From Corynebacterium fournieri (GTDB lineage: Bacteria; Actinomycetota; Actinomycetes; Mycobacteriales; Mycobacteriaceae): a stretch of DNA of 64,000 bases. The DNA is taken from NCBI RefSeq assembly GCF_030408775.1, contig NZ_CP047210.1:2232001-2296000 (forward strand), given 5' to 3'. Below the pieces are notes generated by a model. It made no database searches and was not told the DNA's origin. It was given only the letters and a program-made list of their open reading frames with translations. The translations under genes were made by a program, and so were the position numbers. Positions 1 through 64,000 of this stretch are shown piece by piece; position 1 is the first letter of the stretch; each line of letters begins with the position of its first letter.

Positions 1-367
1 GCAGGGTTTGCTCGTCTATTTCGGGGCCGTAGATGGTGGGGTGCTTGGTTTCGATATAGATGTGCTTGTCCGGGTAGTCCTGCATGAGTTCCAGCAGCTC
101 TTCCAGGCACATGATCTGCTGCGGTTCGTCTTCGGTGCCGCAGTTGAGCTCGCGCAGATCGGCGAAGTCCAGGCAGTCGATGCGCCCGCGGCCGTCGGTG
201 GTGCGGGCCACGGAGGCGTCGTGGAAGACCACCACGCGCCCGTCGCGGGTCAGGCGCACGTCGCATTCGATGCCGTGGATGGGCAGTTTCAGCGCTTCTT
301 CGAACGCCCGGCGCGTCAGTTCCGGGTGGTGCCCGGACAATCCGCGGTGGGCCACGATCTTTGGCAT
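1..367 (-). CDS. Glycerophosphodiester phosphodiesterase (3' part outside window)
   Basis: The N-terminal about 122 residues of a GDPD-family enzyme, which hydrolyses glycerophosphodiesters to glycerol 3-phosphate and an alcohol. The protein opens MPKIVAHRGLSGHHPE, which carries the HRG motif with the first catalytic histidine of the TIM barrel. GIECDVRLTRDG follows with the acidic metal ligands, then VVFHD with the second histidine. A GTG codon at 379 is an in-frame alternative start. The gene leaves the window at base 1, so the C-terminus cannot be judged. It is divergent from the membrane hydrolase starting at 444. No signal peptide is visible, which suggests a cytoplasmic enzyme. Confidence 0.85.
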   Translation of the reverse strand, partial: MPKIVAHRGLSGHHPELTRRAFEEALKLPIHGIECDVRLTRDGRVVVFHDASVARTTDGRGRIDCLDFADLRELNCGTEDEPQQIMCLEELLELMQDYPDKHIYIETKHPTIYGPEIDEQTL

Positions 368-443
368 CTTCGCGTTCACGGCTGCGAGGCTACCCCGGCG
401 CTATCGTCCCCGCGACCGGAACAAATTTGGAACAATCGCAGTC

Positions 444-2360
444 GTGCCAGACGATCTTTTCCGCAATGCCCGTGAGGCCGTGCTCAAGCTCCCCGATGCG
501 TTTGCGCGCGCCCGGAAGCGTTATTCCGTCAGGCGCGACGGTGTGCTTGCGTTGCCTATGGGCGCGCTGGAGGTGCTCAGCGACATCACTCCGGGCGTGC
601 GCATGGGGGCACTGCGGCGTTTGCCGCCGAATTTCCGCGCTGGCTTGGCGGGTGCGGAGGTGGCCACGTGGGGCGCGGTCTCACCGTCGTTGCTGCCGCA
701 CAGCTGGTGGGCGACTGCCGCGAATGTGGGGGTGTTGCAGGGCATTGGGCATGGCTTTGCGACGGTAGCTTCGCAAGCCATCCGCCCCGCAGTCCCAGAC
801 TCGCCAAGGGCCACCATTCCTGCCCCGCTCCGGCTGGCTATGACGGGGGTGACCTGCGGCGTTTTCGTCACAGCCCTGCGCCGCCGCGCCCAGCAGGAAG
901 CGCTGGTGGAAAGCGACGACACGTTCAAGGTCAGCTCCCAAGCGCTGGGCATCACGCTGGGCACCCTCGGCTACGGCGCGGTCCTGCTGGTGGGCGACGC
1001 AATTCAGGCGTTCATCGACGCCATCAACGAGCTGTTGGGCAAGAAGCTGCCGCCGGTGGCGTCGTGGCCCCTGGCGATCGCCGGCGGCACCGCGGTGCTG
1101 GTGCTAGTGGGCGACCGGATGGTGGTGCGCCGTTTTGCGGAGCGCGTCAGCCGCCAGGCGCTGGAGTTGGATCGCGAGTTCATGCGCGGCGCGGCGCAGC
1201 CGCAGCGTCCGGAGCGCGCGGGCTCGCCCGGTTCTGCGGTGGATTGGAACACGATGGGCCGTCAGGGCCGCGCGGTGGTCGCCGGCGGGCCGGGTCAAAA
1301 GGACATCGAGCGCCTGGTCAGCGGCGAGGCGATGGAGCCGATCCGCATCTTCGTGGGGCTGGACACCGAGTCAGACACCGAGCCGGACTTTGAGGAGATG
1401 GCTGCCGTTGCGGTGCAGGAAATGCGCCGCACCGGCGCGTTCGAGCGCAGCCACATCGCCGTGATGTCGGCGGCGGGCACGGGGTGGATCAACGACTTTC
1501 ACACCTCCGGGTTCGAGTTTGTCACCCGCGGCGATTCCGCGATCGTGTCCATGCAGTACTCCTACTTGCCGTCGGCGTACTCGTACATGGCGGACCGGAA
1601 AAACCCGGTGCGTTCTTCGCGCGTGCTCATCGAGGCGATCCGCCGCGAGCTGGAGACCATCGAGCCGGACAGGCGCCCAAGGCTCTACGTCGGCGGCGAA
1701 TCCCTCGGCGCGTACGGGGTCTCCGACGCCTTCGACAACGTGGAGGAGTTTTTGGAACACACCGCGGGCGGCGTGTTCACCGGCACACCGGGCTTCGCGC
1801 GCAACCACAGCGAGCTGACGAAGCACCGCGAGAAAGGCTCCCCGCAGCGCCTCCCGCTTATCGACGGCGGCCGCCACGTCCGCTTCACCGCCCACCCCAC
1901 GCACATCCGCCGCGATTTCCAGGGCAACAACTATGCCCACGCTTGGGACGCGCCCCGGTTCGTCTTCGCCCAGCACGCCTCCGACCCGGTGGTGTGGTGG
2001 GAGCCGTCCTTGGCGTGGAAGGCCCCGGATTGGCTCAAGGAGCCCGGCTCGCGCGGGGTGCCCGCCCCGGCCGCGCAGCACTTGGACGCGCTGGACACGA
2101 TGCGCTGGATGCCCCTGGTCACCTACTGGCAGATCGGCATCGACCAGCTCCCGTCGAAGGATTACCCCTCCCCGCACGGGCACAACTACCACGACGAGAC
2201 CGTGGCGTATTGGAACGCCGTGGTCCACGGCCAGGGCGATTCCGCCGGCGAGGGGCTACTCACCCGCCCCGAGCTCGTGCGCGTGGCGCGTTGGATCCAC
2301 AACGACGCCACGAAGACCCGCAAGCCCAAAGGCGGGTTCCCCTCCAAGCACGGCTACTAA
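444..2360 (+). CDS. Alpha/beta-hydrolase family membrane protein (Abhydrolase_9 type)
   Basis: A 638-residue protein from a GTG start at 444. The open frame extends upstream, but that part overlaps the divergent phosphodiesterase and does not look like protein. The N-terminal half holds several hydrophobic segments (around ITLGTLGYGAVLLVGDAI and LAIAGGTAVLVLVG), as in the Abhydrolase_9_N domain. The C-terminal half is the catalytic domain: YSYLPSAYSYMAD, then GGESLGAYG with the probable nucleophile Ser420. This pattern matches the actinobacterial DUF2319/Abhydrolase_9 family, whose substrate is unknown. A lipid or ester hydrolase of the envelope is an inference only. It converges on msrA and the two genes abut with no gap. 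Confidence 0.8.
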   Translation: MPDDLFRNAREAVLKLPDAFARARKRYSVRRDGVLALPMGALEVLSDITPGVRMGALRRLPPNFRAGLAGAEVATWGAVSPSLLPHSWWATAANVGVLQGIGHGFATVASQAIRPAVPDSPRATIPAPLRLAMTGVTCGVFVTALRRRAQQEALVESDDTFKVSSQALGITLGTLGYGAVLLVGDAIQAFIDAINELLGKKLPPVASWPLAIAGGTAVLVLVGDRMVVRRFAERVSRQALELDREFMRGAAQPQRPERAGSPGSAVDWNTMGRQGRAVVAGGPGQKDIERLVSGEAMEPIRIFVGLDTESDTEPDFEEMAAVAVQEMRRTGAFERSHIAVMSAAGTGWINDFHTSGFEFVTRGDSAIVSMQYSYLPSAYSYMADRKNPVRSSRVLIEAIRRELETIEPDRRPRLYVGGESLGAYGVSDAFDNVEEFLEHTAGGVFTGTPGFARNHSELTKHREKGSPQRLPLIDGGRHVRFTAHPTHIRRDFQGNNYAHAWDAPRFVFAQHASDPVVWWEPSLAWKAPDWLKEPGSRGVPAPAAQHLDALDTMRWMPLVTYWQIGIDQLPSKDYPSPHGHNYHDETVAYWNAVVHGQGDSAGEGLLTRPELVRVARWIHNDATKTRKPKGGFPSKHGY

Positions 2361-3014
2361 CTAGATACCGCAGGCCACGCCGGTGGAGTGGTGCGGGCAG
2401 TAGCCGTCGGGCACCTTGTGCAGGTACTGCTGGTGCTCCTCCTCGGCGAGGTAGTAGCGCACGCCGTCTTTTTCCACGGACTTCACCTCGGTGGTGATGT
2501 CGCCGTAGCCGGCGCTTTTCAGCTCCGAGTCGTACTGGCGGATCCACCCGCGGATCTGTTCCGCCTCCTGCTCGGTGTCCGTGTAGAAGGCGGAGCGGTA
2601 CTGCGTGCCCACGTCGTTGCCCTGGCGGTAGCCCTGTGTCGGGTCGTGCGCCTCCAGCGCTGCCTTGACAATTTCTTTCAGGCTGGTCACCTGCGGGTCG
2701 TAAACCACCTCCACCGCCTCGACGTGGTTGGTCTGCCCGGAGCACACCTCGCGGTAGGTCGGGTTCGGGGTGATCCCGCCGGCGTAGCCCACCGACGTGG
2801 AGTTCACGCCGTCCATCTGCCAGAACATCTTCTCCGCGCCCCAGAAGCAGCCGATGCCCACCAGCACGCGTTTTTGCCCCTCACGCCACGGGCCGGTGGT
2901 GGGAGTCCCCAGCACCGCGTGCTCGCGCGGGTTGGCCAGGACCGGTTCGGGGCGGCCGGGCAGGGCGGAGTTGACGTCGACAAGCTTTGGCTCAGGTGCG
3001 AACAAAAATCCCAT
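2361..3014 (-). CDS. msrA: Peptide methionine sulfoxide reductase MsrA
   Basis: A 217-residue enzyme that reduces the S-epimer of methionine sulfoxide in proteins, using thioredoxin. The catalytic motif GCFWGAE places the nucleophilic cysteine at Cys56. Two further cysteines near the C-terminus (Cys206 in YCPHHS and Cys215 in GVACGI) are the expected resolving residues. The family core begins near residue 48; the first 45 residues form the extension usual in actinobacterial MsrA. It is divergent from sodA, so two oxidative-damage genes share the 90-bp intergenic region. A thioredoxin gene lies further along at 26.7 kb. Confidence 0.96.
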   Translation of the reverse strand: MGFLFAPEPKLVDVNSALPGRPEPVLANPREHAVLGTPTTGPWREGQKRVLVGIGCFWGAEKMFWQMDGVNSTSVGYAGGITPNPTYREVCSGQTNHVEAVEVVYDPQVTSLKEIVKAALEAHDPTQGYRQGNDVGTQYRSAFYTDTEQEAEQIRGWIRQYDSELKSAGYGDITTEVKSVEKDGVRYYLAEEEHQQYLHKVPDGYCPHHSTGVACGI

Positions 3015-3104
3015 GCCCTCTACAACGACGCACCCCGCGACACTGTTCCCGAATTTTCTCTACCATGGGCCCCGCAACTGATTCGCAGACGAAAGGAATC
3101 AATC

Positions 3105-3707
3105 ATGGCTGTTTACGAGCTTCCTGATCTCCCCTACGCATACGACGCGCTGGAGCCGCACATCTCCGCCGAGATTATGACGCTGCACCACGACAAGCAC
3201 CACGCGACCTACGTTGCTGGCGCAAACGCCGCGCTCGAGGCCCTCGAGGCTGAGCGCAACGGCGAGGCCAACCCGGATCGCCTGCGCGCCCTGTCCAAGA
3301 ACCTCGCGTTCAACCTGGGTGGCCACACCAACCACTCCATCTTCTGGAAGAACATGGCACCGAACGCCGGCGGCAACCCGACCGGCGAGATCGCTGAGGC
3401 CATCGACCGCGACTTCGGTTCCTTCGAGGCCTTTAAGAAGCAGTTCTCCGGTGTCGCCACCGGCCTGCAGGGCTCCGGCTGGGCTGTGCTGGGCTACGAC
3501 CACATCGCTGGCCGCCTGATCATCCAGCAGCTGACCGACCAGCAGGGCAACGTCTCCGTGGACTTCACCCCGGTACTCATGCTGGACATGTGGGAGCACG
3601 CGTTCTACCTGCAGTACAAGAACGTCAAGGCTGATTACGTCGAGGCATGGTGGAACGTTGTCAACTGGGACGACGTCAACGAGCGCTACGCAAAGGCATC
3701 TGCTTAA
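3105..3707 (+). CDS. sodA: Superoxide dismutase, Mn/Fe family
   Basis: A 200-residue cytoplasmic enzyme that converts superoxide to hydrogen peroxide and oxygen. All four metal ligands can be read by comparison with E. coli MnSOD: His28 (LHHDKHH), His77 (GGHTNHS), and Asp161 with His165 (DMWEHAFY). The ATG at 3105 is preceded by a GAAAGGA ribosome-binding site, and the protein starts MAVYELPDLPYAYDALEPH as the family does. The frame is open further upstream, but that stretch is antisense to msrA. The gene ends in a strong hairpin. Codon use favours the C-ending codons of highly expressed genes. Mn versus Fe specificity cannot be decided with certainty from sequence. Confidence 0.97.
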   Translation: MAVYELPDLPYAYDALEPHISAEIMTLHHDKHHATYVAGANAALEALEAERNGEANPDRLRALSKNLAFNLGGHTNHSIFWKNMAPNAGGNPTGEIAEAIDRDFGSFEAFKKQFSGVATGLQGSGWAVLGYDHIAGRLIIQQLTDQQGNVSVDFTPVLMLDMWEHAFYLQYKNVKADYVEAWWNVVNWDDVNERYAKASA

Positions 3708-3735
3708 CGACGTCTCGTTCCGCCCTCCACACACC

Positions 3736-3771
3736 AGCGCCCGCCACTTCCGTTTCCGGAAGGGCGGGCGT
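3736..3771 (+). terminator. Rho-independent-type hairpin after sodA
   Basis: An inverted repeat pairs GCCCGCCACTTCC with GGAAGGGCGGGC around a short loop, 29 bp after the sodA stop. The tail is T-containing rather than a pure T-run. It separates sodA from the downstream transporter, which has its own regulatory site. Confidence 0.7.
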
Positions 3772-3818
3772 TGGCTTTCCCTGTGATACGTCGAGTCCCT
3801 GCGAACTCACAAGCCATA

Positions 3819-3837
3819 CTAGGTTAGCCTTGCCTTA
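3819..3837. promoter_or_regulatory. DtxR-type iron box upstream of the MFS gene
   Basis: The 19-mer CTAGGTTAGCCTTGCCTTA matches the DtxR consensus TTAGGTTAGCCTAACCTAA at 15 of 19 positions, including an intact AGGTTAGCCT core. It lies 44 bp upstream of the MFS start codon, next to a CATACT sequence that could be a -10 element. In corynebacteria DtxR with bound iron represses such genes, so the transporter is expected to be induced by iron limitation. Confidence 0.75.
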
Positions 3838-3880
3838 TCTGGCAACCATTTCGGCAAAAATTTGTTGCGGATTTCCTAGC

Positions 3881-5062
3881 ATGGTGGGCATGAAGAAAGG
3901 CAGCCTGGAGTACCGTCGCGCAACATTGGCCATGCTGGCGTTCGGGCTCGCCATCTTCAACACCCTGTACGCCACCCAGGCACTGTTGCCCACCTTCACC
4001 ACCGAGCTGGATGTCAGCCCCTCCACCGCCGCGCTGACTGTCTCCGCCGCCACCGGCGCACTCGCACTGTGCGTGGTGCCGGCGTCGATTTTGTCCGAGA
4101 AGTACGGGCGCGGCCGGGTGCTGGTGGTCTCGGCGCTGGGCGCGACCGCGCTCGGGGCGGCGCTGCCGCTGGCGCAGACCGCGGGGCAGCTCATCGCCCT
4201 GCGCGCGGTCCAGGGCGCGCTCATCGCGGGCACGCCGGCGGTGGCGATGACCTGGCTGTCCGAAGAACTCGACGCGTCCGACCTGCCCGGCGCGATGGGC
4301 CTGTACATCGCCGGCAACTCCATCGGCGGCTTGAGCGGCCGCCTGATCCCGGCGGCCCTGTTGGAGCTGACCACCTGGCGCTGGGCCATGTTCGGCAGCG
4401 CGATGGTGGCCTTCACCCTGGCGGCACTGGCGGCGTGGGCATTGCCGGAGCAGCGCAACTTTCACCCGAAGGCATCGATACGCCCCAGCGTGGAGCTGCG
4501 CGCGATGCTGGGCCACCTGCGCAACCTAAGGCTGGTGGGGCTCTACGCCACCGCGTTCATCGCCATGGGCGTGTTCGTGTCCATGTACAACTTCTTCGGC
4601 TTCCGCGCCGTGCTGGACTACGGGCTGCCCGCGGCACTGAGCGGCCTGGTCTACGTGGTGTACCTCTCCGGCACCTGGTCAAGCGCACGCGCCGGCGTGT
4701 TTTCCAAGCGCTACGGGCGCGGCCTGGTGGTGCTCGCCTCTGCGCTGCTGATGCTGGCTGGCGCGCTCGCCGTGGCCGCGTCCAGCCTGTGGGTCGCCCT
4801 GGTGGGCCTTTTGGTGTTTACCGCCAGCTTCTTCGCGCTGCACTCCATCGCCTCCGGCTGGGTGGGGCTCATCGCGGAACGCGACCGCGCAGAGGCCTCC
4901 AGCATGTACGTGTTCTGCTACTACATGGGCTCGTCCATCCTCGGTGCGGCAACCGGCTGGGCGTACGAAGGTTTGCCGTGGGTCGGGTTCGTCGCCGTGC
5001 TCGCCACGATGCTCGGCACGCTTGCCCTGGTGGCCGCGGCGCTGTGGAAGGCGGAGAGGTAG
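3881..5062 (+). CDS. MFS transporter, putatively iron-regulated
   Basis: About 393 residues with twelve predicted membrane segments. The typical MFS loop between segments 2 and 3 is seen as EKYGRGRVLVV, and a second related loop, KRYGRGLVVLA, occurs in the second half. The family resembles YnfM-like drug or metabolite exporters. The start is the ATG at 3881 or the in-frame ATG at 3890; neither has a clear Shine-Dalgarno. A DtxR-type box lies directly upstream, which points to a role in iron homeostasis such as siderophore or metal-chelate export. That role is inferred from regulation only. The gene converges on a nuclease gene across a region with two hairpins. Confidence 0.85.
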   Translation: MVGMKKGSLEYRRATLAMLAFGLAIFNTLYATQALLPTFTTELDVSPSTAALTVSAATGALALCVVPASILSEKYGRGRVLVVSALGATALGAALPLAQTAGQLIALRAVQGALIAGTPAVAMTWLSEELDASDLPGAMGLYIAGNSIGGLSGRLIPAALLELTTWRWAMFGSAMVAFTLAALAAWALPEQRNFHPKASIRPSVELRAMLGHLRNLRLVGLYATAFIAMGVFVSMYNFFGFRAVLDYGLPAALSGLVYVVYLSGTWSSARAGVFSKRYGRGLVVLASALLMLAGALAVAASSLWVALVGLLVFTASFFALHSIASGWVGLIAERDRAEASSMYVFCYYMGSSILGAATGWAYEGLPWVGFVAVLATMLGTLALVAAALWKAER

Positions 5063-5075
5063 CGCGCCCGATGCA

Positions 5076-5203
5076 GACCGTATAGCAGCGCGATGGCCCT
5101 GCTATACCACCATGCTCTTATCGCACATCGTCACCAATATGAACTGGGGAAACGCCGCCGCGCAGCGAGGACCGTATAGCAGCGGACTGGACGGTGCTAT
5201 ACC
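5076..5203. repeat. Two matching hairpins between convergent genes
   Basis: The 15-mer GACCGTATAGCAGCG occurs at 5076 and again at 5170. Each copy opens an inverted repeat that closes with TGCTATAC: 5080-5107 (9-bp arms) and 5174-5202 (8-bp arms). They sit between the convergent MFS and nuclease genes, where terminators are expected, but no T-run follows either hairpin. They may be bidirectional terminators or a small repeat family. Confidence 0.6.
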
Positions 5204-5209
5204 GCTTTG

Positions 5210-6694
5210 CTACACGGCCCCGAACTCGGGCACGCCCGGCGCACCTGAGTCCAGGAAGTCGCGCACGGCGCGGGTGGCGCGACAGTCGTCCTCGTTGTAG
5301 CGCAGCAGCATCTCACGGGCGGCCTGGTCGCCGAGGCGGCCCGCGCGGCGCAGCGCCACGGAACGCTCGCCGTCCACGTCGTCGTCCTCCCATTCGAAGC
5401 CGACCACCGGGCCGAGCACCTTCAGCCCCAGCCCGTCGGTGCCCACCAACGAGCGGCGCACGTGGGCGAACACGTCCACCCACTCGTCGGAGGCGATGAA
5501 CGCGGCCACTTCCTCGGCGTCCACAGAGGCGAAGCGCTTGGCTGACGAGCGCAGCCAGTGGTTCTCCCCTCCCGCGGCGTAGCAGTAGGCGCGGAAGGTC
5601 TTGCCCTGAGCATGCGCTTCGGACCGGCGCGCCATCAGCCAGGACCAGAACGCGGCGAAGTTTCCTTCCTCGGCGTCGCCGCCGACCTCGTCCCAGGTGA
5701 CAAACGCGCGGTAGTCGGTGCCGTCGAACGTGCCCCACAGGTATGCGCCCTGGTCCAGGTAGGCCTCCATGTCCACGTCCACCTCCACGTCGGCGCGGGG
5801 CGCCGGGGCGAGGCTGGGGCGGCGCAGCACCGGCACGCCGGCGCGCCAGGCGCGGGCGAGGGCGGCGGGTTCGGCAGGTGCGTCGTCGATGAGTTGCTGC
5901 ACGGTGTGGATGCCGCGCTCGCGCCAGACGTCGCCGCGGCCGCCGGGCAGGAGCAGCGAAATGTCGTCGAGTGCAACCAGGCGCGGCTCGCACAGCGGCC
6001 AAAAGCGGCAGGTGGCGCACTGCTTCAGTCGCTTCGGTTCGGTGGGCAACGGCTCGCCCAGCACGCGGAGCAGCGGCTCGACGTAGCGCTCGGGCTCGCA
6101 CAGGTAGGCGCGGGCGCGGTCCTGGCCGATGACCGCGCCGCGGCCGTCCGCCCGCTCGCCCAACAGCACGTGCGCTAGCGCCACGCGGTAGCCGTCCACG
6201 GTGTGGTGGCGCGGCTTCGCGTGCACCGTCAGCGGTTGGCCCAGGCCCAGGCGCCCGGTGGGGATCATCTCCAGCTCGGCACTCGGATGTGAGCGGGCGA
6301 CGCGGTGGTTGGAAATCATCACCGGCAGATACCCCGCGTCGGCGCGCACGAGGACGTCCACGTCGGCTTCGGCTTCCACGCCGTCCACCGCGCCGACGAG
6401 GGTGGCGTTGGTGATCAGGTGCGCGCGACGTCGTAAAGCATCTTGCGTGGCTGCGACGCGGTCGCCCGCTGGGTCGATGTCGACGCGGACGAAGACTTTG
6501 CCGGCGCCGTCGCCAAGTGCACGCTTGACCGGCAGCAGATCGAATACGGCGGCGCGGGCGGCGTCGATCTGCGGCTGGCGCAGCAACGCCTCCGGCAGTT
6601 CAGGCACGTCCGGGTGCGCGCGGCGCTGCCGCAGGCGGAAGCGGCAGCCCACAAGGTCCGAAGCGCGCACAGGTTGGAAGCTCACAATGTCCAA
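5210..6694 (-). CDS. TM0106-family RecB-like putative nuclease
   Basis: A 494-residue protein. The N-terminal half looks like the RecB/Cas4-type nuclease part of the TM0106 family. It has an early cysteine (Cys17 in LVGCRF) and a later cluster CATCRFWPLC near residues 235-245, as expected for an iron-sulfur or zinc site. The C-terminal half resembles the predicted RNase H-like 3'-5' exonuclease domain: it runs from YLWGTFDGTDYRAFVTW to RYNEDDCRATRAV near residue 470, whose acidic residues are typical. The substrate is unknown. The gene stands alone, between convergent and divergent neighbours, with no repair or defence partner next to it. Confidence 0.8.
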   Translation of the reverse strand: MDIVSFQPVRASDLVGCRFRLRQRRAHPDVPELPEALLRQPQIDAARAAVFDLLPVKRALGDGAGKVFVRVDIDPAGDRVAATQDALRRRAHLITNATLVGAVDGVEAEADVDVLVRADAGYLPVMISNHRVARSHPSAELEMIPTGRLGLGQPLTVHAKPRHHTVDGYRVALAHVLLGERADGRGAVIGQDRARAYLCEPERYVEPLLRVLGEPLPTEPKRLKQCATCRFWPLCEPRLVALDDISLLLPGGRGDVWRERGIHTVQQLIDDAPAEPAALARAWRAGVPVLRRPSLAPAPRADVEVDVDMEAYLDQGAYLWGTFDGTDYRAFVTWDEVGGDAEEGNFAAFWSWLMARRSEAHAQGKTFRAYCYAAGGENHWLRSSAKRFASVDAEEVAAFIASDEWVDVFAHVRRSLVGTDGLGLKVLGPVVGFEWEDDDVDGERSVALRRAGRLGDQAAREMLLRYNEDDCRATRAVRDFLDSGAPGVPEFGAV

Positions 6695-6772
6695 ACGATA
6701 CCTGGGCCGGGTCAGTGCCCTGGCAGGTACAGTGAATGGGCGTTAGAGCGAACGATTAGAGGAGAACAGACC

Positions 6773-7408
6773 ATGGGTGTTTTTGAGGCCATCCGTAAGT
6801 CCCGCGCGAAGACGAAGGCTGAGGTCAAGGCGGCGCAGAGCCACGCCCGCCAGCTGGCCAAGCAAGAGGCAAAGGCCGACCAGCGCGTGGCCAAGCTGTT
6901 GGACAAGGCGGAAAAGCGCCTGCTCAAGGAAGAGAAGAAGGGGCTCAAGCGCAAGCAGAAGCACGAAAAGGATCTGGCCAAGGCGCACCTGAAGCGCATC
7001 GAGGAGTCCGGCATCACCCAGAAGAAAGCCAAGCAGTGGGTCTCCGCCGCCCGCGTGCTGGTGCCGGTGCTGCTGCCGTTGGCGTACAAGGCGCTGACCT
7101 CCCTGCAGCAGAACCAGGTGAACAACCGCGCGGCCGGTCTGGGCTTGACCTCGCAGGATCTCGCCCGCCACTCCGGCCGCGGCGCTGAGCTGAAGGCGCG
7201 TATCGACGCCGTACGGCAAAACATCGAGCAGTCCGACTCCCTCGGCGAGGGGTTCAAGGGCGACGCCCGCGTCCGTCTGGACGAGCTGGAGCAGGCCGTG
7301 CGCAACGCTGAGCACGCCAACCCGGAGCAGCGCCGCCTGGCGCACAACTCCATCGACGAGGACCTGAACAACCTCGCCGCCGACGTGCACACCAAGCTGT
7401 CGAAGTAG
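6773..7408 (+). CDS. Lysine-rich coiled-coil protein (DUF6474-like)
   Basis: A 211-residue protein starting at an ATG behind a GAGGAG ribosome-binding site. Residues 5-80 are very rich in Lys, Ala and Glu and should form a long charged coiled coil. A hydrophobic patch near residues 85-105 (VLVPVLLPLAYKAL) could touch a membrane. The C-terminal part is again helical. It resembles a family of unknown function conserved in corynebacteria and mycobacteria that I recall as DUF6474. No enzymatic motif is visible. It converges on the hrrA-like gene across a repeat-containing spacer. Confidence 0.7.
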   Translation: MGVFEAIRKSRAKTKAEVKAAQSHARQLAKQEAKADQRVAKLLDKAEKRLLKEEKKGLKRKQKHEKDLAKAHLKRIEESGITQKKAKQWVSAARVLVPVLLPLAYKALTSLQQNQVNNRAAGLGLTSQDLARHSGRGAELKARIDAVRQNIEQSDSLGEGFKGDARVRLDELEQAVRNAEHANPEQRRLAHNSIDEDLNNLAADVHTKLSK

Positions 7409-7433
7409 GAACGCTACTGTAAGGCTTCCCCCT

Positions 7434-7498
7434 GCTGTAGCGGCCGAGGAACGCCTACTTTCTCCGCTGTAGCGGCCGAGGAACGAGGCCGCTACAGC
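7434..7498. repeat. 20-bp direct repeat with 12-bp perfect inverted repeat
   Basis: GCTGTAGCGGCCGAGGAACG occurs at 7434-7453 and again at 7466-7485. The second copy is followed by GGCCGCTACAGC (7487-7498), which pairs perfectly with its first twelve bases. The last arm overlaps the stop codon of the response regulator gene. The position between convergent genes suggests a bidirectional terminator, but there is no T-run. Confidence 0.65.
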
Positions 7499-8130
7499 AC
7501 GCCCTGCTCGCGCGCAGACGCCACGGCGGAGGTGCGCGAGCGCACGCCCAGCTTGTCGTAGATGTGCACGAGGTGGGATTTCACCGTCGCCTCGGAGAGC
7601 ATGAGCTGGCGGCCGATCTCCCGGTTGGAGGAGCCAGCGGCGACGAGCTGGAGCACTTCCAGCTCGCGAGGGGTGAGCGAGGAGCGCGGGGTGCGCTCCC
7701 TCGATTCCAGCCGGTCGCGCACCACCGGGGACATGGTGGCATCGCCGCGCGCGGTGGAGCGCACCGCGGCGACAAGTTCTTCCGGCGGGGCGTCTTTGAG
7801 CAGGTAGCCCACGGCGCCGGCCTCGATGGCGCCGAGGATGTCGGCGTCCGTGTCGTAGTTGGTCACCACCAGCACCTTCGGCGGGTTGGCCATGTTCGCG
7901 CGGATCGCGGCGGTGGCCTGAGCACCGGTGGCCACCCGCTGGCCCTCCGCCCCCGCGCCGAAGCGCAGATCCATGAGGATGACGTCGATGCCGCCCGCCT
8001 GCGCGGTGGCGATCGCGCCTTCGGCGGTGGCGACCTCGGCCACCACCTTGATGTCCTCGGCCTCCTCCAGCACGGAGCGCAGGCCGAGGCGGACAATCTC
8101 GTGGTCGTCAGCCAGCAATACCCGGATCAA
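7492..8130 (-). CDS. hrrA: LuxR-family response regulator, HrrA-like
   Basis: A 212-residue NarL/FixJ-type regulator. The receiver domain has the acidic pair Asp8-Asp9 and a phosphoacceptor Asp54 (ILMDLRFG). The C-terminal HTH reads SLTPRELEVLQLVAAGSSNREIG and ends in KSHLVHIYDKLGVRSRTSA. The TTG start at 8130 follows GGAGG with correct spacing and overlaps the end of the kinase gene, implying translational coupling. The receiver carries an unusual insert after the phospho-Asp (GAGAEGQRVATGAQAT), which I associate with HrrA of C. glutamicum and C. diphtheriae. HrrA controls heme oxygenase, heme synthesis and respiratory genes. The nearby sodA and msrA fit the remembered synteny. The name remains an inference. 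Confidence 0.75.
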   Translation of the reverse strand: MIRVLLADDHEIVRLGLRSVLEEAEDIKVVAEVATAEGAIATAQAGGIDVILMDLRFGAGAEGQRVATGAQATAAIRANMANPPKVLVVTNYDTDADILGAIEAGAVGYLLKDAPPEELVAAVRSTARGDATMSPVVRDRLESRERTPRSSLTPRELEVLQLVAAGSSNREIGRQLMLSEATVKSHLVHIYDKLGVRSRTSAVASAREQGVL

Positions 8131-9373
8131 CGTCGCCCTCCTTGACAATCTTTTGGCTGATAGTAACCGGCACGGCCACCGAAAGTGCCGTCGGCCCGCC
8201 GGGGGCGGACTCGATGTCCAGGCGCCCGCCCAGCTCCGCGGCGCGCGAGCGCATCGCATCCAGCCCCAGGTGGCCCAGGCCGCTGGGTTTGAGGGCTTGG
8301 GCGTCCACGTCGAAGCCGCGCCCGTTGTCCACCACGTCCAGGCGCACCTCATCCGGCGCGTAGGTCAGGGTGATGCGCGCAGCGGTGGCCTCGGCGTGGT
8401 TGACCACGTTGGACACCGCGCCCTGGGCGATGCGCAGCAGCCCGGCCTCCACCCGCATGGGCAGTGGCACGGCGTCGCCGTCGACGTCCACCTCGATGTC
8501 CAGCCCGCCGGCCGCGCCAAAATCGCCTGCCACGCGCCCGAGCGCATCCCGCAGGGACGACTCCGTCAGCGGCGCCGGCGCCAGCGCGGCGATCATGGCG
8601 CGCGTTTCGGCCAGGTTGTTGGACGCCGCCCGGCGCGCCGTCTCCATCTTCCGCAGCGGCTGTTGCGCGGCCTGTTGCGGCAACCCGCTACTGCGGATGT
8701 CCTTTTCCGCCGAGTGCAGCAGCATCTGGATGGAGGAGAGGTTCTGCGCCACCGTGTCGTGCAGCTCGTGGGCGAGGCGTTCGCGTTCCTGGGCCACGCC
8801 GGCCGCACGTTCCGTCTCGGCGAGGCGGTCCCGGGTGGCCAACAGTTCGTCGATAAGCTGCTGCCTCTCGCGGCTCACGCGGGTGATGGTGGCAAACGCG
8901 TAGTTGATGGCCACCACAACCACCGCGGACAGCGCGGGGCCCATCACCCCGCCGAGCGTGAGCCCCTCAGGGATCTGCATAGCGATGCTGATGGCCAGAC
9001 ACGCCACCACCCACGCGTAGCCGACCCAGTTGCTAAAGGCGCGCAGCGCCACGAAAAACAGCACGAACACCCAGTAAACGGCCACCGGCGAGACCGTCAT
9101 GTCCGCCACCCACACCGCGGTCGCGCCCAGCATCCAGGCCACGCGCCCCCACGCGCCCCAGCGATACATCTCCACCATGCCGTAGAACAGCAAAAACGCG
9201 AACGCCGATGTCATGACAATGTGCAGCAGCGCGGAGTTCAGCGGCATCCGCGCCAGCGCCCCGAACGAGACGAGCATGAGGCACACCGCCAGCACCGTGA
9301 TGCCCGCGTCGAGCGCCCGGTAGTCGGCGGTTTTGCCGGGATGCTGCTCCAACAGCACTAATCTGGAGCTCAT
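8108..9373 (-). CDS. hrrS: Sensor histidine kinase, HrrS-like
   Basis: About 421 residues. The N-terminal part has roughly six hydrophobic membrane segments within residues 22-165 and almost no extracellular domain, so sensing is likely within the membrane. A HisKA_3 dimerisation domain follows with ERLAHELHDTVAQ (phospho-accepting His205), then a HATPase domain with NVVNHA and DNGRGF motifs. The gene overlaps the response regulator by 23 bp. The ATG at 9373 shares the bases CATG with the start of the divergent lipoprotein gene; a GTG at 9358 is an alternative. Together with the regulator it resembles the heme-responsive HrrSA system. Heme as signal is inferred by family only. Confidence 0.75.
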   Translation of the reverse strand: MSSRLVLLEQHPGKTADYRALDAGITVLAVCLMLVSFGALARMPLNSALLHIVMTSAFAFLLFYGMVEMYRWGAWGRVAWMLGATAVWVADMTVSPVAVYWVFVLFFVALRAFSNWVGYAWVVACLAISIAMQIPEGLTLGGVMGPALSAVVVVAINYAFATITRVSRERQQLIDELLATRDRLAETERAAGVAQERERLAHELHDTVAQNLSSIQMLLHSAEKDIRSSGLPQQAAQQPLRKMETARRAASNNLAETRAMIAALAPAPLTESSLRDALGRVAGDFGAAGGLDIEVDVDGDAVPLPMRVEAGLLRIAQGAVSNVVNHAEATAARITLTYAPDEVRLDVVDNGRGFDVDAQALKPSGLGHLGLDAMRSRAAELGGRLDIESAPGGPTALSVAVPVTISQKIVKEGDVDPGIAG

Positions 9374-9917
9374 GCGTCTGAGAGTACCCACCGCCCTGCT
9401 CCTGCTCGCCCTCGCCGGGTGCTCGCAGGAGCCTTTGCCTAGCGACGACCCTTCGGCCACCCCCTCCCCGGAACCCGCCCTGCCCGTCCAGGCGCTGCCG
9501 GAGACCCCGCGCGACGGCTGGACCGAGTGCCCCTACCTGGACACCGAATGGGTCGCCCAAACCAACGGGCAGCGCGTCACCGGCGTGGGCACGGACACCC
9601 GCTTCGACCCGCCGGCCTGCCAGTACTGGTCCTACCCGGAGGAGCCGCAGCTGACGGTGATGGTGCGCCACATGGACTCGGTCGAAAGCGCCCGCGCGGT
9701 GGTGGATTACGTAACCCCGGTCGCCAACACCCAGCCCGCCTCGCTGCCGGGCGGCTGGGAAGGCGGCCGCCACGGCGGCGGGGACGTGCCGGGCCGCATC
9801 GGTGCCGCGTTCGCGGTGGCCAAGGGGACAACGGCGGTGGCGGTGTTCACCAACCAGAACGAGTCCGTCAAAGCCGAATCCGTCGCCGAGAAGGTCATCG
9901 CTAACCTAGCTCTGTGA
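9372..9917 (+). CDS. Lipoprotein, DUF2020-like
   Basis: A 181-residue secreted lipoprotein. The signal sequence MRLRVPTALLLLALAGC has a lipobox with the lipidated Cys17. A short Pro/Ser-rich linker follows, then a domain with CPYLDTEWV, PACQYWSYPEEPQ and a C-terminal block rich in small residues. The paired cysteines in CPYLD and PACQYW probably form a disulfide. The pattern agrees with DUF2020, a corynebacterial family of unknown function. It overlaps the following NUDIX-LOG gene by four bases, so the two are probably cotranscribed, though a functional link is not obvious. Confidence 0.75.
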   Translation: MRLRVPTALLLLALAGCSQEPLPSDDPSATPSPEPALPVQALPETPRDGWTECPYLDTEWVAQTNGQRVTGVGTDTRFDPPACQYWSYPEEPQLTVMVRHMDSVESARAVVDYVTPVANTQPASLPGGWEGGRHGGGDVPGRIGAAFAVAKGTTAVAVFTNQNESVKAESVAEKVIANLAL

Positions 9918-10864
9918 TGATCTCCGTAGCCGCCATCGTGTTCACCGACGACAAGGGCCGCGTGCTGTGCGTGCGCAAGCACTCCAGCCCACGCTTTCAG
10001 CTGCCGGGCGGAAAGCCGGAAGACGGGGAGACGCTGGTGGACACGGCCGTGCGCGAGACCCTCGAGGAGGTGGGCGTGCGCGTCGACCCGGAGCGGCTGA
10101 GCTACCTCGGCCAGTTCAGCGCCCCCGCGTCCAACGAGCCCGGCCACACGGTGACCTCCACGGTGTTCTTGCACCCCGGCGCGGGCCTGGCACCGGCGCC
10201 CGCCGCCGAGATCGCCGAGGCACGCTGGATCGACCCCACCGCCCCCGACATCCCCGACACAGAACTTGCGCCGCTGCTGCGCACCGAGATTTTCCCTGCC
10301 CTTCGCTCGCGCGAGATTTCCGCCGTGGCGGTCTACGCCGGCGCCCGCGAGGGCACCAACCCGGCGAACGCGGCGCTGGCCCGCTCCTTCGGCGAGGCGT
10401 TGGCGGAGTCCGGCATCACGCTCGTCTACGGCGGCTCGAAGGTGGGGTTGATGGGCGAGGTGGCCGAAGGATCGTCGAGAAGCATCGGCGTGCTCACGGA
10501 GCACCTGGCCAACTACGAGCTGCAGTACGACGGCCTCGAGCGGCTCGAGGTGGTGGCCACGATGTCCGAGCGCAAGGCGCGCATGAGCGAGCTTGCCGAC
10601 GCCATCGTCGCCCTCCCCGGCGGCGCCGGCACCCTCGACGAACTCTTCGAGGAATGGACCAGCCAACAGCTCGGGCTGCACCAAAAACCGATCGGCTTGC
10701 TGGGCAGCGCGTTCTGGGCGCCGCTGGTGGCGATGGTGGACCACATGGTGGCCGAGGGTTTCATGCGCCCCACCGACCGGGCCCACATGGTCGTCGCCGA
10801 CGACCCGCACGAGCTGCTGGCCAAGCTGCGCGCCTGGGCGCCGCCCGTGCCACGCTGGCTCTAG
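9914..10864 (+). CDS. NUDIX hydrolase fused to a LOG-type (TIGR00730) phosphoribohydrolase
   Basis: A 316-residue two-domain protein. Residues 1-130 carry a complete NUDIX box, read as GKPEDGETLVDTAVRE followed by TLEEVGV. Residues 135-316 match the LOG/TIGR00730 Rossmann family: ISAVAVYAGAREGTNPA, LVYGGSKVGLMG and PGGAGTLDELFEEWT, the last being the PGGxGT nucleotide-binding motif. LOG proteins cleave nucleoside 5'-monophosphates to base and ribose 5-phosphate. A NUDIX domain that makes monophosphates from di- or triphosphates would feed such an activity. The stretch between GLMG and IGVL looks a few residues shorter than usual. The start is GTG 9914 or ATG 9917, overlapping the lipoprotein stop. 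Confidence 0.85.
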   Translation: MMISVAAIVFTDDKGRVLCVRKHSSPRFQLPGGKPEDGETLVDTAVRETLEEVGVRVDPERLSYLGQFSAPASNEPGHTVTSTVFLHPGAGLAPAPAAEIAEARWIDPTAPDIPDTELAPLLRTEIFPALRSREISAVAVYAGAREGTNPANAALARSFGEALAESGITLVYGGSKVGLMGEVAEGSSRSIGVLTEHLANYELQYDGLERLEVVATMSERKARMSELADAIVALPGGAGTLDELFEEWTSQQLGLHQKPIGLLGSAFWAPLVAMVDHMVAEGFMRPTDRAHMVVADDPHELLAKLRAWAPPVPRWL

Positions 10865-11017
10865 CTAGACCGCAACGTCGTTGTAGGGCATCAACGACGA
10901 CACCCAAGGAAAGACAACCTCCATGAGCAGGAGGAACACACCTGCCAGGATGATGAGGGTGAGCAGCCACTTCACCCAGGCGGGGCCGGGAAGCTTGCGC
11001 CACAATGCCGCGTACAT
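10865..11017 (-). CDS. Small single-span membrane protein in the sortase operon
   Basis: A 50-residue protein beginning MYAALWRKLPGPAWVKWLL. One strong membrane segment (WLLTLIILAGVFLLLMEVVF) is followed by a short tail ending NDVAV. It starts four bases after the stop of the class E sortase gene, so it is almost certainly translated from the same mRNA. Small membrane proteins next to class E sortases are common in corynebacteria in my recollection, but no function is known to me. It may assist or anchor the sortase. Confidence 0.75.
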   Translation of the reverse strand: MYAALWRKLPGPAWVKWLLTLIILAGVFLLLMEVVFPWVSSLMPYNDVAV

Positions 11018-11020
11018 GGG

Positions 11021-11866
11021 TTATCGCACCTCCTTCATAGCGTCCGGGACGGCGCCCGAGGAGTCTTTCGGCGTAACCTCCGTGCGCACCGCGTGGATGA
11101 TCATGCGCTCCGCATTGGAGAACTGCGGGTGGCACGTCGTCAACGTGATCAGGCCTTCCATGCCCGGCTCGACCTTCGTGGACCGGTTGCCCGGGATGGG
11201 GTTGACCACCTCGATGTCGCCGGGCAGCGTGATCTCGCGGCCCAGCACGCCGGCGTAGTCGCCGGCCGCGACGCGCTCATTGAGCTGACCCGGCAGGCAG
11301 CCGGCGCCCTCCCCGCGGCGGCCGGCTGGGTCCTGCGCCATCGGCAGCACGCGGTACGTCACCCACTCCGTCTGCGTCTCCACCACCACTGCGTCGCACG
11401 CCTTGAGCGCGCCCAGGTCATTGAACGGCGCGCCCTTGCCCACGCGGTGGCCGGCGACGGCGAAGTTGCCGTCCTGGCCCGGCAGCTGCGTGCCCGGGTA
11501 GTGGCCCGGTCCGGTGAGCAGCTGATGCTCCTGCACTCCCTCGATAATGGCGAACTGGTAGTCCTGCCCGAACGCCGGGATGTACATCTTGGCAAACGCG
11601 TCGCCGAGCTGCCCCGTCTTGGCCTGGCGGGGGTTGACCCACTGCTCCTCCAGACGCGTTTGCGCCTCGTCCTGCATGCGGTGGGACGCGATGTTGGTCC
11701 AAAAAGACTCGTAGAACGCGAAGAGCAAAAGCACCACACCGATGGTGAGCAGCAGCTCGCCGATGACTTGCGAGGCACTCACGCGATCGCGTTTCTGCTC
11801 TGGTTGGTGCGCCTGGAACTCTGGGAAAGGCACTGGCACCTGTGGGTGCGTGTGGGCCGTGGTCAT
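11021..11866 (-). CDS. Class E sortase
   Basis: About 281 residues. The cytoplasmic N-terminus is rich in Pro and His, followed by one membrane segment (VIGELLLTIGVVLLLFAFYE) and an extracytoplasmic sortase domain. The catalytic histidine is in NFAVAGHRVG, the cysteine in LITLTTCHPQFSNAER, and a likely arginine follows in the same block (AERMIIHAVR). Class E sortases are the housekeeping enzymes of many actinobacteria and attach proteins with a C-terminal sorting signal to peptidoglycan. ATG 11866 is preferred to the GTG at 11872. A TACGCT sequence 9 bp further up could be a -10 giving a nearly leaderless mRNA. No sortase substrate lies beside it. Confidence 0.88.
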   Translation of the reverse strand: MTTAHTHPQVPVPFPEFQAHQPEQKRDRVSASQVIGELLLTIGVVLLLFAFYESFWTNIASHRMQDEAQTRLEEQWVNPRQAKTGQLGDAFAKMYIPAFGQDYQFAIIEGVQEHQLLTGPGHYPGTQLPGQDGNFAVAGHRVGKGAPFNDLGALKACDAVVVETQTEWVTYRVLPMAQDPAGRRGEGAGCLPGQLNERVAAGDYAGVLGREITLPGDIEVVNPIPGNRSTKVEPGMEGLITLTTCHPQFSNAERMIIHAVRTEVTPKDSSGAVPDAMKEVR

Positions 11867-11890
11867 GCGCACGAGCGTAGCGTCAGCCGG

Positions 11891-12517
11891 CTAGATGGAG
11901 TAATCCGGCGGCGGTGCGCCCAACGTGTTCTCCGCCAACGCGCGGGCGGTGCGCAGCGGCTCCACGCTGTGCAGAATCCGCGCGCCCGACAGGCCGCCGT
12001 CGAGGAAGATCAGCAGCTCGTCCGCCAGCGCCGAGGACTCGTAGCCGTTCTTTTCCGTGAGAAGCACGGTGATGGTCTCGCGCATCCAGGAGCGGTGCGC
12101 CACGCACGCGGCGACGATGCGCTCCTCCGACTCCACCTCGGGCCGCGGGTACTCGCCTGCGGCGTTGAGGAAGGGCGAGCCGCGGAAGTCCTTTTCGGGC
12201 TCCTCATCGATGGCCATGTCAAAGAAGGCGAGGATCTTTGCGTCCGCGTCCGGCGCCTTCGCGGCGCGCTCGCCCCAGCGGGCCCGGTACTGCTCATCCA
12301 GCTGCTCAAGGTAGGCGATGACCAGGTTGTCTTTGGAGCCCAGCAGCGAATACAGCGACGCCTTCGCCACATCGGCCTCGCGCAGGATGCGGTCGATGCC
12401 GATGACGCGGATGCCCTCTTCCGTGAACAGTTTCGTCGCAGCATCGAGCAGCCGCTGGCGCGGGCTCGGCCGATCGCGGCGTCGCGTCGTCGGCTTCTTC
12501 TTGCTGGTGGTGGCCAA
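11891..12517 (-). CDS. TetR-family transcriptional regulator
   Basis: About 208 residues from a TTG start preceded by AAGGAG. A basic N-terminal tail (TSKKKPTTRRRDRPS) leads into the TetR HTH: RLLDAATKLFTEEGIRVIGIDRI and ADVAKASLYSLLGSKDNLV. The rest is a helical ligand-binding domain with no recognisable ligand signature. It lies behind the sortase gene on the same strand with a 25-bp gap, so the sortase could be cotranscribed. An imperfect palindrome occupies the spacer of its own putative promoter, suggesting autorepression. The target genes are unknown. Confidence 0.85.
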   Translation of the reverse strand: MATTSKKKPTTRRRDRPSPRQRLLDAATKLFTEEGIRVIGIDRILREADVAKASLYSLLGSKDNLVIAYLEQLDEQYRARWGERAAKAPDADAKILAFFDMAIDEEPEKDFRGSPFLNAAGEYPRPEVESEERIVAACVAHRSWMRETITVLLTEKNGYESSALADELLIFLDGGLSGARILHSVEPLRTARALAENTLGAPPPDYSI

Positions 12518-12548
12518 GGAAAACTCCTTCGTGCGTTGATCGCCTCTC

Positions 12549-12577
12549 AATATAGACAAACCGGTACGTATAGTCCA
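12549..12577 (-). promoter_or_regulatory. Putative promoter and operator of the TetR gene
   Basis: Read on the minus strand, TGGACT (-35) and TATATT (-10) are separated by exactly 17 bp. The spacer holds the imperfect dyad around ACCGGT (TATAGAC on one side, GTATAG on the other). A palindrome inside the spacer is a classic layout for TetR self-repression. The assignment is by inspection only. Confidence 0.5.
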
Positions 12578-12585
12578 CTGCGCAC

Positions 12586-12617
12586 AAAAAATCCCCCGGT
12601 ACGCACCGGGGGATTTT
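12586..12617 (-). terminator. Strong hairpin terminator of the GlsB-like gene
   Basis: AAAATCCCCCGGT pairs with ACCGGGGGATTTT around a four-base loop. On the minus strand the stem is followed by T residues. It lies 12 bp past the stop of the GlsB-like gene and upstream of the TetR promoter. Confidence 0.85.
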
Positions 12618-12629
12618 GTAGCGCCAAAC

Positions 12630-12899
12630 CTAGCGGCGGCGGCTGGTGACCATGTTGATGATCCACAGCAGAATCACCGCGCCGAGCAGGCAGGTGAGGA
12701 AGCTGAAGAACAGACCGCCGCCTGCGACATCAACGCCGAAAACGGACAGCAGCCAGCCGCCGAGGAGACCGCCGATAATGCCGACCAGAATGTTCAGGCC
12801 GATACCCATCTGCGCGTCACGGTTCTGAATCTTCGAACCGATCCAGCCAGCCAGACCGCCGATAATGATCCAACCCAAAAAGCCCAAGGTAGGTGTCAT
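12630..12899 (-). CDS. GlsB/YeaQ/YmgE-family stress membrane protein
   Basis: An 89-residue protein with three hydrophobic segments, starting MTPTLGFLGWIIIGGLAGWIG. The glycine-rich segments (VGIIGGLLGGWLLSVFG) and the KIQNRDAQMG loop are typical of the transglycosylase-associated/GlsB family of small membrane proteins. Such proteins are often induced by stress; their molecular role is not settled. It ends in a basic tail and is followed by a strong terminator, so it is probably monocistronic. Confidence 0.88.
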   Translation of the reverse strand: MTPTLGFLGWIIIGGLAGWIGSKIQNRDAQMGIGLNILVGIIGGLLGGWLLSVFGVDVAGGGLFFSFLTCLLGAVILLWIINMVTSRRR

Positions 12900-13003
12900 A
12901 GTTTTTCAACCCTTCTCATTTTTCTCTATCAGTACCGTGGCCATTATCCCCCTGCAACCGGCGGGATGTGCAACGCCCCGCATGCAATTACATAACGGTT
13001 CGT

Positions 13004-13900
13004 TTACGAATCTTGGGTACGCACGACCATCATCGGGCACGGCGCCTCCTGCAGGAGCGCACGGGAGGTGGACCCGAGCAGCATCCCCTTGAAGCCGCCA
13101 CGGCCGTGAGAACCGGTGACCAGCAGCTGCGCACCCTCCGCGGCAGAGGCAAGCGCGCGCACTGGGCGGTCGCGGGTGATGGACTTTTTCACCACCACAT
13201 CCGGGTACTTCTCGCTGAGCTCGCTCAGGGCGTTAGTCAGCAGCTCGTCCTTTTCCTCCTGCACTGCCTTCCAGTGGTCTTCCGAGACCGCGTAGCCGGC
13301 CCCCGGGCCCTGGATCTGGGTGTCCACCCAGGTGTGCACTGCGAGTAGCTCCGCACCGCGCGCGGCCGCCTCTTCGAAAGCGACCTCAGTAGCACGCTGC
13401 GAAACCTCCGAACCGTCTACGCCGACGACCACGGGGCCGTACTTGTTCACGTCGGTGACCGCGTTGTCCTCACGCACAACCACCACCGGGCACGACGCGT
13501 GAGAAACCACGGCACCGGAGACGGAACCGAGCACCATCCCGGACAGGCCGCTCAAGCCGCGAGAGCCCATGACCACCATCGTGCAGTCCTTGGACATCTC
13601 CAGCAGCATGTCAATAGGCGAACCCTCCGCGAGAGCGTGGCCGATCCGCAGATCCGGCGCTACCTCAAGCGCGATGTCGCGCGCACGGTCGATGGTCTGC
13701 AGAGTTTCACGCTGCAGCTCGTCGAACACCTCTTGCGGAGGCACCATGCCCTCCGCGTACAGGAACTGCGGCATTGAGTACGCAGCAGCCAGGCGCAGCG
13801 GAATGTCGCGCTTCATCGCCGTATTTGCAGCCCAACGCACTGCGTTATCAGAGGCGGGGCTGCCGTCGACGGCAACTACAACGATATCTTCGTGGGTCAT
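13004..13900 (-). CDS. Universal stress protein, tandem UspA domains
   Basis: A 298-residue protein with two UspA domains, about residues 1-145 and 155-298. Each has the ATP-binding glycine motif: MGSRGLSGLSGMVLGS in the first and TGSHGRGGFKGMLLGST in the second. Both are followed by the strand ending in PVVVV or PMMVV. The start follows GGGAAGGTGAG, and a TATAAC sequence upstream could be its -10. Two-domain ATP-binding Usp proteins in actinobacteria are linked to dormancy and stress survival. The 5' neighbour is a tiny hypothetical gene on the same strand. Confidence 0.93.
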   Translation of the reverse strand: MTHEDIVVVAVDGSPASDNAVRWAANTAMKRDIPLRLAAAYSMPQFLYAEGMVPPQEVFDELQRETLQTIDRARDIALEVAPDLRIGHALAEGSPIDMLLEMSKDCTMVVMGSRGLSGLSGMVLGSVSGAVVSHASCPVVVVREDNAVTDVNKYGPVVVGVDGSEVSQRATEVAFEEAAARGAELLAVHTWVDTQIQGPGAGYAVSEDHWKAVQEEKDELLTNALSELSEKYPDVVVKKSITRDRPVRALASAAEGAQLLVTGSHGRGGFKGMLLGSTSRALLQEAPCPMMVVRTQDS

Positions 13901-13958
13901 AAACTCACCTTCCCTAGGATCGGCTGGTTATACCCACAGTCTAGTGCTGTTTACTTCA

Positions 13959-14105
13959 CTAGCGTGGCAGTTCTTGCGGGGTCGCCGCCGGAGCGTTAGC
14001 CGGGAACAGCACCTCGTAAATCACGCGGAGGAAATCCAACACCTGCTTGCCAATGCCCTGCGAGAAGAACGCCACCAGCGGCTCAACCAATGCTCCAAGA
14101 TCCAT
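13959..14105 (-). CDS. Small amphipathic hypothetical protein
   Basis: A 48-residue protein starting MDLGALVEPLVAFFSQGIG. It is strongly hydrophobic on one side of its helices and ends in a Pro/Ala-rich tail (ANAPAATPQELPR). No signal peptide is present. Length, the MDL start and amphipathic composition recall the very small outer-membrane channel proteins PorA/PorH of corynebacteria, but I cannot establish homology. Its start codon is 22 bp from the start of the divergent pseudouridine synthase gene. Confidence 0.55.
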   Translation of the reverse strand: MDLGALVEPLVAFFSQGIGKQVLDFLRVIYEVLFPANAPAATPQELPR

Positions 14106-14127
14106 GGCGGCTAATCTACTACACACA

Positions 14128-15108
14128 ATGGCACGCAAGAAGACGCAGAAAACCGGCCCGCTGCCGCCCCGCAACGGCCTCGGGGCCACTCGCGCCCGCG
14201 TGCCAGAAGGCCCGGGCATCAAAGCCGGCGATTTCATCTGGCACCTCATATCCACCCAACGCCACCGGCACCCCGTGGACGATGAATCCGCGGTGTTGTC
14301 GCGGTTTGCCGAAGGAAACGTCGTCAAGCGCGACGGCTCCGCACTCACACCCGATGAGTGGCTGGCCCCCGGCACCGACGTCTACTTCTACCGGCGCCCA
14401 GCGCCCGAGCGGCCTGTCCCCTTCGACATCACCACCGTCTTCGAAGACGACGACATCCTCGTCGTGGACAAACCGCCATTTCTGGCCACGATGCCGCGCG
14501 CCTCGCACATCACCGAAACCGCCACCGTGCGCCTCCGACGCGCCACCGGAAACGAAGAACTCACACCCGCCCACCGCCTTGACCGCGCCACATCCGGTCT
14601 GCTCCTGCTGACCAAACGCCGCGCCATCCGCGGCGCCTACCAGGAGCTTTTCGCGCGACGCGAGGTGCGCAAGGAATACGAGGCGATCGCCCCGCTTCAC
14701 GACGTCCCTCCGGCCACCCCCTGGCTCCACCACTTGACCAAACAGTCCGGCGAACCCGCCGCCCGCGTCGTGCCGGGCGCCGAGCCTAACAGCCGCACCG
14801 TCGTCGCCGACGTCTCCCGGCTCCCGCTGCCTGTCGAAACCGCATTGCAGGCCCACTACGGCCTCACCGAACCCCTCGGCCGCTACACGTTGCAGCCAGA
14901 AACCGGCCGCACCCACCAACTCCGAGTGCAAATGATGCAGGAAGCCGCCCCCATCCTCGGCGACCGCATCTACCCGGAGCTTCTTCCCGCCGACGGCGAG
15001 GACTTTTCAGTGCCGATGCTTCTGCGCTGCACCCTGCTCGGCTTCACTGATCCGTTGAGCGGGGAACCTCGAGCGTTTCAGCTGCACGGGGAGTGGCCGG
15101 TGCCCTAG
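14128..15108 (+). CDS. RluA-family pseudouridine synthase
   Basis: A 326-residue RNA-modifying enzyme that isomerises uridine to pseudouridine. The catalytic motif is HRLDRATSGLLLLTK, whose aspartate is the active-site residue. FEDDDILVVDKPPFLATMP precedes it and GRTHQLRVQMM follows, both typical of the RluA branch. The N-terminal 90 residues contain an S4-like or linker region. The RNA target (23S rRNA or tRNA) cannot be told from sequence. The nearby rRNA operon is probably coincidental. The repeat array begins right after the stop codon. Confidence 0.9.
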   Translation: MARKKTQKTGPLPPRNGLGATRARVPEGPGIKAGDFIWHLISTQRHRHPVDDESAVLSRFAEGNVVKRDGSALTPDEWLAPGTDVYFYRRPAPERPVPFDITTVFEDDDILVVDKPPFLATMPRASHITETATVRLRRATGNEELTPAHRLDRATSGLLLLTKRRAIRGAYQELFARREVRKEYEAIAPLHDVPPATPWLHHLTKQSGEPAARVVPGAEPNSRTVVADVSRLPLPVETALQAHYGLTEPLGRYTLQPETGRTHQLRVQMMQEAAPILGDRIYPELLPADGEDFSVPMLLRCTLLGFTDPLSGEPRAFQLHGEWPVP

Positions 15109-15123
15109 GCCGTTGGCCTGTTG

Positions 15124-15870
15124 GGGTTGGTATTCGGGGTTGTCCGCAATGCGGAAGTTCCGCGGTGTGGGGTAGCTCGTATTGGTCGGCTAGCGGAGAT
15201 CGAGTTCGTGCGGTTTCGGCGGTGTATTCGACGTCCGGTGCTCGACTTTCAGCGCAGCGGCGATGTCATCGTGGGTGCGCATTCGTGTTCCGCAACGCAT
15301 TGCGCTCCGGTTGTTGGGGGCTGACCCATTGTTGGTAGCGGTCTGCTTGTCCGCAATGCGGGGATTCCGCAATGGGTCACTCCGCACCAACTAACCGCCG
15401 GGAGGATCAACCCCGTGGCCGACGTGGTTGGTTGGTGTGCCCCATTGTTGGTTGTGGTGTGGTTGTCCGCAATGCGGAAATTCCGCAACGTACTGGTCTC
15501 CGGTTGGTGGGGGCTGACCAATGATTGGAGTCGGTCTGGTTGTCCGCAATGTGGAGATTCCGCAATGGGCCAGTCTGCCTCAGTAGCCACGGGACCGAAG
15601 GTCGCCTGGTGGACCTGCCCGGTTGGTTGGTGTCGGCCATTGTTGGTGGTCGTCTGGTTATCCGAAATGCGGAAATTCCGCAACGTACTGCTCTCCGGTT
15701 GGTGGGTCGTGGCCAATGATTGGTGGCGGTTTGCTTGTCCGCAATGCGTGGATTCCGCAATGGGTGAGCCCGCAACTGGTAGCCGCTGGGGCGATCGACC
15801 CCGTGATTGGTTGGTGTGCTCCAATGGTTGGTTGGGGTGTGGTTCCGCAATGCGGGTGCCGGTGTGCTGG
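15124..15870. repeat. Array of seven palindromic repeats downstream of the rRNA operon
   Basis: This 0.88-kb gene-free stretch (15109-15990) holds seven related units. Each combines a CCAAT-NN-TTGG-like dyad, an 11-13 bp spacer and TTGTCCGCAATGCGGA, usually followed by TTCCGCAA. The second motif starts at 15140, 15347, 15463, 15540, 15658, 15735 and 15843. Spacings alternate between about 77 and 116 bp, so that two unit types form a supra-repeat of about 195 bp. The central motif is three alternating half-sites TCCGCA/TGCGGA. The last copy has lost two bases. Several frames are open across it, but their translations only reflect the DNA repeat, so I do not call a gene. Confidence 0.85.
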
Positions 15871-15925
15871 CGGTGTGCGCCGGCTGCGGTGTGCGGGCGG
15901 CGGGCCAAAAGGGGGCTGCATATGT

Positions 15926-15977
15926 GAAAGCACCCGCTGTTGGTCATCGTGGTGGTGATCAACGGCGGGTGCTTTAT
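15926..15977 (-). terminator. Hairpin downstream of the 5S rRNA gene
   Basis: AAAGCACCCGCTGTTG and its near-complement CAACGGCGGGTGCTTT flank a loop of about 18 bases, about 15 bp after the 5S gene on the minus strand. It is the likely end of the rRNA transcript. The U-tail is short, so read-through into the repeat array is possible. Confidence 0.65.
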
Positions 15978-15990
15978 TGTGAAGTTGTTG

Positions 15991-16109
15991 GGTCGGCGGT
16001 AACCTACTCTCCCACTCCCTCCCGGGGGCAGTACCATCGGCGCGGGCGGGCTTAGCTTCCGGGTTCGGAATGGGACCGGGCGTTTCCCCGCCGCTATCAA
16101 CCACCGACA
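15991..16109 (-). rRNA. rrf: 5S ribosomal RNA
   Basis: About 119 nt. The minus strand carries the conserved blocks GTCCCATTCCGAACCCGG and GCCGATGGTACTGCC, then GAGAGTAGGTTACCGCC. The ends pair (GTCGGTGGT with ACCGCCGAC), which sets the boundaries to within a few bases. It is the last gene of the 16S-23S-5S operon. Confidence 0.95.
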
Positions 16110-16269
16110 CACCTTGGGGGGCATGCCTGGGTCGCGTGTGCGACTGGTGTATGCAGTTGTTCGGCCAACCAGCGTGGTGGTTGGTGTGTTGTGTCAGTGA
16201 CTGCACAGTGGACGCGAGCACAACATTTGTGTTGTGTTTCGTGCGGTGTTTACAACCCTATGTTGGTTG

Positions 16270-19360
<3,091 letters not shown>

Positions 19361-19418
19361 CGGACACACAAACAATCAAGGTATAAACACCAAAACACAA
19401 AAAAGAAAGATACTCGCG

Positions 19419-19444
19419 TCCACTATACAGTTCTCACACAACAC
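19419..19444 (-). promoter_or_regulatory. Antitermination/processing signal in the 16S-23S spacer
   Basis: On the minus strand the spacer contains TTGTGTGAGAACTGTATAGTGG, closely matching TTGTTTGAGAACTCGATAGTG in the 16S leader. This is the actinobacterial boxA-like element seen before both 16S and 23S. The rest of the 397-bp spacer (19361-19757) holds no tRNA and nothing else I recognise. Confidence 0.65.
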
Positions 19445-19753
19445 AACCCCACCCCACCAGCGACAACAACAACCATCACCAGCGAAAAGCAGGGCCCAAC
19501 AAGGACAAACCAATGCTGCCCCAGACACCCAACAGTGCACCAACTACATACTCTCATCACGCAAGCAATCAAGCCCACCAACACCATGCAGCACACACCC
19601 ACAACCAGGCAATCAACCACCAACCACACATCCGGCCGGCAACCAACCACCCACAGGTGCATGTCCACCCAGTGAACAATTTAAAACAAGTGGCAGTCAC
19701 ACACTCGGCGACTCAACCACCACACACCCACAACTGCGGGCAAACAAAAAACT

Positions 19754-21280
<1,527 letters not shown>

Positions 21281-21605
21281 TGTTTCAGCAGAAACAGGCC
21301 GTGAAAAGCCCAATACCCAACCAAAAACAAACCAAACCAACACCACAAAAGTGTCAGACTGGCAAAATCCAAAAATTACAAAGGTTCAAACCACCGACCC
21401 CAACCCGACGGGGCAAAACAAAGGGGTCGATGAAAACATACGTGAAACATGAAAACCACACCCCACGCACACCGATCCAAACAATGACGCGATCCATCAA
21501 TGGAATTCAACCACGCCACCACCGGCACACACCCTTAAAAAGGCACGCACCACACAGTGCACGAAAAGGCAGGCAAACACACCCACGCAACAAAAGTACA
21601 TTGGC

Positions 21606-21631
21606 ACACTATCGAGTTCTCAAACAACACC
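21606..21631 (-). promoter_or_regulatory. rRNA leader boxA-like element
   Basis: The minus strand reads GTTGTTTGAGAACTCGATAG, the leader antitermination signal of actinobacterial rRNA operons, with a second copy in the 16S-23S spacer. The remaining leader (21281-21830, about 550 bp) must contain the rRNA promoters. I see AT-rich stretches there but no -35/-10 pair good enough to mark. No gene is visible in it. Confidence 0.65.
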
Positions 21632-21830
21632 AGCACACCCAAAACCAACCCACACAACGTGAGCCAGCCTCAAAGTGACTTTGGAATCTATCAGCGATTG
21701 TTTTCCTGCCCGCCACACAAACCAGAGAACCTTTTATCTGCTCTCCAGCGGGGCGTTGTCGGTCTCGCTGACTCGATATAAGTTACACACACCCCAACAA
21801 CAACACAAACCCCCAGCACAAACCAGGGTT

Positions 21831-22829
21831 CTAGCGGTTTTTATAAGACGTCTTTGGGTTCATATAGCCACCCAAATACACCACCTGCATCGCAGCACCG
21901 ATCAGCAATAGTGCTCCCGCGACGCCTAGGACGTATACGACTTCACCGTCCGCGAAACTCTCCACTTCAACTGTGCGCGAGGCAGGGATGGCCAAAAACA
22001 TCGCCGGCAGCAGCCCCAGGTCACTGCGCCGAGCCTTTATGGCGGTACCCAGTACTGCGCAAGCGAACGCACCCGCCGCCCCGACCGCCACCGCGGCCCA
22101 ACTCGTACTCGAGGCGACAACAACGACTACCGCATAGAGCAGCACCGACACGCCTGAAGCCGCGAGCGATACGCCCAGCCAGCGCCGACGAGGCACCCCG
22201 TAGCTCGCGCCCACGTCCGGGCCAGCGATCCCCGTGCCGGGCATAGAGTAGACGCAGTACCAAACCAGCAGCGGCAAAGACCCAATCCACGCTCGGAGCG
22301 GCTCAGAACCAATGAAGCTTGCCAGGTACAGCGTCACGCAATGCGCCACCGCGATACCCAAAGCCCAGAGCAACTGCGGCTTCCACACCAGCTCCACAAG
22401 GAAGCCGCGCGCACCTAGCCGCGACCGAACGCGTTCACGCGGCCCGGGCACTTCGCCGGTGACGTAGCGCTGCCCCATGATCAGGCCCATCGCGACAGCC
22501 CCCAACGCACCCACCACTCCGACCCAATCAGGCCGCAGCGCCAGGGCAACCCCCGCGCCCACGATCACCGCTGGTGCCACGGCCATCGCGTTCAGCCGCA
22601 GCTTCGAACTGCGGGGCATGCCGTAAGCCGCATAGGTGGTTTCCTCCGTCGACAGCGCGCCAATGGCAAACAAGGTCACAAGCGACGGCGCGAACACGGC
22701 GTTCAGCGGGTGATCGGTGATGGCCGAGCTGAGGGCGAACATCAGCCCCAGCGGCACCATCCAGAACAGCCTGGTCAGCGGCGGCGCGGTGAACTGGTGG
22801 CGGAAGAATCCAAACAAGGTCGTGTTCAT
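21831..22829 (-). CDS. ABC transporter permease-like membrane protein
   Basis: A 332-residue integral membrane protein with about ten hydrophobic segments and short loops. It begins MNTTLFGFFRHQFTAPPLTR, a typical cytoplasmic start of an ABC-2 type subunit. I recognise no specific motif. It overlaps the ATPase gene by one base and is third in an operon of GntR regulator, ATPase and membrane protein. Such YtrA-type operons usually respond to envelope-active compounds. The substrate is unknown. Confidence 0.7.
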   Translation of the reverse strand: MNTTLFGFFRHQFTAPPLTRLFWMVPLGLMFALSSAITDHPLNAVFAPSLVTLFAIGALSTEETTYAAYGMPRSSKLRLNAMAVAPAVIVGAGVALALRPDWVGVVGALGAVAMGLIMGQRYVTGEVPGPRERVRSRLGARGFLVELVWKPQLLWALGIAVAHCVTLYLASFIGSEPLRAWIGSLPLLVWYCVYSMPGTGIAGPDVGASYGVPRRRWLGVSLAASGVSVLLYAVVVVVASSTSWAAVAVGAAGAFACAVLGTAIKARRSDLGLLPAMFLAIPASRTVEVESFADGEVVYVLGVAGALLLIGAAMQVVYLGGYMNPKTSYKNR

Positions 22830-23587
22830 TAGTACACCTCCAGGTAGTGCTCGATGAGGTCGTCGAATCGCGCGGGACGGGCATGGCGCGTTGCGTCGTC
22901 GATAGGCAAAAGCTCACCACCGGCTACCGCGAAGGCGTCGGCGTCCGCAGGGGCGCATTGCTTGGCGACGGCCCCCTCACGGCCCAGCACCACCGCCGTA
23001 TCCAGCACCTTCGCCGCATCCTCGATGTGGTGAGTGGCCATGACGATGGTGCGTCCCGTGTCGGCCTGCGCGAGCAGGTGGCGGTAGAACACGGAGGTGT
23101 TGTGGGTGTCGAGGCCGACGTAGGGCTCGTCGAGAAGCAGAAGGTCTGTGCCGGCTGCCAGGCCGATGACGATGGCGACCATCGCGCGCTGGCCACGGGA
23201 AAGCTTCTCGTAGCGGGTTTCCAGGGCCTCATCGAGGAAGAACTCCTCTGCCAGCACGCTGGCGAGCCGCTCATCCCATGTGCGGTAGCGCAATTGGGCG
23301 CCTTTGATTACGTCCGCACCGGACCAGCTGCCCGGATACGCGGTGTCCACGCCGGTCAGGCACGTGCGGTCCATGACGCGGGCATTGCCGAAGGGGCGTT
23401 CCCCGAACACCTCGACGGTCCCCGCCGTTGGCTTGAGCTGCCCGCCGATGATGCGCAGCAAGGTGGATTTGCCCACGCCGTTGCGGCCGAGCAGGCCGTG
23501 GATACCGGGGCCTAAGTCCAGATCGACGCCGTTGAGGACGTTCTTGGAGCCGAAAGTGCGGGTCAGTTGGCTGGTGTGGATGGTCAT
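22829..23587 (-). CDS. ABC transporter ATP-binding protein
   Basis: A 252-residue ATPase. Walker A is GLLGRNGVGKSTLL, the signature is LSRGQRAMV (Arg in place of the second usual Gly), and Walker B is LLLLDEPYVGLD followed by the switch histidine in MATHHIEDA. The C-terminal part is shorter and more divergent than in many importers, as in drug or bacteriocin exporters. It overlaps both neighbours by 1-4 bases, which implies coupled translation with the GntR regulator and the membrane subunit. Confidence 0.93.
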   Translation of the reverse strand: MTIHTSQLTRTFGSKNVLNGVDLDLGPGIHGLLGRNGVGKSTLLRIIGGQLKPTAGTVEVFGERPFGNARVMDRTCLTGVDTAYPGSWSGADVIKGAQLRYRTWDERLASVLAEEFFLDEALETRYEKLSRGQRAMVAIVIGLAAGTDLLLLDEPYVGLDTHNTSVFYRHLLAQADTGRTIVMATHHIEDAAKVLDTAVVLGREGAVAKQCAPADADAFAVAGGELLPIDDATRHARPARFDDLIEHYLEVY

Positions 23588-23958
23588 TGGTACATGCCTC
23601 TACTTTCTGCGACGCGGTCGATGAGGTCGTGGAGGTCGGAGCGGGAGTAGCCCAAGTGCAGGGCTTCGTCGATCAGCGGGGCGATGAATGCGCCGGCGAA
23701 GTCGTCGCGACGCTTGGCCAAAATGCGCTCGCGGGCACCTTCGGTGACGAACATGCCCAGGCCGCGGCGCTTTTCCAGCACGTGATCGTCGACAAGCAAT
23801 GCGAGCCCCTTGCGCGCTGTCGCCGGATTGATCTCGTGGAACTGGGCGAGTTCGTTTGTTGACGGCGCCTGCTGCCCGGGGGCGAGAGTGCCGTCGACGA
23901 TGAGGTCGGCGACGAAGCTGGCGATCTGCACGAAGAGCGGCTCGGCGTCCGTATTCAT
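23584..23958 (-). CDS. GntR-family regulator, YtrA type
   Basis: A 124-residue regulator with only a winged-helix domain (LIVDGTLAPGQQAPSTNEL and NPATARKGLALLVDDHVLEK) and a short helical tail, the mark of the YtrA subfamily. It heads an ABC-exporter operon, overlapping the ATPase gene by four bases. A perfect 20-bp palindrome covers the presumed transcription start, so it probably represses its own operon until a signal releases it. Confidence 0.92.
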   Translation of the reverse strand: MNTDAEPLFVQIASFVADLIVDGTLAPGQQAPSTNELAQFHEINPATARKGLALLVDDHVLEKRRGLGMFVTEGARERILAKRRDDFAGAFIAPLIDEALHLGYSRSDLHDLIDRVAESRGMYQ

Positions 23959-23980
23959 GCGCTCCCCTTCGGTTGATTGG

Positions 23981-24030
23981 TTAGTTACTCGAGTAACTAA
24001 CTAACTATCACGCAGGACGATCGACTGCAA
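23981..24030 (-). promoter_or_regulatory. Promoter with perfect 20-bp operator of the GntR operon
   Basis: On the minus strand TTGCAG (24025-24030) and TAGTTA (24002-24007) are spaced by 17 bp as -35 and -10. Directly downstream lies TTAGTTACTCGAGTAACTAA (23981-24000), a perfect palindrome covering the start site. This arrangement is what an autorepressing YtrA-type GntR protein would use. Confidence 0.75.
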
Positions 24031-24129
24031 GGGAAAGTGAGAAACCGGACATGGAACACCCGAGGTTTTTCAGGCAAGATGGTGCGTGTAACGCAACTTA
24101 GTAACGAAAAGAATCGGAATTTAGGAGCC

Positions 24130-25566
24130 ATGCTTGAACGCACACTGGTGTTCGTCGACACGTCATACCTACTTGCGAGCTTTTACAACTCGTGGGAAAT
24201 CGGCGCACGCGCACAGTTAGAAATTGACCTGCCGGAGGTTGTGACGACCCTCGGCAAAATGATCACCAACCAACTCGACCAACCCATCCACCGCCAGCTC
24301 TGGTACGACGGCATCCCGGACTCCGGCCCGCACCGCTACCAGCGCGCCCTGCGCACCTGCGACGGCGTGCAGCTGCGCACCGGCCAACTCATCGAGTGGG
24401 GCGAACGTCGCACCCAAAAAGGCGTGGACACCCGTCTCGTCGCCGACCTCGTTGTTAACGCCGTGAGCGAGAAATTCACCGACTTTGTGCTGGTCTCCGG
24501 CGACGCGGACATGATCCCCGGTGTCGAGGAAGTGACCAACCACGGTGCGCGCATGCACCTCTACGGCTTCGGCTGGGACTCCATGTCCTCCGCCCTGCGC
24601 CACGCATGCGACAGCACCACCATTCTCGACCCGCGCGAAGACTTCGCGGAGGCCATGCGCCTGCAGGTCCTCGAAGGACCGTTGCCGCCGAGCATCAGGG
24701 AGCGCCCGCTTAACGACGCAGCTCCGCTCAACGAGGTGGACGGTCCCACCGCCGTGCCCGGTTTGGGCCCGGACCCGCTCGGGCCGGACGCCGGCAAAGG
24801 CGGCGAGGCTGCCGCCTCCGGCGGGGGCGCTGCGGACGAGAAAGCGGCCGACGCCCCCACCGGTGACTCGCCGAAACCTGCTGCTGACCCAAGCACCGAC
24901 ACAGCCCCCAAGCCGGCCCCGTCGGCGGAATCCGCGGCGGAGCCGGCACCGAAGCCGTCCGACATTGTCGGCACCCCGGCGTCACAGCAGCGCACCCACC
25001 GCCCATGCGAGCCAGAGGTGGACGAGCCCTCCGAGGCACAGGTGGAGGCCAACAACGAGTCAAACAAGCCCGGCAACCACCGAGTCTCCAGCGAGCCGGA
25101 TCATCCAGCCGCGCCGGGCTCCGGTGCTCCGTCGCCAGCCTCGCTGTCCGCCAGCGCTTCGGGTACGGCGAAGCCGAACCCGAAGCCGAACCCGAAGCCG
25201 GGCCCAAAGCAGGGCCCGAAGCCTGCACCGAAGCCGTCCATGATGGCCCCGCGACGCAAGCTTCGCTCCCGCTACGTGCCGCTGCCCGAAGAGGTGTGGA
25301 CCTCCGCCGGGTTCCAAACCCCCTACGACGTGGGCCAGCAGTACGCCACCTGGTGGTTTGAAAACGCTGCGTCCAGCGAGCAGCGCGACAGCGCCCATCT
25401 CCTCTCCGGCGGCGGGCTGCCCCCGGAGATCGACCGGCCGCTGCTGCAGTTCGCCTGCGAAACGCTGCACGAGTACACGCTGACGGAAACCCAGCGCGTC
25501 AACCTGCGCGACGGGTTCCATTCCGGCATCCGCGGCGTGCTCATCAACATCCGCCGGCAGCAATAG
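24130..25566 (+). CDS. NYN-domain (PIN-like) protein with low-complexity linker
   Basis: A 478-residue protein from an ATG behind TAGGAG. Residues 1-175 form a NYN/LabA-type nuclease domain. The acidic positions are visible in VFVDTSYLL, KGVDTRLVADL and LVSGDADMIPGV. Residues about 195-375 are a disordered linker rich in Pro, Ala, Lys and Glu with short repeats such as PNPKPNPKPGPK. A folded C-terminal domain of about 100 residues (YVPLPEEVWTSAGFQTPYDVG) resembles the OST-HTH/LOTUS-like partner of some NYN proteins only in position; I do not recognise it. RNA cleavage is inferred from the family. It ends in a strong terminator. Confidence 0.8.
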   Translation: MLERTLVFVDTSYLLASFYNSWEIGARAQLEIDLPEVVTTLGKMITNQLDQPIHRQLWYDGIPDSGPHRYQRALRTCDGVQLRTGQLIEWGERRTQKGVDTRLVADLVVNAVSEKFTDFVLVSGDADMIPGVEEVTNHGARMHLYGFGWDSMSSALRHACDSTTILDPREDFAEAMRLQVLEGPLPPSIRERPLNDAAPLNEVDGPTAVPGLGPDPLGPDAGKGGEAAASGGGAADEKAADAPTGDSPKPAADPSTDTAPKPAPSAESAAEPAPKPSDIVGTPASQQRTHRPCEPEVDEPSEAQVEANNESNKPGNHRVSSEPDHPAAPGSGAPSPASLSASASGTAKPNPKPNPKPGPKQGPKPAPKPSMMAPRRKLRSRYVPLPEEVWTSAGFQTPYDVGQQYATWWFENAASSEQRDSAHLLSGGGLPPEIDRPLLQFACETLHEYTLTETQRVNLRDGFHSGIRGVLINIRRQQ

Positions 25567-25575
25567 CGGCAAGGT

Positions 25576-25616
25576 AAAAAAGGCGGCACCCCGAAGTGGC
25601 CGGGGCGCCGCCTTTT
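25576..25616. terminator. Bidirectional hairpin terminator
   Basis: AAAAAAGGCGGCACCCCG pairs with CGGGGCGCCGCCTTTT around a short loop. It has A residues on the left and T residues on the right, so it can serve the NYN gene and the convergent pspA gene. Confidence 0.88.
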
Positions 25617-25679
25617 GCCTTGCCTACCTGAAAATTTGCCCACCCGTTCTCGCGTGCTGGGTGCACAAATCGGGTGCAG

Positions 25680-26600
25680 CTAGTCCTCGTCGCTCATGTA
25701 CTTCTCCGCGTCGGCGAGGATGTCGTCGGTGTTCTTGTCGGCATTCTTGTTCGCGCCCTCGTTCGCGTCCCCGCCCTCGTTCTCAGCGGCGATGCGGCGG
25801 GAGCTGCCGGAAGCTGCCGGCGTCTCCTTCTCCTCGTCGCCAGCCTCGATCTGACGGTCAGCACCCGTGCCGGCTTCGAGCTCGCCGCCCATGGAGGCGC
25901 GAATCTGGTCGAGGCGGCTGGAAGCGGCGACATCGGCGGTGCCGGACTCGATCTCGGCCATCCGGTCCGTCATGTTGTCCTTCATCAGCTCCTGCTGGCC
26001 CAGCGCGTTGGCGTAGCGGCGCTCGATCTTGTCGCGCACGCCGTCCAGGGTAGGCACGTTGCTGTCGTTGAACTGGTTCATGGAGTCCATCGTCTTGGCC
26101 TGCTGCTCCTGCATGCGGGCCTGGTTGAGTTGGGACTCAAGCTGGGAGACCTGGGACAGCTGCTCCTTTAGGTGCGCCTCCGACTGCTGCTGCTTCGCCT
26201 GCGCTTCCTTGGCGGCGTGCTCGGCAGAAGCGTAGGCCTGCTTCGTCTGCTCGAGCTCCTGCTCCACGGAGACCAGCTGGGTGGCAATCACCTCGGCCGC
26301 GTCGTTGAACTGCTGCGCCTTCTCCGCATCACCCGCAGAGTTCGCCTTATCTGCGGCCTGCAGGGCGGTGCGGGCCTTGGTCTGCAGGTCCTCCTGGGAC
26401 TTGATCAGCCGCTCCATCTTCATCTGCAGCTGGTTGCGGTTGCCGATGATGTTGGCGGCGTGCTCGGAAACGGCCTTGTGCTGCTCCTTCGCCGCCGCGA
26501 CGGCCTGCTGGATCTGCACCTTCGGGTCCGCGTTTTGGTCGATCTTGGAGTCGAACGACTGCATGAGGTACTTCCAGCCCTTGCTAAACGGGTTCGCCAT
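25680..26600 (-). CDS. pspA: PspA/IM30-family membrane stress protein
   Basis: A 306-residue protein starting MANPFSKGWKYLMQSFDSKI, with an amphipathic first helix and then a continuous coiled coil to about residue 225, as in PspA and Vipp1. The C-terminal 75 residues are acidic and disordered (ending DAEKYMSDED), a common actinobacterial extension. PspA-family proteins bind and protect the cytoplasmic membrane under stress. The ATG is preceded by GGAAGG. The neighbouring thioredoxin gene is on the same strand upstream but separated by a terminator. Confidence 0.9.
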   Translation of the reverse strand: MANPFSKGWKYLMQSFDSKIDQNADPKVQIQQAVAAAKEQHKAVSEHAANIIGNRNQLQMKMERLIKSQEDLQTKARTALQAADKANSAGDAEKAQQFNDAAEVIATQLVSVEQELEQTKQAYASAEHAAKEAQAKQQQSEAHLKEQLSQVSQLESQLNQARMQEQQAKTMDSMNQFNDSNVPTLDGVRDKIERRYANALGQQELMKDNMTDRMAEIESGTADVAASSRLDQIRASMGGELEAGTGADRQIEAGDEEKETPAASGSSRRIAAENEGGDANEGANKNADKNTDDILADAEKYMSDED

Positions 26601-26650
26601 GGGGGTGTCCTTCCGTGAGGTGATTGCGTCGTAAAGCGAGTGTACGCATG

Positions 26651-26678
26651 AAAAAAGCGCCCGTGTCGCGGGCGCTTC
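26651..26678 (-). terminator. Hairpin terminator of the thioredoxin gene
   Basis: AAGCGCCCG and CGGGCGCTT pair around GTGTCG-like loop bases. On the minus strand the stem is followed by a run of T. It sits 10 bp after the thioredoxin stop. Confidence 0.85.
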
Positions 26679-26688
26679 TGCAGCGGGC

Positions 26689-27060
26689 CTACTGTTCGGA
26701 GGCGTTCTGCTCCGCAATCTGGCGGCGCACGTCGTCCATGTCGAGACCCTTGACCTGCTGGATCAGGTCGTCGAACGCTGCCGGCGGCATAGCGCCCGCG
26801 TTACGGAAAACCATGATGCCGTCGCGGAACGCCATCAGCGTCGGGATGGCCTGAATCTCCAGCGCGGAGGCGAGCTGCTGGTGCGCTTCCGTGTCGAGCT
26901 TGGCAAACACGACGTCGGTGTGCGTTTCAGACGCCTTCTCGTACGTCGGCGCGAACTGCTTGCAGGGGCCGCACCACTCTGCCCACGCGTCGACGAAAAC
27001 GATTCCGTCTTGGGTAACGGTCTGCTCGAACGTGTCCTCGGTTACATCGATGGTGCTCAA
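26689..27060 (-). CDS. Thioredoxin
   Basis: A 123-residue cytoplasmic thioredoxin with the active site WCGPC (Cys30, Cys33) in FVDAWAEWCGPCKQFAP and the cis-proline in AIPTLMAFRDG. The start is a TTG at 27060, six bases after AAGGAG. A 15-residue charged C-terminal extension goes beyond the usual 105-110 residues. It would donate electrons to partners such as MsrA. It is divergent from the copper operon. Confidence 0.92.
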   Translation of the reverse strand: MSTIDVTEDTFEQTVTQDGIVFVDAWAEWCGPCKQFAPTYEKASETHTDVVFAKLDTEAHQQLASALEIQAIPTLMAFRDGIMVFRNAGAMPPAAFDDLIQQVKGLDMDDVRRQIAEQNASEQ

Positions 27061-27185
27061 GATACGCTCCTTAGGGCTTTTTGGTTATTGTTGAAGGAAT
27101 TGCAACGGGTACAACCCTAACAACGCCCGCCTTATTCCGAGCCGGGCGAGGACAATGCGGAAACAGTAGGAGGCTTGCAGCAGCC

Positions 27186-27386
27186 ATGACGAAGACGTAC
27201 CGGATCTCGGGCCCGAAGGACGAAGTCGCGGTCGATTCGCTCAAAGACGAGCTGTCGCTGGTGGACGGCACCCACGAGTTTGAACTGGACCTCGAGGCGG
27301 GACAACTCACCGTCGTCGGCTTCACGTTTGCGGACGAGGATATTGTGAAAGCGGCGAAGAACGCCGGGTACACGCTCGAAATCTAG
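27186..27386 (+). CDS. HMA-fold-like small protein lacking the CxxC motif
   Basis: A 66-residue protein with the length and ending of a heavy-metal-associated domain: VDSLKDELSLVDGTHEFELDLEAG, then DEDIVKAAKNAGYTLEI. The region where CopZ has MTCGHC reads ISGPKDEV and contains no cysteine at all. It is the first gene of the copper operon and ends nine bases before copZ. It may be a degenerate paralogue of CopZ with a non-metal role, for example dimerising with the ATPase. AGGAGG lies 12 bases before the ATG, a rather long spacing. Confidence 0.7.
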   Translation: MTKTYRISGPKDEVAVDSLKDELSLVDGTHEFELDLEAGQLTVVGFTFADEDIVKAAKNAGYTLEI

Positions 27387-27395
27387 GAGGATCCA

Positions 27396-27596
27396 ATGGC
27401 AGGACGCGAGTTCAACGTCGAGGGAATGACCTGCGGGCACTGCGAGCTCAGTGTGCAGGAAGAGATCTCTGAAGTCGCGGGTGTGACCGCAGTGAAGGCG
27501 GACCACACTACCGGCAAGGTGACCGTGGAGGGCGACGGTTTTTCCACCGACGACATCGCCGCGGCGGTGAAGGAAGCCGGTTACACCTTGGCTTAA
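27396..27596 (+). CDS. copZ: Copper chaperone CopZ
   Basis: A 66-residue HMA-domain protein with the metal-binding motif GMTCGHCE. It ends KEAGYTLA, as is usual for the family. It shuttles Cu(I) to the CopA ATPase. AGGAGG sits eight bases before the ATG and overlaps the region after the preceding stop, so translation is probably coupled. It is followed by copA after 21 bp. Confidence 0.93.
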   Translation: MAGREFNVEGMTCGHCELSVQEEISEVAGVTAVKADHTTGKVTVEGDGFSTDDIAAAVKEAGYTLA

Positions 27597-27617
27597 GCCA
27601 GGCCTATGGTGGGGGTT

Positions 27618-29876
27618 ATGACTGAAACCCCCACAGCATTGCAGCACGTCGAGCTGGGCGTGACGGGGATGACCTGCTCGTCGTGCTCCTCGCGCGTGCA
27701 GCGCAAACTGAACAAACTCGACGGCGTGGACGCGTCCGTGAACTTCTCCACGGAGACCGCCAGCGTCGAGTTCGACCCCGCCAGGGCAACGCCGCAGTTG
27801 CTTATCGACGAGGTACGAAACGCAGGCTACGACGCCTTTCAAATGACCGACGACGCCGGCGGCGGCGCGGTTGAGGGTCAGACCGAAGGGGCGCAATCAG
27901 GCGGAAAGCTCGAGAACGCCCGGCTGGAGGCAGCCGAAAAGCTCAAGACCACGACGATCTGGGCGGCGCTGGTGTCGCTGCCGGTGATGGTGGTGAGCAT
28001 GGTGCCGGCGCTGCAGTTTTCCAACTGGCAGTGGGCGGCGTTCGCGGCGACGACGCTGGTGTTTTTCGCCGCTGGCAGTGTGTTCCACCGCGCAACGTGG
28101 ACGAATCTCAAGCACGGCGCAATGACGATGGACACGCTGATCACGCTGGGCACCTCCGCGGCGTACCTGTGGTCCGTCTGGGCCCTGTTCTTCGGCAACG
28201 CGGGCGAGCCGGGAATGACCATGGAGATGTCTCTCTTCCCCTCGCACGCGGGGATGGACGAGATCTATCTCGAGTCCGTCTGTGTGGTGATCACCTTCCT
28301 GCTGCTCGGGCGCTGGTTTGAAATGCGCGCCAAAGGGCAGTCCTCGGAAGCGTTGCGCCAGCTACTGGACATGGGCGCCAAGGATGCTGCCGTCATCCGC
28401 GACGGCAGAGAGGTGCGCGTGCCTATTTCCCAGGTGGCGGTGGGCGACCAGTTCATCGTGCGCCCCGGCGAAAAGGTGGCCACGGACGGGCGCGTCGTGT
28501 CCGGGCACTCCGCAGTGGATGAGTCCATGCTCACCGGCGAGTCCGTGCCTGTAGAGGTCACGGAGGGCTCCGCAGTCACCGGCGCCACGTTGAACACATC
28601 CGGCCGCTTGGTGGTGGAGGCCACCCGGGTCGGTTCCGAAACCACCCTGGCGCAGATGGGCAAGCTCGTGCGCGACGCCCAGGCTGGCAAGGCGCCGGTG
28701 GAGCGCTTGGTGGACCGGATCTCCCAGATGTTCGTGCCCGCTGTAGTAGTAGTTGCGCTGGTGACGCTGGTCGGGCACTTGCTGGTGGGCCACAGCACGG
28801 CGCACGCGTTCACCGCCGCGGTGGCGGTGCTGATCATCGCTTGCCCGTGCGCGTTGGGCCTGGCCACGCCGACTGCGATTTTGGTGGGCACGGGCCGCGG
28901 CGCCCAGATGGGGCTGTTGATCAAGGGCCCGGAGGTGCTGGAATCCACCCGCCAGGTCGACACCGTGGTCATGGATAAGACCGGCACCGTCACCTCCGGG
29001 CAGATGAGTGTCGCGGATGTCGTCGCCGCGCCCGGATTCACCGCCGAGGAGGTGCTGCGCCTGGCCGCCGGCGTGGAGTCCGGCTCCGAGCACCCGATCG
29101 CCCGCGCGATCGCGGACGCCACGGACGATGTGCTGGAGTTTGAGAAATTCCAAAACGAGGTAGGAAATGGTGCTTCTGCGCTTGTCGACGGCCATTCTGT
29201 CCGCGTCGGCCGCCCCTCCGTGCCCCTGGACGCGCTGGCCGGCGCCTTCGATGAGGCCCAACACGCCGGCGCAACGCCGGTCGCGGTGGAGGTCGACGGC
29301 GCGCTGGCCGGTGTGATCGCTGTCCGCGACACGGTGAAGGAGGATTCTGCCGAGGCGGTGGCGCAGCTGCGCGATCTGGGGCTCACCCCGCACCTGCTCA
29401 CCGGCGACAACGCCGGCGCCGCGCAGGCCGTGGCGGCGGAGGTGGGCATCGACCCTGCCGATGTCACCGCCGGGGTGCTGCCACAAGACAAGGTGGAGGT
29501 GGTCAAGCGCCTGCAGGCAGAGGGCAAGCACGTGGCCATGGTGGGCGACGGGGTCAACGACGCCGCCGCGCTCGCGCAGGCGGATCTTGGCCTGGCCATG
29601 GGCACCGGCACAGACGTGGCCATCGAGGCCGCCGACATCACGCTGATGCGCAACTCGCTTGTCTCGGCGGCGGACGCGATCCGCCTGTCGCGCAAGACTC
29701 TGAAGACGATCAAGGGAAACCTCTTCTGGGCCTTCGCTTACAACGTCATTCTCATCCCGGTGGCGGCGCTCGGTTTCTTGAACCCGATGTTGGCCGGCAT
29801 CGCCATGGCGTTCAGTTCGGTGTTCGTGGTATCGAACTCGCTGCGCCTGCGGGCGTTTCAGTCGGTTGCTGCCTAG
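27618..29876 (+). CDS. copA: Copper-exporting P1B-type ATPase
   Basis: About 752 residues. One N-terminal HMA domain carries [11 protein letters not shown] (Cys20 and Cys23). The membrane metal site is [13 protein letters not shown], the phosphorylation motif DKTGTVTSG, and the hinge [20 protein letters not shown] block with the HP dipeptide marks the nucleotide-binding domain. The CPC motif and the adjacent chaperone support Cu(I) export. The in-frame ATG at 27606 is an alternative start. Segments between the HMA domain and the first helix are acidic. No copper regulator gene is next to it. Confidence 0.93.
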
Positions 29877-29893
29877 ACGGGGCGGCGGGGCGA

Positions 29894-29929
29894 TTGCTTG
29901 ACGACGGTCACGTGGCCGTCGCTAAGCAA
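29894..29929. terminator. Hairpin between convergent copA and a small reading frame
   Basis: TTGCTT and CGACGG pair with CCGTCG and AAGCAA around TCACGTGG, leaving short internal bulges. It lies 17 bp after the copA stop and overlaps the end of the small minus-strand frame. There is no T-run. Confidence 0.5.
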
Positions 29930-30140
29930 ACAGGCGCAGGATACGCGACTTCAAGGACGTATCCGCCGTCGCCTGATCGATCTCGTCGATGCTGCGCGGC
30001 AGGTTGAGCAGGAGCGTGTCCTCGCCTGACTTCGCCACGGTGATGCTCGGGTCCAGCTTGGCCACCGTTGCGGCGCACGCGGCAGGGCCGTTGATGAACG
30101 CACGGTCATGGCTCTCTCCTTCATTAGCGGGCTGTGGCAC
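29922..30140 (-). CDS. Small hypothetical protein, possibly frameshifted
   Basis: The frame from the ATG at 30140 encodes 72 residues. Only the last 55 or so (from AFINGPAACAATVAKLD to SRILRLFA) look like a normal protein. No ribosome-binding site precedes this ATG. A good GGAGAG followed by ATGACCGTG exists around 30110, but that ATG is in a different frame and runs into an arginine-rich translation. A one-base change there would join the well-placed start to the good body. I recognise no family. Confidence 0.4.
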   Translation of the reverse strand: MPQPANEGESHDRAFINGPAACAATVAKLDPSITVAKSGEDTLLLNLPRSIDEIDQATADTSLKSRILRLFA

Positions 30141-30259
30141 GCATCTTAAACGCGTTTGCGCAGCGTGTCACCGTTGGAAAGGCATTCCTAACTCCGCAAA
30201 GGGCATGCAAACCTTGCGTCGGATCACGGTCGCATCAACATCACCGGGGAGTACCCGCG

Positions 30260-31765
30260 CTAGCCGTGTGCCATGTTGACGAAGCGGGAGTAGTGCAGCT
30301 GGTGCGCCACAGGGATAGTGTCGATCGGGCCGCCGCGGTGCTTCGCCACAATGATGTCGGCCTCGCCGGCGCGCTCGTCGTCGCGGTCCTGTGAGTCCGG
30401 GCGGTACAGCAGGAACACCATGTCGGCGTCCTGCTCGAGCGAGCCGGACTCGCGCAGGTCCGCCAGCTGCGGGCGCTTGTCTGTGCGCGCCTCGGGGCCA
30501 CGGTTGAGCTGGGAAATGGCAATGACTGGAACTTCCAGCTCCTTGGCCAAAAGCTTGAGGTGGCGGGAGAACTCCGAAACCTCCTGCTGGCGGGACTCGA
30601 CCTTCTTGCCGGAGCTCATCAGCTGCAGGTAGTCCACCACCACCAGGTCCAGGCCATGCTGCTGCTTCAGGCGGCGGGCCTTGGAGCGGATTTCCATCAT
30701 GGTCAGGTTCGGGGAGTCGTCGATAAACAGCGGCGCGTCCTGGATCTCCGTGAGACGCTGGGTGAGCTTTTCCCAGTCGCGCTCCTCCATCTGGCCCGAG
30801 CGCATGGACGACAGCTTGATCTCCGTCTCCGCGGAAAGCATGCGCATGATGATCTCGGACGCGCTCATCTCCAGCGAGAAGATGACGGACGTCTTGCCCT
30901 CGTGGATCGAGCACGAACGCATGAAGTCCAGTGCGAGCGTGGACTTACCCACGCCCGGGCGGGCCGCGATGATGATCATCTGGCCAGCGTGCAAGCCGTT
31001 GGTCAGCTTGTCTAGGTCGATAAAGCCGGTGGGCACGCCCGCATCCAGCGCGCCGCCGGAAGCGATCATGGTCAGCTCGTCGATAGTCGGCTTCAGCAGG
31101 TCCGACAGCGGACGGTAGTCCTCGCCCGCCTGGTTGCGGGTGATGGAGAAGACCTTCTGCTGGGCATGGTCGACGATCGCGTCGACCTCCATGCCCTCCT
31201 CGCCCTCGTAGCCGAGCTGCACCACCTGCGTGCCGGCGTTGACCAGCTGGCGCAGGATGGACTTTTCCTCCACGATCTCCGCGTAGTAGCGAGCATTCGC
31301 CGCGGTGGGCACCTCGGAGATCAGCGTGTGCAAATACGGCGCGCCGCCGACTCGCTCCAGCGCGTTGAGCCGGTCTAGCCGCCCCGCGACAATGAGCACG
31401 TCGACGTTGCTGCCCTGGGCGAACAGATCCAGCACAGCCTGGTAGATCAGCTGGTGGGCGGGGAAGTAGAAATCGTCCGGGCGCAGGCCCTCCGCCACGT
31501 CCAAGATGACGTCCGGGTTGAGCAGCATCGCACCGATGACGGAGCGCTCCGCCAGCTCGTCGTGAGGCGGGGTGCGGTACTCCTGCAGCTCGTTATTGCC
31601 GCGGTTGAAGTTGGAGTACTTGTTGCCGCGGCCGCCGCTATCCCGGCGCTGAGATCCCCCGGTGTTGCCCTGGAAGGTCTCGAAGTCGGAATCGCTGAAG
31701 TCTGCGTAGTCCGTTGCCGGCTCCGGCGGCGGCACGTAGTCGTCGAAGCTGTCGTTTGCGCCCAT
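30260..31765 (-). CDS. dnaB: Replicative DNA helicase DnaB
   Basis: A 501-residue hexameric helicase that unwinds DNA at the replication fork. The N-terminal domain (AERSVIGAMLLNPDVI, near residue 75) is preceded by a disordered, Gly/Asn-rich segment. The RecA-like domain has Walker A ARPGVGKSTLAL, FSLEMSASEIIMRML, Walker B LVVVDYLQLM, and the ISQLNRGPEARTDKRP motif. No intein is present, unlike some actinobacterial dnaB genes. The ATG at 31765 was chosen because homologues start close to the acidic segment. The upstream region holds several DnaA-box-like sites. Confidence 0.96.
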   Translation of the reverse strand: MGANDSFDDYVPPPEPATDYADFSDSDFETFQGNTGGSQRRDSGGRGNKYSNFNRGNNELQEYRTPPHDELAERSVIGAMLLNPDVILDVAEGLRPDDFYFPAHQLIYQAVLDLFAQGSNVDVLIVAGRLDRLNALERVGGAPYLHTLISEVPTAANARYYAEIVEEKSILRQLVNAGTQVVQLGYEGEEGMEVDAIVDHAQQKVFSITRNQAGEDYRPLSDLLKPTIDELTMIASGGALDAGVPTGFIDLDKLTNGLHAGQMIIIAARPGVGKSTLALDFMRSCSIHEGKTSVIFSLEMSASEIIMRMLSAETEIKLSSMRSGQMEERDWEKLTQRLTEIQDAPLFIDDSPNLTMMEIRSKARRLKQQHGLDLVVVDYLQLMSSGKKVESRQQEVSEFSRHLKLLAKELEVPVIAISQLNRGPEARTDKRPQLADLRESGSLEQDADMVFLLYRPDSQDRDDERAGEADIIVAKHRGGPIDTIPVAHQLHYSRFVNMAHG

Positions 31766-31822
31766 GTGCTCCCCTTTCGCTGTGTGTATGAGACTACCCC
31801 GTAACGCAAACCGCACACCGAG

Positions 31823-32093
31823 TTATCCACAGGGGCTGTGAACAATCCCCAATCACGCGGGTGAGTTTTCCACAACCCCGGTGTTTGGGGTGTGGAATTC
31901 GTGTGGATTCGCACCAAGACGCCGCTGGTTAATGTCATATACCCCCAGCTCACCCTGTATATTTTCAACAATTGACGTGGTGGCGAAATAGGTGGATAAC
32001 TCCCTTGACCACGGGGTTTGACAACGACGAATTGTCCATTCCAGTAGACATTTGCGGGCGTAAGCAGGGTGTATAACTCACCACTTATCCACA
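31823..32093. promoter_or_regulatory. Cluster of DnaA-box-like sites upstream of dnaB
   Basis: Two perfect TTATCCACA sites (31823-31831 and 32085-32093) and two with one mismatch (TTTTCCACA at 31866; TTATCCACC on the minus strand at 31991-31999) lie within 271 bp. A weaker one is at 31903-31911. An AT-rich stretch occupies about 31920-31975. The layout resembles a chromosomal origin or a DnaA-titrating region, but no dnaA, dnaN or rpmH gene is in the window. It may instead regulate dnaB. The full gene-free interval is 31766-32147. Confidence 0.5.
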
Positions 32094-32147
32094 TTCGCCA
32101 CAGGCTGCGTTGAAGTCGCGTTCAGGCTGTTTTCTTAGACTTGCCCC

Positions 32148-32552
32148 ATGTCCACTCGCGCGATTGCCTGGAGCTATCTCACCTTCATCGTGGCAGTGCC
32201 CGCTGTATCCCTCGCCGGGGTGCACCTGGCGGGCAGCGGCCTCGATTTCGCCGCTCGACAACTGATTTTCGCCGGCATGGCCGTGCTCACTGTTGCGGGT
32301 GCCTTTGGATGGGCGGCCGCCTTCACCCGCGCCACCCGCTCGCAGCACCGCGCCACCGTGGCTGTGTGGATCGCCACCGCGTGCCTTGCCGTGGGGTTCG
32401 GCTCTTTCGCCCACACGTCCTGGGAGCAGTACCAGGCGGAGATGGCGCTGCCCATCATCGACCTGTTCCTCTGCCTTATCCCGCTCGGCCTCGCCGTGCT
32501 GCTCGGTGCGGCCATCGCCGCGTCACGCCCGGGAGGCGAACGCGAGCGGTAG
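32148..32552 (+). CDS. Small four-span hypothetical membrane protein
   Basis: A 134-residue protein with four hydrophobic segments, starting MSTRAIAWSYLTFIVAVPAVS and ending in a short charged tail. No motif is recognisable. A TTAGAC sequence seven bases before the ATG could be a -10 for a leaderless transcript. The last 30 bp overlap the 3' end of the convergent recQ-like gene. Confidence 0.65.
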   Translation: MSTRAIAWSYLTFIVAVPAVSLAGVHLAGSGLDFAARQLIFAGMAVLTVAGAFGWAAAFTRATRSQHRATVAVWIATACLAVGFGSFAHTSWEQYQAEMALPIIDLFLCLIPLGLAVLLGAAIAASRPGGERER

Positions 32553-34583
32553 CACCTCCACGCCGAAGCGCTCGGCGATGTCCGCGGCCGCCACGGTGGC
32601 AGACCAGCCGGAATCCACCTCGGCCACCAGCAGCAGCACCGGTCCTGCGTCAACGTCGACGCCTGAGTAGTCGTAGTAACGGTCCAGGGCGTTGACGCGG
32701 AAGGCGGAGTTGCGGGCCTGAACCTCTTCCCCGCCAGCACGCACCACCCCGCCGAACGCCATCTGCCCCACCCGCGCCAGCGCTTCCGCGGTGGCCGCGA
32801 CCATCTCGGTGCGCGCCGGATCAGCCGTGCCGAGGGCGACCACGGCAGACGGACGCGCGGCCCAGTCCCAGTCCGCCAGCACCGCCACGAAGCGTGTGAG
32901 CCACTGGTCCTCGCGCCATTTCTCCGCGGGCCGGTAGGCGCTGTCGCGCAACAGGGCGGCCAACGCGGGCCCGCGGGCGACGTCGTTGAGGCGGCCCAGC
33001 GCCTTGCCCGCGGCCACACCTTTGATCTTTCCCCGGCGCGCCGAGCCGGTGGGCCACATCTTGCGCTGGGACAGCGGCACGCCCGGGGCCTTCAAGCGGG
33101 CATCGATGCGCTCCGCAAGCGCCTGGTCCACCTCCACGGGCAGGTGGTTGCCGGTGCAGTTGTCGCAGCGCCCACAGCGCTCTCCCTCCCCAATCGTGGG
33201 ATCGTCCAACTCTTGGCGCAGAAACACCATGCGGCACGCCTCCGTGGCCTCGTAGGCGAGCATGAGTTCCTGTTCGCGCTTGCGGGCGTCCGCCAGGCCG
33301 TCGTAGCGCTTGTGGTCGTAGGCCCAGGGCTCGCCGGTGGTCACCCAGCCGCCCTTGACGCGTCGCACGGCACCGTCGACGTCGAGAACCTTCAGCGCCT
33401 GGTCGATGCGGCTGCGCGAAAGATCGACGGCGTTTTCGAGTCTCGGGGTGGAGACGGGCTCCGCGCCAAGCGAGGCGAGCAGGCGTTGGACCACCTGCTC
33501 TTCCGGCATGGACACCGACGCGAAGTAGTCCCACACGCGCTGGTCCTCCGGACCGGGCAGGAGCACGACCTCAGCGTGGTCGGTGGCACGCCCGGCGCGG
33601 CCAACCTGCTGGTAGTAGCTCACCGGGGAGCTCGGCGCCCCCAGGTGGACGACGAAGCCGAGGTCGGGTTTGTCAAAGCCCATGCCGAGCGCCGAAGTGG
33701 CCACCAGGGCCTTGAGCTCGTTGTGGATCAGCGCCTGCTCCAGCCGTTCGCGCTCCTCCGCCTCCGTGCGCCCGGTGTAGGCGGCCACGTTCCAGCCGGC
33801 GGTCTCAAGCGCCTCCGCAAGGTCGTGCGCGGCGGCGACGGTGAGGCAGTAGATGATGCCGGAGCCTTCCATCTGCGCCAGGTATTGCGCGATCCACGCG
33901 GCGCGCTGGGTCGGATCCGGCAGTTGCACGACGTTGAGCGAGAGCGACTCGCGGTCCAGCCCGCCGCGCAGCACGCCGGTGCCCTGCCCGAGCTGTTCAA
34001 CCACGTCGGCCACCACGCGGTCGTTCGCGGTGGCTGTAGTGGCGAGCACGGGAGTGTCGGGCCCGAGGTCGCGGATAAGCAGCGCGATGCGGCGGTAATC
34101 CGGCCGGAAGTCGTGCCCCCAGTCGGAGATGCAGTGGGCCTCGTCCACCACGAGCATGCCCACCGACTGCGACAGCTGCGGCAGCACCTCCTCGCGGAAA
34201 CCCGGCGCGTTCAGGCGCTCCGGGCTGATCAGCAGCAGATCAAGCCCGTCCACGTCCGCCTGGATTTCCTCCCACTGTGTCATGTTCGCGGAGTTGATCG
34301 TGGCGGCGCGGATCCCGGCACGGGCGGCTGCTTCCACCTGGTTGCGCATGAGCGCCAGCAGCGGCGAGACAATGACGGACGGCCCCGCGCCCGCCTCACG
34401 CAAAAGCTTCGCGGCGATGAAGTACACCGCCGATTTGCCCCACCCGGTGCGCTGCACCACCAGCATGCGTTTGCGCTGGTTGACCAGGGCATCGATGGCC
34501 TTCCACTGGTCGTCGCGCAGGGTGGCGTCTGGCCCGGCAATGCCTTTGAGAAGTTCGTCCGCATGTTCGCGTGTCGCTGTCAT
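32523..34583 (-). CDS. recQ: RecQ-family ATP-dependent DNA helicase
   Basis: A 686-residue superfamily 2 helicase. Motif I is TGWGKSAVYF, motif II DEAHCISDWGHDF, motif III LATTATAN and motif VI QVGRAGR. The zinc-binding block follows with CRMVFLRQ and CGRCDNC. The last 200 residues are an unusual C-terminal region (KMWPTGSARRGKIKG, then DSGWSATVAAADIAERFGVEVLPL) in place of a standard HRDC domain. This short Walker A variant (GWGKS) and C-terminus are typical of an actinobacterial RecQ-like group. The role in recombination or fork repair is inferred. The start at 34583 is preferred; an in-frame ATG lies 12 bases upstream. Confidence 0.87.
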   Translation of the reverse strand: MTATREHADELLKGIAGPDATLRDDQWKAIDALVNQRKRMLVVQRTGWGKSAVYFIAAKLLREAGAGPSVIVSPLLALMRNQVEAAARAGIRAATINSANMTQWEEIQADVDGLDLLLISPERLNAPGFREEVLPQLSQSVGMLVVDEAHCISDWGHDFRPDYRRIALLIRDLGPDTPVLATTATANDRVVADVVEQLGQGTGVLRGGLDRESLSLNVVQLPDPTQRAAWIAQYLAQMEGSGIIYCLTVAAAHDLAEALETAGWNVAAYTGRTEAEERERLEQALIHNELKALVATSALGMGFDKPDLGFVVHLGAPSSPVSYYQQVGRAGRATDHAEVVLLPGPEDQRVWDYFASVSMPEEQVVQRLLASLGAEPVSTPRLENAVDLSRSRIDQALKVLDVDGAVRRVKGGWVTTGEPWAYDHKRYDGLADARKREQELMLAYEATEACRMVFLRQELDDPTIGEGERCGRCDNCTGNHLPVEVDQALAERIDARLKAPGVPLSQRKMWPTGSARRGKIKGVAAGKALGRLNDVARGPALAALLRDSAYRPAEKWREDQWLTRFVAVLADWDWAARPSAVVALGTADPARTEMVAATAEALARVGQMAFGGVVRAGGEEVQARNSAFRVNALDRYYDYSGVDVDAGPVLLLVAEVDSGWSATVAAADIAERFGVEVLPLAFASRA

Positions 34584-34626
34584 GGCGCACACCATATACC
34601 ACCAGTCCGACACGGGTGTTCGAACG

Positions 34627-35301
34627 CTATTCCAGCTCCCCTTCGGCCCACTCGGCCATGTACTCCGCGATTTCGTGCGGGTCCGCCAGGAAGTCGCGCA
34701 TGGCCCGGTAGGCGAGGGTCTCCTCCAGGCCCACCCCGCGCTCGATGCCGCGCTCGCCAATCTCCACGATCTCCGCGCCCGGCACCCCCAGCACGATCGG
34801 CGAGTGCGTCACCGCAATCACCTGCGCACCCGCCTCCCCTAGTGCGTGCAACTGCGCCACCAGTGCCATCTGCGCCACTGGGGACAGCCCCGATTCGGGC
34901 TCGTCCAGCAGGTACAGCGCATCCGGGATAAGCCGCGACGTCAGCTCCATCACGGACTCCCCGTGCGAGCGTCCGCCGAACTCCGTCACGCGCGTGTGCG
35001 TCTCGCCGCGCAAGAAGTACCCAGCCTTCGCGCGCGGCCCGGTCCGCAGCTTAAGCGCGCCAAACATCGGGTCGCGGGGGCCAGACTTACCGACGCCCCA
35101 CGTTCCGCCCTCCAGCGCAACCCCCCAAGCCCGCGCAATCCCCTCAAGCAGGGTGGACTTTCCCACTCCGTTTCCGCCGGTGAGCAGCGTGACCGGGTGG
35201 GTAAGTTCAAAACCGAACTCCGCCACGTGGGAGATCGCCGGGGTCGCAAGCGCCCACTCGGGGGCCTGCGCGGGATCGACGGTGACCTGCTGGACAAACA
35301 T
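34627..35301 (-). CDS. AAA/ABC-type ATPase, second of a tandem pair
   Basis: A 224-residue ATPase of the small SMC-like type (COG3910-like). Walker A is GGNGVGKSTLL, a conserved YFLRGET block follows, the signature is GGRSHGESVM, and Walker B is ALYLLDEPESGLS with the switch histidine in AVTHSPIVL. There is no membrane segment or coiled-coil arm. It overlaps the preceding paralogue by one base (TGATG). Function is unknown; it stands between a paralogue and the RecQ-type helicase. Confidence 0.8.
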   Translation of the reverse strand: MFVQQVTVDPAQAPEWALATPAISHVAEFGFELTHPVTLLTGGNGVGKSTLLEGIARAWGVALEGGTWGVGKSGPRDPMFGALKLRTGPRAKAGYFLRGETHTRVTEFGGRSHGESVMELTSRLIPDALYLLDEPESGLSPVAQMALVAQLHALGEAGAQVIAVTHSPIVLGVPGAEIVEIGERGIERGVGLEETLAYRAMRDFLADPHEIAEYMAEWAEGELE

Positions 35302-35987
35302 CACGGCTGCACCAAATACGTCGCAGTGTCGGCCGGGTTGTCGATGAACTCCTGGGTGGCGGTAACGGGCTCGCAGTCGTCGTAAAGCACAGGCTCCAAT
35401 GTAGGGACGCTAACAATGCGGGCGTCCGGCACCGCGAGCAGCACCGGCGAATGCGTGGCCATGAGCACCTGCGCGCCCCGGCGGGTCAACACCGCCAGCA
35501 GGCCGAGCAGCTCGAGCTGCGAAAACACCGACAATCCGTCTTCGGGCTCGTCCAGAATGATCAACGAATCCGGACCGAAGCGTTCGCGGGCGATGCGCAT
35601 GATGCCCTGCCCGTGGCTGCGTCGGGTGAGGTCTTGCAAGGAGTCCTCCGGGCCGAGACTCTCGTGATACTCGGCCAGGTCGAGGTAGGTTTCTCCGCGC
35701 AGGAAGTACACGTCGCTCGGGTTCTGGCGGCGCGTCAGCGTAAGCGAAGCGTGGAGCCGGGAATGGTCCGCGGCCTCGAAGCGGGCGTGGCGCGACCCGC
35801 CCGCGGCGTTGGCACCGGCGGCCACCGCAATGGCCTCTACAAGCGTGGACTTTCCGGAACCGTTGTCTCCGGTGAGGATCGTGGTCTGCGCGAGTTCAAG
35901 CGGCCTATCGGCCAACCGACGCACCACCGGCAGATCACGGGCATAGCCCTGCACCTGCTCGGAGAGACGGACCTTGGTCAGGAACAT
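35301..35987 (-). CDS. AAA/ABC-type ATPase, first of a tandem pair
   Basis: A 228-residue paralogue of the next gene, with Walker A TGDNGSGKSTLV, YFLRGETYL, signature RRSHGQGIM, Walker B IILDEPEDGLS and switch histidine MATHSPVLL. The two share order and spacing of all motifs, so they probably arose by duplication and may form a heterodimer. The gene starts only three bases after the stop of the other strand neighbour in the operon direction, suggesting cotranscription with the secreted protease gene downstream or upstream is unlikely to be functional. No partner nuclease is beside it. Confidence 0.8.
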   Translation of the reverse strand: MFLTKVRLSEQVQGYARDLPVVRRLADRPLELAQTTILTGDNGSGKSTLVEAIAVAAGANAAGGSRHARFEAADHSRLHASLTLTRRQNPSDVYFLRGETYLDLAEYHESLGPEDSLQDLTRRSHGQGIMRIARERFGPDSLIILDEPEDGLSVFSQLELLGLLAVLTRRGAQVLMATHSPVLLAVPDARIVSVPTLEPVLYDDCEPVTATQEFIDNPADTATYLVQP

Positions 35988-35990
35988 GGC

Positions 35991-36752
35991 CTAGCGCAAC
36001 CCCGCCGGCAGCGGCAGCAACCCGTCCACCGCGAGCAGCACACCGAACGCCGTGCCCGAGACGACACCGATGATGTTGGCGCTGCCGTCCGGGTTGACGG
36101 TGTAGACCGGCCCGCCGGAATCGCCGTGCAGCGCGAGAATGAGCACAGCCAGCTCGCCGGTCTCCGGGTTCACCTTCAGCACCGGTCCGCACGTGCGGGA
36201 CGTGCGCGCGCCGTCCTTGCACACAATCTGTCCCGGCCGCACCGCCGTCACCGGGTGGTAGCCGGCCACGCGCCGCGTCGGGTTGATCTGGCGCACCGCA
36301 TCCGTCAGCGGGTGGACAGCGCCCAGAAGCGGAATGTCCACCGCGCCGCCGCGCACCGCACCGCCGTTGTGCGCGCCACCGCCCAGCGGGAACCAGGCCA
36401 CGTCACGCAGCGGGCTGCCCAGGGTGTTGTCGCCCCGCATCTCAAAGCCCGAATCGTGCAAGTCCCCCGAGATCTGCGTGCGGTTGTCTGCCGCGTACAC
36501 CGCAACCGGCACAGCGCCGCCGACCGGTGCCAGGCAGTGGCCGGCCGTGACCCCGTACGCCTGCCCTCCGCGGTACGCCACAGTGTTCAGGGTGCAGCCG
36601 TAGCGGGCACCGTCGCTGTAGGCGACGCGGATGCTGTCGCCGGCATAAAGGTCCACCGCATGGGCAGGGGTAGCAAGGCCGACAGCTGCAGCCGCCGTGA
36701 GCAGGACAGTCACGGCGAGGGATCGCGCACGGCGCGCCACGGAAAAGCTCAT
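35991..36752 (-). CDS. Secreted trypsin-like serine protease
   Basis: A 253-residue exported protein. The signal peptide (RRARSLAVTVLLTAAAAVGLA) is cleaved probably after AHA near residue 32. The chymotrypsin fold shows the catalytic histidine in GVTAGHCLAP, a likely aspartate in LRDVAWFPL and the serine in HGDSGGPVY. Cysteine pairs around YGCT/GHC and VCKDGARTSRTC suggest disulfides. It lies directly upstream of the tandem ATPase genes (three-base gap) and could share their transcript. The physiological substrate is unknown. Confidence 0.88.
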   Translation of the reverse strand: MSFSVARRARSLAVTVLLTAAAAVGLATPAHAVDLYAGDSIRVAYSDGARYGCTLNTVAYRGGQAYGVTAGHCLAPVGGAVPVAVYAADNRTQISGDLHDSGFEMRGDNTLGSPLRDVAWFPLGGGAHNGGAVRGGAVDIPLLGAVHPLTDAVRQINPTRRVAGYHPVTAVRPGQIVCKDGARTSRTCGPVLKVNPETGELAVLILALHGDSGGPVYTVNPDGSANIIGVVSGTAFGVLLAVDGLLPLPAGLR

Positions 36753-36777
36753 GAGCGGTATTGTATCGGCATACAAC

Positions 36778-36817
36778 AAGCGCGGGCCCCACTCCTCACA
36801 AGTGGGACCCGCGCTTG
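36778..36817 (-). terminator. Hairpin terminator after rplI
   Basis: AAGCGCGGGCCCCACT pairs with AGTGGGACCCGCGCTT around a short loop. It follows the rpsF-ssb-rplI operon by 69 bp on the minus strand and separates it from the protease gene. Confidence 0.8.
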
Positions 36818-36885
36818 AAAATGCTGTTGTCGTTGGACTGCTTACTTTCCGTTCTCAGGCGGAGCAGTCGTCGATAAGCGAGTGC

Positions 36886-37338
36886 TTACGCGCTTACGAC
36901 CTCGAAGTTCACCTTGCCCTCCACGTCGTCGTGGAGGTTGACCTTGACCTGGTAGCCACCGGTCTTGGTAACAAGGCCCTTCGGCACGTTGATGCGACGC
37001 TTGTCCAGGTTCGGGCCGCCCGCAGCCTTCACGGCATCGGCAATGTCGCCCGGCTTCACGGAGCCGAACAGCTTGCCGTTGTTAGCGGTTCGCACTGCAA
37101 CCTTGACGCCCTTGAGCTGGTCGAGCTGGTCACGCAGCTCCTTGGCGTGATCCAGGTCGCGGACCTGGCGCTCAGCCTGGGCACGCTTGATGTCTTCAAT
37201 CTGCTTCTCTGCGCCGCGGGTAGCCGGGATAGCCAGGCCGCGCGGGAGCAGGAAGTTGCGTCCGTAACCGTCCTTGACCTCGACGACCTCTCCAGGCTCG
37301 CCAAGCTTCTCGACGGCAGCGGTGAGGATCAGCTTCAT
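36886..37338 (-). CDS. rplI: 50S ribosomal protein L9
   Basis: A 150-residue ribosomal protein. It begins MKLILTAAVEKLGEPGEVVEV and carries the conserved GYGRNFLLPRGLA block. The long connecting helix (residues about 45-75) is intact. It ends in the GKVNFEVVSA strand. The ribosome-binding site is AAGGAAGG. It is last in the rpsF-ssb-rplI operon; the usual rpsR gene is absent from this locus, as in other corynebacteria where it sits elsewhere. Confidence 0.97.
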   Translation of the reverse strand: MKLILTAAVEKLGEPGEVVEVKDGYGRNFLLPRGLAIPATRGAEKQIEDIKRAQAERQVRDLDHAKELRDQLDQLKGVKVAVRTANNGKLFGSVKPGDIADAVKAAGGPNLDKRRINVPKGLVTKTGGYQVKVNLHDDVEGKVNFEVVSA

Positions 37339-37386
37339 AATCCTAACCTTCCTTATGGTGAAAAATGCTTGATGTGTGGTTGTCGT

Positions 37387-38046
37387 TTAGAACGGTGGCT
37401 CATCGCCCGCGCCGCCGGAAAAACCGCCGGCCTCAGGGGCGGAACCCCACGGATCATGTTCGGGCTGGGACTGGTTCTGGCCCTGGTTGCCGTTGAAGCC
37501 ACCCTGGTTGCCGCCCTGGCTCTGGCCGCCGAAGCCGCCGTTGCCCGGGTTGTAGCCGCCCTGGTTGGCTTGGCCTTGACCGCCCTGACCACCCTGGCCC
37601 TGACCGCCCTGGTTTCCACCGAAACCGCCACGCTGGCCGCCCTGGTTGCCGCCGCCGAAGCCGTTCGACCCGCCCTCACGCGGGTTCCGGCTGACAGACG
37701 CGCTGGCGTACTTCAGGGACGGGCCGACCTCGTCGACCTCGACCTCGAACACGGTGCGGTTTTCGCCCTCTCGGGTCTGGTAGGAACGCTGACGCAGCTT
37801 GCCGGTGACCACGACGCGCATGCCCTTCGTCAGGGACTCCGCGACGTTTTCCGCCATCTGGCGCCAGCAGTTGCAGGTGAGGAACAGGGCTTCGCCGTCT
37901 TCCCACTGGTTGGTCTCCCGGTTGAAGGTGCGGGGCGTCGACGCGATGCGGAAGTTCGCAACGGCGGCACCGCTCGGGATGAAACGCAGTTCCGGGTCCG
38001 CAACCAAGTTGCCGACGACGGTAATCGGGGTATCGCCTTGAGCCAT
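37387..38046 (-). CDS. ssb: Single-stranded DNA-binding protein
   Basis: A 219-residue SSB. The OB fold occupies residues 1-115 ([17 protein letters not shown], then [18 protein letters not shown] and [20 protein letters not shown]). The C-terminal half is a Gly/Gln/Asn-rich linker with repeats such as [15 protein letters not shown], ending in the acidic tip GDEPPF that binds repair and replication partners. It is preceded by GGAAGG and lies between rpsF and rplI. Confidence 0.97.
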
Positions 38047-38097
38047 GTCCTAAACCTTCCTACCTGCTGATCGTGTGGTTTCTGAGCCTACCGGTTC

Positions 38098-38385
38098 TTA
38101 CTTGTCGGTACGCAGAACCTTGGTGCGCAGAACGTTCTCGTTCAGGTTCAGCACGCGGTCGAGCTCCTTGACCGTGTCAGCCTCGCAGTCGAGGTTCACA
38201 ACGGCGTAGATGCCCTCTTCCTTCTTGTTGATCGGGTAAGCAAGACGCTTCTTGCCCCACACATCAACGTTTTCCACCTTGCCGTTGTCCTTGCGGACGG
38301 TCTCCAGGAACTTATCCAGGGACGGGGCAACGGTGCGCTCATCCTGCTGCGGATCGAGGATGATCATTACTTCGTAGTGACGCAC
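38098..38385 (-). CDS. rpsF: 30S ribosomal protein S6
   Basis: A 95-residue ribosomal protein whose sequence [16 protein letters not shown], then [16 protein letters not shown], is diagnostic. I place the start at a GTG (38385) so that the protein begins MRHYEVM as homologues do. In-frame ATG 38394 and GTG 38397 just after the strong AGGAGG are alternatives. It is first in the operon with ssb and rplI. Confidence 0.95.
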
Positions 38386-38529
38386 GGACCTCATCACCTC
38401 CTATGGTCTGGTTGTTTCGGCCATCACCCTTGTGGTCATGGCAGGAGGGTTCGTTGCGTCAAGCAACCCGGACAGCGTACCCCACCGTTTACCGAGCTCA
38501 AAACCTTAGGTTTCCCGCGAGCGTGCGCG

Positions 38530-38830
38530 GACTCCGCATTGCGGACAACTTCGCCACCACCAACTATTGGTGCGGACCCAGCAATCCGGGGCGCGTCGGG
38601 GCGGCTGCTCGCAAAAGTTGACGACTCGATTTCGCGAACTGGGGAAACGCGACGCCAAAACGGCCCGATCGTCAGCTTTTACGAATCCAGCCCGCCAGGA
38701 CTCCGCATTGCGGACAATCCCGGGTCCACCAACTATTGGTGCGGACCCACTTTGTGTACGAATCAACGGGGCAAAAACCTGACCTGCACGTTTGCAACGC
38801 GGGAATCGGCCGAAATGTTGATTCGTACAA
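38530..38830. repeat. Second locus of the palindromic repeat family
   Basis: Within the gene-free interval 38398-38837, two units combine TCCGCATTGCGGACAA and CACCAACTATTGGTG, nine bases apart. They occupy 38533-38572 and 38702-38741, 169 bp apart. They are the reverse complement of the units at 15.1-15.9 kb. A 12-bp inverted repeat, GTACGAATCAAC (38757) and GTTGATTCGTAC (38817), follows. No gene is visible in the interval. Confidence 0.8.
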
Positions 38831-38837
38831 AATCCGG

Positions 38838-39026
38838 CTAGTGCGGGTTGGGCACAGCGGAGAAGAGGGCGAGGGAGACGGGGATGACCGTCATGAAGAC
38901 AAACGCCAGCAAGCCCATGCTTAGCGACGCTCGTTTCCGCCCCTTCACCGCGAAGTAAAAGGAGGTGCTGAATAGGACAAACGCCACCACAATGGAGGCA
39001 ATGCCCAAAATCGTGGTGGCGTTCAT
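38838..39026 (-). CDS. Small two-span membrane protein
   Basis: A 62-residue protein with two hydrophobic segments (ILGIASIVVAFVLFSTSFYF and SLSMGLLAFVFMTVIPVSLA) joined by the basic turn VKGRKRA. It follows the GT-C glycosyltransferase gene by three bases and is probably in the same operon. I recognise no family. It ends before the repeat locus. Confidence 0.7.
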   Translation of the reverse strand: MNATTILGIASIVVAFVLFSTSFYFAVKGRKRASLSMGLLAFVFMTVIPVSLALFSAVPNPH

Positions 39027-39029
39027 CCA

Positions 39030-40547
39030 CTAAACCTTCGCGTCGACGGGCTCGGGCTCGGTGGGGGCCGAAGGGACGTCGTCAAGCAAAGGCTCCTTCC
39101 ACTCGGAAGGAAGCGACATCAACGGGTCGTGGCCGTTGTGCGCGTCGCGCACCTTGTCGCGGCGGTGGCCCAGGATCTGCTGCACCACCAGCACCATGAT
39201 GGCGATGATGAACGCGTCGCGGGCGATGATGACGGTGTTGAGCAGCCAGCCCGGCGCCCCCAAGTTGTCCACGCCCATCATGTGCCACATCAGGATCGGC
39301 CAGACGGCCATGTCCACGGTCATCCAGCTCAGCAGCAGGCGCCAGTGCGGCAGCGCGAGCACCGCGGGAATGACGAACCAGAGGGAGTACTGGGGGCTCC
39401 ACACCTTGTTGAAGATGAGGAACAGGCCCACGATCAGGCACACCAGCTCCGCAATGCGCGGGGTCTGCGGCGCCTTCAGGCCCAAGATGAGCACTCCCAG
39501 GCAGCCCAGCAGGAACAGGATCAGGGTCACCGCGTTGAGGATCACCGGGGCGCCCTCGCCAGAGTCGAAGCCCGTCCAGCCCGTCATTCGTGAAAACACC
39601 GCGTAAATGGTGGTCCACTCCCAACTGCGCTCCGTGTTCAGGCGGTTGAACTCGCTCCACGCATCCGGGTTGCGCAGGTAGACAGGCACGTTGACCACAA
39701 GCCAGGACACCACCATGGCGGCCAGCATCTTGCCAAACGGCGCGAGGTCGCGCTTGCGGATAGCCACGGTCAGGTACGCGCCGAGCAGGAAGATCGGCCA
39801 CAGCTTAAACGCGGTGCCCAGACCGATCATCGCGCCTGCGAGCCAGAACTTCCGGTTGCGGGCGGCCAGCATCGCAGCCACGGCGAAGAAGATGGACGGG
39901 ATGTCCCAGTTGGTAAAGGCGTGGACGATCAACAGCGGCGAGCCCGCCACCAGGAGGGTGTCCCAGACGCGGTTGCCGGCCAGCTCCGCGACCATACGGA
40001 TGGTGATGACCCAGATGATGGACAGCAACAACGCGGTGACGTAGAAGTACCAGCCGGAATCGGGCAGGAAACTGTCCACCAGGAAGTAGGTGCTGCGGGA
40101 CAGCCAGGCGGACAGCTGCTGGAACAGGCCGGCGAGCACCGGGTACTCCATGTAGCGGGTCAGGCCCTCTTCCACCCACGAGTAGTCGTAGACGAAGCCG
40201 CCCTTGTCCAGGCCGCGTGCGCCGTAGAGCGGGATGATGTCGTTGTAGCAGGCAGCCGTGAACTGGCGGTTGCCGTCCCAGTTGAGTTGGATGATGCCGT
40301 TGTCGTCCGCCTTGCCGCCGGCGCAATGCGACTTTTGCAGCAGGCCGAAGGACAAGAAGACGTAGGCGACGGCGAGGATGGAGCGCAGCGGCGTCCAGAA
40401 CCTGGCGCGGCCGATCTGGGCGAAGCGGCCCATCGGACCGCCGAGGAATTCCACCCAGCCGCGCGCGAGCGGCTCGGTGCGCGCCGGCTGGACGCGATCA
40501 GCCGGATCCGGCCAGGTGACCTTCGGGGTCTGCGTGCTTTCAGACAT
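39030..40547 (-). CDS. GT-C glycosyltransferase, DUF2029/GT87 type
   Basis: A 505-residue polytopic membrane protein with about ten to twelve hydrophobic segments. The first extracytoplasmic loop contains acidic and aromatic residues (YDYSWVEEGLTRYMEYP), where GT-C enzymes keep the catalytic aspartate. The family uses polyprenyl-phosphomannose as donor in mycobacteria and corynebacteria, for lipomannan or arabinomannan. The pattern NVPVYLRNPDAW and FNKVWSPQYSLWFV is typical of DUF2029. It directly follows the PBP gene, with stop and start adjacent, so both serve envelope synthesis. The exact acceptor is unknown. Confidence 0.82.
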   Translation of the reverse strand: MSESTQTPKVTWPDPADRVQPARTEPLARGWVEFLGGPMGRFAQIGRARFWTPLRSILAVAYVFLSFGLLQKSHCAGGKADDNGIIQLNWDGNRQFTAACYNDIIPLYGARGLDKGGFVYDYSWVEEGLTRYMEYPVLAGLFQQLSAWLSRSTYFLVDSFLPDSGWYFYVTALLLSIIWVITIRMVAELAGNRVWDTLLVAGSPLLIVHAFTNWDIPSIFFAVAAMLAARNRKFWLAGAMIGLGTAFKLWPIFLLGAYLTVAIRKRDLAPFGKMLAAMVVSWLVVNVPVYLRNPDAWSEFNRLNTERSWEWTTIYAVFSRMTGWTGFDSGEGAPVILNAVTLILFLLGCLGVLILGLKAPQTPRIAELVCLIVGLFLIFNKVWSPQYSLWFVIPAVLALPHWRLLLSWMTVDMAVWPILMWHMMGVDNLGAPGWLLNTVIIARDAFIIAIMVLVVQQILGHRRDKVRDAHNGHDPLMSLPSEWKEPLLDDVPSAPTEPEPVDAKV

Positions 40548-42828
40548 TTACTGGAACGCCTCCTGGACTTGGCCAATCACATCGTTGACAGTGTCACGCA
40601 AGGCTGGCGCCTCCGGTGCCGGTGCGGGAACCGGGGCGGGAGCCGGTGCCGGGGCGGGCGCGGGGGCAGGCGCCGGAGCGGCCGGAGCTTCCGGCGCGGG
40701 GGCCTCCGGGGCGCTCGCTGGGTCCGGGTTCGCCTGGCTCGACGGAGCCTGCGAGTTGTCCGGCGTCTGGTTCGAGTAGGAGTTGTAGGAAGGCGTGGGG
40801 TTGGAGTAGTAGCCGCCCAGGCCGACACCGCCGTTGTAGGGATTCACGCCCCAGTACACGGGGTTGGCGTTGGGGAAGCTCTGGAATTCCTGGCCCTCCA
40901 GCTCGGTGTCCAGGATTTCCTTCCAGATCTTCGACGGGGTGTTGGAGCCGAACATGTTGCCGCCCCACTCGTTGAAGATCGGGGAGGTGTTGTCGGCGGT
41001 GCCCACCCACACGGCAACTGCCAGCTGCGGGGTGGAGCCGACCATCCAGGCGTCCTTGTTATTGCCGGTGTTGCCCATCTGGGCGGTACCGGTCTTGGCC
41101 GCGGACGGGCGGCCGCCGGCCAGCGTGGCGTTGGAGTAGCCCACCACGCCCTGCATGGCCTGGATGGTATTGTCCGCCACCTGCTCGGATACGCGGCGCT
41201 CCGTGTAGTCGTTGTCTACCTGGTAGAGCACCTCGCCGTTGGCGTCCTCGATCTTTTCCACGAAGTGGGTCGGGTGCATCAGGCCGCGGTTGGTCAGGGT
41301 GGACACGGCGGTGGCCATGTCCAGCACGCGCGACTGGTACTGGCCCAAGACGATGCCCTCGTACGGCTGCCCGCCGTTTTCACGCAGGGTCATCGGGATA
41401 CCCGGGATGGACTTGGCCACGCCGAGGGCGTGCGCCATGTCGGCGGTGTCCTGGGTGGTGTTGTCCAACTCGTCCTGGATGCGCATGTAGGCGGTGTTGG
41501 AGGACACGCGGGTGGCTTCGGACATGGACACCATGCCGCCGCCTCCGCCGTCCCAGTTGGTCACGGTGATGCCGCCGGGCAGAGTCACCGGAGAGGAATC
41601 GAACATCGACGTCAGCGGGATGCCCTGCTGCAGGGCGGCGGCCAGCGCGAAGATCTTGAAGGTCGAGCCGGTTTGCAGGCCAGCGTTGGCGTAGTCCCAA
41701 CCGCTGGCGTCGTCGCCGCCGTAGTAGGCGCGCACTGCGCCTGTCGACGGATCCACGGCCACCACACCAGTACGTGCGTCGTCCTGCAGGTTGGCCAGGC
41801 GCTCCTTCGAGATGCGCTCCACGTTGGCCTGGGAACCGGCGTCGATGGTGGTGGTGATCTGCAGTCCTCGGTTAGTCAGATCGTTTTCGGTGATGCCAAG
41901 CGCCTCGAGCTCGGTGATCACCTTGGTTCTTGATCAAGCCGTTCGGGCCGGTGGCCTCCGTGTAAGCGGAGTAGGTGGCCGGGTCGCGCGTTTCCGGGTA
42001 CTTCATCGCGGCGCGCTGCTCCGGGGTGACCTTGCCCATCTCCACCAGGCCGTCCATGACGTAGTTCCAGCGGGCCTCTGCGGCCTCGCGGTTCGTCCAC
42101 GGGTCCAACTCGCTGGGCAGCTGGATGGAAGCCGCCAGCACGCCGCCTTCTTCCACGGTCAGCTGGGAGGCGGGCTTGCCAAAGAACGCGTGCGCGGCAG
42201 CTTCGACGCCGTAGGCGTTGCGGCCGAAGTACACGGTGTTCAGGTAGGCGCGCAGGATGTCTTCCTTCGACCACTCGTTGGTCATCTTCACGGAGTAGAC
42301 CAGCTCGTTGGCCTTGCGCTCGTAGGAGTGCGCGTTACCCACCAGCGCGTTTTTCACGTACTGCTGGGTGATGGTCGAGCCGCCGCCTGCAGAGGGGTTG
42401 CCGGTGAGCTGCCCGATCGCCGCGCGGGCAAAACCGGTGGGCGAGAAACCGGAGTTGGTCCAGAAGTCGCGGTCCTCCGCGGCCAAGACGGCATTTTGGA
42501 CTTCCTCCGGCACCGCTTCGAGGGCGATCTGCTCGCGGTTGCCCTCGGGCGGGACCAAGCGGGCGAGCTCGTTTTCGCCGTCGTTGAAGTAGATCGAGGA
42601 GACCTGCGCGGTTTCGATTTCCCCGGGCCCCGGGATCTCTGCGTTGGCGTACTTCCAGGCGAACCAGCCGACCGGGATGCACGCAAGAAGGAGCAGGAAC
42701 AGCAACACTGCGAGGACCCATTGCCACGCACGGGACTTCTTCTTTTTCTTCACCGCCGTAGTGCCGCGGCCTTCATCGTCCGGCGCCTTCGCCGTTTCGG
42801 TGCTGTTTTCAGCGCTCTTGTCAGTCAC
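40548..42828 (-). pseudogene. Class A penicillin-binding protein interrupted by a one-base frameshift
   Basis: The N-terminal part (to about 41925) holds a basic cytoplasmic tail (VKKKKKSRAW), one membrane anchor and the GT51 transglycosylase domain (AVLAAEDRDFW and GGGSTITQQYVKN). The C-terminal part (from 41921) holds the transpeptidase domain with STFK, SSN and KTGTAQ, and a Pro/Ala tail. They are in different frames. At CCTTGG (41921-41926) one extra base changes ...LIKNQ from running on into VITELEALGI to an unrelated end. Fused, the product would be about 760 residues, normal for PBP1b. It is either a sequencing error, a recent mutation or programmed. By synteny it corresponds to the C. 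glutamicum PBP1b gene. GTG 42828, after AGGGA, is the likely start. Confidence 0.85.
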
Positions 42829-42930
42829 ACGTTTTCCCTGCACAATTGCACCCGCCGCGCCCGCGGGGAGGGCAAACAGGCGAGCTACCTACCAAATTCC
42901 TACCGGACACCCTACCTGCCCAGTTCAGAT

Positions 42931-43293
42931 TCACACTACTGGTACGGCTGTGACTTCCTGTAACAGATGGTTCCATTTGCACGACGGGCATACCTCCACC
43001 AGATGCACCGTCAGCTCCCCCACCTCGGCGGCGAGCCGGTCTATCTCGTCCTCGCTGCGGGCCGTTCCTGTCCGCCTGCCCAACTTTTCGGAGTACACCC
43101 AGCGCACATCCCGCATCGCAGCCCCGCACACGGGGCACGGGCGGGGCGAGTCCACCCCATGGTGCTGCGCGGCGGCGCGTAACAGGAAGTCGGCGTCGCA
43201 TGCGGCGTCGACAGGCAAGTGCCCACGCTTGAGCTCACGCAACGTCTGGCGCCGCTGCCACTCGTGGGACACCTCGTGCTCGTACGTGAACAT
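42931..43293 (-). CDS. DUF5318 zinc-ribbon-like protein
   Basis: A 120-residue protein starting MFTYEHEVSHEWQRRQTL, the usual opening of the corynebacterial DUF5318 family. Two cysteine pairs, CPVCG and CPSCK, should bind zinc. In-frame ATGs 9 and 12 bases upstream are alternative starts. It lies between the PBP gene and the divergent MarR regulator, the same order I recall for C. glutamicum. Function unknown. Confidence 0.75.
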   Translation of the reverse strand: MFTYEHEVSHEWQRRQTLRELKRGHLPVDAACDADFLLRAAAQHHGVDSPRPCPVCGAAMRDVRWVYSEKLGRRTGTARSEDEIDRLAAEVGELTVHLVEVCPSCKWNHLLQEVTAVPVV

Positions 43294-43363
43294 CCTGGCC
43301 ATCATAACCGCACTACGAGCTGCTAAGTTTTGTCCAAGCACGAAGCAGAAAAGAGGTACACAA

Positions 43364-43828
43364 GTGGCGGCGCACGAGGACCCCTCCGCGGAAGCAATGC
43401 GGATCGCGGCGGACATCCGCCCCGCGATGACCAGCTTGTACGTGGCGTATTTCCGCAATGCGCAGCACTCGGACCTCACCGGACCGCAACTTTCCGTGCT
43501 GCACCGCCTGGGTTTCAACGGCCCCACCCGCATCAGCAAACTCGCCAGCGAAGAGGGTGTGCGCCTGCCCACCGCCTCCAACACCGTCAACCAGCTGGAA
43601 AAGCGCGACCTGGTCCGCCGCGTGCGCTCGGTGGACGACCGGCGCGGCGTGTCCGTGGAGCTGACGGACTTCGGGCGCGATGAGCTCGAGCGCGTCGGCG
43701 CGGAGCGCACCCGCTCGCTCGCCCAGATGCTCAGCGCGTTGGACGCGGAGGCGCTGGAGAAGCTGGATGCGCTCACGGAGGTCCTCAACGACCTCGCACG
43801 CGCGTACGCCGCCGGCGCACCGGAGTAG
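43364..43828 (+). CDS. MarR-family regulator, MalR-like by position
   Basis: A 154-residue winged-helix regulator. The HTH reads SDLTGPQLSVLHRLG, RISKLASEEGVRLPTAS and the wing RRVRSVDDRRGVSVELT. The GTG at 43364 follows AAGAGG. Its placement next to DUF5318 and the PBP gene matches MalR of C. glutamicum, a regulator tied to envelope and stress genes, but identity is not proven here. The divergent start to the DUF5318 gene leaves about 60 bp for a shared control region. Confidence 0.85.
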   Translation: MAAHEDPSAEAMRIAADIRPAMTSLYVAYFRNAQHSDLTGPQLSVLHRLGFNGPTRISKLASEEGVRLPTASNTVNQLEKRDLVRRVRSVDDRRGVSVELTDFGRDELERVGAERTRSLAQMLSALDAEALEKLDALTEVLNDLARAYAAGAPE

Positions 43829-43884
43829 CCCCGCACCGCACTGCGCTGCCCCTGTGCTGCACTGCGCTGCAGGGGAGCAGCTTT

Positions 43885-43911
43885 TTGACAGGCGGAGTGA
43901 ATGTTTATGAT
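43885..43911 (+). promoter_or_regulatory. Putative promoter of the universal stress gene
   Basis: TTGACA (43885-43890) and TATGAT (43906-43911) are excellent -35 and -10 matches but are separated by only 15 bp. They precede the universal stress gene by 53 bp. TGTTCA occurs both after the -10 and before the ribosome-binding site. Confidence 0.5.
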
Positions 43912-43964
43912 GTGTTCAATATCCGATACACCGCCGAAGCGGACATTGTTCAAGGAGGACGGCT

Positions 43965-44933
43965 CTGAGCAGCTCGAATGGCGCTGACGGCCCGCGCCTT
44001 CCCGGTGTCGACTCGCCGGTGCGCGTGCTGGTGGGATGGGACGTTGCCAATACCGAGGCGGTGGAGTTCGCCGCCTGGCTCGGCCGCTGCGTGCCCGTCC
44101 AGATCCAGGTGATGGCCAGCACCCAGTCCCCGTGGTTCAAGTCCCTGGCCAACGCGGCAAAGGGCCGCAAAAAGCGGATGAAAGAGGCGCAGTCTTCCTT
44201 TGACTCCCGCGTGGAAAAGACCCTGAAGGAGCACATCCCGCAGTCCCACTGGTCCAAGCAGGTCGCCCGCCTGGTGGACAGCAAGGACACGGTGCGCTCC
44301 CTGTACGAGACGGCGGACGAGTTCGACGCAGACCTGATCCTTTTGGGCTCTCGCGCCAAGACGCCGAAAGGCCGCTTCCGCCCGTCCAGCGTGGCGGACG
44401 AGATGATGCGTTCGTCCCCCGTGCCGCTGGGCTTGGCCCCGCGCGGTGTGAAGCTGTCCAAGAAGGGCATCACGCGCGTGACGTACGCGATTGTGATGGA
44501 AGACGAGCCAGCGGAGCCGGACTTTTCCGGTTTGGACTACGCCACCACCATGGCCTGCGCCCTGGGCCTGCCACTGCGCATTATCGCCTTCTCACCCACT
44601 GAGTACGACAAGCACTCCTCCGCGTGGAACGAGCAGACCTTGGGCATCCTCGACCGCGCGCGCGACCACGCGTGGGCGCTGGCGGAGGAGTTCGCGCCGG
44701 ATCGCTGCGACAACTTCGACGTCACCAGCGCGATTTCTGCTGCGAAGTCCTGGAAGCGCTCGATCGACTCGGTGAAGTGGAAAAAGGGCGACATCATGTT
44801 TTTGGGTTCCCAGCCGTCGCAGCAGCTGACCAGTGTGTTTGTTGGCACGCGGGAGGGCGAGTTCATCCGCTACGCCTCCGTTCCCGTTGTGGTGTGCCCG
44901 CGCCGGGCTCTGAAGACGCGAAACGGCCAGTAA
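43965..44933 (+). CDS. Universal stress protein, tandem domains, probable CTG start
   Basis: About 322 residues with two UspA-like domains. The first begins VRVLVGWDVAN and ends with LGSRAKTPKGRF; the second has LGSQPSQQLTSVFVGTREG. The glycine motif of the first is degenerate, so ATP binding there is doubtful. AAGGAGG at 43952 is six bases before an in-frame CTG at 43965; no ATG, GTG or TTG is near it. The next candidate, GTG 44019, has no ribosome-binding site. I therefore take CTG as start. Position next to a MarR regulator suggests a stress role. Confidence 0.85.
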   Translation: MSSSNGADGPRLPGVDSPVRVLVGWDVANTEAVEFAAWLGRCVPVQIQVMASTQSPWFKSLANAAKGRKKRMKEAQSSFDSRVEKTLKEHIPQSHWSKQVARLVDSKDTVRSLYETADEFDADLILLGSRAKTPKGRFRPSSVADEMMRSSPVPLGLAPRGVKLSKKGITRVTYAIVMEDEPAEPDFSGLDYATTMACALGLPLRIIAFSPTEYDKHSSAWNEQTLGILDRARDHAWALAEEFAPDRCDNFDVTSAISAAKSWKRSIDSVKWKKGDIMFLGSQPSQQLTSVFVGTREGEFIRYASVPVVVCPRRALKTRNGQ

Positions 44934-44943
44934 GTTGGGCCGC

Positions 44944-45402
44944 ATGGAGCATCCTGAGAACGACCTTCACTCCCCAGCCGACCGCTTCTCGCGCGTCCGC
45001 CCGGAGCCGCGTTCTTTCGACGACCTCGCAGATCAGCCCGATCCCCTCGAGGTGGATCGCCGCAACCGCCGCTCCACGCGCAACGCCATTTTCTTCGCGG
45101 CCGGCACGGTCGCGGTTACGCTGCTGCTGGCGTTCGTGCTCGCGGCGATCTCCCGCGCGCAGGGCGGTCCGCTTTGCGACGGCGACTCGGCTTGGCTGTG
45201 CACCGAGTCTTGGCGCACGTGGTGGGCGGTGGCCACCTCCATCCCGCCGGTTGCCGGTTTGCTGGGCTGCGCGGTGATTACGGTGCGCAAGCTCAACCGC
45301 TACGAGCGCTGGATCCCGTGGATGGGCGTGTTTTGGCTCCCGCTGGTGCCGTTCACCATGTCCTGGCTGATTCTCACCGTCGGGATGCTGGCTGCGCAGT
45401 AG
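44944..45402 (+). CDS. Hypothetical two- to three-span membrane protein
   Basis: A 152-residue protein. The first 50 residues are charged and Pro-rich, followed by hydrophobic segments ([21 protein letters not shown], then [19 protein letters not shown] and [19 protein letters not shown]). Two cysteines in the loop ([14 protein letters not shown]) may pair. It starts 11 bp after the universal stress gene and is probably cotranscribed. Its end overlaps the convergent trhO gene by 29 bp. No family recognised. Confidence 0.7.
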
Positions 45403-46273
45403 CGCATTCGGCACAGTAGGGGTTGTCCTGCCTGCAGGCCTCGCAGCTGAGGTACTGGCGGCGGCACTCCGGTTCGTTGGCGCAGTTGTAAAACTGGTTG
45501 GTGGCCTCGCCGCAGTGCACGCAGTGGCCGAGCTGGACGTAGTCCGGGTCTCCCGGCGCGCCGAACTCGGTGTGCATGCGGTCGTCGAAGACGTAAAGGG
45601 AGCCCTCCCACAGCCCGGAGTTGCCGTACTGCTCGCCGTAGCGGACGATGCCGCCGTCGATTTGGTAGACCTCCTGGAAGCCGCGGTTGATCATGAGACT
45701 GGACAGCACCTCGCAGCGGATGCCTCCGGTGCAATAGGAGATGACGGGCTTGTCTTTCATCCAGTCGTACTTGCCGGACTCGAGTTCTTTGATGAAGTCG
45801 TGGGTGGTCTCCACATCGGGCACCACGGCGCCCTTGAACCTGCCGATCTCGGCTTCGCGCGCGTTGCGCCCGTCGAAGAACACGGCGTCCGGCTTTGCCG
45901 CCACAAGCTCGTTGACCTGCTGTGGTGTGAGGTGCTCTCCCCCGCCGACGACGCCGTTGTCGTCCACCTCCAGCTCGCCCGGCGCGCCGAAGGCGACGAT
46001 TTCTTCGCGGGCCTTCACGCTGAGCTTGGGAAAGTCCTCTGCCCCGCCCTCGGACCACTTGAACTCGATGCCTGTGAAGTATTCCTTGGTCTTTTTGGCG
46101 TAGGTCTTGCAGGCGCGAATGTCCCCGCCGACTGTGCCGTTGATGCCGTGCTTGGACACGATGATCCTGCCGGTCAAGCCCAGGCCTTCGCAGAGGTCGC
46201 GCTGCCACAGGCGCACCGCGTCCGGGTCGGCGATGGGCTGGAACTTGTAGTAGAGCAGGATCTTGCTGGTCAT
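45374..46273 (-). CDS. trhO: tRNA uridine(34) hydroxylase TrhO (rhodanese-related)
   Basis: A 299-residue protein. The N-terminal domain ([14 protein letters not shown], then GINGTVGG) is followed by a rhodanese domain with the active-site cysteine in [11 protein letters not shown] cysteine-rich C-terminus ([28 protein letters not shown] and YCAEC) probably binds zinc. The TrhO/YceA family hydroxylates U34 of certain tRNAs. The ATG at 46273 gives the usual MTSKILLYY start. Confidence 0.92.
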
Positions 46274-46342
46274 GCCTGGCAGTGTAAGTCCACCCGGCCC
46301 GCGGGAGAAACTTTCCTGCGCCGGCACCAGCCGCTTCGCGCC

Positions 46343-46678
46343 CTACCCCCTCTTCTGCTTGAAGGCGTGCGCGTCGCGCATGTACACGCGGCGGTGCGTG
46401 CCCACCTTGTGGCCGGGCAGCTTGCCTTCGTCGATGAGTTTGACCACGAAGGGGCGGGAGACTCCGAGGAGGTCCGCCACCTGCTGGGTGGTCATCTCTT
46501 CTTCCGGCTCCGGCGGGCGCACGAGGCGCCCCTCCGCCATGTCTTCGAGCAGGTCGCGCACCCACACGGCGGTCTGCTTGGGCAGCGTGACGTGGTCTGC
46601 GGCCTGGGTGCGCGCGACCGCGAGGCCATCGTTGAGTTCGGCTAATGCAGCTTCCACCGGCGAATGCTGTTCCTGCAT
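46343..46678 (-). CDS. Excisionase-type HTH protein, antitoxin-like
   Basis: A 111-residue protein. The first half is helical (LAELNDGLAVARTQAADHVTLPKQ); the second is an excisionase/MerR-like HTH (EEMTTQQVADLLGVSRPFV and GTHRRVYMRDAHAF). This pattern is usual for antitoxins paired with a PIN-domain toxin in actinobacteria. Here no toxin gene follows: trhO starts 69 bp downstream. It may be an orphan antitoxin or a stand-alone regulator. The ATG at 46678 is preferred over an upstream ATG at 46714. Confidence 0.75.
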   Translation of the reverse strand: MQEQHSPVEAALAELNDGLAVARTQAADHVTLPKQTAVWVRDLLEDMAEGRLVRPPEPEEEMTTQQVADLLGVSRPFVVKLIDEGKLPGHKVGTHRRVYMRDAHAFKQKRG

Positions 46679-46732
46679 GTTCCCGACACTAAACGACAAC
46701 CGAAACGAGCGCAATGGTTAGTGTTGGAAAAC

Positions 46733-48226
46733 TTAGCGCTTGTGGTAGAGAGCCTTGCGCCAGTATTTCGGCTCGGAGGTGGCCAGCACCCCGAGGTTGC
46801 GGAAGATGCCCTCGTCCACGGACCCCAAGATGGTGGTGATGTGCGCATCGCACCCGCGCAACGCCTTGAGGTGCTCCAGCGCCAGCGCAGCCTCCGGGTT
46901 GGCGGAGGCGGACACGGACAGCGCGATGAGCACCTCGTCCGTGTGCAGGCGCGGGTTCACCGATCCCAGATGGCGGGTCTTCAGCGTCTGAATCGGCTCG
47001 ATGGAGTCCGGCGAGAGCAAGTGCACGTCGTCGTCGATGCCGGCCAGCAGCTTCAGCGCGTTGAGCAGCACCGCGGCCGACGGCCCGAGCAGGTCGGAGG
47101 TCTTGCCAGTGACAATGCGCCCGTCCGGCAGCTCCAGCGCGGCACCGGGCTTGCCGGTGCGCTCCGCCACCTGAAGCGCCGGGGCCACCACGACACGGTC
47201 GGCGACGGTCAGGTCCGCCTTGCGCATCACGTTCATGTTGCGGTCGGAGACGGTGGAATCGGCGTCGGCGCGCCGCTCGTCCACAAGCGATGCGTAGTAG
47301 CGGCGGATGATCTCCTGCTCGGCCGCGTGCCGGCAGGCCGCGTCGTCGGAGATGCAGTAGCCCGCCATGTTCACGCCCATGTCTGTGGGGGACTGGTAGG
47401 GCTCCGCGCCCGTGGCCTCGCGCAGCAGGGTCTTCAGCAGCGGGAAGACCTCGATGTCGCGGTTGTAGCTGGAGACCTTCTCGCCGTAAGCCTCCAAGTG
47501 GTACTGGTCGATGACGTTGATATCGTCCAGGTCCGTCGTCGCTGCCTCGTACGCCAGGTTCACCGGGTGCGACAGCGGCAGGTTCCAGATGGGGAAGGTC
47601 TCAAATTTGGCGTAGCCGGCCTCGATGCCGCGCTTGTGCTCGTGGTAGACCTGCGACAGGCAGGTGGCCAGCTTGCCGGAACCGGGCCCCGGCGCGGTCA
47701 TCACCACCAGGTCGCGGGTGGTTTCCACGTAGTCGTTGCGGCCGAATCCCTCGTCGCTGACCACCTTCGCGGTGTCGTTGGGGTAGCCGTCGATCATGTA
47801 GTGGCGCGCCACTTTCAACCCGAGTCGGTTCAGGCGTTCCATGAATGCCTCCACCTTCGGGTTCGGGCCCTCAAGCTGGGTGCACACCACGTTTTCCACC
47901 AGGAAGCCGCGGTCGCGGAAGACATCCACGAGCCGCAGCACGTCGTCTTCGTAGGTGATGCCCAGGTCTGCGCGCATTTTCTGGCGCACCACGTCGCCGG
48001 CGTTGAAGCAGATGACAATTTCCACTTCGTCCTTGATCCGGTCCAGCATGGCGATCTTGTTGTCGGGCGTGAATCCGGGCAGGACGCGGGAGGCGTGGTT
48101 GTCGTCGAAAAGCTTGCCCCCCATCTCCAGGTACAGCTTGCCGCCGACTTCGGCGCGCCGTTTCTGGATGTGCTCGGATTGCATCTGGATATATTTTTCT
48201 CGGTCGAACCCGATCTCATACGGCAT
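46733..48226 (-). CDS. DUF1846 family protein
   Basis: A 497-residue cytoplasmic protein beginning [20 protein letters not shown], a conserved opening of DUF1846 (UPF0371). A conserved block, [21 protein letters not shown], looks like a nucleotide-binding loop. The rest is well conserved in style throughout, with no truncation. Structures of the family are known from streptococci, but the function is unresolved. It is divergent from the NAD(P)HX repair gene with 57 bp between them. Confidence 0.9.
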
Positions 48227-48283
48227 GCGGTAAGTCTAGCGATTGCTTATCGACGATTGCTACGCCGACGTACCCTTTTGGGC

Positions 48284-49864
48284 ATGGACGACTTCACCTG
48301 GACCGCCGAGCACATCCGCCTGGCCGAACAACCGCTGCTAGAGCGCCAAACCGAGCCGGATCAGCTCATGCGTTGCGCCGTGGCAGCGGTGGCCCAGGCA
48401 GCCCGGGACATGCTTGCCGCCCGCCCGCACGACGGGCGCAAGGTGCTGGTGGTGGCCGGACCGGGCGGCAACGGCGGCGACGGGCTCTACGCGGGCGCGC
48501 AGCTGGCGGCCGACTACACGGTGGAGGCGCTGTTGACCGCGGGCCACGCCCACGAACGGGCCGTTGAAGCCTTCCAACGCGCCGGCGGCACGGTGCTGGA
48601 CGCGCTGCCGGACACCCCCTGGGACTACACCCTGGCCATCGACGCCATCACCGGCATCGGCGGCACCGCCGGGCTGCGGGCGGACCTTTCCGAGGTGGTG
48701 GCGTTGTTGGACTTCCCACAGTTGAGCGTGTTGTCCGTGGACGTGCCCTCCGGCATCGAGGCAGACACCGGCGACGGTGCGGCGCTGCACGTCACCGCAG
48801 ACGCCACCGTCACCTTCGGCGGGTGGCGACGCGCCCACGCGCTCAACCCGGCCTGCGGCACCCAGCTGCTCGCGGACATCGCGGTCGGCCAGGACCGGCT
48901 TTCCCAGTCACTGGAGCAGCTCATCGAGGACGGCCAGATGGGGGAGACGCTACTGCTCAACGCCACCCGCGCCGTGCCGCCGGCCGGGGATTGGACCCCG
49001 CCGCTTGAGTGGATGCGCCCCGCGCGGGTCCATTCCGTGGCCCCGCAGCCCACAGACGACAAGTACAGCGGGGGAGTGGTGGGCATCCGCGCAGGCAGCG
49101 AACACTATCCGGGGGCCGCGCTTCTGGCCGTCGCCGGCGCGCTGCACGCCACGCCGTCCATGGTGCGCTACGTGGGCCCGCAGGCGGCGGAGGTGGTGCG
49201 GGCGCATCCGGAGGTCGTCGCAAAGCAGAGGCTCGAAGAGGCCGGGCGGGTGCAAGCGTGGGTGTTCGGGCCCGGTGCCGGAACGGACGAGTCGGCCGCG
49301 CGCGAGCTTGCGTGGGTGCTGGACCAACAGGTGCCCGTGCTTATCGACGCCGACGGCATCACCCTGATGGCCAACCACCCCGAGCTGCTCACACAGGCAG
49401 CAACGCGGAAGCTGCCGACCGTGCTCACGCCCCACGACGGGGAGTTTTCCCGCCTGCGCGACGCCGCGGATGCGCCCGCTTCAGACCGGCTCACGGAAAC
49501 GCTGGAGCTGTCCCGCCAGCTGCGCTGCACCATCCTGCGCAAGGGACGCTGCACCGTCATTGCCACCCCGTGGGACACCGACACCGCCTACGCCATCGAC
49601 GCCGGCGGCTCCTGGGCGGCAACACCCGGCTCCGGCGATGTGCTCTCCGGACTCGCCGGGGCGCGGATGGCACACGCGGCCGCCCGGCGCGGCGATCCGG
49701 AGTTTCTGGCCACGGAGATCGACGAGGCGCTCAACCACGCAGCCAACATCCACGCCCTCGCCGCGGCGCTGGCCGCCGAGACGCCGTTCGGCGAGGCACC
49801 CGCACCGGCAAGCCGCATCGCCTCATTCATCCGCGAGGCAACGGCAGCGCTCGGGGAGGACTAA
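48284..49864 (+). CDS. nnr: Bifunctional NAD(P)H-hydrate epimerase / ADP-dependent dehydratase
   Basis: A 526-residue two-domain enzyme that repairs hydrated NADH and NADPH. Residues 1-220 form the epimerase (YjeF_N) with VAGPGGNGGDGLYAG and DAITGIGGT. Residues about 245-526 form the ribokinase-like dehydratase with LIDADGITLM, LTPHDGEFSRL and the ATPGSGDVLSGLAGA motif that binds ADP. The fusion is the common bacterial form. The ATG at 48284 has no clear ribosome-binding site. The next gene begins four bases after the stop. Confidence 0.92.
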   Translation: MDDFTWTAEHIRLAEQPLLERQTEPDQLMRCAVAAVAQAARDMLAARPHDGRKVLVVAGPGGNGGDGLYAGAQLAADYTVEALLTAGHAHERAVEAFQRAGGTVLDALPDTPWDYTLAIDAITGIGGTAGLRADLSEVVALLDFPQLSVLSVDVPSGIEADTGDGAALHVTADATVTFGGWRRAHALNPACGTQLLADIAVGQDRLSQSLEQLIEDGQMGETLLLNATRAVPPAGDWTPPLEWMRPARVHSVAPQPTDDKYSGGVVGIRAGSEHYPGAALLAVAGALHATPSMVRYVGPQAAEVVRAHPEVVAKQRLEEAGRVQAWVFGPGAGTDESAARELAWVLDQQVPVLIDADGITLMANHPELLTQAATRKLPTVLTPHDGEFSRLRDAADAPASDRLTETLELSRQLRCTILRKGRCTVIATPWDTDTAYAIDAGGSWAATPGSGDVLSGLAGARMAHAAARRGDPEFLATEIDEALNHAANIHALAAALAAETPFGEAPAPASRIASFIREATAALGED

Positions 49865-49867
49865 CCC

Positions 49868-50818
49868 ATGCTCGACGCCCTGGTCATTGGCGCCGGCCAA
49901 TCCGGCCTGGCTGTGTCTTACTACCTGCGCAAATACGGCGCGGACTTCGTCGTGCTGGACGCCGCTGACACGCCGGGCGGCGCCTGGCCGCACTACTGGG
50001 ACGCGCTGACACTGTTTTCCCGCGCGGAGTTTTCCAACCTGCCCGGCTGGCCCATGCCCCACTACGACGGCTACCCGCCGCGCGACCACGTGGTGCAGTA
50101 CTTGACCAATTACGAACAGCGCTACGACCTGCCCATCCGCCGCGGCGAGCGGGTCTCGCGGGTGGTTCACCGCGACTGCGCGTTTACCGCCAACGGGCTC
50201 ACCGCCCGCAACGTGGTCATGGCCACCGGCATCTGGTCCGCACCGTTCGCACCCTTCGTGCCAGGCTCCTTCGCCGGCACCCAGGTGCACTCCGCCCACT
50301 ACCGGCGGCCCGAGGACTTCGCCGGCCAGCGCGTCGCGGTCGTCGGCGGCGGCAACTCGGGCTCGCAGATCGTCGCCGACCTCGCGCTCGCCGGGGTGGA
50401 CGTGCAGTGGTTCACGCGCCGCCCGCCGCAGTACATGCCCAACGACGTCGACGGCGAGCAGCTGTTCCGCCGCAACCGCGCGCGCTTCGTCGCCATCGCG
50501 CGCGGCGACGGCGACCCAGGCGGCGCCGACTTCGGCGGCGACATCGTCCAAGTGCCCGAGGTGCGCCGGGCGAAGGAGGCTGGCCTGCTCGAGGCCCGCG
50601 GAATGTTCGGCTCCCTTTCCGAGCTCACCGACTTTGACGCGCTGATCTGGGCGACAGGTTTCCGTCCTGCCCTGCAGCCCATTCGCGGCTTGGACCCGGA
50701 CACGCCCGGGCTGTACGTCCTCGGCTTCGACAACCTCAACGGTCCGGGCGCCGGCACTATCGGCGGGGTCAGCCCCTTCGCACGCGACATCGCCCGAAAA
50801 ATTACGGGGAAGCTCTAG
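49868..50818 (+). CDS. Flavin-containing monooxygenase / NAD(P)-binding oxidoreductase
   Basis: A 316-residue CzcO/FMO-like flavoprotein. The FAD dinucleotide fold is ALVIGAGQSGLAVSYYL at the N-terminus. A second fold, VAVVGGGNSGSQIV near residue 158, binds NADPH. An ALIWATGFRP block (the FMO ATG motif) lies near residue 260. Shorter than classic FMO proteins but complete. It follows the NAD(P)HX repair gene by three bases and is probably cotranscribed, both depending on nicotinamide cofactors. Substrate unknown. Confidence 0.87.
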   Translation: MLDALVIGAGQSGLAVSYYLRKYGADFVVLDAADTPGGAWPHYWDALTLFSRAEFSNLPGWPMPHYDGYPPRDHVVQYLTNYEQRYDLPIRRGERVSRVVHRDCAFTANGLTARNVVMATGIWSAPFAPFVPGSFAGTQVHSAHYRRPEDFAGQRVAVVGGGNSGSQIVADLALAGVDVQWFTRRPPQYMPNDVDGEQLFRRNRARFVAIARGDGDPGGADFGGDIVQVPEVRRAKEAGLLEARGMFGSLSELTDFDALIWATGFRPALQPIRGLDPDTPGLYVLGFDNLNGPGAGTIGGVSPFARDIARKITGKL

Positions 50819-51036
50819 CCCGTCGTTTTCCATCGCCTTCCTTGGGTTCGGGCCGATGTCGATACTTCAAATCGCCAAATCGCAGACCCACTGAGACATC
50901 AATACCTTCAAATCACAGACGTGTAATTTAGCCGTTGACAAGCGAAAACACCCCATGAAGGGCGTGACCGACACCAAATTTTTCCTTTAAATTTACTAAG
51001 AGTTATAGGTTTACGTTCCTGTAACCTGCGAGTTCC

Positions 51037-51065
51037 TTGAATTTGCACGACCCTGCTCGTATTAG
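51037..51065 (+). promoter_or_regulatory. Putative promoter of the secreted protein gene
   Basis: TTGAAT (-35) and TATTAG (-10) are separated by exactly 17 bp, with a predicted start about 55 bp before the ATG. The surrounding gene-free interval 50819-51126 is AT-rich and contains the imperfect direct repeat TACTTCAAATCGC and TACCTTCAAATCAC (about 50861 and 50903) but nothing else I recognise. Confidence 0.55.
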
Positions 51066-51126
51066 AGAGCCACATCACCCGGTGCACGAATACTGAAATG
51101 TTGTGCCTCTGCGCTACGCTTAGACC

Positions 51127-52173
51127 ATGTTCAACAATCGGAGGATCGCAGCGCTCACGTGCGCAGCCGCAACTGTCGCGGGTGCGTGTGTCGTGCCGTC
51201 CGCCGGTGCAGCTACGGTGGGTTCACCCAGCGATGGCGTGTGTTCGTTCAAGGTAAATGACGCAGAACGGAAGTACATCGACTCGCTCGACCGCCAGGTC
51301 GGCGTCGGCACCGTGGACGAGCGCGCCCGGTGGGCCTCTGCGTTTGAAACTGTCTACCCCAACGCCCCTGAGGCGGTCGCGCCATTCTTGGAGAGGTTCA
51401 CAGGCTCGTACGTGACCTACTTCAACAGCAACCTTGAGCAAAACATCGAGCGAGAGGCGAAGAATGTCGCCGCTCAGACCGGTGCAGACCTCGACTCCTC
51501 CCGTGGATACTTCACCCAGGTGTGGAACAGCGCGGCGGTCAGCGAACACGAGTCCTTCGACATCGACATGTACTGGTCCATCGTTGATAAGGCAGTACAG
51601 TCCGGCCAGATCGAGCAGCCGGTTCGCGACGGTTTTGAGGAATTCACGCTGCCACCGGACCACGAGACCCTGATCGCTCAGCAGTCGGAGGCGTACCCGT
51701 CCATGCCGGCCGACAAGGTCGCCGCTTTGGTCGACGCGTACGAAAACCTGCCGGAGACCAAGGAGGCGGGCCGCGTGTCCAGACTGATGGTCGCCTTCGA
51801 GCAGGCCCGCCAAACCTGCAAGAATGGCGGCGGCAATGTGCTTCTGCCCACCGACGGCACGAATCCGGACGCCCAGACCGCGCCGACGAGGACCCCGACG
51901 CATACCGCGCCGCCGGTCCAGCCGGGCAACACCCACGAGGTAGTCACCAAAACTGTCACCAACGGGCGGGTGACCGCAACGGTGACTTCCCCTTCCACGA
52001 CGATGACCAACCTGACGGTTTCCGAGACCACCCGCAAGATGGACTCTGCTTCGGACACCACTCAGGGCGGCTCTTCTGCGAGCACCGGTGTGATCATCGG
52101 CGTGATCGTGGCGGTTCTGCTGGCACTCGGCGCCGCTGGCGCAGCGTTTGCGCTGTCCAACCAGGAGCCGTAA
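51127..52173 (+). CDS. Secreted membrane-anchored hypothetical protein
   Basis: A 348-residue protein. The signal peptide (RIAALTCAAATVAGACVV) ends near AGA/AT around residue 29. A helical ectodomain of about 200 residues follows, then a Thr/Pro-rich stalk (TRTPTHTAPPVQPGN) and a C-terminal membrane helix (TGVIIGVIVAVLLALGAAGA) with a short tail. No LPxTG motif precedes the helix, so it is not an obvious sortase substrate. Two cysteines (GVCSF and QTCKN) could pair. I recognise no family. The MFS gene follows ten bases later. Confidence 0.75.
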   Translation: MFNNRRIAALTCAAATVAGACVVPSAGAATVGSPSDGVCSFKVNDAERKYIDSLDRQVGVGTVDERARWASAFETVYPNAPEAVAPFLERFTGSYVTYFNSNLEQNIEREAKNVAAQTGADLDSSRGYFTQVWNSAAVSEHESFDIDMYWSIVDKAVQSGQIEQPVRDGFEEFTLPPDHETLIAQQSEAYPSMPADKVAALVDAYENLPETKEAGRVSRLMVAFEQARQTCKNGGGNVLLPTDGTNPDAQTAPTRTPTHTAPPVQPGNTHEVVTKTVTNGRVTATVTSPSTTMTNLTVSETTRKMDSASDTTQGGSSASTGVIIGVIVAVLLALGAAGAAFALSNQEP

Positions 52174-52182
52174 CTTAGCCGG

Positions 52183-53358
52183 GTGCACACCACCCAGAGT
52201 TCTTCCCCACAAGCAGCGAAGTTTCCCGTCGTCCCGCTGACGGCGATGAGCTTCGCTGCTTTTGTGTACGTCACGTTCGAGATGTTCGCGGTGGGGCTGA
52301 TCACCCCGATGGCGCAGGACCTCGGCGTCTCCGAAGGCCAGATCGGCCTGCTCATGAGCGTGTACGCGGGCCTGGTCGCGGTGGTGACCATTCCGCTGAT
52401 GCACGTAACGCGCAACGTCAATAGGCGCTACCTGCTCATCGGCACCCTGTTTTTCCTCATCGGCGGCATCGTGCTGCAAGCCACCGCCACGAGCTACGCC
52501 ACCCTGGTGGCCGGCCGTGTCACCGCGGCGTTCACCCACGGCGTGTTCTGGTCCCTGGTCAACCCCATGGCGGCGCGCATCGCCCCGGCTGGGCAGACGG
52601 GCAAGGCGGTGGCGTCGGTAGCTATCGGCTCCACGCTGTCGATGGTGCTCGGCTCGCCGCTGACGACGGCGATGGGCGCGGCGATCGGGTGGCGCGCCGC
52701 CACGTGGGTGCTGGGTGCTGCAGTCCTCGGCGCGCTAATCATGCTGGTGATCACGCTGCCGAGCCTGCCTGCCATCCCGCCGAGCACCAACGCGCAGGCG
52801 CGCAGCACGAAGTCCGCCATCCCCTCCCTGGTGGTCTACCTCATGCTCGCGGTGATGGCCATCTTCGCCACCTTCACGTACCTGGCGCTGTTGGTGGAGG
52901 CGACCGCGGGCCACGAGTTCGTGCCCTACGGCGTGTCCCTGTACGGCATCGCAGGTTTGGTTGGCGTGACCTGGGCGGGCAAGCGCGTGGACCGGCGCAT
53001 GATCCGCATCAACGGCGTCGCTGCGGCCGCGCTCGCCACCACGGCGCTCGCGGGCCTGCTGGCGCTGCACTACGGCTCGGGGTTGGCCATGTTCGCCGTG
53101 ATCGGCATCTTCGGCATCGCCGCCGGCGCCTTGCCCACGGCCGCCACCACCATTTTCCTGCACGCGGGCGACAACAATCCCGACCTGGCAAGCTCCATTT
53201 CCGTGGTTACGTTCCAGGTGGGCATCGCCTCCGGCTCCGCGGTGGGCGCGGCGGCGGTGGATCTGGGCTACCTGTCCGGCACGTTGCTCGCGTCCGCGGT
53301 GTTGGGCGCGCTGGCATTTTCGGTGCTGGCCACCCGCTCGCGGTCCCTCCTGCGGTAG
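52183..53358 (+). CDS. MFS transporter, drug/sugar exporter type
   Basis: A 391-residue, twelve-segment transporter from a GTG start. The TM1 region FEMFAVGLITPMAQDLGVSEGQIG and the loop VTRNVNRRYLLI match the AraJ/sugar-efflux and chloramphenicol-resistance-like DHA1 group. A RAATWV and GGIVLQATATSYATLVAGR block follow as usual. The substrate cannot be told. It starts ten bases after the secreted protein gene and may be cotranscribed. The last 91 bp overlap an antisense gene. Confidence 0.87.
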   Translation: MHTTQSSSPQAAKFPVVPLTAMSFAAFVYVTFEMFAVGLITPMAQDLGVSEGQIGLLMSVYAGLVAVVTIPLMHVTRNVNRRYLLIGTLFFLIGGIVLQATATSYATLVAGRVTAAFTHGVFWSLVNPMAARIAPAGQTGKAVASVAIGSTLSMVLGSPLTTAMGAAIGWRAATWVLGAAVLGALIMLVITLPSLPAIPPSTNAQARSTKSAIPSLVVYLMLAVMAIFATFTYLALLVEATAGHEFVPYGVSLYGIAGLVGVTWAGKRVDRRMIRINGVAAAALATTALAGLLALHYGSGLAMFAVIGIFGIAAGALPTAATTIFLHAGDNNPDLASSISVVTFQVGIASGSAVGAAAVDLGYLSGTLLASAVLGALAFSVLATRSRSLLR

Positions 53359-53774
53359 CGGCGCGGCTGCACAAACCTGCCCGCTGCCTCCAGGGGCGCG
53401 ACGGAGCGAAGGAACTCGGCGGTTTCGCCGGCGACGAAGGTGCGCTGGCCCCACTGCGGCACCCGGAAAATCCCGTGCGGCACGCGCACCAGGTCGCTCC
53501 CGCGCAGCATCGTCGGGCCCATCTCCTGCAGGGAGGTCACGATGTAGGCGCCGTCTACTTCGTACGCCACCACGTTGCGGTCGAGCGCCCGCAGCTTGTC
53601 GACGATGCTTCGCCCCGCCAACCAATAGCCGTCGCCGGCCGCGAGGTCGCTATCAAACAACGGCGGAAGCGAGGCGACCTGGGGCCCGCACGACGAAAGC
53701 CCCGCCCTTCGCGCGATCTCCCGGGCAAGCAGGGCGGGGTCGAGCGGGGCGGGGCCGGAGGCTGCGTAGAACAC
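53268..53774 (-). CDS. Hypothetical protein overlapping the MFS gene
   Basis: A 168-residue protein. The first 140 residues have a normal globular composition (ALLAREIARRAGLSSCGP and GRSIVDKLRALDRNVVAYEVDGAYI). The last 30 lie antisense to the MFS gene and look like a fortuitous extension, as if an earlier stop had been lost. It is separated from hrtA by 10 bp on the same strand and could be cotranscribed. No family recognised. Confidence 0.55.
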   Translation of the reverse strand: MFYAASGPAPLDPALLAREIARRAGLSSCGPQVASLPPLFDSDLAAGDGYWLAGRSIVDKLRALDRNVVAYEVDGAYIVTSLQEMGPTMLRGSDLVRVPHGIFRVPQWGQRTFVAGETAEFLRSVAPLEAAGRFVQPRRYRRRDRERVASTENASAPNTADASNVPDR

Positions 53775-53784
53775 GCGGGCCAGT

Positions 53785-54426
53785 TTAAACGTAGGCGGCA
53801 GCGTTGACGCCGAGTTCGAAGACCTCGTCGCGTCCGGTGATCAGGGAACGGTCGTGGGTGACAAAGCCGCAGGCGATGTTGCGCTCCTCGGTGAGCTCGC
53901 GCAGCAGCCTCACAATGTCCTGGGAGCGATCCGCGTCGAGGGCGGCGGTCGGCTCGTCGGCGAGCAAGAGCTCCGGCTCGCCCATCAGCGCGCGTGCGAT
54001 GCCGACACGCTGGCGCTGGCCGCCGGACAGCTCGCCCATGCGGCGGTCGCCGAGGCCCTCCAGGCCCACCTTAGCCAACAGCTCGTCGGCCCTTGCCCTT
54101 CGTGGGCGCAGCCCACGAAGGTGGTCGGTCACCAGCAGCTGGTCGCGCACGTTGAGCGCGGCGATGAGGTTGGCCTGCTGGAAGATCATGCCGATCTTGT
54201 CGCGGCGCACCTCGTCGGTCACCTGCACGCCGTTGAGCTGCGCGGTGCCGGAATCCGGCTGGATCAGGCCGGCAGCCACGGACAGGAGCGTGGACTTGCC
54301 GGAGCCGGACTCGCCGACGATGAACGTGATCTCGCCCGGCTTGGCGGTGAAGCCTAAGTGGTCCAGCACGGTGCGCATTTCCTTGCCGTCCTGGAATGCA
54401 ACGGTGATGTCTTTGAGTTCGAGCAT
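53785..54426 (-). CDS. hrtA: Heme exporter ATPase HrtA-like
   Basis: A 213-residue MacB/LolD-type ATPase. Walker A is VGESGSGKSTLL, the signature LSGGQRQRVGIARAL and Walker B LLLADEPTAALD. It overlaps the permease gene by one base, and the pair lies divergent from a HisKA_3 kinase and LuxR regulator, the arrangement of hrtBA-chrSA. HrtBA pumps excess heme out of corynebacteria. A perfect 11-bp inverted repeat, CCTTCGTGGGC and GCCCACGAAGG at 54097-54121, lies within the coding region, in the segment RGLRPRRARAD, and looks like a small insertion. Confidence 0.83.
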   Translation of the reverse strand: MLELKDITVAFQDGKEMRTVLDHLGFTAKPGEITFIVGESGSGKSTLLSVAAGLIQPDSGTAQLNGVQVTDEVRRDKIGMIFQQANLIAALNVRDQLLVTDHLRGLRPRRARADELLAKVGLEGLGDRRMGELSGGQRQRVGIARALMGEPELLLADEPTAALDADRSQDIVRLLRELTEERNIACGFVTHDRSLITGRDEVFELGVNAAAYV

Positions 54427-55403
54427 TATGCGGCACCTCCCAGGGCCTGCTGCGGGTTGACCTTGACAATGGAACGGGTGGCGATCAGGGCGCCTGCCAT
54501 GCCCAGCGCCCAAATGGCTACCGGGGGCGCGACGGCGGTGGCGGTGTTGAGGGAGAACGGGGCGGAGCCCTGCATCCACATGCCCAGACCGAACGCGGCC
54601 GCGCCGCCGATGACCGCGCCTGCGCCCAACAGCACGGCGGACTGGCCGAGCGCGTCCTTGAGCAGGTAGCCGTTGGAAGCGCCGATGGCCTTCAAGATGG
54701 CCAGGTCGCGGGTGCGCTGCATCGTCCACACGGTGAGGAAAGCGACGATCACCAGTGCGGCGATGGCGTAGAGGAAGCCCTGGATGAGCTTCAGCGAGCC
54801 CTGCTCGGAGGAGTAGGCCGGCAAGCCGTCGAAGGCCTTGGTCAGCGACACGCCGCCGTCGACCTCGTGGTCTGCCAGCAGCACCGTGCCGTCGGCATTG
54901 GTGTGCATGGACTCCTTCCAAAACTCCGTGGGCACCCACAGGACCGGGGAGTGGGAAAACGCGAGGTCCTCGCCGATGGCGCCGACGGTGATCGGGTTGC
55001 CGGCGACGGTGACGGACTCGCCCTCGCCAACCTCCAGGCCCGGCGCGGCTACCGCCTGGTTGCCCAGTGCCTCGCCGCCCGGCAGCTCGGTGCCCTCGGG
55101 CAGGGCGAGGATGGACACGGCGGCGTCGGTGCCGTCCGCCTTGGTCAGCAGCATCTGGCTGGTGCCCAGCGGGGTCAGGCCGTCGCGGGCCTCGACGCGG
55201 GAGGTGGTGAACGACGGGTCCTCCGGATCCTGGAAGACGACAGACTGCGGGTCCAGTGCCTCCAGCGCGGAGGTGTTCTGCTTGCCCAAACCGGCGGTCA
55301 GGCCAGTGAGCACGACCACCAGAAGCGTGATCAGCGCGACGGTGCCCGCGATCAGCCCGAAGCGCCCCTTGGCTGATGTGATTTCTCGAATTCCTACGAA
55401 CAT
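54426..55403 (-). CDS. hrtB: Heme exporter permease HrtB-like
   Basis: A 325-residue FtsX/MacB-type permease. It starts MFVGIREITSAKGRFGLIAG, with one N-terminal membrane helix, a large extracytoplasmic domain (residues about 45-215) and three C-terminal helices (FLYAIAALVIVAFLTVW, LLGAGAVIGGAAAFGLGMW, VAIWALGMAGALIATRS). The opening, including LGKQNTSALEAL, is what I recall for corynebacterial HrtB. An in-frame ATG 27 bases upstream is less likely. Heme toxicity relief is the inferred role. Confidence 0.82.
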   Translation of the reverse strand: MFVGIREITSAKGRFGLIAGTVALITLLVVVLTGLTAGLGKQNTSALEALDPQSVVFQDPEDPSFTTSRVEARDGLTPLGTSQMLLTKADGTDAAVSILALPEGTELPGGEALGNQAVAAPGLEVGEGESVTVAGNPITVGAIGEDLAFSHSPVLWVPTEFWKESMHTNADGTVLLADHEVDGGVSLTKAFDGLPAYSSEQGSLKLIQGFLYAIAALVIVAFLTVWTMQRTRDLAILKAIGASNGYLLKDALGQSAVLLGAGAVIGGAAAFGLGMWMQGSAPFSLNTATAVAPPVAIWALGMAGALIATRSIVKVNPQQALGGAA

Positions 55404-55463
55404 GGCTTCAATACTGGCGTCTAGCTGCACCGTTACACATCGGGCTGGTGGTTGAAATCCCGG

Positions 55464-55479
55464 TCAACCGATCGGTTGA
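55464..55479. promoter_or_regulatory. Perfect 16-bp palindrome between hrtB and chrS
   Basis: TCAACCGATCGGTTGA is a perfect palindrome 15 bp before the chrS start codon, within the 91-bp region shared by the two divergent transcripts. It could be a binding site for ChrA or another regulator. A TACGCT just after it may be the chrS -10. Confidence 0.55.
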
Positions 55480-55494
55480 TCTACGCTCAGACGC

Positions 55495-56652
55495 ATGTTG
55501 TCAACCACCCGTTTCCTGCAACTGCTGCGCGTGAGCCTGCACGTACTGGTGGCGGTGCTGCTGGCGGTGGGGCTGGTGGGGCAGCTGCGCGGCGGCGCGC
55601 CCGCGGCGGCTGTCACCTTCTCCGCCTGCTTCGCCGCCGTGTACCTGGCCGGCACCGTGTGGCACAACCGCGGCAACGCGTACCCGGCGTGGGCGCCGTA
55701 CGCGTGGCTGCTGTTGGTTGTTGTGCTGTGGGTGGGGCTGGTGCAGATTTCCAAGGGCTTTGTGTGGCTGGAATTCCCGCTGGTCATGCTCGCCTGCGTC
55801 ATCCTGCCCAAGTGGTGGGAGATGGCGGCTGCGGCGGCGCTTTTGGCGGTTACGCTCTCCGCAACAGCCCAGGGCGGGCCCGGCGCGGTGGTCGGCCCCA
55901 CCATCGGCACCGCCTTGGCCGTGTTTATCGTCCACGCCTACCAGGCCCTGCGCGCGGAGGCGGACCACTACCGGCAGATGGCCGAAGACCTCAAAGCCGC
56001 CCAGCGCGAGGCGGCCAACGCGGAGCGCGCCGCCGGCGTGGCAGATGAGCGGGCCCGGCTGGCCCGCGAGGTGCACGACACCATGGCCCAGGGGTTGAGC
56101 TCCATCGTTTTGCTCGGCCGCGCGATGGACAAGCAGCTTGGCGCGGGCGACCCGGCGCGGGAGACTTTGGACGTGATCCGCTCCACCGCCTCCGAAAACT
56201 TGGCGGAGGCGCGCCGCTTCGTGGCGGAGAACTCCGCGGACACCGCCGCGATGAAAGACACTGCCGAACGCGCGGCCACCGGCACGCCGCTGCCGACCCG
56301 CTTGGAGCGTTTGGCCAGCCACGCGCAAGACCGCCAGCGCGCGCTCGGCGAGCAGCTGGAGGTTCGCGTCAATGCGGTTGACCTGCCGGAACCGGCGGCG
56401 TCGGTGGCGGAGCGCGTCGTTCGCGAGGGCTTGAGCAACATCGTGCGCCACGCCGGCGCGTCCACGGCGGTGGTGACCGTGGATAGGCTGGGGGAGACTG
56501 CGACCATCGACGTATTCGACAACGGCCGCGGCATCACAGGCCCGGAGGGCTACGGGCTCAAGGGCCTGCGGGCGCGCGTGGAAGAGATCGGCGGCGAGCT
56601 GACGGTGGAGGGCAACGTCCTCGCCGCGACCCTGCCTGTGAAGGAGAACTGA
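55495..56652 (+). CDS. chrS: Sensor histidine kinase, ChrS-like
   Basis: A 385-residue kinase. About five membrane segments occupy residues 10-150 with tiny loops, so the signal is probably sensed in the membrane, as described for ChrS and heme. The HisKA_3 box is ERARLAREVHDTMAQGLSS (His194), followed by a HATPase domain (NIVRHAGAS and VFDNGRGI). It overlaps nothing but ends four bases before the regulator. Neighbouring hrtBA is the known target of ChrSA in C. glutamicum and C. diphtheriae. Confidence 0.83.
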   Translation: MLSTTRFLQLLRVSLHVLVAVLLAVGLVGQLRGGAPAAAVTFSACFAAVYLAGTVWHNRGNAYPAWAPYAWLLLVVVLWVGLVQISKGFVWLEFPLVMLACVILPKWWEMAAAAALLAVTLSATAQGGPGAVVGPTIGTALAVFIVHAYQALRAEADHYRQMAEDLKAAQREAANAERAAGVADERARLAREVHDTMAQGLSSIVLLGRAMDKQLGAGDPARETLDVIRSTASENLAEARRFVAENSADTAAMKDTAERAATGTPLPTRLERLASHAQDRQRALGEQLEVRVNAVDLPEPAASVAERVVREGLSNIVRHAGASTAVVTVDRLGETATIDVFDNGRGITGPEGYGLKGLRARVEEIGGELTVEGNVLAATLPVKEN

Positions 56653-56656
56653 CCGG

Positions 56657-57259
56657 ATGACTCTCAACGTCATGCTTATCGACGACCATCCGGTCGTACG
56701 CGCCGGCCTTCGCGCCGTGCTCAATTCCTTCGACGGCGTGAAGGTCGTCGCCGAGGCCGCGGACGGCAACGCGGAGGTGCCCGAAGGGGTGGACGTGGTG
56801 GTCTCCGACATCCAGATGCCCGGCGCCTCCGGCATTGACCTCACCCGCCGCCTGGTGGCCGCGGGCGGGCCACCAGTGCTGATTTTGACCACCTACGACA
56901 CCCAGGCGGACGTGGTGGCCGCGGTGGAGGCGGGTGCGATGGGATACCTGCTCAAGGACGCGCCGGAGGAGGAGTTGTACGAGGCGGTGCGTGATGCGTC
57001 GCAAAGCAAACGAGTGCTCTCGCCGCAGGTCGCGAACGTGTTGGCGGACCGGCTGGTCAACCCGTCGGAAACGCTGTCGGCGCGCGAGATTGAGCTGCTG
57101 CGCGCGCTGCAGACGGGCGCGTCCAACAGGGAGATCGCCGAGCAGCTGTTCATCTCCCAGGCGACGGTGAAAACGCACCTGATCCACATCTATTCGAAGC
57201 TGGGGGTGGACAACCGGACGGCGGCCGTTGAGAGGGCCCGGGAGCGCCGGATCATCTAA
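56657..57259 (+). CDS. chrA: LuxR-family response regulator, ChrA-like
   Basis: A 200-residue NarL-type regulator. The receiver has Asp9-Asp10 (LIDDHPVVRAGLRA), phosphoacceptor Asp51 (VVSDIQMPGASGID) and a TTYD switch. The HTH reads TLSAREIELLRALQTGASNREIA and KTHLIHIYSKLGVDNRTAA. It is coupled to the ChrS-like kinase and divergent from the heme exporter, so activation of hrtBA by heme is the expected output. It is about a third identical by eye to the HrrA-like regulator at 7.5 kb. Confidence 0.83.
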   Translation: MTLNVMLIDDHPVVRAGLRAVLNSFDGVKVVAEAADGNAEVPEGVDVVVSDIQMPGASGIDLTRRLVAAGGPPVLILTTYDTQADVVAAVEAGAMGYLLKDAPEEELYEAVRDASQSKRVLSPQVANVLADRLVNPSETLSAREIELLRALQTGASNREIAEQLFISQATVKTHLIHIYSKLGVDNRTAAVERARERRII

Positions 57260-57269
57260 GCTGAGCGCC

Positions 57270-57812
57270 ATGTCATTTATCGAGCTGAACGCTGGCCCGT
57301 GGCGCGGGGTCGCATTCCTCAGGGGGCTCGCGGGCCCGGAAGATACTCCCGTCGGTTGCAAATCACTCGCGTGGCGCCACGACGGCACCGCCCGCCTCGG
57401 CGGCGTGCTCGAGCGCGCGCATGCGCAGGTGCTTATCGACGCTGAAGCCGTGCCCGACAAGGTCCAACGCGCCCAGCCCGACGCCTTCGAGCTGCGCAGC
57501 GTAACCACCCAGCCGGCAGGCGAAGCCTTCGTCTTCATCGGCCACATGTTCAACCGCACCGGCGCGGTGGAAACGAAGCGGGCCTGCATGGCCGCCCAGC
57601 TCACCCTCGCCCCCGAAACCGAGCTGGCCATCATGGTTGAAGAGGAATTCGAGTACGCCGTCCTCGCCGCCGACGGGGACGTAGCCGTGAACAACACCGC
57701 GGTGCCGGCCAGCTCTGCAGGCCTGTTGGATGCCGGGCACCGCACGCTGGGGCTGAAAAACCGCGCCGACAGCATCGCGCACGTGCTCGTGCTCGGAGGC
57801 AAGCCGGCCTAG
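57270..57812 (+). CDS. Pirin/cupin-like protein
   Basis: A 180-residue protein. The C-terminal half (VEEEFEYAVLAADGDVAVNNTAVPASSAG and LKNRADSIAHVLVLGGKPA) resembles the second cupin half of pirin and YhaK proteins: an acidic motif, an AVL-x-GDV strand and a final VLLLGG. The N-terminal half lacks the metal-binding HxH pattern of pirin. The start is an ATG ten bases after the regulator stop. It could belong to the same transcript as chrSA. The assignment is weak. Confidence 0.5.
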   Translation: MSFIELNAGPWRGVAFLRGLAGPEDTPVGCKSLAWRHDGTARLGGVLERAHAQVLIDAEAVPDKVQRAQPDAFELRSVTTQPAGEAFVFIGHMFNRTGAVETKRACMAAQLTLAPETELAIMVEEEFEYAVLAADGDVAVNNTAVPASSAGLLDAGHRTLGLKNRADSIAHVLVLGGKPA

Positions 57813-57877
57813 GAGAGATTTGCCACACACTGGGCATTTACCCAGCGGAACCTGTTTGCACGCTGCATAATCGCAGC

Positions 57878-59302
57878 GTGCTTTACATATTCTTCGCTCT
57901 GCTCGCCATCGCGGCCGTGGGCTATTTCATTGCTAAGAAGGTCCACGCCGCCTCCTCCATCTTCGCCGTCGGTGTCCTGCTGCTCATGCTCGCCGCAGCC
58001 ACCGGGCGCATCGACCACTCCACCGCCGACATCGAGTCTTCCGGCAACGCGTTCTACGACGAGCTGCTGATCATCGAGTCCCTGTTCAAGTCCCGCTTCG
58101 CCGGCACCGGCATGGCCATCATGGTGCTGTTCGGCTTCGTCGGATACATGCGCCACATCGGCGCAGACGCGAAGACGGTGGTGGCGCTGTCCAACCCGCT
58201 GCGCCGCTTCCACGGCTCCTACTGGCTCGTGCCCATCGGCTTCTTGGTGGCCACGCTGCTGTCCTTCGTGGTGCCTTCCGCCAGTGCGTTGTCGCTGTTG
58301 CTCGTCGCAACGCTCATGCCCGCGCTCATCGCCGCCGGGCTCACGCCGCTGACCGTCGGCGCGATCGTGGCCACCGCCTCCACCATCGCCCCCTCGCCGC
58401 TGGAGGCCGGCCTGATCCAGGGCGCGGACCTGACCGGCATGTCGGTAACCGAGTTCACCCTCGGCAACGTGGCGAAGGCAACCATTCCTGCGCTGGTGGT
58501 GGTGGCGTTCGTGCACATGTGGTGGCAGCGCCGCTGCGACAAGAAAGACCTGGCCAAGGCCGGCGCCGGCGCGTCCGACGCGGAGCTGGAGGCGGCCAAG
58601 GACGACGAATCCCAGCGCCGCATCCGCGAAGCCGTGGAGCGCGCCGAGGGCCTGCCCGGCTTCTACGCCATCTTGCCGCTTTTGCCGCTGCTGCTGATCA
58701 TCGTCTCCGCCGCGCTGAACCGGCTCGGCGTGGTGTCCTTCGAGGCCGGCATCCTGCCGGTGACCGTGGTGTCGTTGATGGTGACCATGATCATCGAGGC
58801 CATCCGCCTGCGCGACATCAACTACGCCGCCGACTCGCTGCAGGAGTTTTTCAAGGGCCTCGGCGAGGGCGCGGCCGGCGTGGTCTCCCTCATCGTCGCC
58901 GCCGCCATCCTGGTGGAGGGCATCACCCAGATGGGCGTGATCGAGGGCCTGACCAGCCTGGCGCAGGCGTCCTCCGGCGCCGCCGTGCTGATGGTCCTGG
59001 TCTTCGTGCTGGCCACCGCGGCCATGGCGCTGCTCACCGGCTCCGGCGTGGCGCCCTACTTCGCGTTCTCCGAGATGGTGCCGGGCATCGCCGCGGATTC
59101 TGCCGTGTCCGCCCCGCAGATGCTCACCTCCATCTGGTCCGCCTCCAACACCATGCGCCAGGCTTCCCCGGTCAACGCCGCCGTGCTCATCGTCGCCGGC
59201 GCCCTGCAGGTCAACCCGATTGACGTGGTCCGCCGCACCGCGGTGCCACTGGCGGCCGGCATGGTCACCGCGGTGGTGTGCGCCTTCCTGTTTGTGGTTT
59301 AG
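57878..59302 (+). CDS. DcuC-type anaerobic C4-dicarboxylate carrier
   Basis: A 474-residue carrier with about twelve membrane segments from a GTG start. The long second loop (MWWQRRCDKKDLAKAGAG) is cytoplasmic. The blocks VATASTIAPSPLEAGLI and SASNTMRQASPVNAAVLI are typical of DcuC/YfcC-type transporters, which exchange succinate and fumarate. Direction and substrate are inferred. It is followed 17 bp later by a gene on the same strand. Confidence 0.85.
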   Translation: MLYIFFALLAIAAVGYFIAKKVHAASSIFAVGVLLLMLAAATGRIDHSTADIESSGNAFYDELLIIESLFKSRFAGTGMAIMVLFGFVGYMRHIGADAKTVVALSNPLRRFHGSYWLVPIGFLVATLLSFVVPSASALSLLLVATLMPALIAAGLTPLTVGAIVATASTIAPSPLEAGLIQGADLTGMSVTEFTLGNVAKATIPALVVVAFVHMWWQRRCDKKDLAKAGAGASDAELEAAKDDESQRRIREAVERAEGLPGFYAILPLLPLLLIIVSAALNRLGVVSFEAGILPVTVVSLMVTMIIEAIRLRDINYAADSLQEFFKGLGEGAAGVVSLIVAAAILVEGITQMGVIEGLTSLAQASSGAAVLMVLVFVLATAAMALLTGSGVAPYFAFSEMVPGIAADSAVSAPQMLTSIWSASNTMRQASPVNAAVLIVAGALQVNPIDVVRRTAVPLAAGMVTAVVCAFLFVV

Positions 59303-59319
59303 CCCGTAAGGTTGCCGCT

Positions 59320-60576
59320 ATGACCGTCTCAGTGCTCATGATCGTGGAGGGCACCTCGCCCGAAATTTCCCGGTGCGTCAACGTCGAGGAGACCATGACG
59401 CTGGGCGAGCTGTCCCAGATCATCGACGCCGCCTTGGGGTTCACCGGGGCGGCCACCCACCTCTACGTGGGGCAGGAGGGCACGCAGCGCAGCGTCTACG
59501 CCGAGGTTCCCGGCGCGGGCGAGCAGCTGGAAGACGAACTCACCGTCGCCGAGATGCGGCCGATGACCTACGTCTACGACCCGGCGGCCAATTGGAACAT
59601 CCACGTCGAGGTGCTCGGCCCGTCCAACATCGAGGGCCCCACGCCCATGCTTGTCGACGCCTCCGGCCCCGACGTCGTTGAAGCCTGCTCCGGCCCGGCG
59701 CTGATGACCACCTTCCGCGACCAAGCCCGCCTGCTCGCCGCCGGCATCGAGCCGGACCTGGAGACCATCACCTTGATGTTTAGCTACCTGCCGGTCATGC
59801 CGCCGGAGCGGATGCTGGACCGGATGACGCAGGCGGATCCGGTCTCCGTGTCCACCCGCATCGGCAACGTGGCCGAGGAGATGTTCTTCGACGAGGTCGC
59901 CGCAGCCGACGAGCAGGCCGACGGGCCCGGCCTGGCCCAGCACTTCGACGACTTTTTGCAGTCGCGCCCCGACCTGCTCCAGATCATCGACATGGACCCC
60001 CACCCGGAGCGCAACCCGGCCATGATCAACGCCGTGACCGAGTTCTTCGGCGGGTTCTTCGGCGAGGTGCTTGGCGACGGCGCGGAGCTGGACCTGCTGG
60101 GGGAGATGGCCCCCGGGCCGAGCGACATCTTCGCCGAGCTGATGCGCATTTTCACCCCCGGTGTCCCCTTCGCCCGCGCCGAGTTGCCCGCCGGCACCGC
60201 CAAGGAGGTCCGCGAGGTGGTGGCGCTGCCCTTTGCCGACACCGTGGCCGAGCTGCTTCTAGATGCCCGCCTGCTGAAGAAGCGCGACGGCGTGCTCACC
60301 CCCACCAAGGCGGGGCAGACCTTTCTGACCAGCGACAACCCCATTCCGAAGGTGGCGGACAACCTCCGCTGCGGCTTCGAGGCCCTGACAGGGGAGAAGG
60401 TGTGGCGCGCCATTGTGGGCTTTTTCGTCGGCGGCCAGCCCGCCGACCCCGAGATTGAGCACTGGACCGCCTGGCTCGAGGCGTTCGGCATCCTGCGCGC
60501 GTCAGGCGCCGGCCAAGTCGTCTGCACCGCGGAGGGCACCCAGCTGCTCGAGCTGCACCACGCCCACTACGCCTGA
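59320..60576 (+). CDS. Plasmid pRiA4b ORF-3-like protein
   Basis: A 418-residue cytoplasmic protein. The N-terminal domain follows the pattern of PRiA4_ORF3/IS1096 TnpR-like proteins: SRCVNVEETMTLGELSQIIDAALGF, then YVYDPAANWNIHVEVLG in place of the usual YDFGDNWEH. The C-terminal 300 residues are helical with no motif I know (FEALTGEKVWRAIVGFFV). The domain occurs in mobile elements and elsewhere; no transposase is next to it. The start is an ATG 18 bp after the DcuC gene. Confidence 0.7.
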   Translation: MTVSVLMIVEGTSPEISRCVNVEETMTLGELSQIIDAALGFTGAATHLYVGQEGTQRSVYAEVPGAGEQLEDELTVAEMRPMTYVYDPAANWNIHVEVLGPSNIEGPTPMLVDASGPDVVEACSGPALMTTFRDQARLLAAGIEPDLETITLMFSYLPVMPPERMLDRMTQADPVSVSTRIGNVAEEMFFDEVAAADEQADGPGLAQHFDDFLQSRPDLLQIIDMDPHPERNPAMINAVTEFFGGFFGEVLGDGAELDLLGEMAPGPSDIFAELMRIFTPGVPFARAELPAGTAKEVREVVALPFADTVAELLLDARLLKKRDGVLTPTKAGQTFLTSDNPIPKVADNLRCGFEALTGEKVWRAIVGFFVGGQPADPEIEHWTAWLEAFGILRASGAGQVVCTAEGTQLLELHHAHYA

Positions 60577-60884
60577 ACCACCAGGTACAGCGCCAACGCG
60601 CCGGTGCCCAGCATCATCGCCGTCAGCAAAAACACCGCCGCCGCGTTGGGGGCGCTGCGCTCGGCGGCCAGCGCGGCGGCCTGGAACCGGTACGCCCGCC
60701 GGTTCAACCCCACGATGACCAACCCGGATACGGCCAGCGCCACCGACGCGGCCACTATCAGCGCCGGGTAGGCACCCGCCCAGCGCAGCAGCGTCGCCGC
60801 GCACACCAGCAGCGCCAGTGCGGTTCGCGTCCAGCTCATGGCGGTGCGCTCCGCCTGCAGGCCGGGATCTGCAACCGTGATCAT
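60567..60884 (-). CDS. DUF202 membrane protein (second of pair)
   Basis: A 105-residue protein starting MITVADPGLQAERTAMSWTRTALALLV. ERTAMSWTRTAL is the DUF202 signature. Three hydrophobic segments follow. It overlaps the end of the convergent upstream gene by 10 bp and overlaps the first DUF202 gene by four. The pair is probably a heteromeric membrane protein of unknown function. Confidence 0.85.
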   Translation of the reverse strand: MITVADPGLQAERTAMSWTRTALALLVCAATLLRWAGAYPALIVAASVALAVSGLVIVGLNRRAYRFQAAALAAERSAPNAAAVFLLTAMMLGTGALALYLVVQA

Positions 60885-61246
60885 CGCAGCAGGCTCACCC
60901 CAACCACCAGCGCGGCGACGAACACCGCGGCGCACAGCACGGGAATGATGGCAGGGGCCGGTATCGGCTCGTCGTGACGCAGCGCCCGCTCGATGCGCAC
61001 CCACCGCACCGCCGCGCCGCCGGAAATCGCCATGGCGATGACGATGATCGCCGCCGCCGCGACCTTGCGTACACCCGGTTCGATGCCAGGCAGCTCAAAC
61101 GCCTCGAGCGCGATCCCGCCCGCCAAGAACGCCAGCGCAGTGCGAGTCCAGGCCAAAAAGGTGCGCTCGTTGGCGAGGGTGAAGCGCGGATCGGGCTCAC
61201 CGCCGGTGGGAAAGACCCGCCTGGTAAACCATCCGCGCTCGCTCAT
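60881..61246 (-). CDS. DUF202/YidH-family membrane protein
   Basis: A 121-residue protein with the DUF202 signature NERTFLAWTRTALAFLAGGIALEAF and three membrane segments. It precedes the shorter DUF202 gene with a four-base overlap and overlaps the VanZ-like gene by four bases, so the three minus-strand genes form one operon. YidH-type proteins have no established function. Confidence 0.88.
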   Translation of the reverse strand: MSERGWFTRRVFPTGGEPDPRFTLANERTFLAWTRTALAFLAGGIALEAFELPGIEPGVRKVAAAAIIVIAMAISGGAAVRWVRIERALRHDEPIPAPAIIPVLCAAVFVAALVVGVSLLR

Positions 61247-61758
61247 GCACCCAACCCTAGCGCCGCCCACACGGTGAGGATGACCGTGCCCGCCGCCACG
61301 ATCGACCACAGCACAGTGGTGCGATTGCTTGGCCGCGTGCTTGCGGCCACCACCGCCCCCAACAACGCACCGGCCGTGTTGCACAGCACGTCGTCGGTAT
61401 CACTGTAGCCCCAGGAAAACACGTACTGCGCCGCCTCGATGCCCAGACTGCACACCACGCCGACCAGCGTCGCGCGCAGCACCGACCTCCGGTAGGCGAC
61501 AAACCCCACCGGGGCGAACAGCGCAATGTTGCCGAACAGGTTCAGCCACGGGCCCCACCACACGCGCGCGTACTCGAAGGTCTGCAGCGGGTTGAGGCGG
61601 ATCTGGCTGAGCTGGTGCGCCTTCGCTTCCCACAGCCCCGGAATGGAAACAAACGCCTTGCCCACCGTAAACGCGAGCACGACAAGCAAGGTCACCATCG
61701 CCGCGGCGACCGTTGCGATCATCCGATTCGTCTTGCTCGCTGAATTCACCCGGCCCAC
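61243..61758 (-). CDS. VanZ-like membrane protein
   Basis: A 171-residue protein from a GTG start, with about four to five membrane segments. The block WLNLFGNIALFAPVGFVAYRR and SLGIEAAQYVFSWGYSDTDDVLCNTAGALLG is the VanZ-like domain. VanZ lowers teicoplanin susceptibility in enterococci; chromosomal VanZ-like proteins are widespread and mostly uncharacterised. It heads the operon with the two DUF202 genes and is divergent from the AcuI-like reductase gene. Confidence 0.88.
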   Translation of the reverse strand: MGRVNSASKTNRMIATVAAAMVTLLVVLAFTVGKAFVSIPGLWEAKAHQLSQIRLNPLQTFEYARVWWGPWLNLFGNIALFAPVGFVAYRRSVLRATLVGVVCSLGIEAAQYVFSWGYSDTDDVLCNTAGALLGAVVAASTRPSNRTTVLWSIVAAGTVILTVWAALGLGA

Positions 61759-61784
61759 CGTAGTGTGCGCCTATGCTGGCCACC

Positions 61785-62723
61785 ATGAACCGCAGCTTGA
61801 TTGTTACTGAGAACGGACCGGAGGTCGTCGAGAAGCAGGAGGCGCACACCGGCCAGGGCGACACGCTGATCACCCTGAGCCACTCGTCGGTCAACTACAA
61901 AGACGCCATGGCGCTGACGGGCAACCGCGGCATCCTGCGCGAGCTGCCGATGGTGCCGGGCATCGATGCCGTGGGCACGCTGGAAGACGGCACGCTCGTC
62001 ACCGTCAACGGCCGCGGCATCGGCGAACGCCGGCACGGCGGCTACACCTCGCACATGCGTATCGACGCTAAAGACATCACCCACGTCCCCTCCCGCTTCA
62101 CCGCCTTCGAGGCCGCCGCGATCGGCACCGCCGGCTACACCGCCGCGCTCTCGGTAGCGGGCCTCGAACTCGCCTCGCAGCTGCCTATCGACGGCCCCGT
62201 GCTGGTCACCGGCGCCACCGGCGGAGTCGGCTCCATCGCAGTGCAGCTGCTCGCCGCCCGCGGCTACGAAGTGTGGGCGCTGACCGGGCGCGTGGACGAA
62301 CACAGCGCCTGGCTGCGCGAACTCGGCGCCGCCGAGGTGCTCGACCGCGCCGAATTCTCCGAGCCCGGCAAACCCCTGCAAAAGGCGCGGCTGGCGGGTG
62401 TGGTGGACACCGTCGGCTCGACCGTGCTGGCCAACGCGCTGACCCAGCTCAAGTGGGGCGGGGTGGCCACCGCCTGCGGAATGGCCGCCGGCAACGACCT
62501 GCCCGCTAGCGTCCTGCCGTTCATCCTGCGCGGGGTGCAGCTGGTGGGCATCAACTCCGTGGATGCGCCGAACCACATCCGCGACGAGGCGTGGGCACTA
62601 CTCGACGAGTCTGTAGACACCAACGCCATCCGCACCGAGGAAGTCGGTTTGGATGGCGTGGTCGAGGTTGGGCGTCGGCTGCTGGAGGGGCGGGGCAGCG
62701 GACGCGCCGTGGTTAAGCTGTAG
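61785..62723 (+). CDS. acuI: NADPH-dependent acryloyl-CoA reductase, AcuI/YhdH family
   Basis: About 312 residues of the medium-chain dehydrogenase/quinone oxidoreductase superfamily. SSVNYKDAMALTGNRGI and PGIDAVGTLEDG are typical of YhdH/AcuI; TGATGGVGSIAVQLLAARGYEV binds NADPH. No zinc-binding residues are present, as expected. AcuI reduces acryloyl-CoA to propionyl-CoA. A TATGCT sequence seven bases before this ATG could be a -10 for a leaderless transcript; ATG 61773 is the alternative start. The end overlaps the convergent gene by 11 bp. Confidence 0.87.
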   Translation: MNRSLIVTENGPEVVEKQEAHTGQGDTLITLSHSSVNYKDAMALTGNRGILRELPMVPGIDAVGTLEDGTLVTVNGRGIGERRHGGYTSHMRIDAKDITHVPSRFTAFEAAAIGTAGYTAALSVAGLELASQLPIDGPVLVTGATGGVGSIAVQLLAARGYEVWALTGRVDEHSAWLRELGAAEVLDRAEFSEPGKPLQKARLAGVVDTVGSTVLANALTQLKWGGVATACGMAAGNDLPASVLPFILRGVQLVGINSVDAPNHIRDEAWALLDESVDTNAIRTEEVGLDGVVEVGRRLLEGRGSGRAVVKL

Positions 62724-63777
62724 CCACAGCTTCCTTCGGCACCGGGCCGCAGGAGACCTGGCGGTAGGCGTGCGCCACCGCCAAAAACGTCACGGGCAGG
62801 GAAACAATGAAGCCGAGGAAGAACAAAATCCCGCCGACGATGTTGAGCAGCACAAGCAGCGCACCGAGGCCCAGAATGGGCAAGTAGTTCGACGCGCCTG
62901 CCTTCAGACCCGCACTAAACGCATCGCCGAACGAACCATTGTTGTCCGCCGCGTACCAGGACTGGAACAAGAAGAACGGCCCGACCAGCACAGCCACCAC
63001 AAACGAGACGGTCAACGCACCCAAAATCGGGCGGATGAACTCCCACATCTCCGCAAGATCGGCGTCCGGGGCGTTCGGGTCAGGCACAGTGCTCGGATCC
63101 AGCGTGGAAAGCGCGCCGACCGCCAACACCATCATCAAGATGAACATCGCCACGCCGCCGACAAACCCGAGCAGCGCAGTCATGCCGATCGTCTTGCCGT
63201 ACGCCGGCGCCTTCGCGTCGCTATACGTCACGTGCTTGACCAAGGTCTGCTGCAGCGCAACACCGAGCAGCCACGGCACGAGCAGGAACACCGCAATCGT
63301 GGTCATCAGCGACACCGGCCCCGGGAAGAACTGCGTCAGCACGATCAGCACCGTGAAGGCGATGCCGACCGGGATCCAGAACTTCGCGTTCGCCATCATC
63401 GCCTTCACGGCCCAGCTCAGCGCCTCCATCACCTGGAGCTTGCCGGTGCCCTTCACGTGGTACCAGCCGTTGGAAGCCGGGTCGTTGATCGGGTGCGGGG
63501 AGAAACCGTCGCCCGGCTGGTTGTCCGTGAGCTGCTGGCCGTGGAAGCGCAGCGCTGAGGAACCAGCCATCCACCCCGCCGAATTCACCTCAAAAGCGGC
63601 GTAGCCCTGGTCAGGCTGGTGCTGAGCGCCGTAGTTGGTGGGGTTGTCGGGGTTGGTGCCTGGGTAGTTGCCTGGGTTTGTACCTGGGTGGTAGCTCCCG
63701 GAGCCGTTTTCCGGGTGGCTGCCTTCCGGATGCTCCGGATACGGCTCGAAGCCGCCGCCGTTGTAGGGAGTGGACAT
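62713..63777 (-). CDS. Membrane protein with Pro/Asn/Gly-rich N-terminus
   Basis: A 354-residue protein. The first 60 residues are disordered with short repeats of the type NPGNYPGTNP. About six membrane segments follow (FWIPVGIAFTVLIVLTQF, LMTTIAVFLLVPWLLG, LLGFVGGVAMFILMMVLAVG and others). The arrangement resembles integral membrane proteins of the DUF975 type. No catalytic motif is visible. It may act in the envelope; the role is unknown. The start is an ATG after CGAAGGATGGGT. Confidence 0.65.
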   Translation of the reverse strand: MSTPYNGGGFEPYPEHPEGSHPENGSGSYHPGTNPGNYPGTNPDNPTNYGAQHQPDQGYAAFEVNSAGWMAGSSALRFHGQQLTDNQPGDGFSPHPINDPASNGWYHVKGTGKLQVMEALSWAVKAMMANAKFWIPVGIAFTVLIVLTQFFPGPVSLMTTIAVFLLVPWLLGVALQQTLVKHVTYSDAKAPAYGKTIGMTALLGFVGGVAMFILMMVLAVGALSTLDPSTVPDPNAPDADLAEMWEFIRPILGALTVSFVVAVLVGPFFLFQSWYAADNNGSFGDAFSAGLKAGASNYLPILGLGALLVLLNIVGGILFFLGFIVSLPVTFLAVAHAYRQVSCGPVPKEAVATA

Positions 63778-63956
63778 GTACCCATCCTTCGAGGTTGTCG
63801 TTCGCTTTCACTCGAGATGGTAACAGTCACTCCAGCCACAGACCCGGGGGCGGTTTGGGGTCTGCGCGGGTGGCGTCCTGATAGATCCGTTTTGTGTCAA
63901 GTGGTGGGTCTGCGGACTTCCTGTGAACCATCGGTCGTCGGGATCGGAGTTCGAGG

Positions 63957-64000
63957 ATGAGTTATCCGCCGGAGGTACGGCAGCGTGCCGTTGAGCTTTC
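63957..64000 (+). mobile_element. Start of a probable IS3-family transposase (cut by window)
   Basis: The last 44 bases encode MSYPPEVRQRAVEL, the usual opening of an IS3-type OrfA (helix-turn-helix) transposase. Upstream, 63780-63956 contains no gene. It holds a small inverted repeat (CAGACCC at 63839 and GGGTCTG at 63858), and GGGTCTGCG recurs near 63907, which might belong to the element's left end. The right part is outside the window, so the element's type and completeness cannot be judged. Confidence 0.55.

Follow-up and report, generated by a model that had tools for sequence, protein, structure and literature searches.

The array behind the rRNA operon

The window, i.e., the whole stretch of 64,000 nucleotides analysed here, covers positions 2232001–2296000 of the single contig (2,389,603 bases) that makes up the genome of Corynebacterium fournieri, and it holds an rRNA operon behind whose 5S gene lies an array of short palindromes (Table 1). 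The array occupies the gap between the end of an RNA pseudouridine synthase gene, at 15108, and a hairpin on the 5S side, directly downstream of the operon, as the original prediction from the letters of this DNA had it. The palindromes number seven, as predicted, and lie at 15140–15856; they are of the TTGTCCGCAATGCGGA type (palindrome A) and are interleaved with a second dyad (dyad B), and together the two make up a bipartite unit with the layout CCAATnRTTGG, eleven bases, TTGTCCGCAATGCGGA.

The copies are less uniform in their letters than had been described. A perfect TTGTCCGCAATGCGGA is present in two of the seven, the others departing from it by 1, 1, 2, 2 and 4 mismatches, and the third half-site ascribed to every unit follows five of the seven as TTCCGCAA, but gives way to TTCCGCGG after the first and to nothing similar after the last. 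The dyad predicted as CCAA-NNN-TTGG is seen as a perfect CCAATnRTTGG at three places, but with one or two mismatches at five more. The A palindromes are spaced by 207, 116, 77, 118, 77 and 106 bp, and the predicted alternation of 77 and 116 bp holds for the five copies from 15347 to 15735 but not for the remaining two; the 195-bp supra-period was reproduced by Tandem Repeats Finder over 15288–15764 (2.5 copies, 79% matches). At up to one mismatch, TCCGCAnTGCGGA has nine matches in the window, six of them inside the array (0.34 expected). The spacers of the array repeat as well rather than being unique, and the earlier dismissal of CRISPR stands.

Table 1. Features of the array, the rRNA operon and the dispersed units, in coordinates of the window
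Feature	Position	Strand	Remarks
RNA pseudouridine synthase gene	14047–15108	+	far side of the array
Post-rRNA array	15138–15858	+	seven A palindromes (TTGTCCGCAATGCGGA type) and interleaved B dyads
A palindrome 1	15140–15155	+	perfect; TTCCGCGG next
A palindrome 2	15347–15362	+	1 mismatch; third half-site TTCCGCAA at 15365
A palindrome 3	15463–15478	+	perfect; then third half-site TTCCGCAA
A palindrome 4	15540–15555	+	1 mismatch; then third half-site TTCCGCAA
A palindrome 5	15658–15673	+	2 mismatches; then third half-site TTCCGCAA
A palindrome 6	15735–15750	+	2 mismatches; then third half-site TTCCGCAA
A palindrome 7	15841–15856	+	4 mismatches, TCCGCAATGCGG kept; no third half-site-like sequence after it
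B dyad CCCATTGTTGG	15325–15335	+	1 mismatch; another at 15441–15451
B dyad CCAATGATTGG	15518–15528	+	perfect; also perfect at 15713–15723 and 15821–15831
B dyads	15307, 15636, 15800	+	2 mismatches
Hairpin between 5S gene and array	15927–15975		arms 15927–15946 and 15956–15975, 20 nt, 90% complementary
5S rRNA gene	15991–16108	-	
23S rRNA gene	16274–19361		
16S rRNA gene	19760–21277		
Dispersed unit, A palindrome	38533–38548	-	perfect; B dyad 38560–38570
D element	38609–38684		GTCAACTTTTACGA arms 62 nt apart
Dispersed unit, A palindrome	38702–38717	-	perfect; B dyad 38729–38739
E element	38754–38830		TTGATTCGTACAA arms 64 nt apart

Dispersal across the genome and the genus

The original prediction had allowed for a local duplication without wider meaning; the unit was found both elsewhere in the same genome and in other corynebacteria. 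At up to one mismatch, TTGTCCGCAATGCGGA has 21 sites in the window's genome (G000) and none for the reversed pattern; those away from rRNA lie at 452 kb, 2270 kb (two, in the window), 2323–2327 kb (four) and 2368 kb (three). Across 201 genomes of the genus, the 16-mer has at least one match in 48, none in 153 and two or more in 14; nine of these 14 carry 7–41 matches, and in none of the 14 does the reversed-pattern control give a match. The more stringent TTGG-N11-TTGTCCGCAATGCGGA picks out 36 stretches among 84,980 species, 34 of which are in Corynebacterium (including C. mucifaciens, C. wankanglinii, C. haemomassiliense, C. curieae and C. bouchesdurhonense), the other two being single, chance-like matches in other lineages. 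When core palindromes are counted with both strands added, genomes with the nuclease gene described below range from 6 (G129) and 8 (G140) up to 106 (G058), the low end being indistinguishable from background, as five comparison genomes have 3–8. Most of the dispersed loci inspected lie between genes, often behind them (with open reading frames called by a composition heuristic).

At one locus (L013, 6579–6904), about 310 bp containing an 84-aa open reading frame lie between two units; a comparison that also took in L077 finds in G158 a single hybrid unit, with the left part of the first and the right part of the second, which points to a deletion or insertion between units. The D and E elements of Table 1 are short inverted repeats, the former between the dispersed units of the window and the latter beside them; D is shared with G179 and G158 and has no match in G016, G189 or G020.

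A companion DUF222-HNH nuclease gene and its upstream palindromes

Directly downstream of one dispersed group of units, at 2368 kb, lies a gene (HNH-1) for a 419-residue protein in which Pfam finds an HNH domain above its cut-off (4e-8) and a DUF222 (13E12) domain slightly below it (1.4e-4); its paralog HNH-2 passes the DUF222 cut-off together with neighbouring pieces. Homologs of HNH-1 are present in 58 of the 201 genomes of the genus and in all 14 of those with two or more units (as a fragment only in G198). A TTGTCCGC-type unit stands directly upstream of HNH-1 in 11 genomes (G000, G002, G179, G038, G158, G069, G189, G016, G020, G129 and G077), and in G129 the sole perfect 16-mer is the copy upstream of the nuclease homolog.

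A first reading of upstream regions covered 20 homologs from 17 genomes, 13 of these genomes having fewer than two units. These regions have tandem palindromes as well, but the palindrome varies: G021 has six copies of AGTCCGCAATGCGGACT and G058 three, ACTCCGCAGTGCGGAGT occurs four times in G070 and three times in G113, and G195 has two copies of AACTGCGCAATGCGCAGTT and G066 nine of TATGCATTGCATA. A further kind, GATGCACGTGCATC, was read in G132. In a sample of 31 family genes from 27 genomes near the top of the homolog search, 13 of them among the 14 multi-unit genomes, 27 genes have at least two copies (up to one mismatch) of one perfect palindrome within 520 bp upstream, versus 1 of 720 shuffles; the same is true of 14 of the 16 genes that come from 14 genomes with fewer than two units. 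Among the four exceptions, three have one copy of the same palindrome, and HNH-2 has three imperfect ones. Such tandem palindromes are absent before all 48 open reading frames of the window (called by the composition heuristic) and before the five distant DUF222 genes tested from the same genome; nor were cognate palindromes found within 0.5–1 kb 3′ of any of 13 HNH genes.

The pattern thins out among 20 more distant homologs from 20 more genomes, the two samples together covering all but 11 of the 58 matching genomes. Two or more copies of one perfect palindrome precede three of these homologs (four if one arm mismatch is allowed; shuffles 1 of 400), six have a single palindrome, at -151 to -170, two have imperfect ones and eight none countable; a single palindrome often arises by chance (216 of 400 shuffles). 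The same palindrome, TGCGCAGCTGCGCA, recurs at -155 to -170 in four of the 20 (L301, L304, L305 and L306), as a lone copy in three, the remaining one having another copy at -336. Tandem, subfamily-specific palindromes are an upstream hallmark of one large branch of the DUF222(13E12)-HNH family.

A GCA-TGC centre is common to nine of the eleven palindrome types, the differences among them lying outside it. On a tree of the quick kind that covers 50 of these proteins, the type changes 11 times for 11 types over 42 labelled genes, as against 18–21 times in 200 label shuffles, the labels having been assigned by eye and eight genes without a palindrome left out of the count (G042 is absent from the tree, its frame breaking at once at an in-frame stop). 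Simple linkage would also lead palindrome and protein to diverge together. The GCA-TGC centre, being common to proteins less than 50% identical, suggests that the nuclease recognises the palindrome.

The paralogs in the window's genome have palindromes of their own: HNH-2 (1553 kb) is preceded by three copies of ACTATGC(A/C)GC(G/T)GCATAGT and HNH-3 (943 kb) by three palindromes of the GTTCTGCAGCTGCAGAAC type. The HNH-2 palindrome is also the second motif mixed into the arrays of relatives and is present in eight of nine genomes searched; among the matches listed, it stands upstream of an HNH-2-type gene in seven genomes and otherwise within about 60 kb, and it occurs in the post-rRNA regions of G189 too. 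The sites of the HNH-1 unit that lie more than 1 kb from a 5S gene gather around HNH-1, 9/10, 14/20, 6/9 and 4/10 of them falling within 100 kb of it in four genomes; without the sites at the gene itself, the counts are 6/7, 11/17, 4/7 and 1/7, the closeness being weak in G016 (1/7).

In some genomes, array and gene occur as one repeated element, with five such copies in G066 (of six matches, about 90–96% identical) and three in G132 (of five matches, 96–98% identical), and since these multi-copy elements share both parts, array and gene appear to move or duplicate together. In two copies of these elements, L272 and L277, about 1.4–1.5 kb of other DNA lies between array and nuclease gene. In G161 and G054, one flank (CCCAGGGA or a near variant) is common to the dispersed palindromes and to those before the genomes' own nuclease genes, and in the window's clade dyad B is found in dispersed units and in units before the nuclease gene alike; with these flanking sequences common to both, the dispersed copies look like offspring of each genome's own nuclease locus.

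A LexA-type box, TCGAAC-N4-GTTCGA with up to two mismatches, is present in 36 of 56 upstream regions, 0.5 being expected; the consensus is that stated for Mycobacterium tuberculosis in PMC4181829, which also names 13E12-family HNH genes of that species in the LexA network. Five HNH endonucleases are listed among the RecA-dependent genes of M. tuberculosis in PMC8151990. LexA control of such genes has thus already been reported and is not new; the nuclease gene is probably controlled by DNA damage here as well. Five distant DUF222 paralogs of the window's genome (L264–L268) have LexA-type boxes upstream (1–3 mismatches) and are without tandem palindromes.

The palindromes lie about 100–360 bp 5′ of the nuclease gene, near the LexA-type box, and six distant homologs have a single site at -151 to -170, which fits an alternative in which they are operators, bound by the nuclease or by a separate regulator, with all other copies spread passively through recombination and no part played by the nuclease in their spread. 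This alternative is unlikely, as 18 of the 21 copies in the window's genome are elsewhere, with the core conserved at such places, and as the 6–13 tandem copies seen upstream in G021 and G066 exceed what an operator needs.

Location and orientation relative to rRNA operons

Of the 21 sites of the window's genome, 11 follow three of its four 5S genes at a distance of up to 1 kb. Comparable shares are found in G179 (18/38), G189 (7/16) and G016 (7/17), each of the four counts having an expectation below 0.07; the other 49 of the 92 units of these four genomes are not behind rRNA. Counted by operon, units lie within 1 kb behind the 5S gene at three of four in the window's genome, four of four in G179 and in G158, and three of four in G189 and G016, where the fourth operon has units at about 2 and 3 kb. 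In orientation, all 29 post-5S units of the window's genome and G179 are antisense to the rRNA, as are, by the sites listed, the units of G158 and those behind one operon of G038, while all 14 of G189 and G016 are sense; in G058, whose nuclease is more distant, a 5S gene is followed by about nine palindromes, which occur in both orientations.

Several rRNA operons have no such array: no units follow the 5S gene of the fourth operon of the window's genome (L026, G000:C1:615000-632000), any of the three 5S genes of G077, which has both gene and units, two of the four 5S genes inspected in G121, or, at up to one mismatch, the 5S genes of G020. Conversely, G161 has five regions, G054 one region and G038 three contig starts that hold sites but show no rRNA. 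No remnants of the nuclease were found beside rRNA arrays in 66 loci, those known to hold the gene being excluded. Thus, the post-rRNA location recurs but is not universal, and the orientation is not fixed; in the window's clade the unit is dispersed between genes and concentrated behind rRNA, and, less uniformly, near the nuclease gene.

The recurrence of the post-5S location in several species, along with a conserved core, recalls the BIME-2 gyrase sites of Escherichia coli, which according to PMC6379681 form palindromic arrays between genes, gyrase sites accumulating both there and downstream of rRNA operons; the same source says that the accumulation of gyrase behind transcribed units seems not to be hard-wired in the genome. 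A parallel could be drawn in which a host protein, be it gyrase, a nucleoid protein or a roadblock, has its sites in the array, these sites being BIME-like and of use to the rRNA operons, e.g., by absorbing positive supercoils. This is a decidedly improbable account: one operon here and all three of G077 are without an array, 153 of the 201 genomes of the genus are without any 16-mer match, and the palindrome marks the nuclease gene even in genomes that have no dispersed unit. The companion found is, unlike in the case of BIME-2, a nuclease gene and not gyrase.

Conservation and folding of the unit

An ungapped alignment was made of 143 matches (up to two mismatches) from the window's genome and seven others, a few palindromes being counted on both strands and one or more matches lying inside a gene. 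The layout is constant: a weak GTGGGTG comes first, followed by ACCAATnRTTGGTG (dyad B), nine bases of loose conservation, TTGTCCGCAATGCGGAGT (palindrome A) and a third half-site that is again weak. Since the search pattern had not included dyad B, the conservation of this dyad is independent support for the unit; it is a clade-specific companion of palindrome A. Orthologous loci were aligned in eight groups of two to seven genomes each, chosen for a recognisable unit, so that losses are uncounted and the pairwise counts are not independent. At these loci the 18-base core differs at 13 of 918 pairwise comparisons (1.4%), dyad B at 89 of 663 (13%), the linker between them at 164 of 453 (36%) and the flanks at 22–24%; in the group of seven genomes the core is unchanged in the most distant pair, G189 and G016, where the flanks are poorly alignable.

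In palindrome A, Watson-Crick pairs are as frequent as column composition predicts at all five positions (e.g., 131 of 143 versus 131.0), and in dyad B three of the five pairs lie within 5 of expectation and two above it by 5 and 10; neither palindrome has compensatory changes over the 143 matches. Pairing between the weak GTGGGTG and ACC exceeds expectation (92, 94 and 66 versus 69.6, 69.9 and 46.2), but so does that in a register slid by one (97 versus 66.6), which may mean that the excess arises from the left part being present or absent. Folded as single-stranded DNA, a unit of the array is unremarkable, with a z of -0.6, but two other units form good folds (-3.1 and -4.9).

The original prediction had proposed that read-through from the operon could yield a regular multi-hairpin RNA, and the array region does fold better than 20 of 20 shuffles, but it does so about equally well on both strands (z -4.7 and -4.9), as is expected of palindromic repeats. 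That proposal now appears very improbable: besides the equality of the strands and the lack of compensatory changes in A and B, the orientation relative to rRNA is opposite in two groups of species and mixed in the G058 array, and about half of the units counted in four genomes are away from rRNA altogether. Taken together, the missing covariation, the conserved core and the orientation that differs between lineages favour, on balance, a site for a protein on double-stranded DNA rather than an RNA hairpin.

Comparison with known systems

The closest parallel is with the REP/BIME repeats and their RAYT genes. Intergenic palindromes in tandem and mosaic arrays are common to both, as are a gene beside its cognate palindromes and the joint divergence of palindrome and protein, and in both the presence of the gene goes with the abundance of the repeat (for the RAYT side, PMC2817692). 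The differences lie in the enzyme, which is a DUF222-HNH protein and not a Y1 HUH transposase, in the cognate palindromes, which are upstream only and do not form an inverted pair on both sides of the gene, and in the repeat, for which no covarying hairpin was found and which has tens of copies rather than more than 100. By analogy, the array would work like a REP/RAYT system (PMC2817692, PMC8266576); it is not a member of that class, the Y1 enzyme not having been found and the flanking arrangement being different. That the repeats, palindromic, intergenic, mosaic and tandem as they are, should be REP/BIME elements mobilised by a RAYT (Y1 HUH) transposase can largely be dismissed, Y1_Tnp (PF01797) being found in 0 of 11 unit-carrying genomes versus 5 of 14 control genomes.

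Within the actinobacteria, the REP13E12 (13E12) repeats of M. tuberculosis have the same pair of domains by Pfam, with DUF222 here below its cut-off, and the REP13E12/HNH/DUF222 repeats of that species are likewise multi-copy (PMC10589994). Cognate upstream palindromes and genome-wide dispersal would set the present system apart from 13E12 as described in the portions of the M. tuberculosis literature used here. A literature search, with subscription papers mostly outside its coverage, returned no recognised treatment of the repeat or of palindromes upstream of DUF222-HNH genes, and a search of the literature by sequence letters gave matches only to a 12-letter term, in papers on unrelated subjects by title.

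Several other candidates were rejected. A cluster of DnaA boxes (TTATCCACA/TTGTCCACA) is at odds with position 7, which is A in the boxes of the origin and G in 140 of the 143 units. A function near the origin or tied to the replication strand, to which the seeming closeness of dispersed units to the origin had pointed, was also rejected, closeness to HNH-1 explaining the placement at least as well and the rRNA arrays of G189 and G016 being oppositely oriented; a polar fork barrier was set aside once the orientation relative to rRNA was seen to differ. For an origin in phages or plasmids no DNA match was found, the 83 viral stretches with one match each being read as chance without a computed control, and the nuclease was not found in phages or viral contigs, with one Rhodococcus plasmid matching at 28%.

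Interpretation and significance

The array of the window is an amplified relative of the palindrome arrays that stand before HNH nuclease genes, and the association itself is directly observed. We would give a probability of about 0.57 to the reading that it is an outpost, without a gene of its own, of the palindromes cognate to a DUF222(13E12)-HNH nuclease family, in a partnership resembling that of REP and RAYT. Binding by the nuclease and spread by breakage and repair are what we infer from the sequence comparisons. In outline, the nuclease, or a complex containing it, would bind the palindrome as double-stranded DNA; damage to DNA would induce it through LexA; nicking or cutting at the palindromes, followed by recombination repair from other copies, would lead both to tandem growth and to copying elsewhere; and multi-copy rRNA operons, which exchange sequence, would pass an array from operon to operon.

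A bolder version, which we hold only tentatively and regard as somewhat doubtful, is that a DUF222-HNH nuclease induced by the SOS response spreads its own recognition palindromes selfishly, in a homing-like way: other copies would serve to mend breaks at the sites, arrays would grow, and the multi-copy rRNA operons would act as safe reservoirs. If this were true, it would amount to a second, independent solution to the REP/RAYT partnership, and one in which the paralogous HNH-1, HNH-2 and HNH-3 would each keep a private palindrome within one genome.

Actinobacterial genomes, that of the tuberculosis bacterium among them, have several genes of the DUF222-HNH (13E12) family, which are without an established function; a role in mismatch repair has been proposed for them in PMC4181829. 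The palindromes described here provide a candidate DNA target for one branch of the family, different in each subfamily (e.g., AGTCCGCAATGCGGACT, ACTATGCAGCTGCATAGT and GATGCACGTGCATC), and such a target would make the function of these proteins directly testable by binding and cleavage assays. The pairing of nuclease and palindrome would also account for the arrays behind rRNA operons, and it suggests that repeats of this palindromic, intergenic kind can do without HUH transposases.
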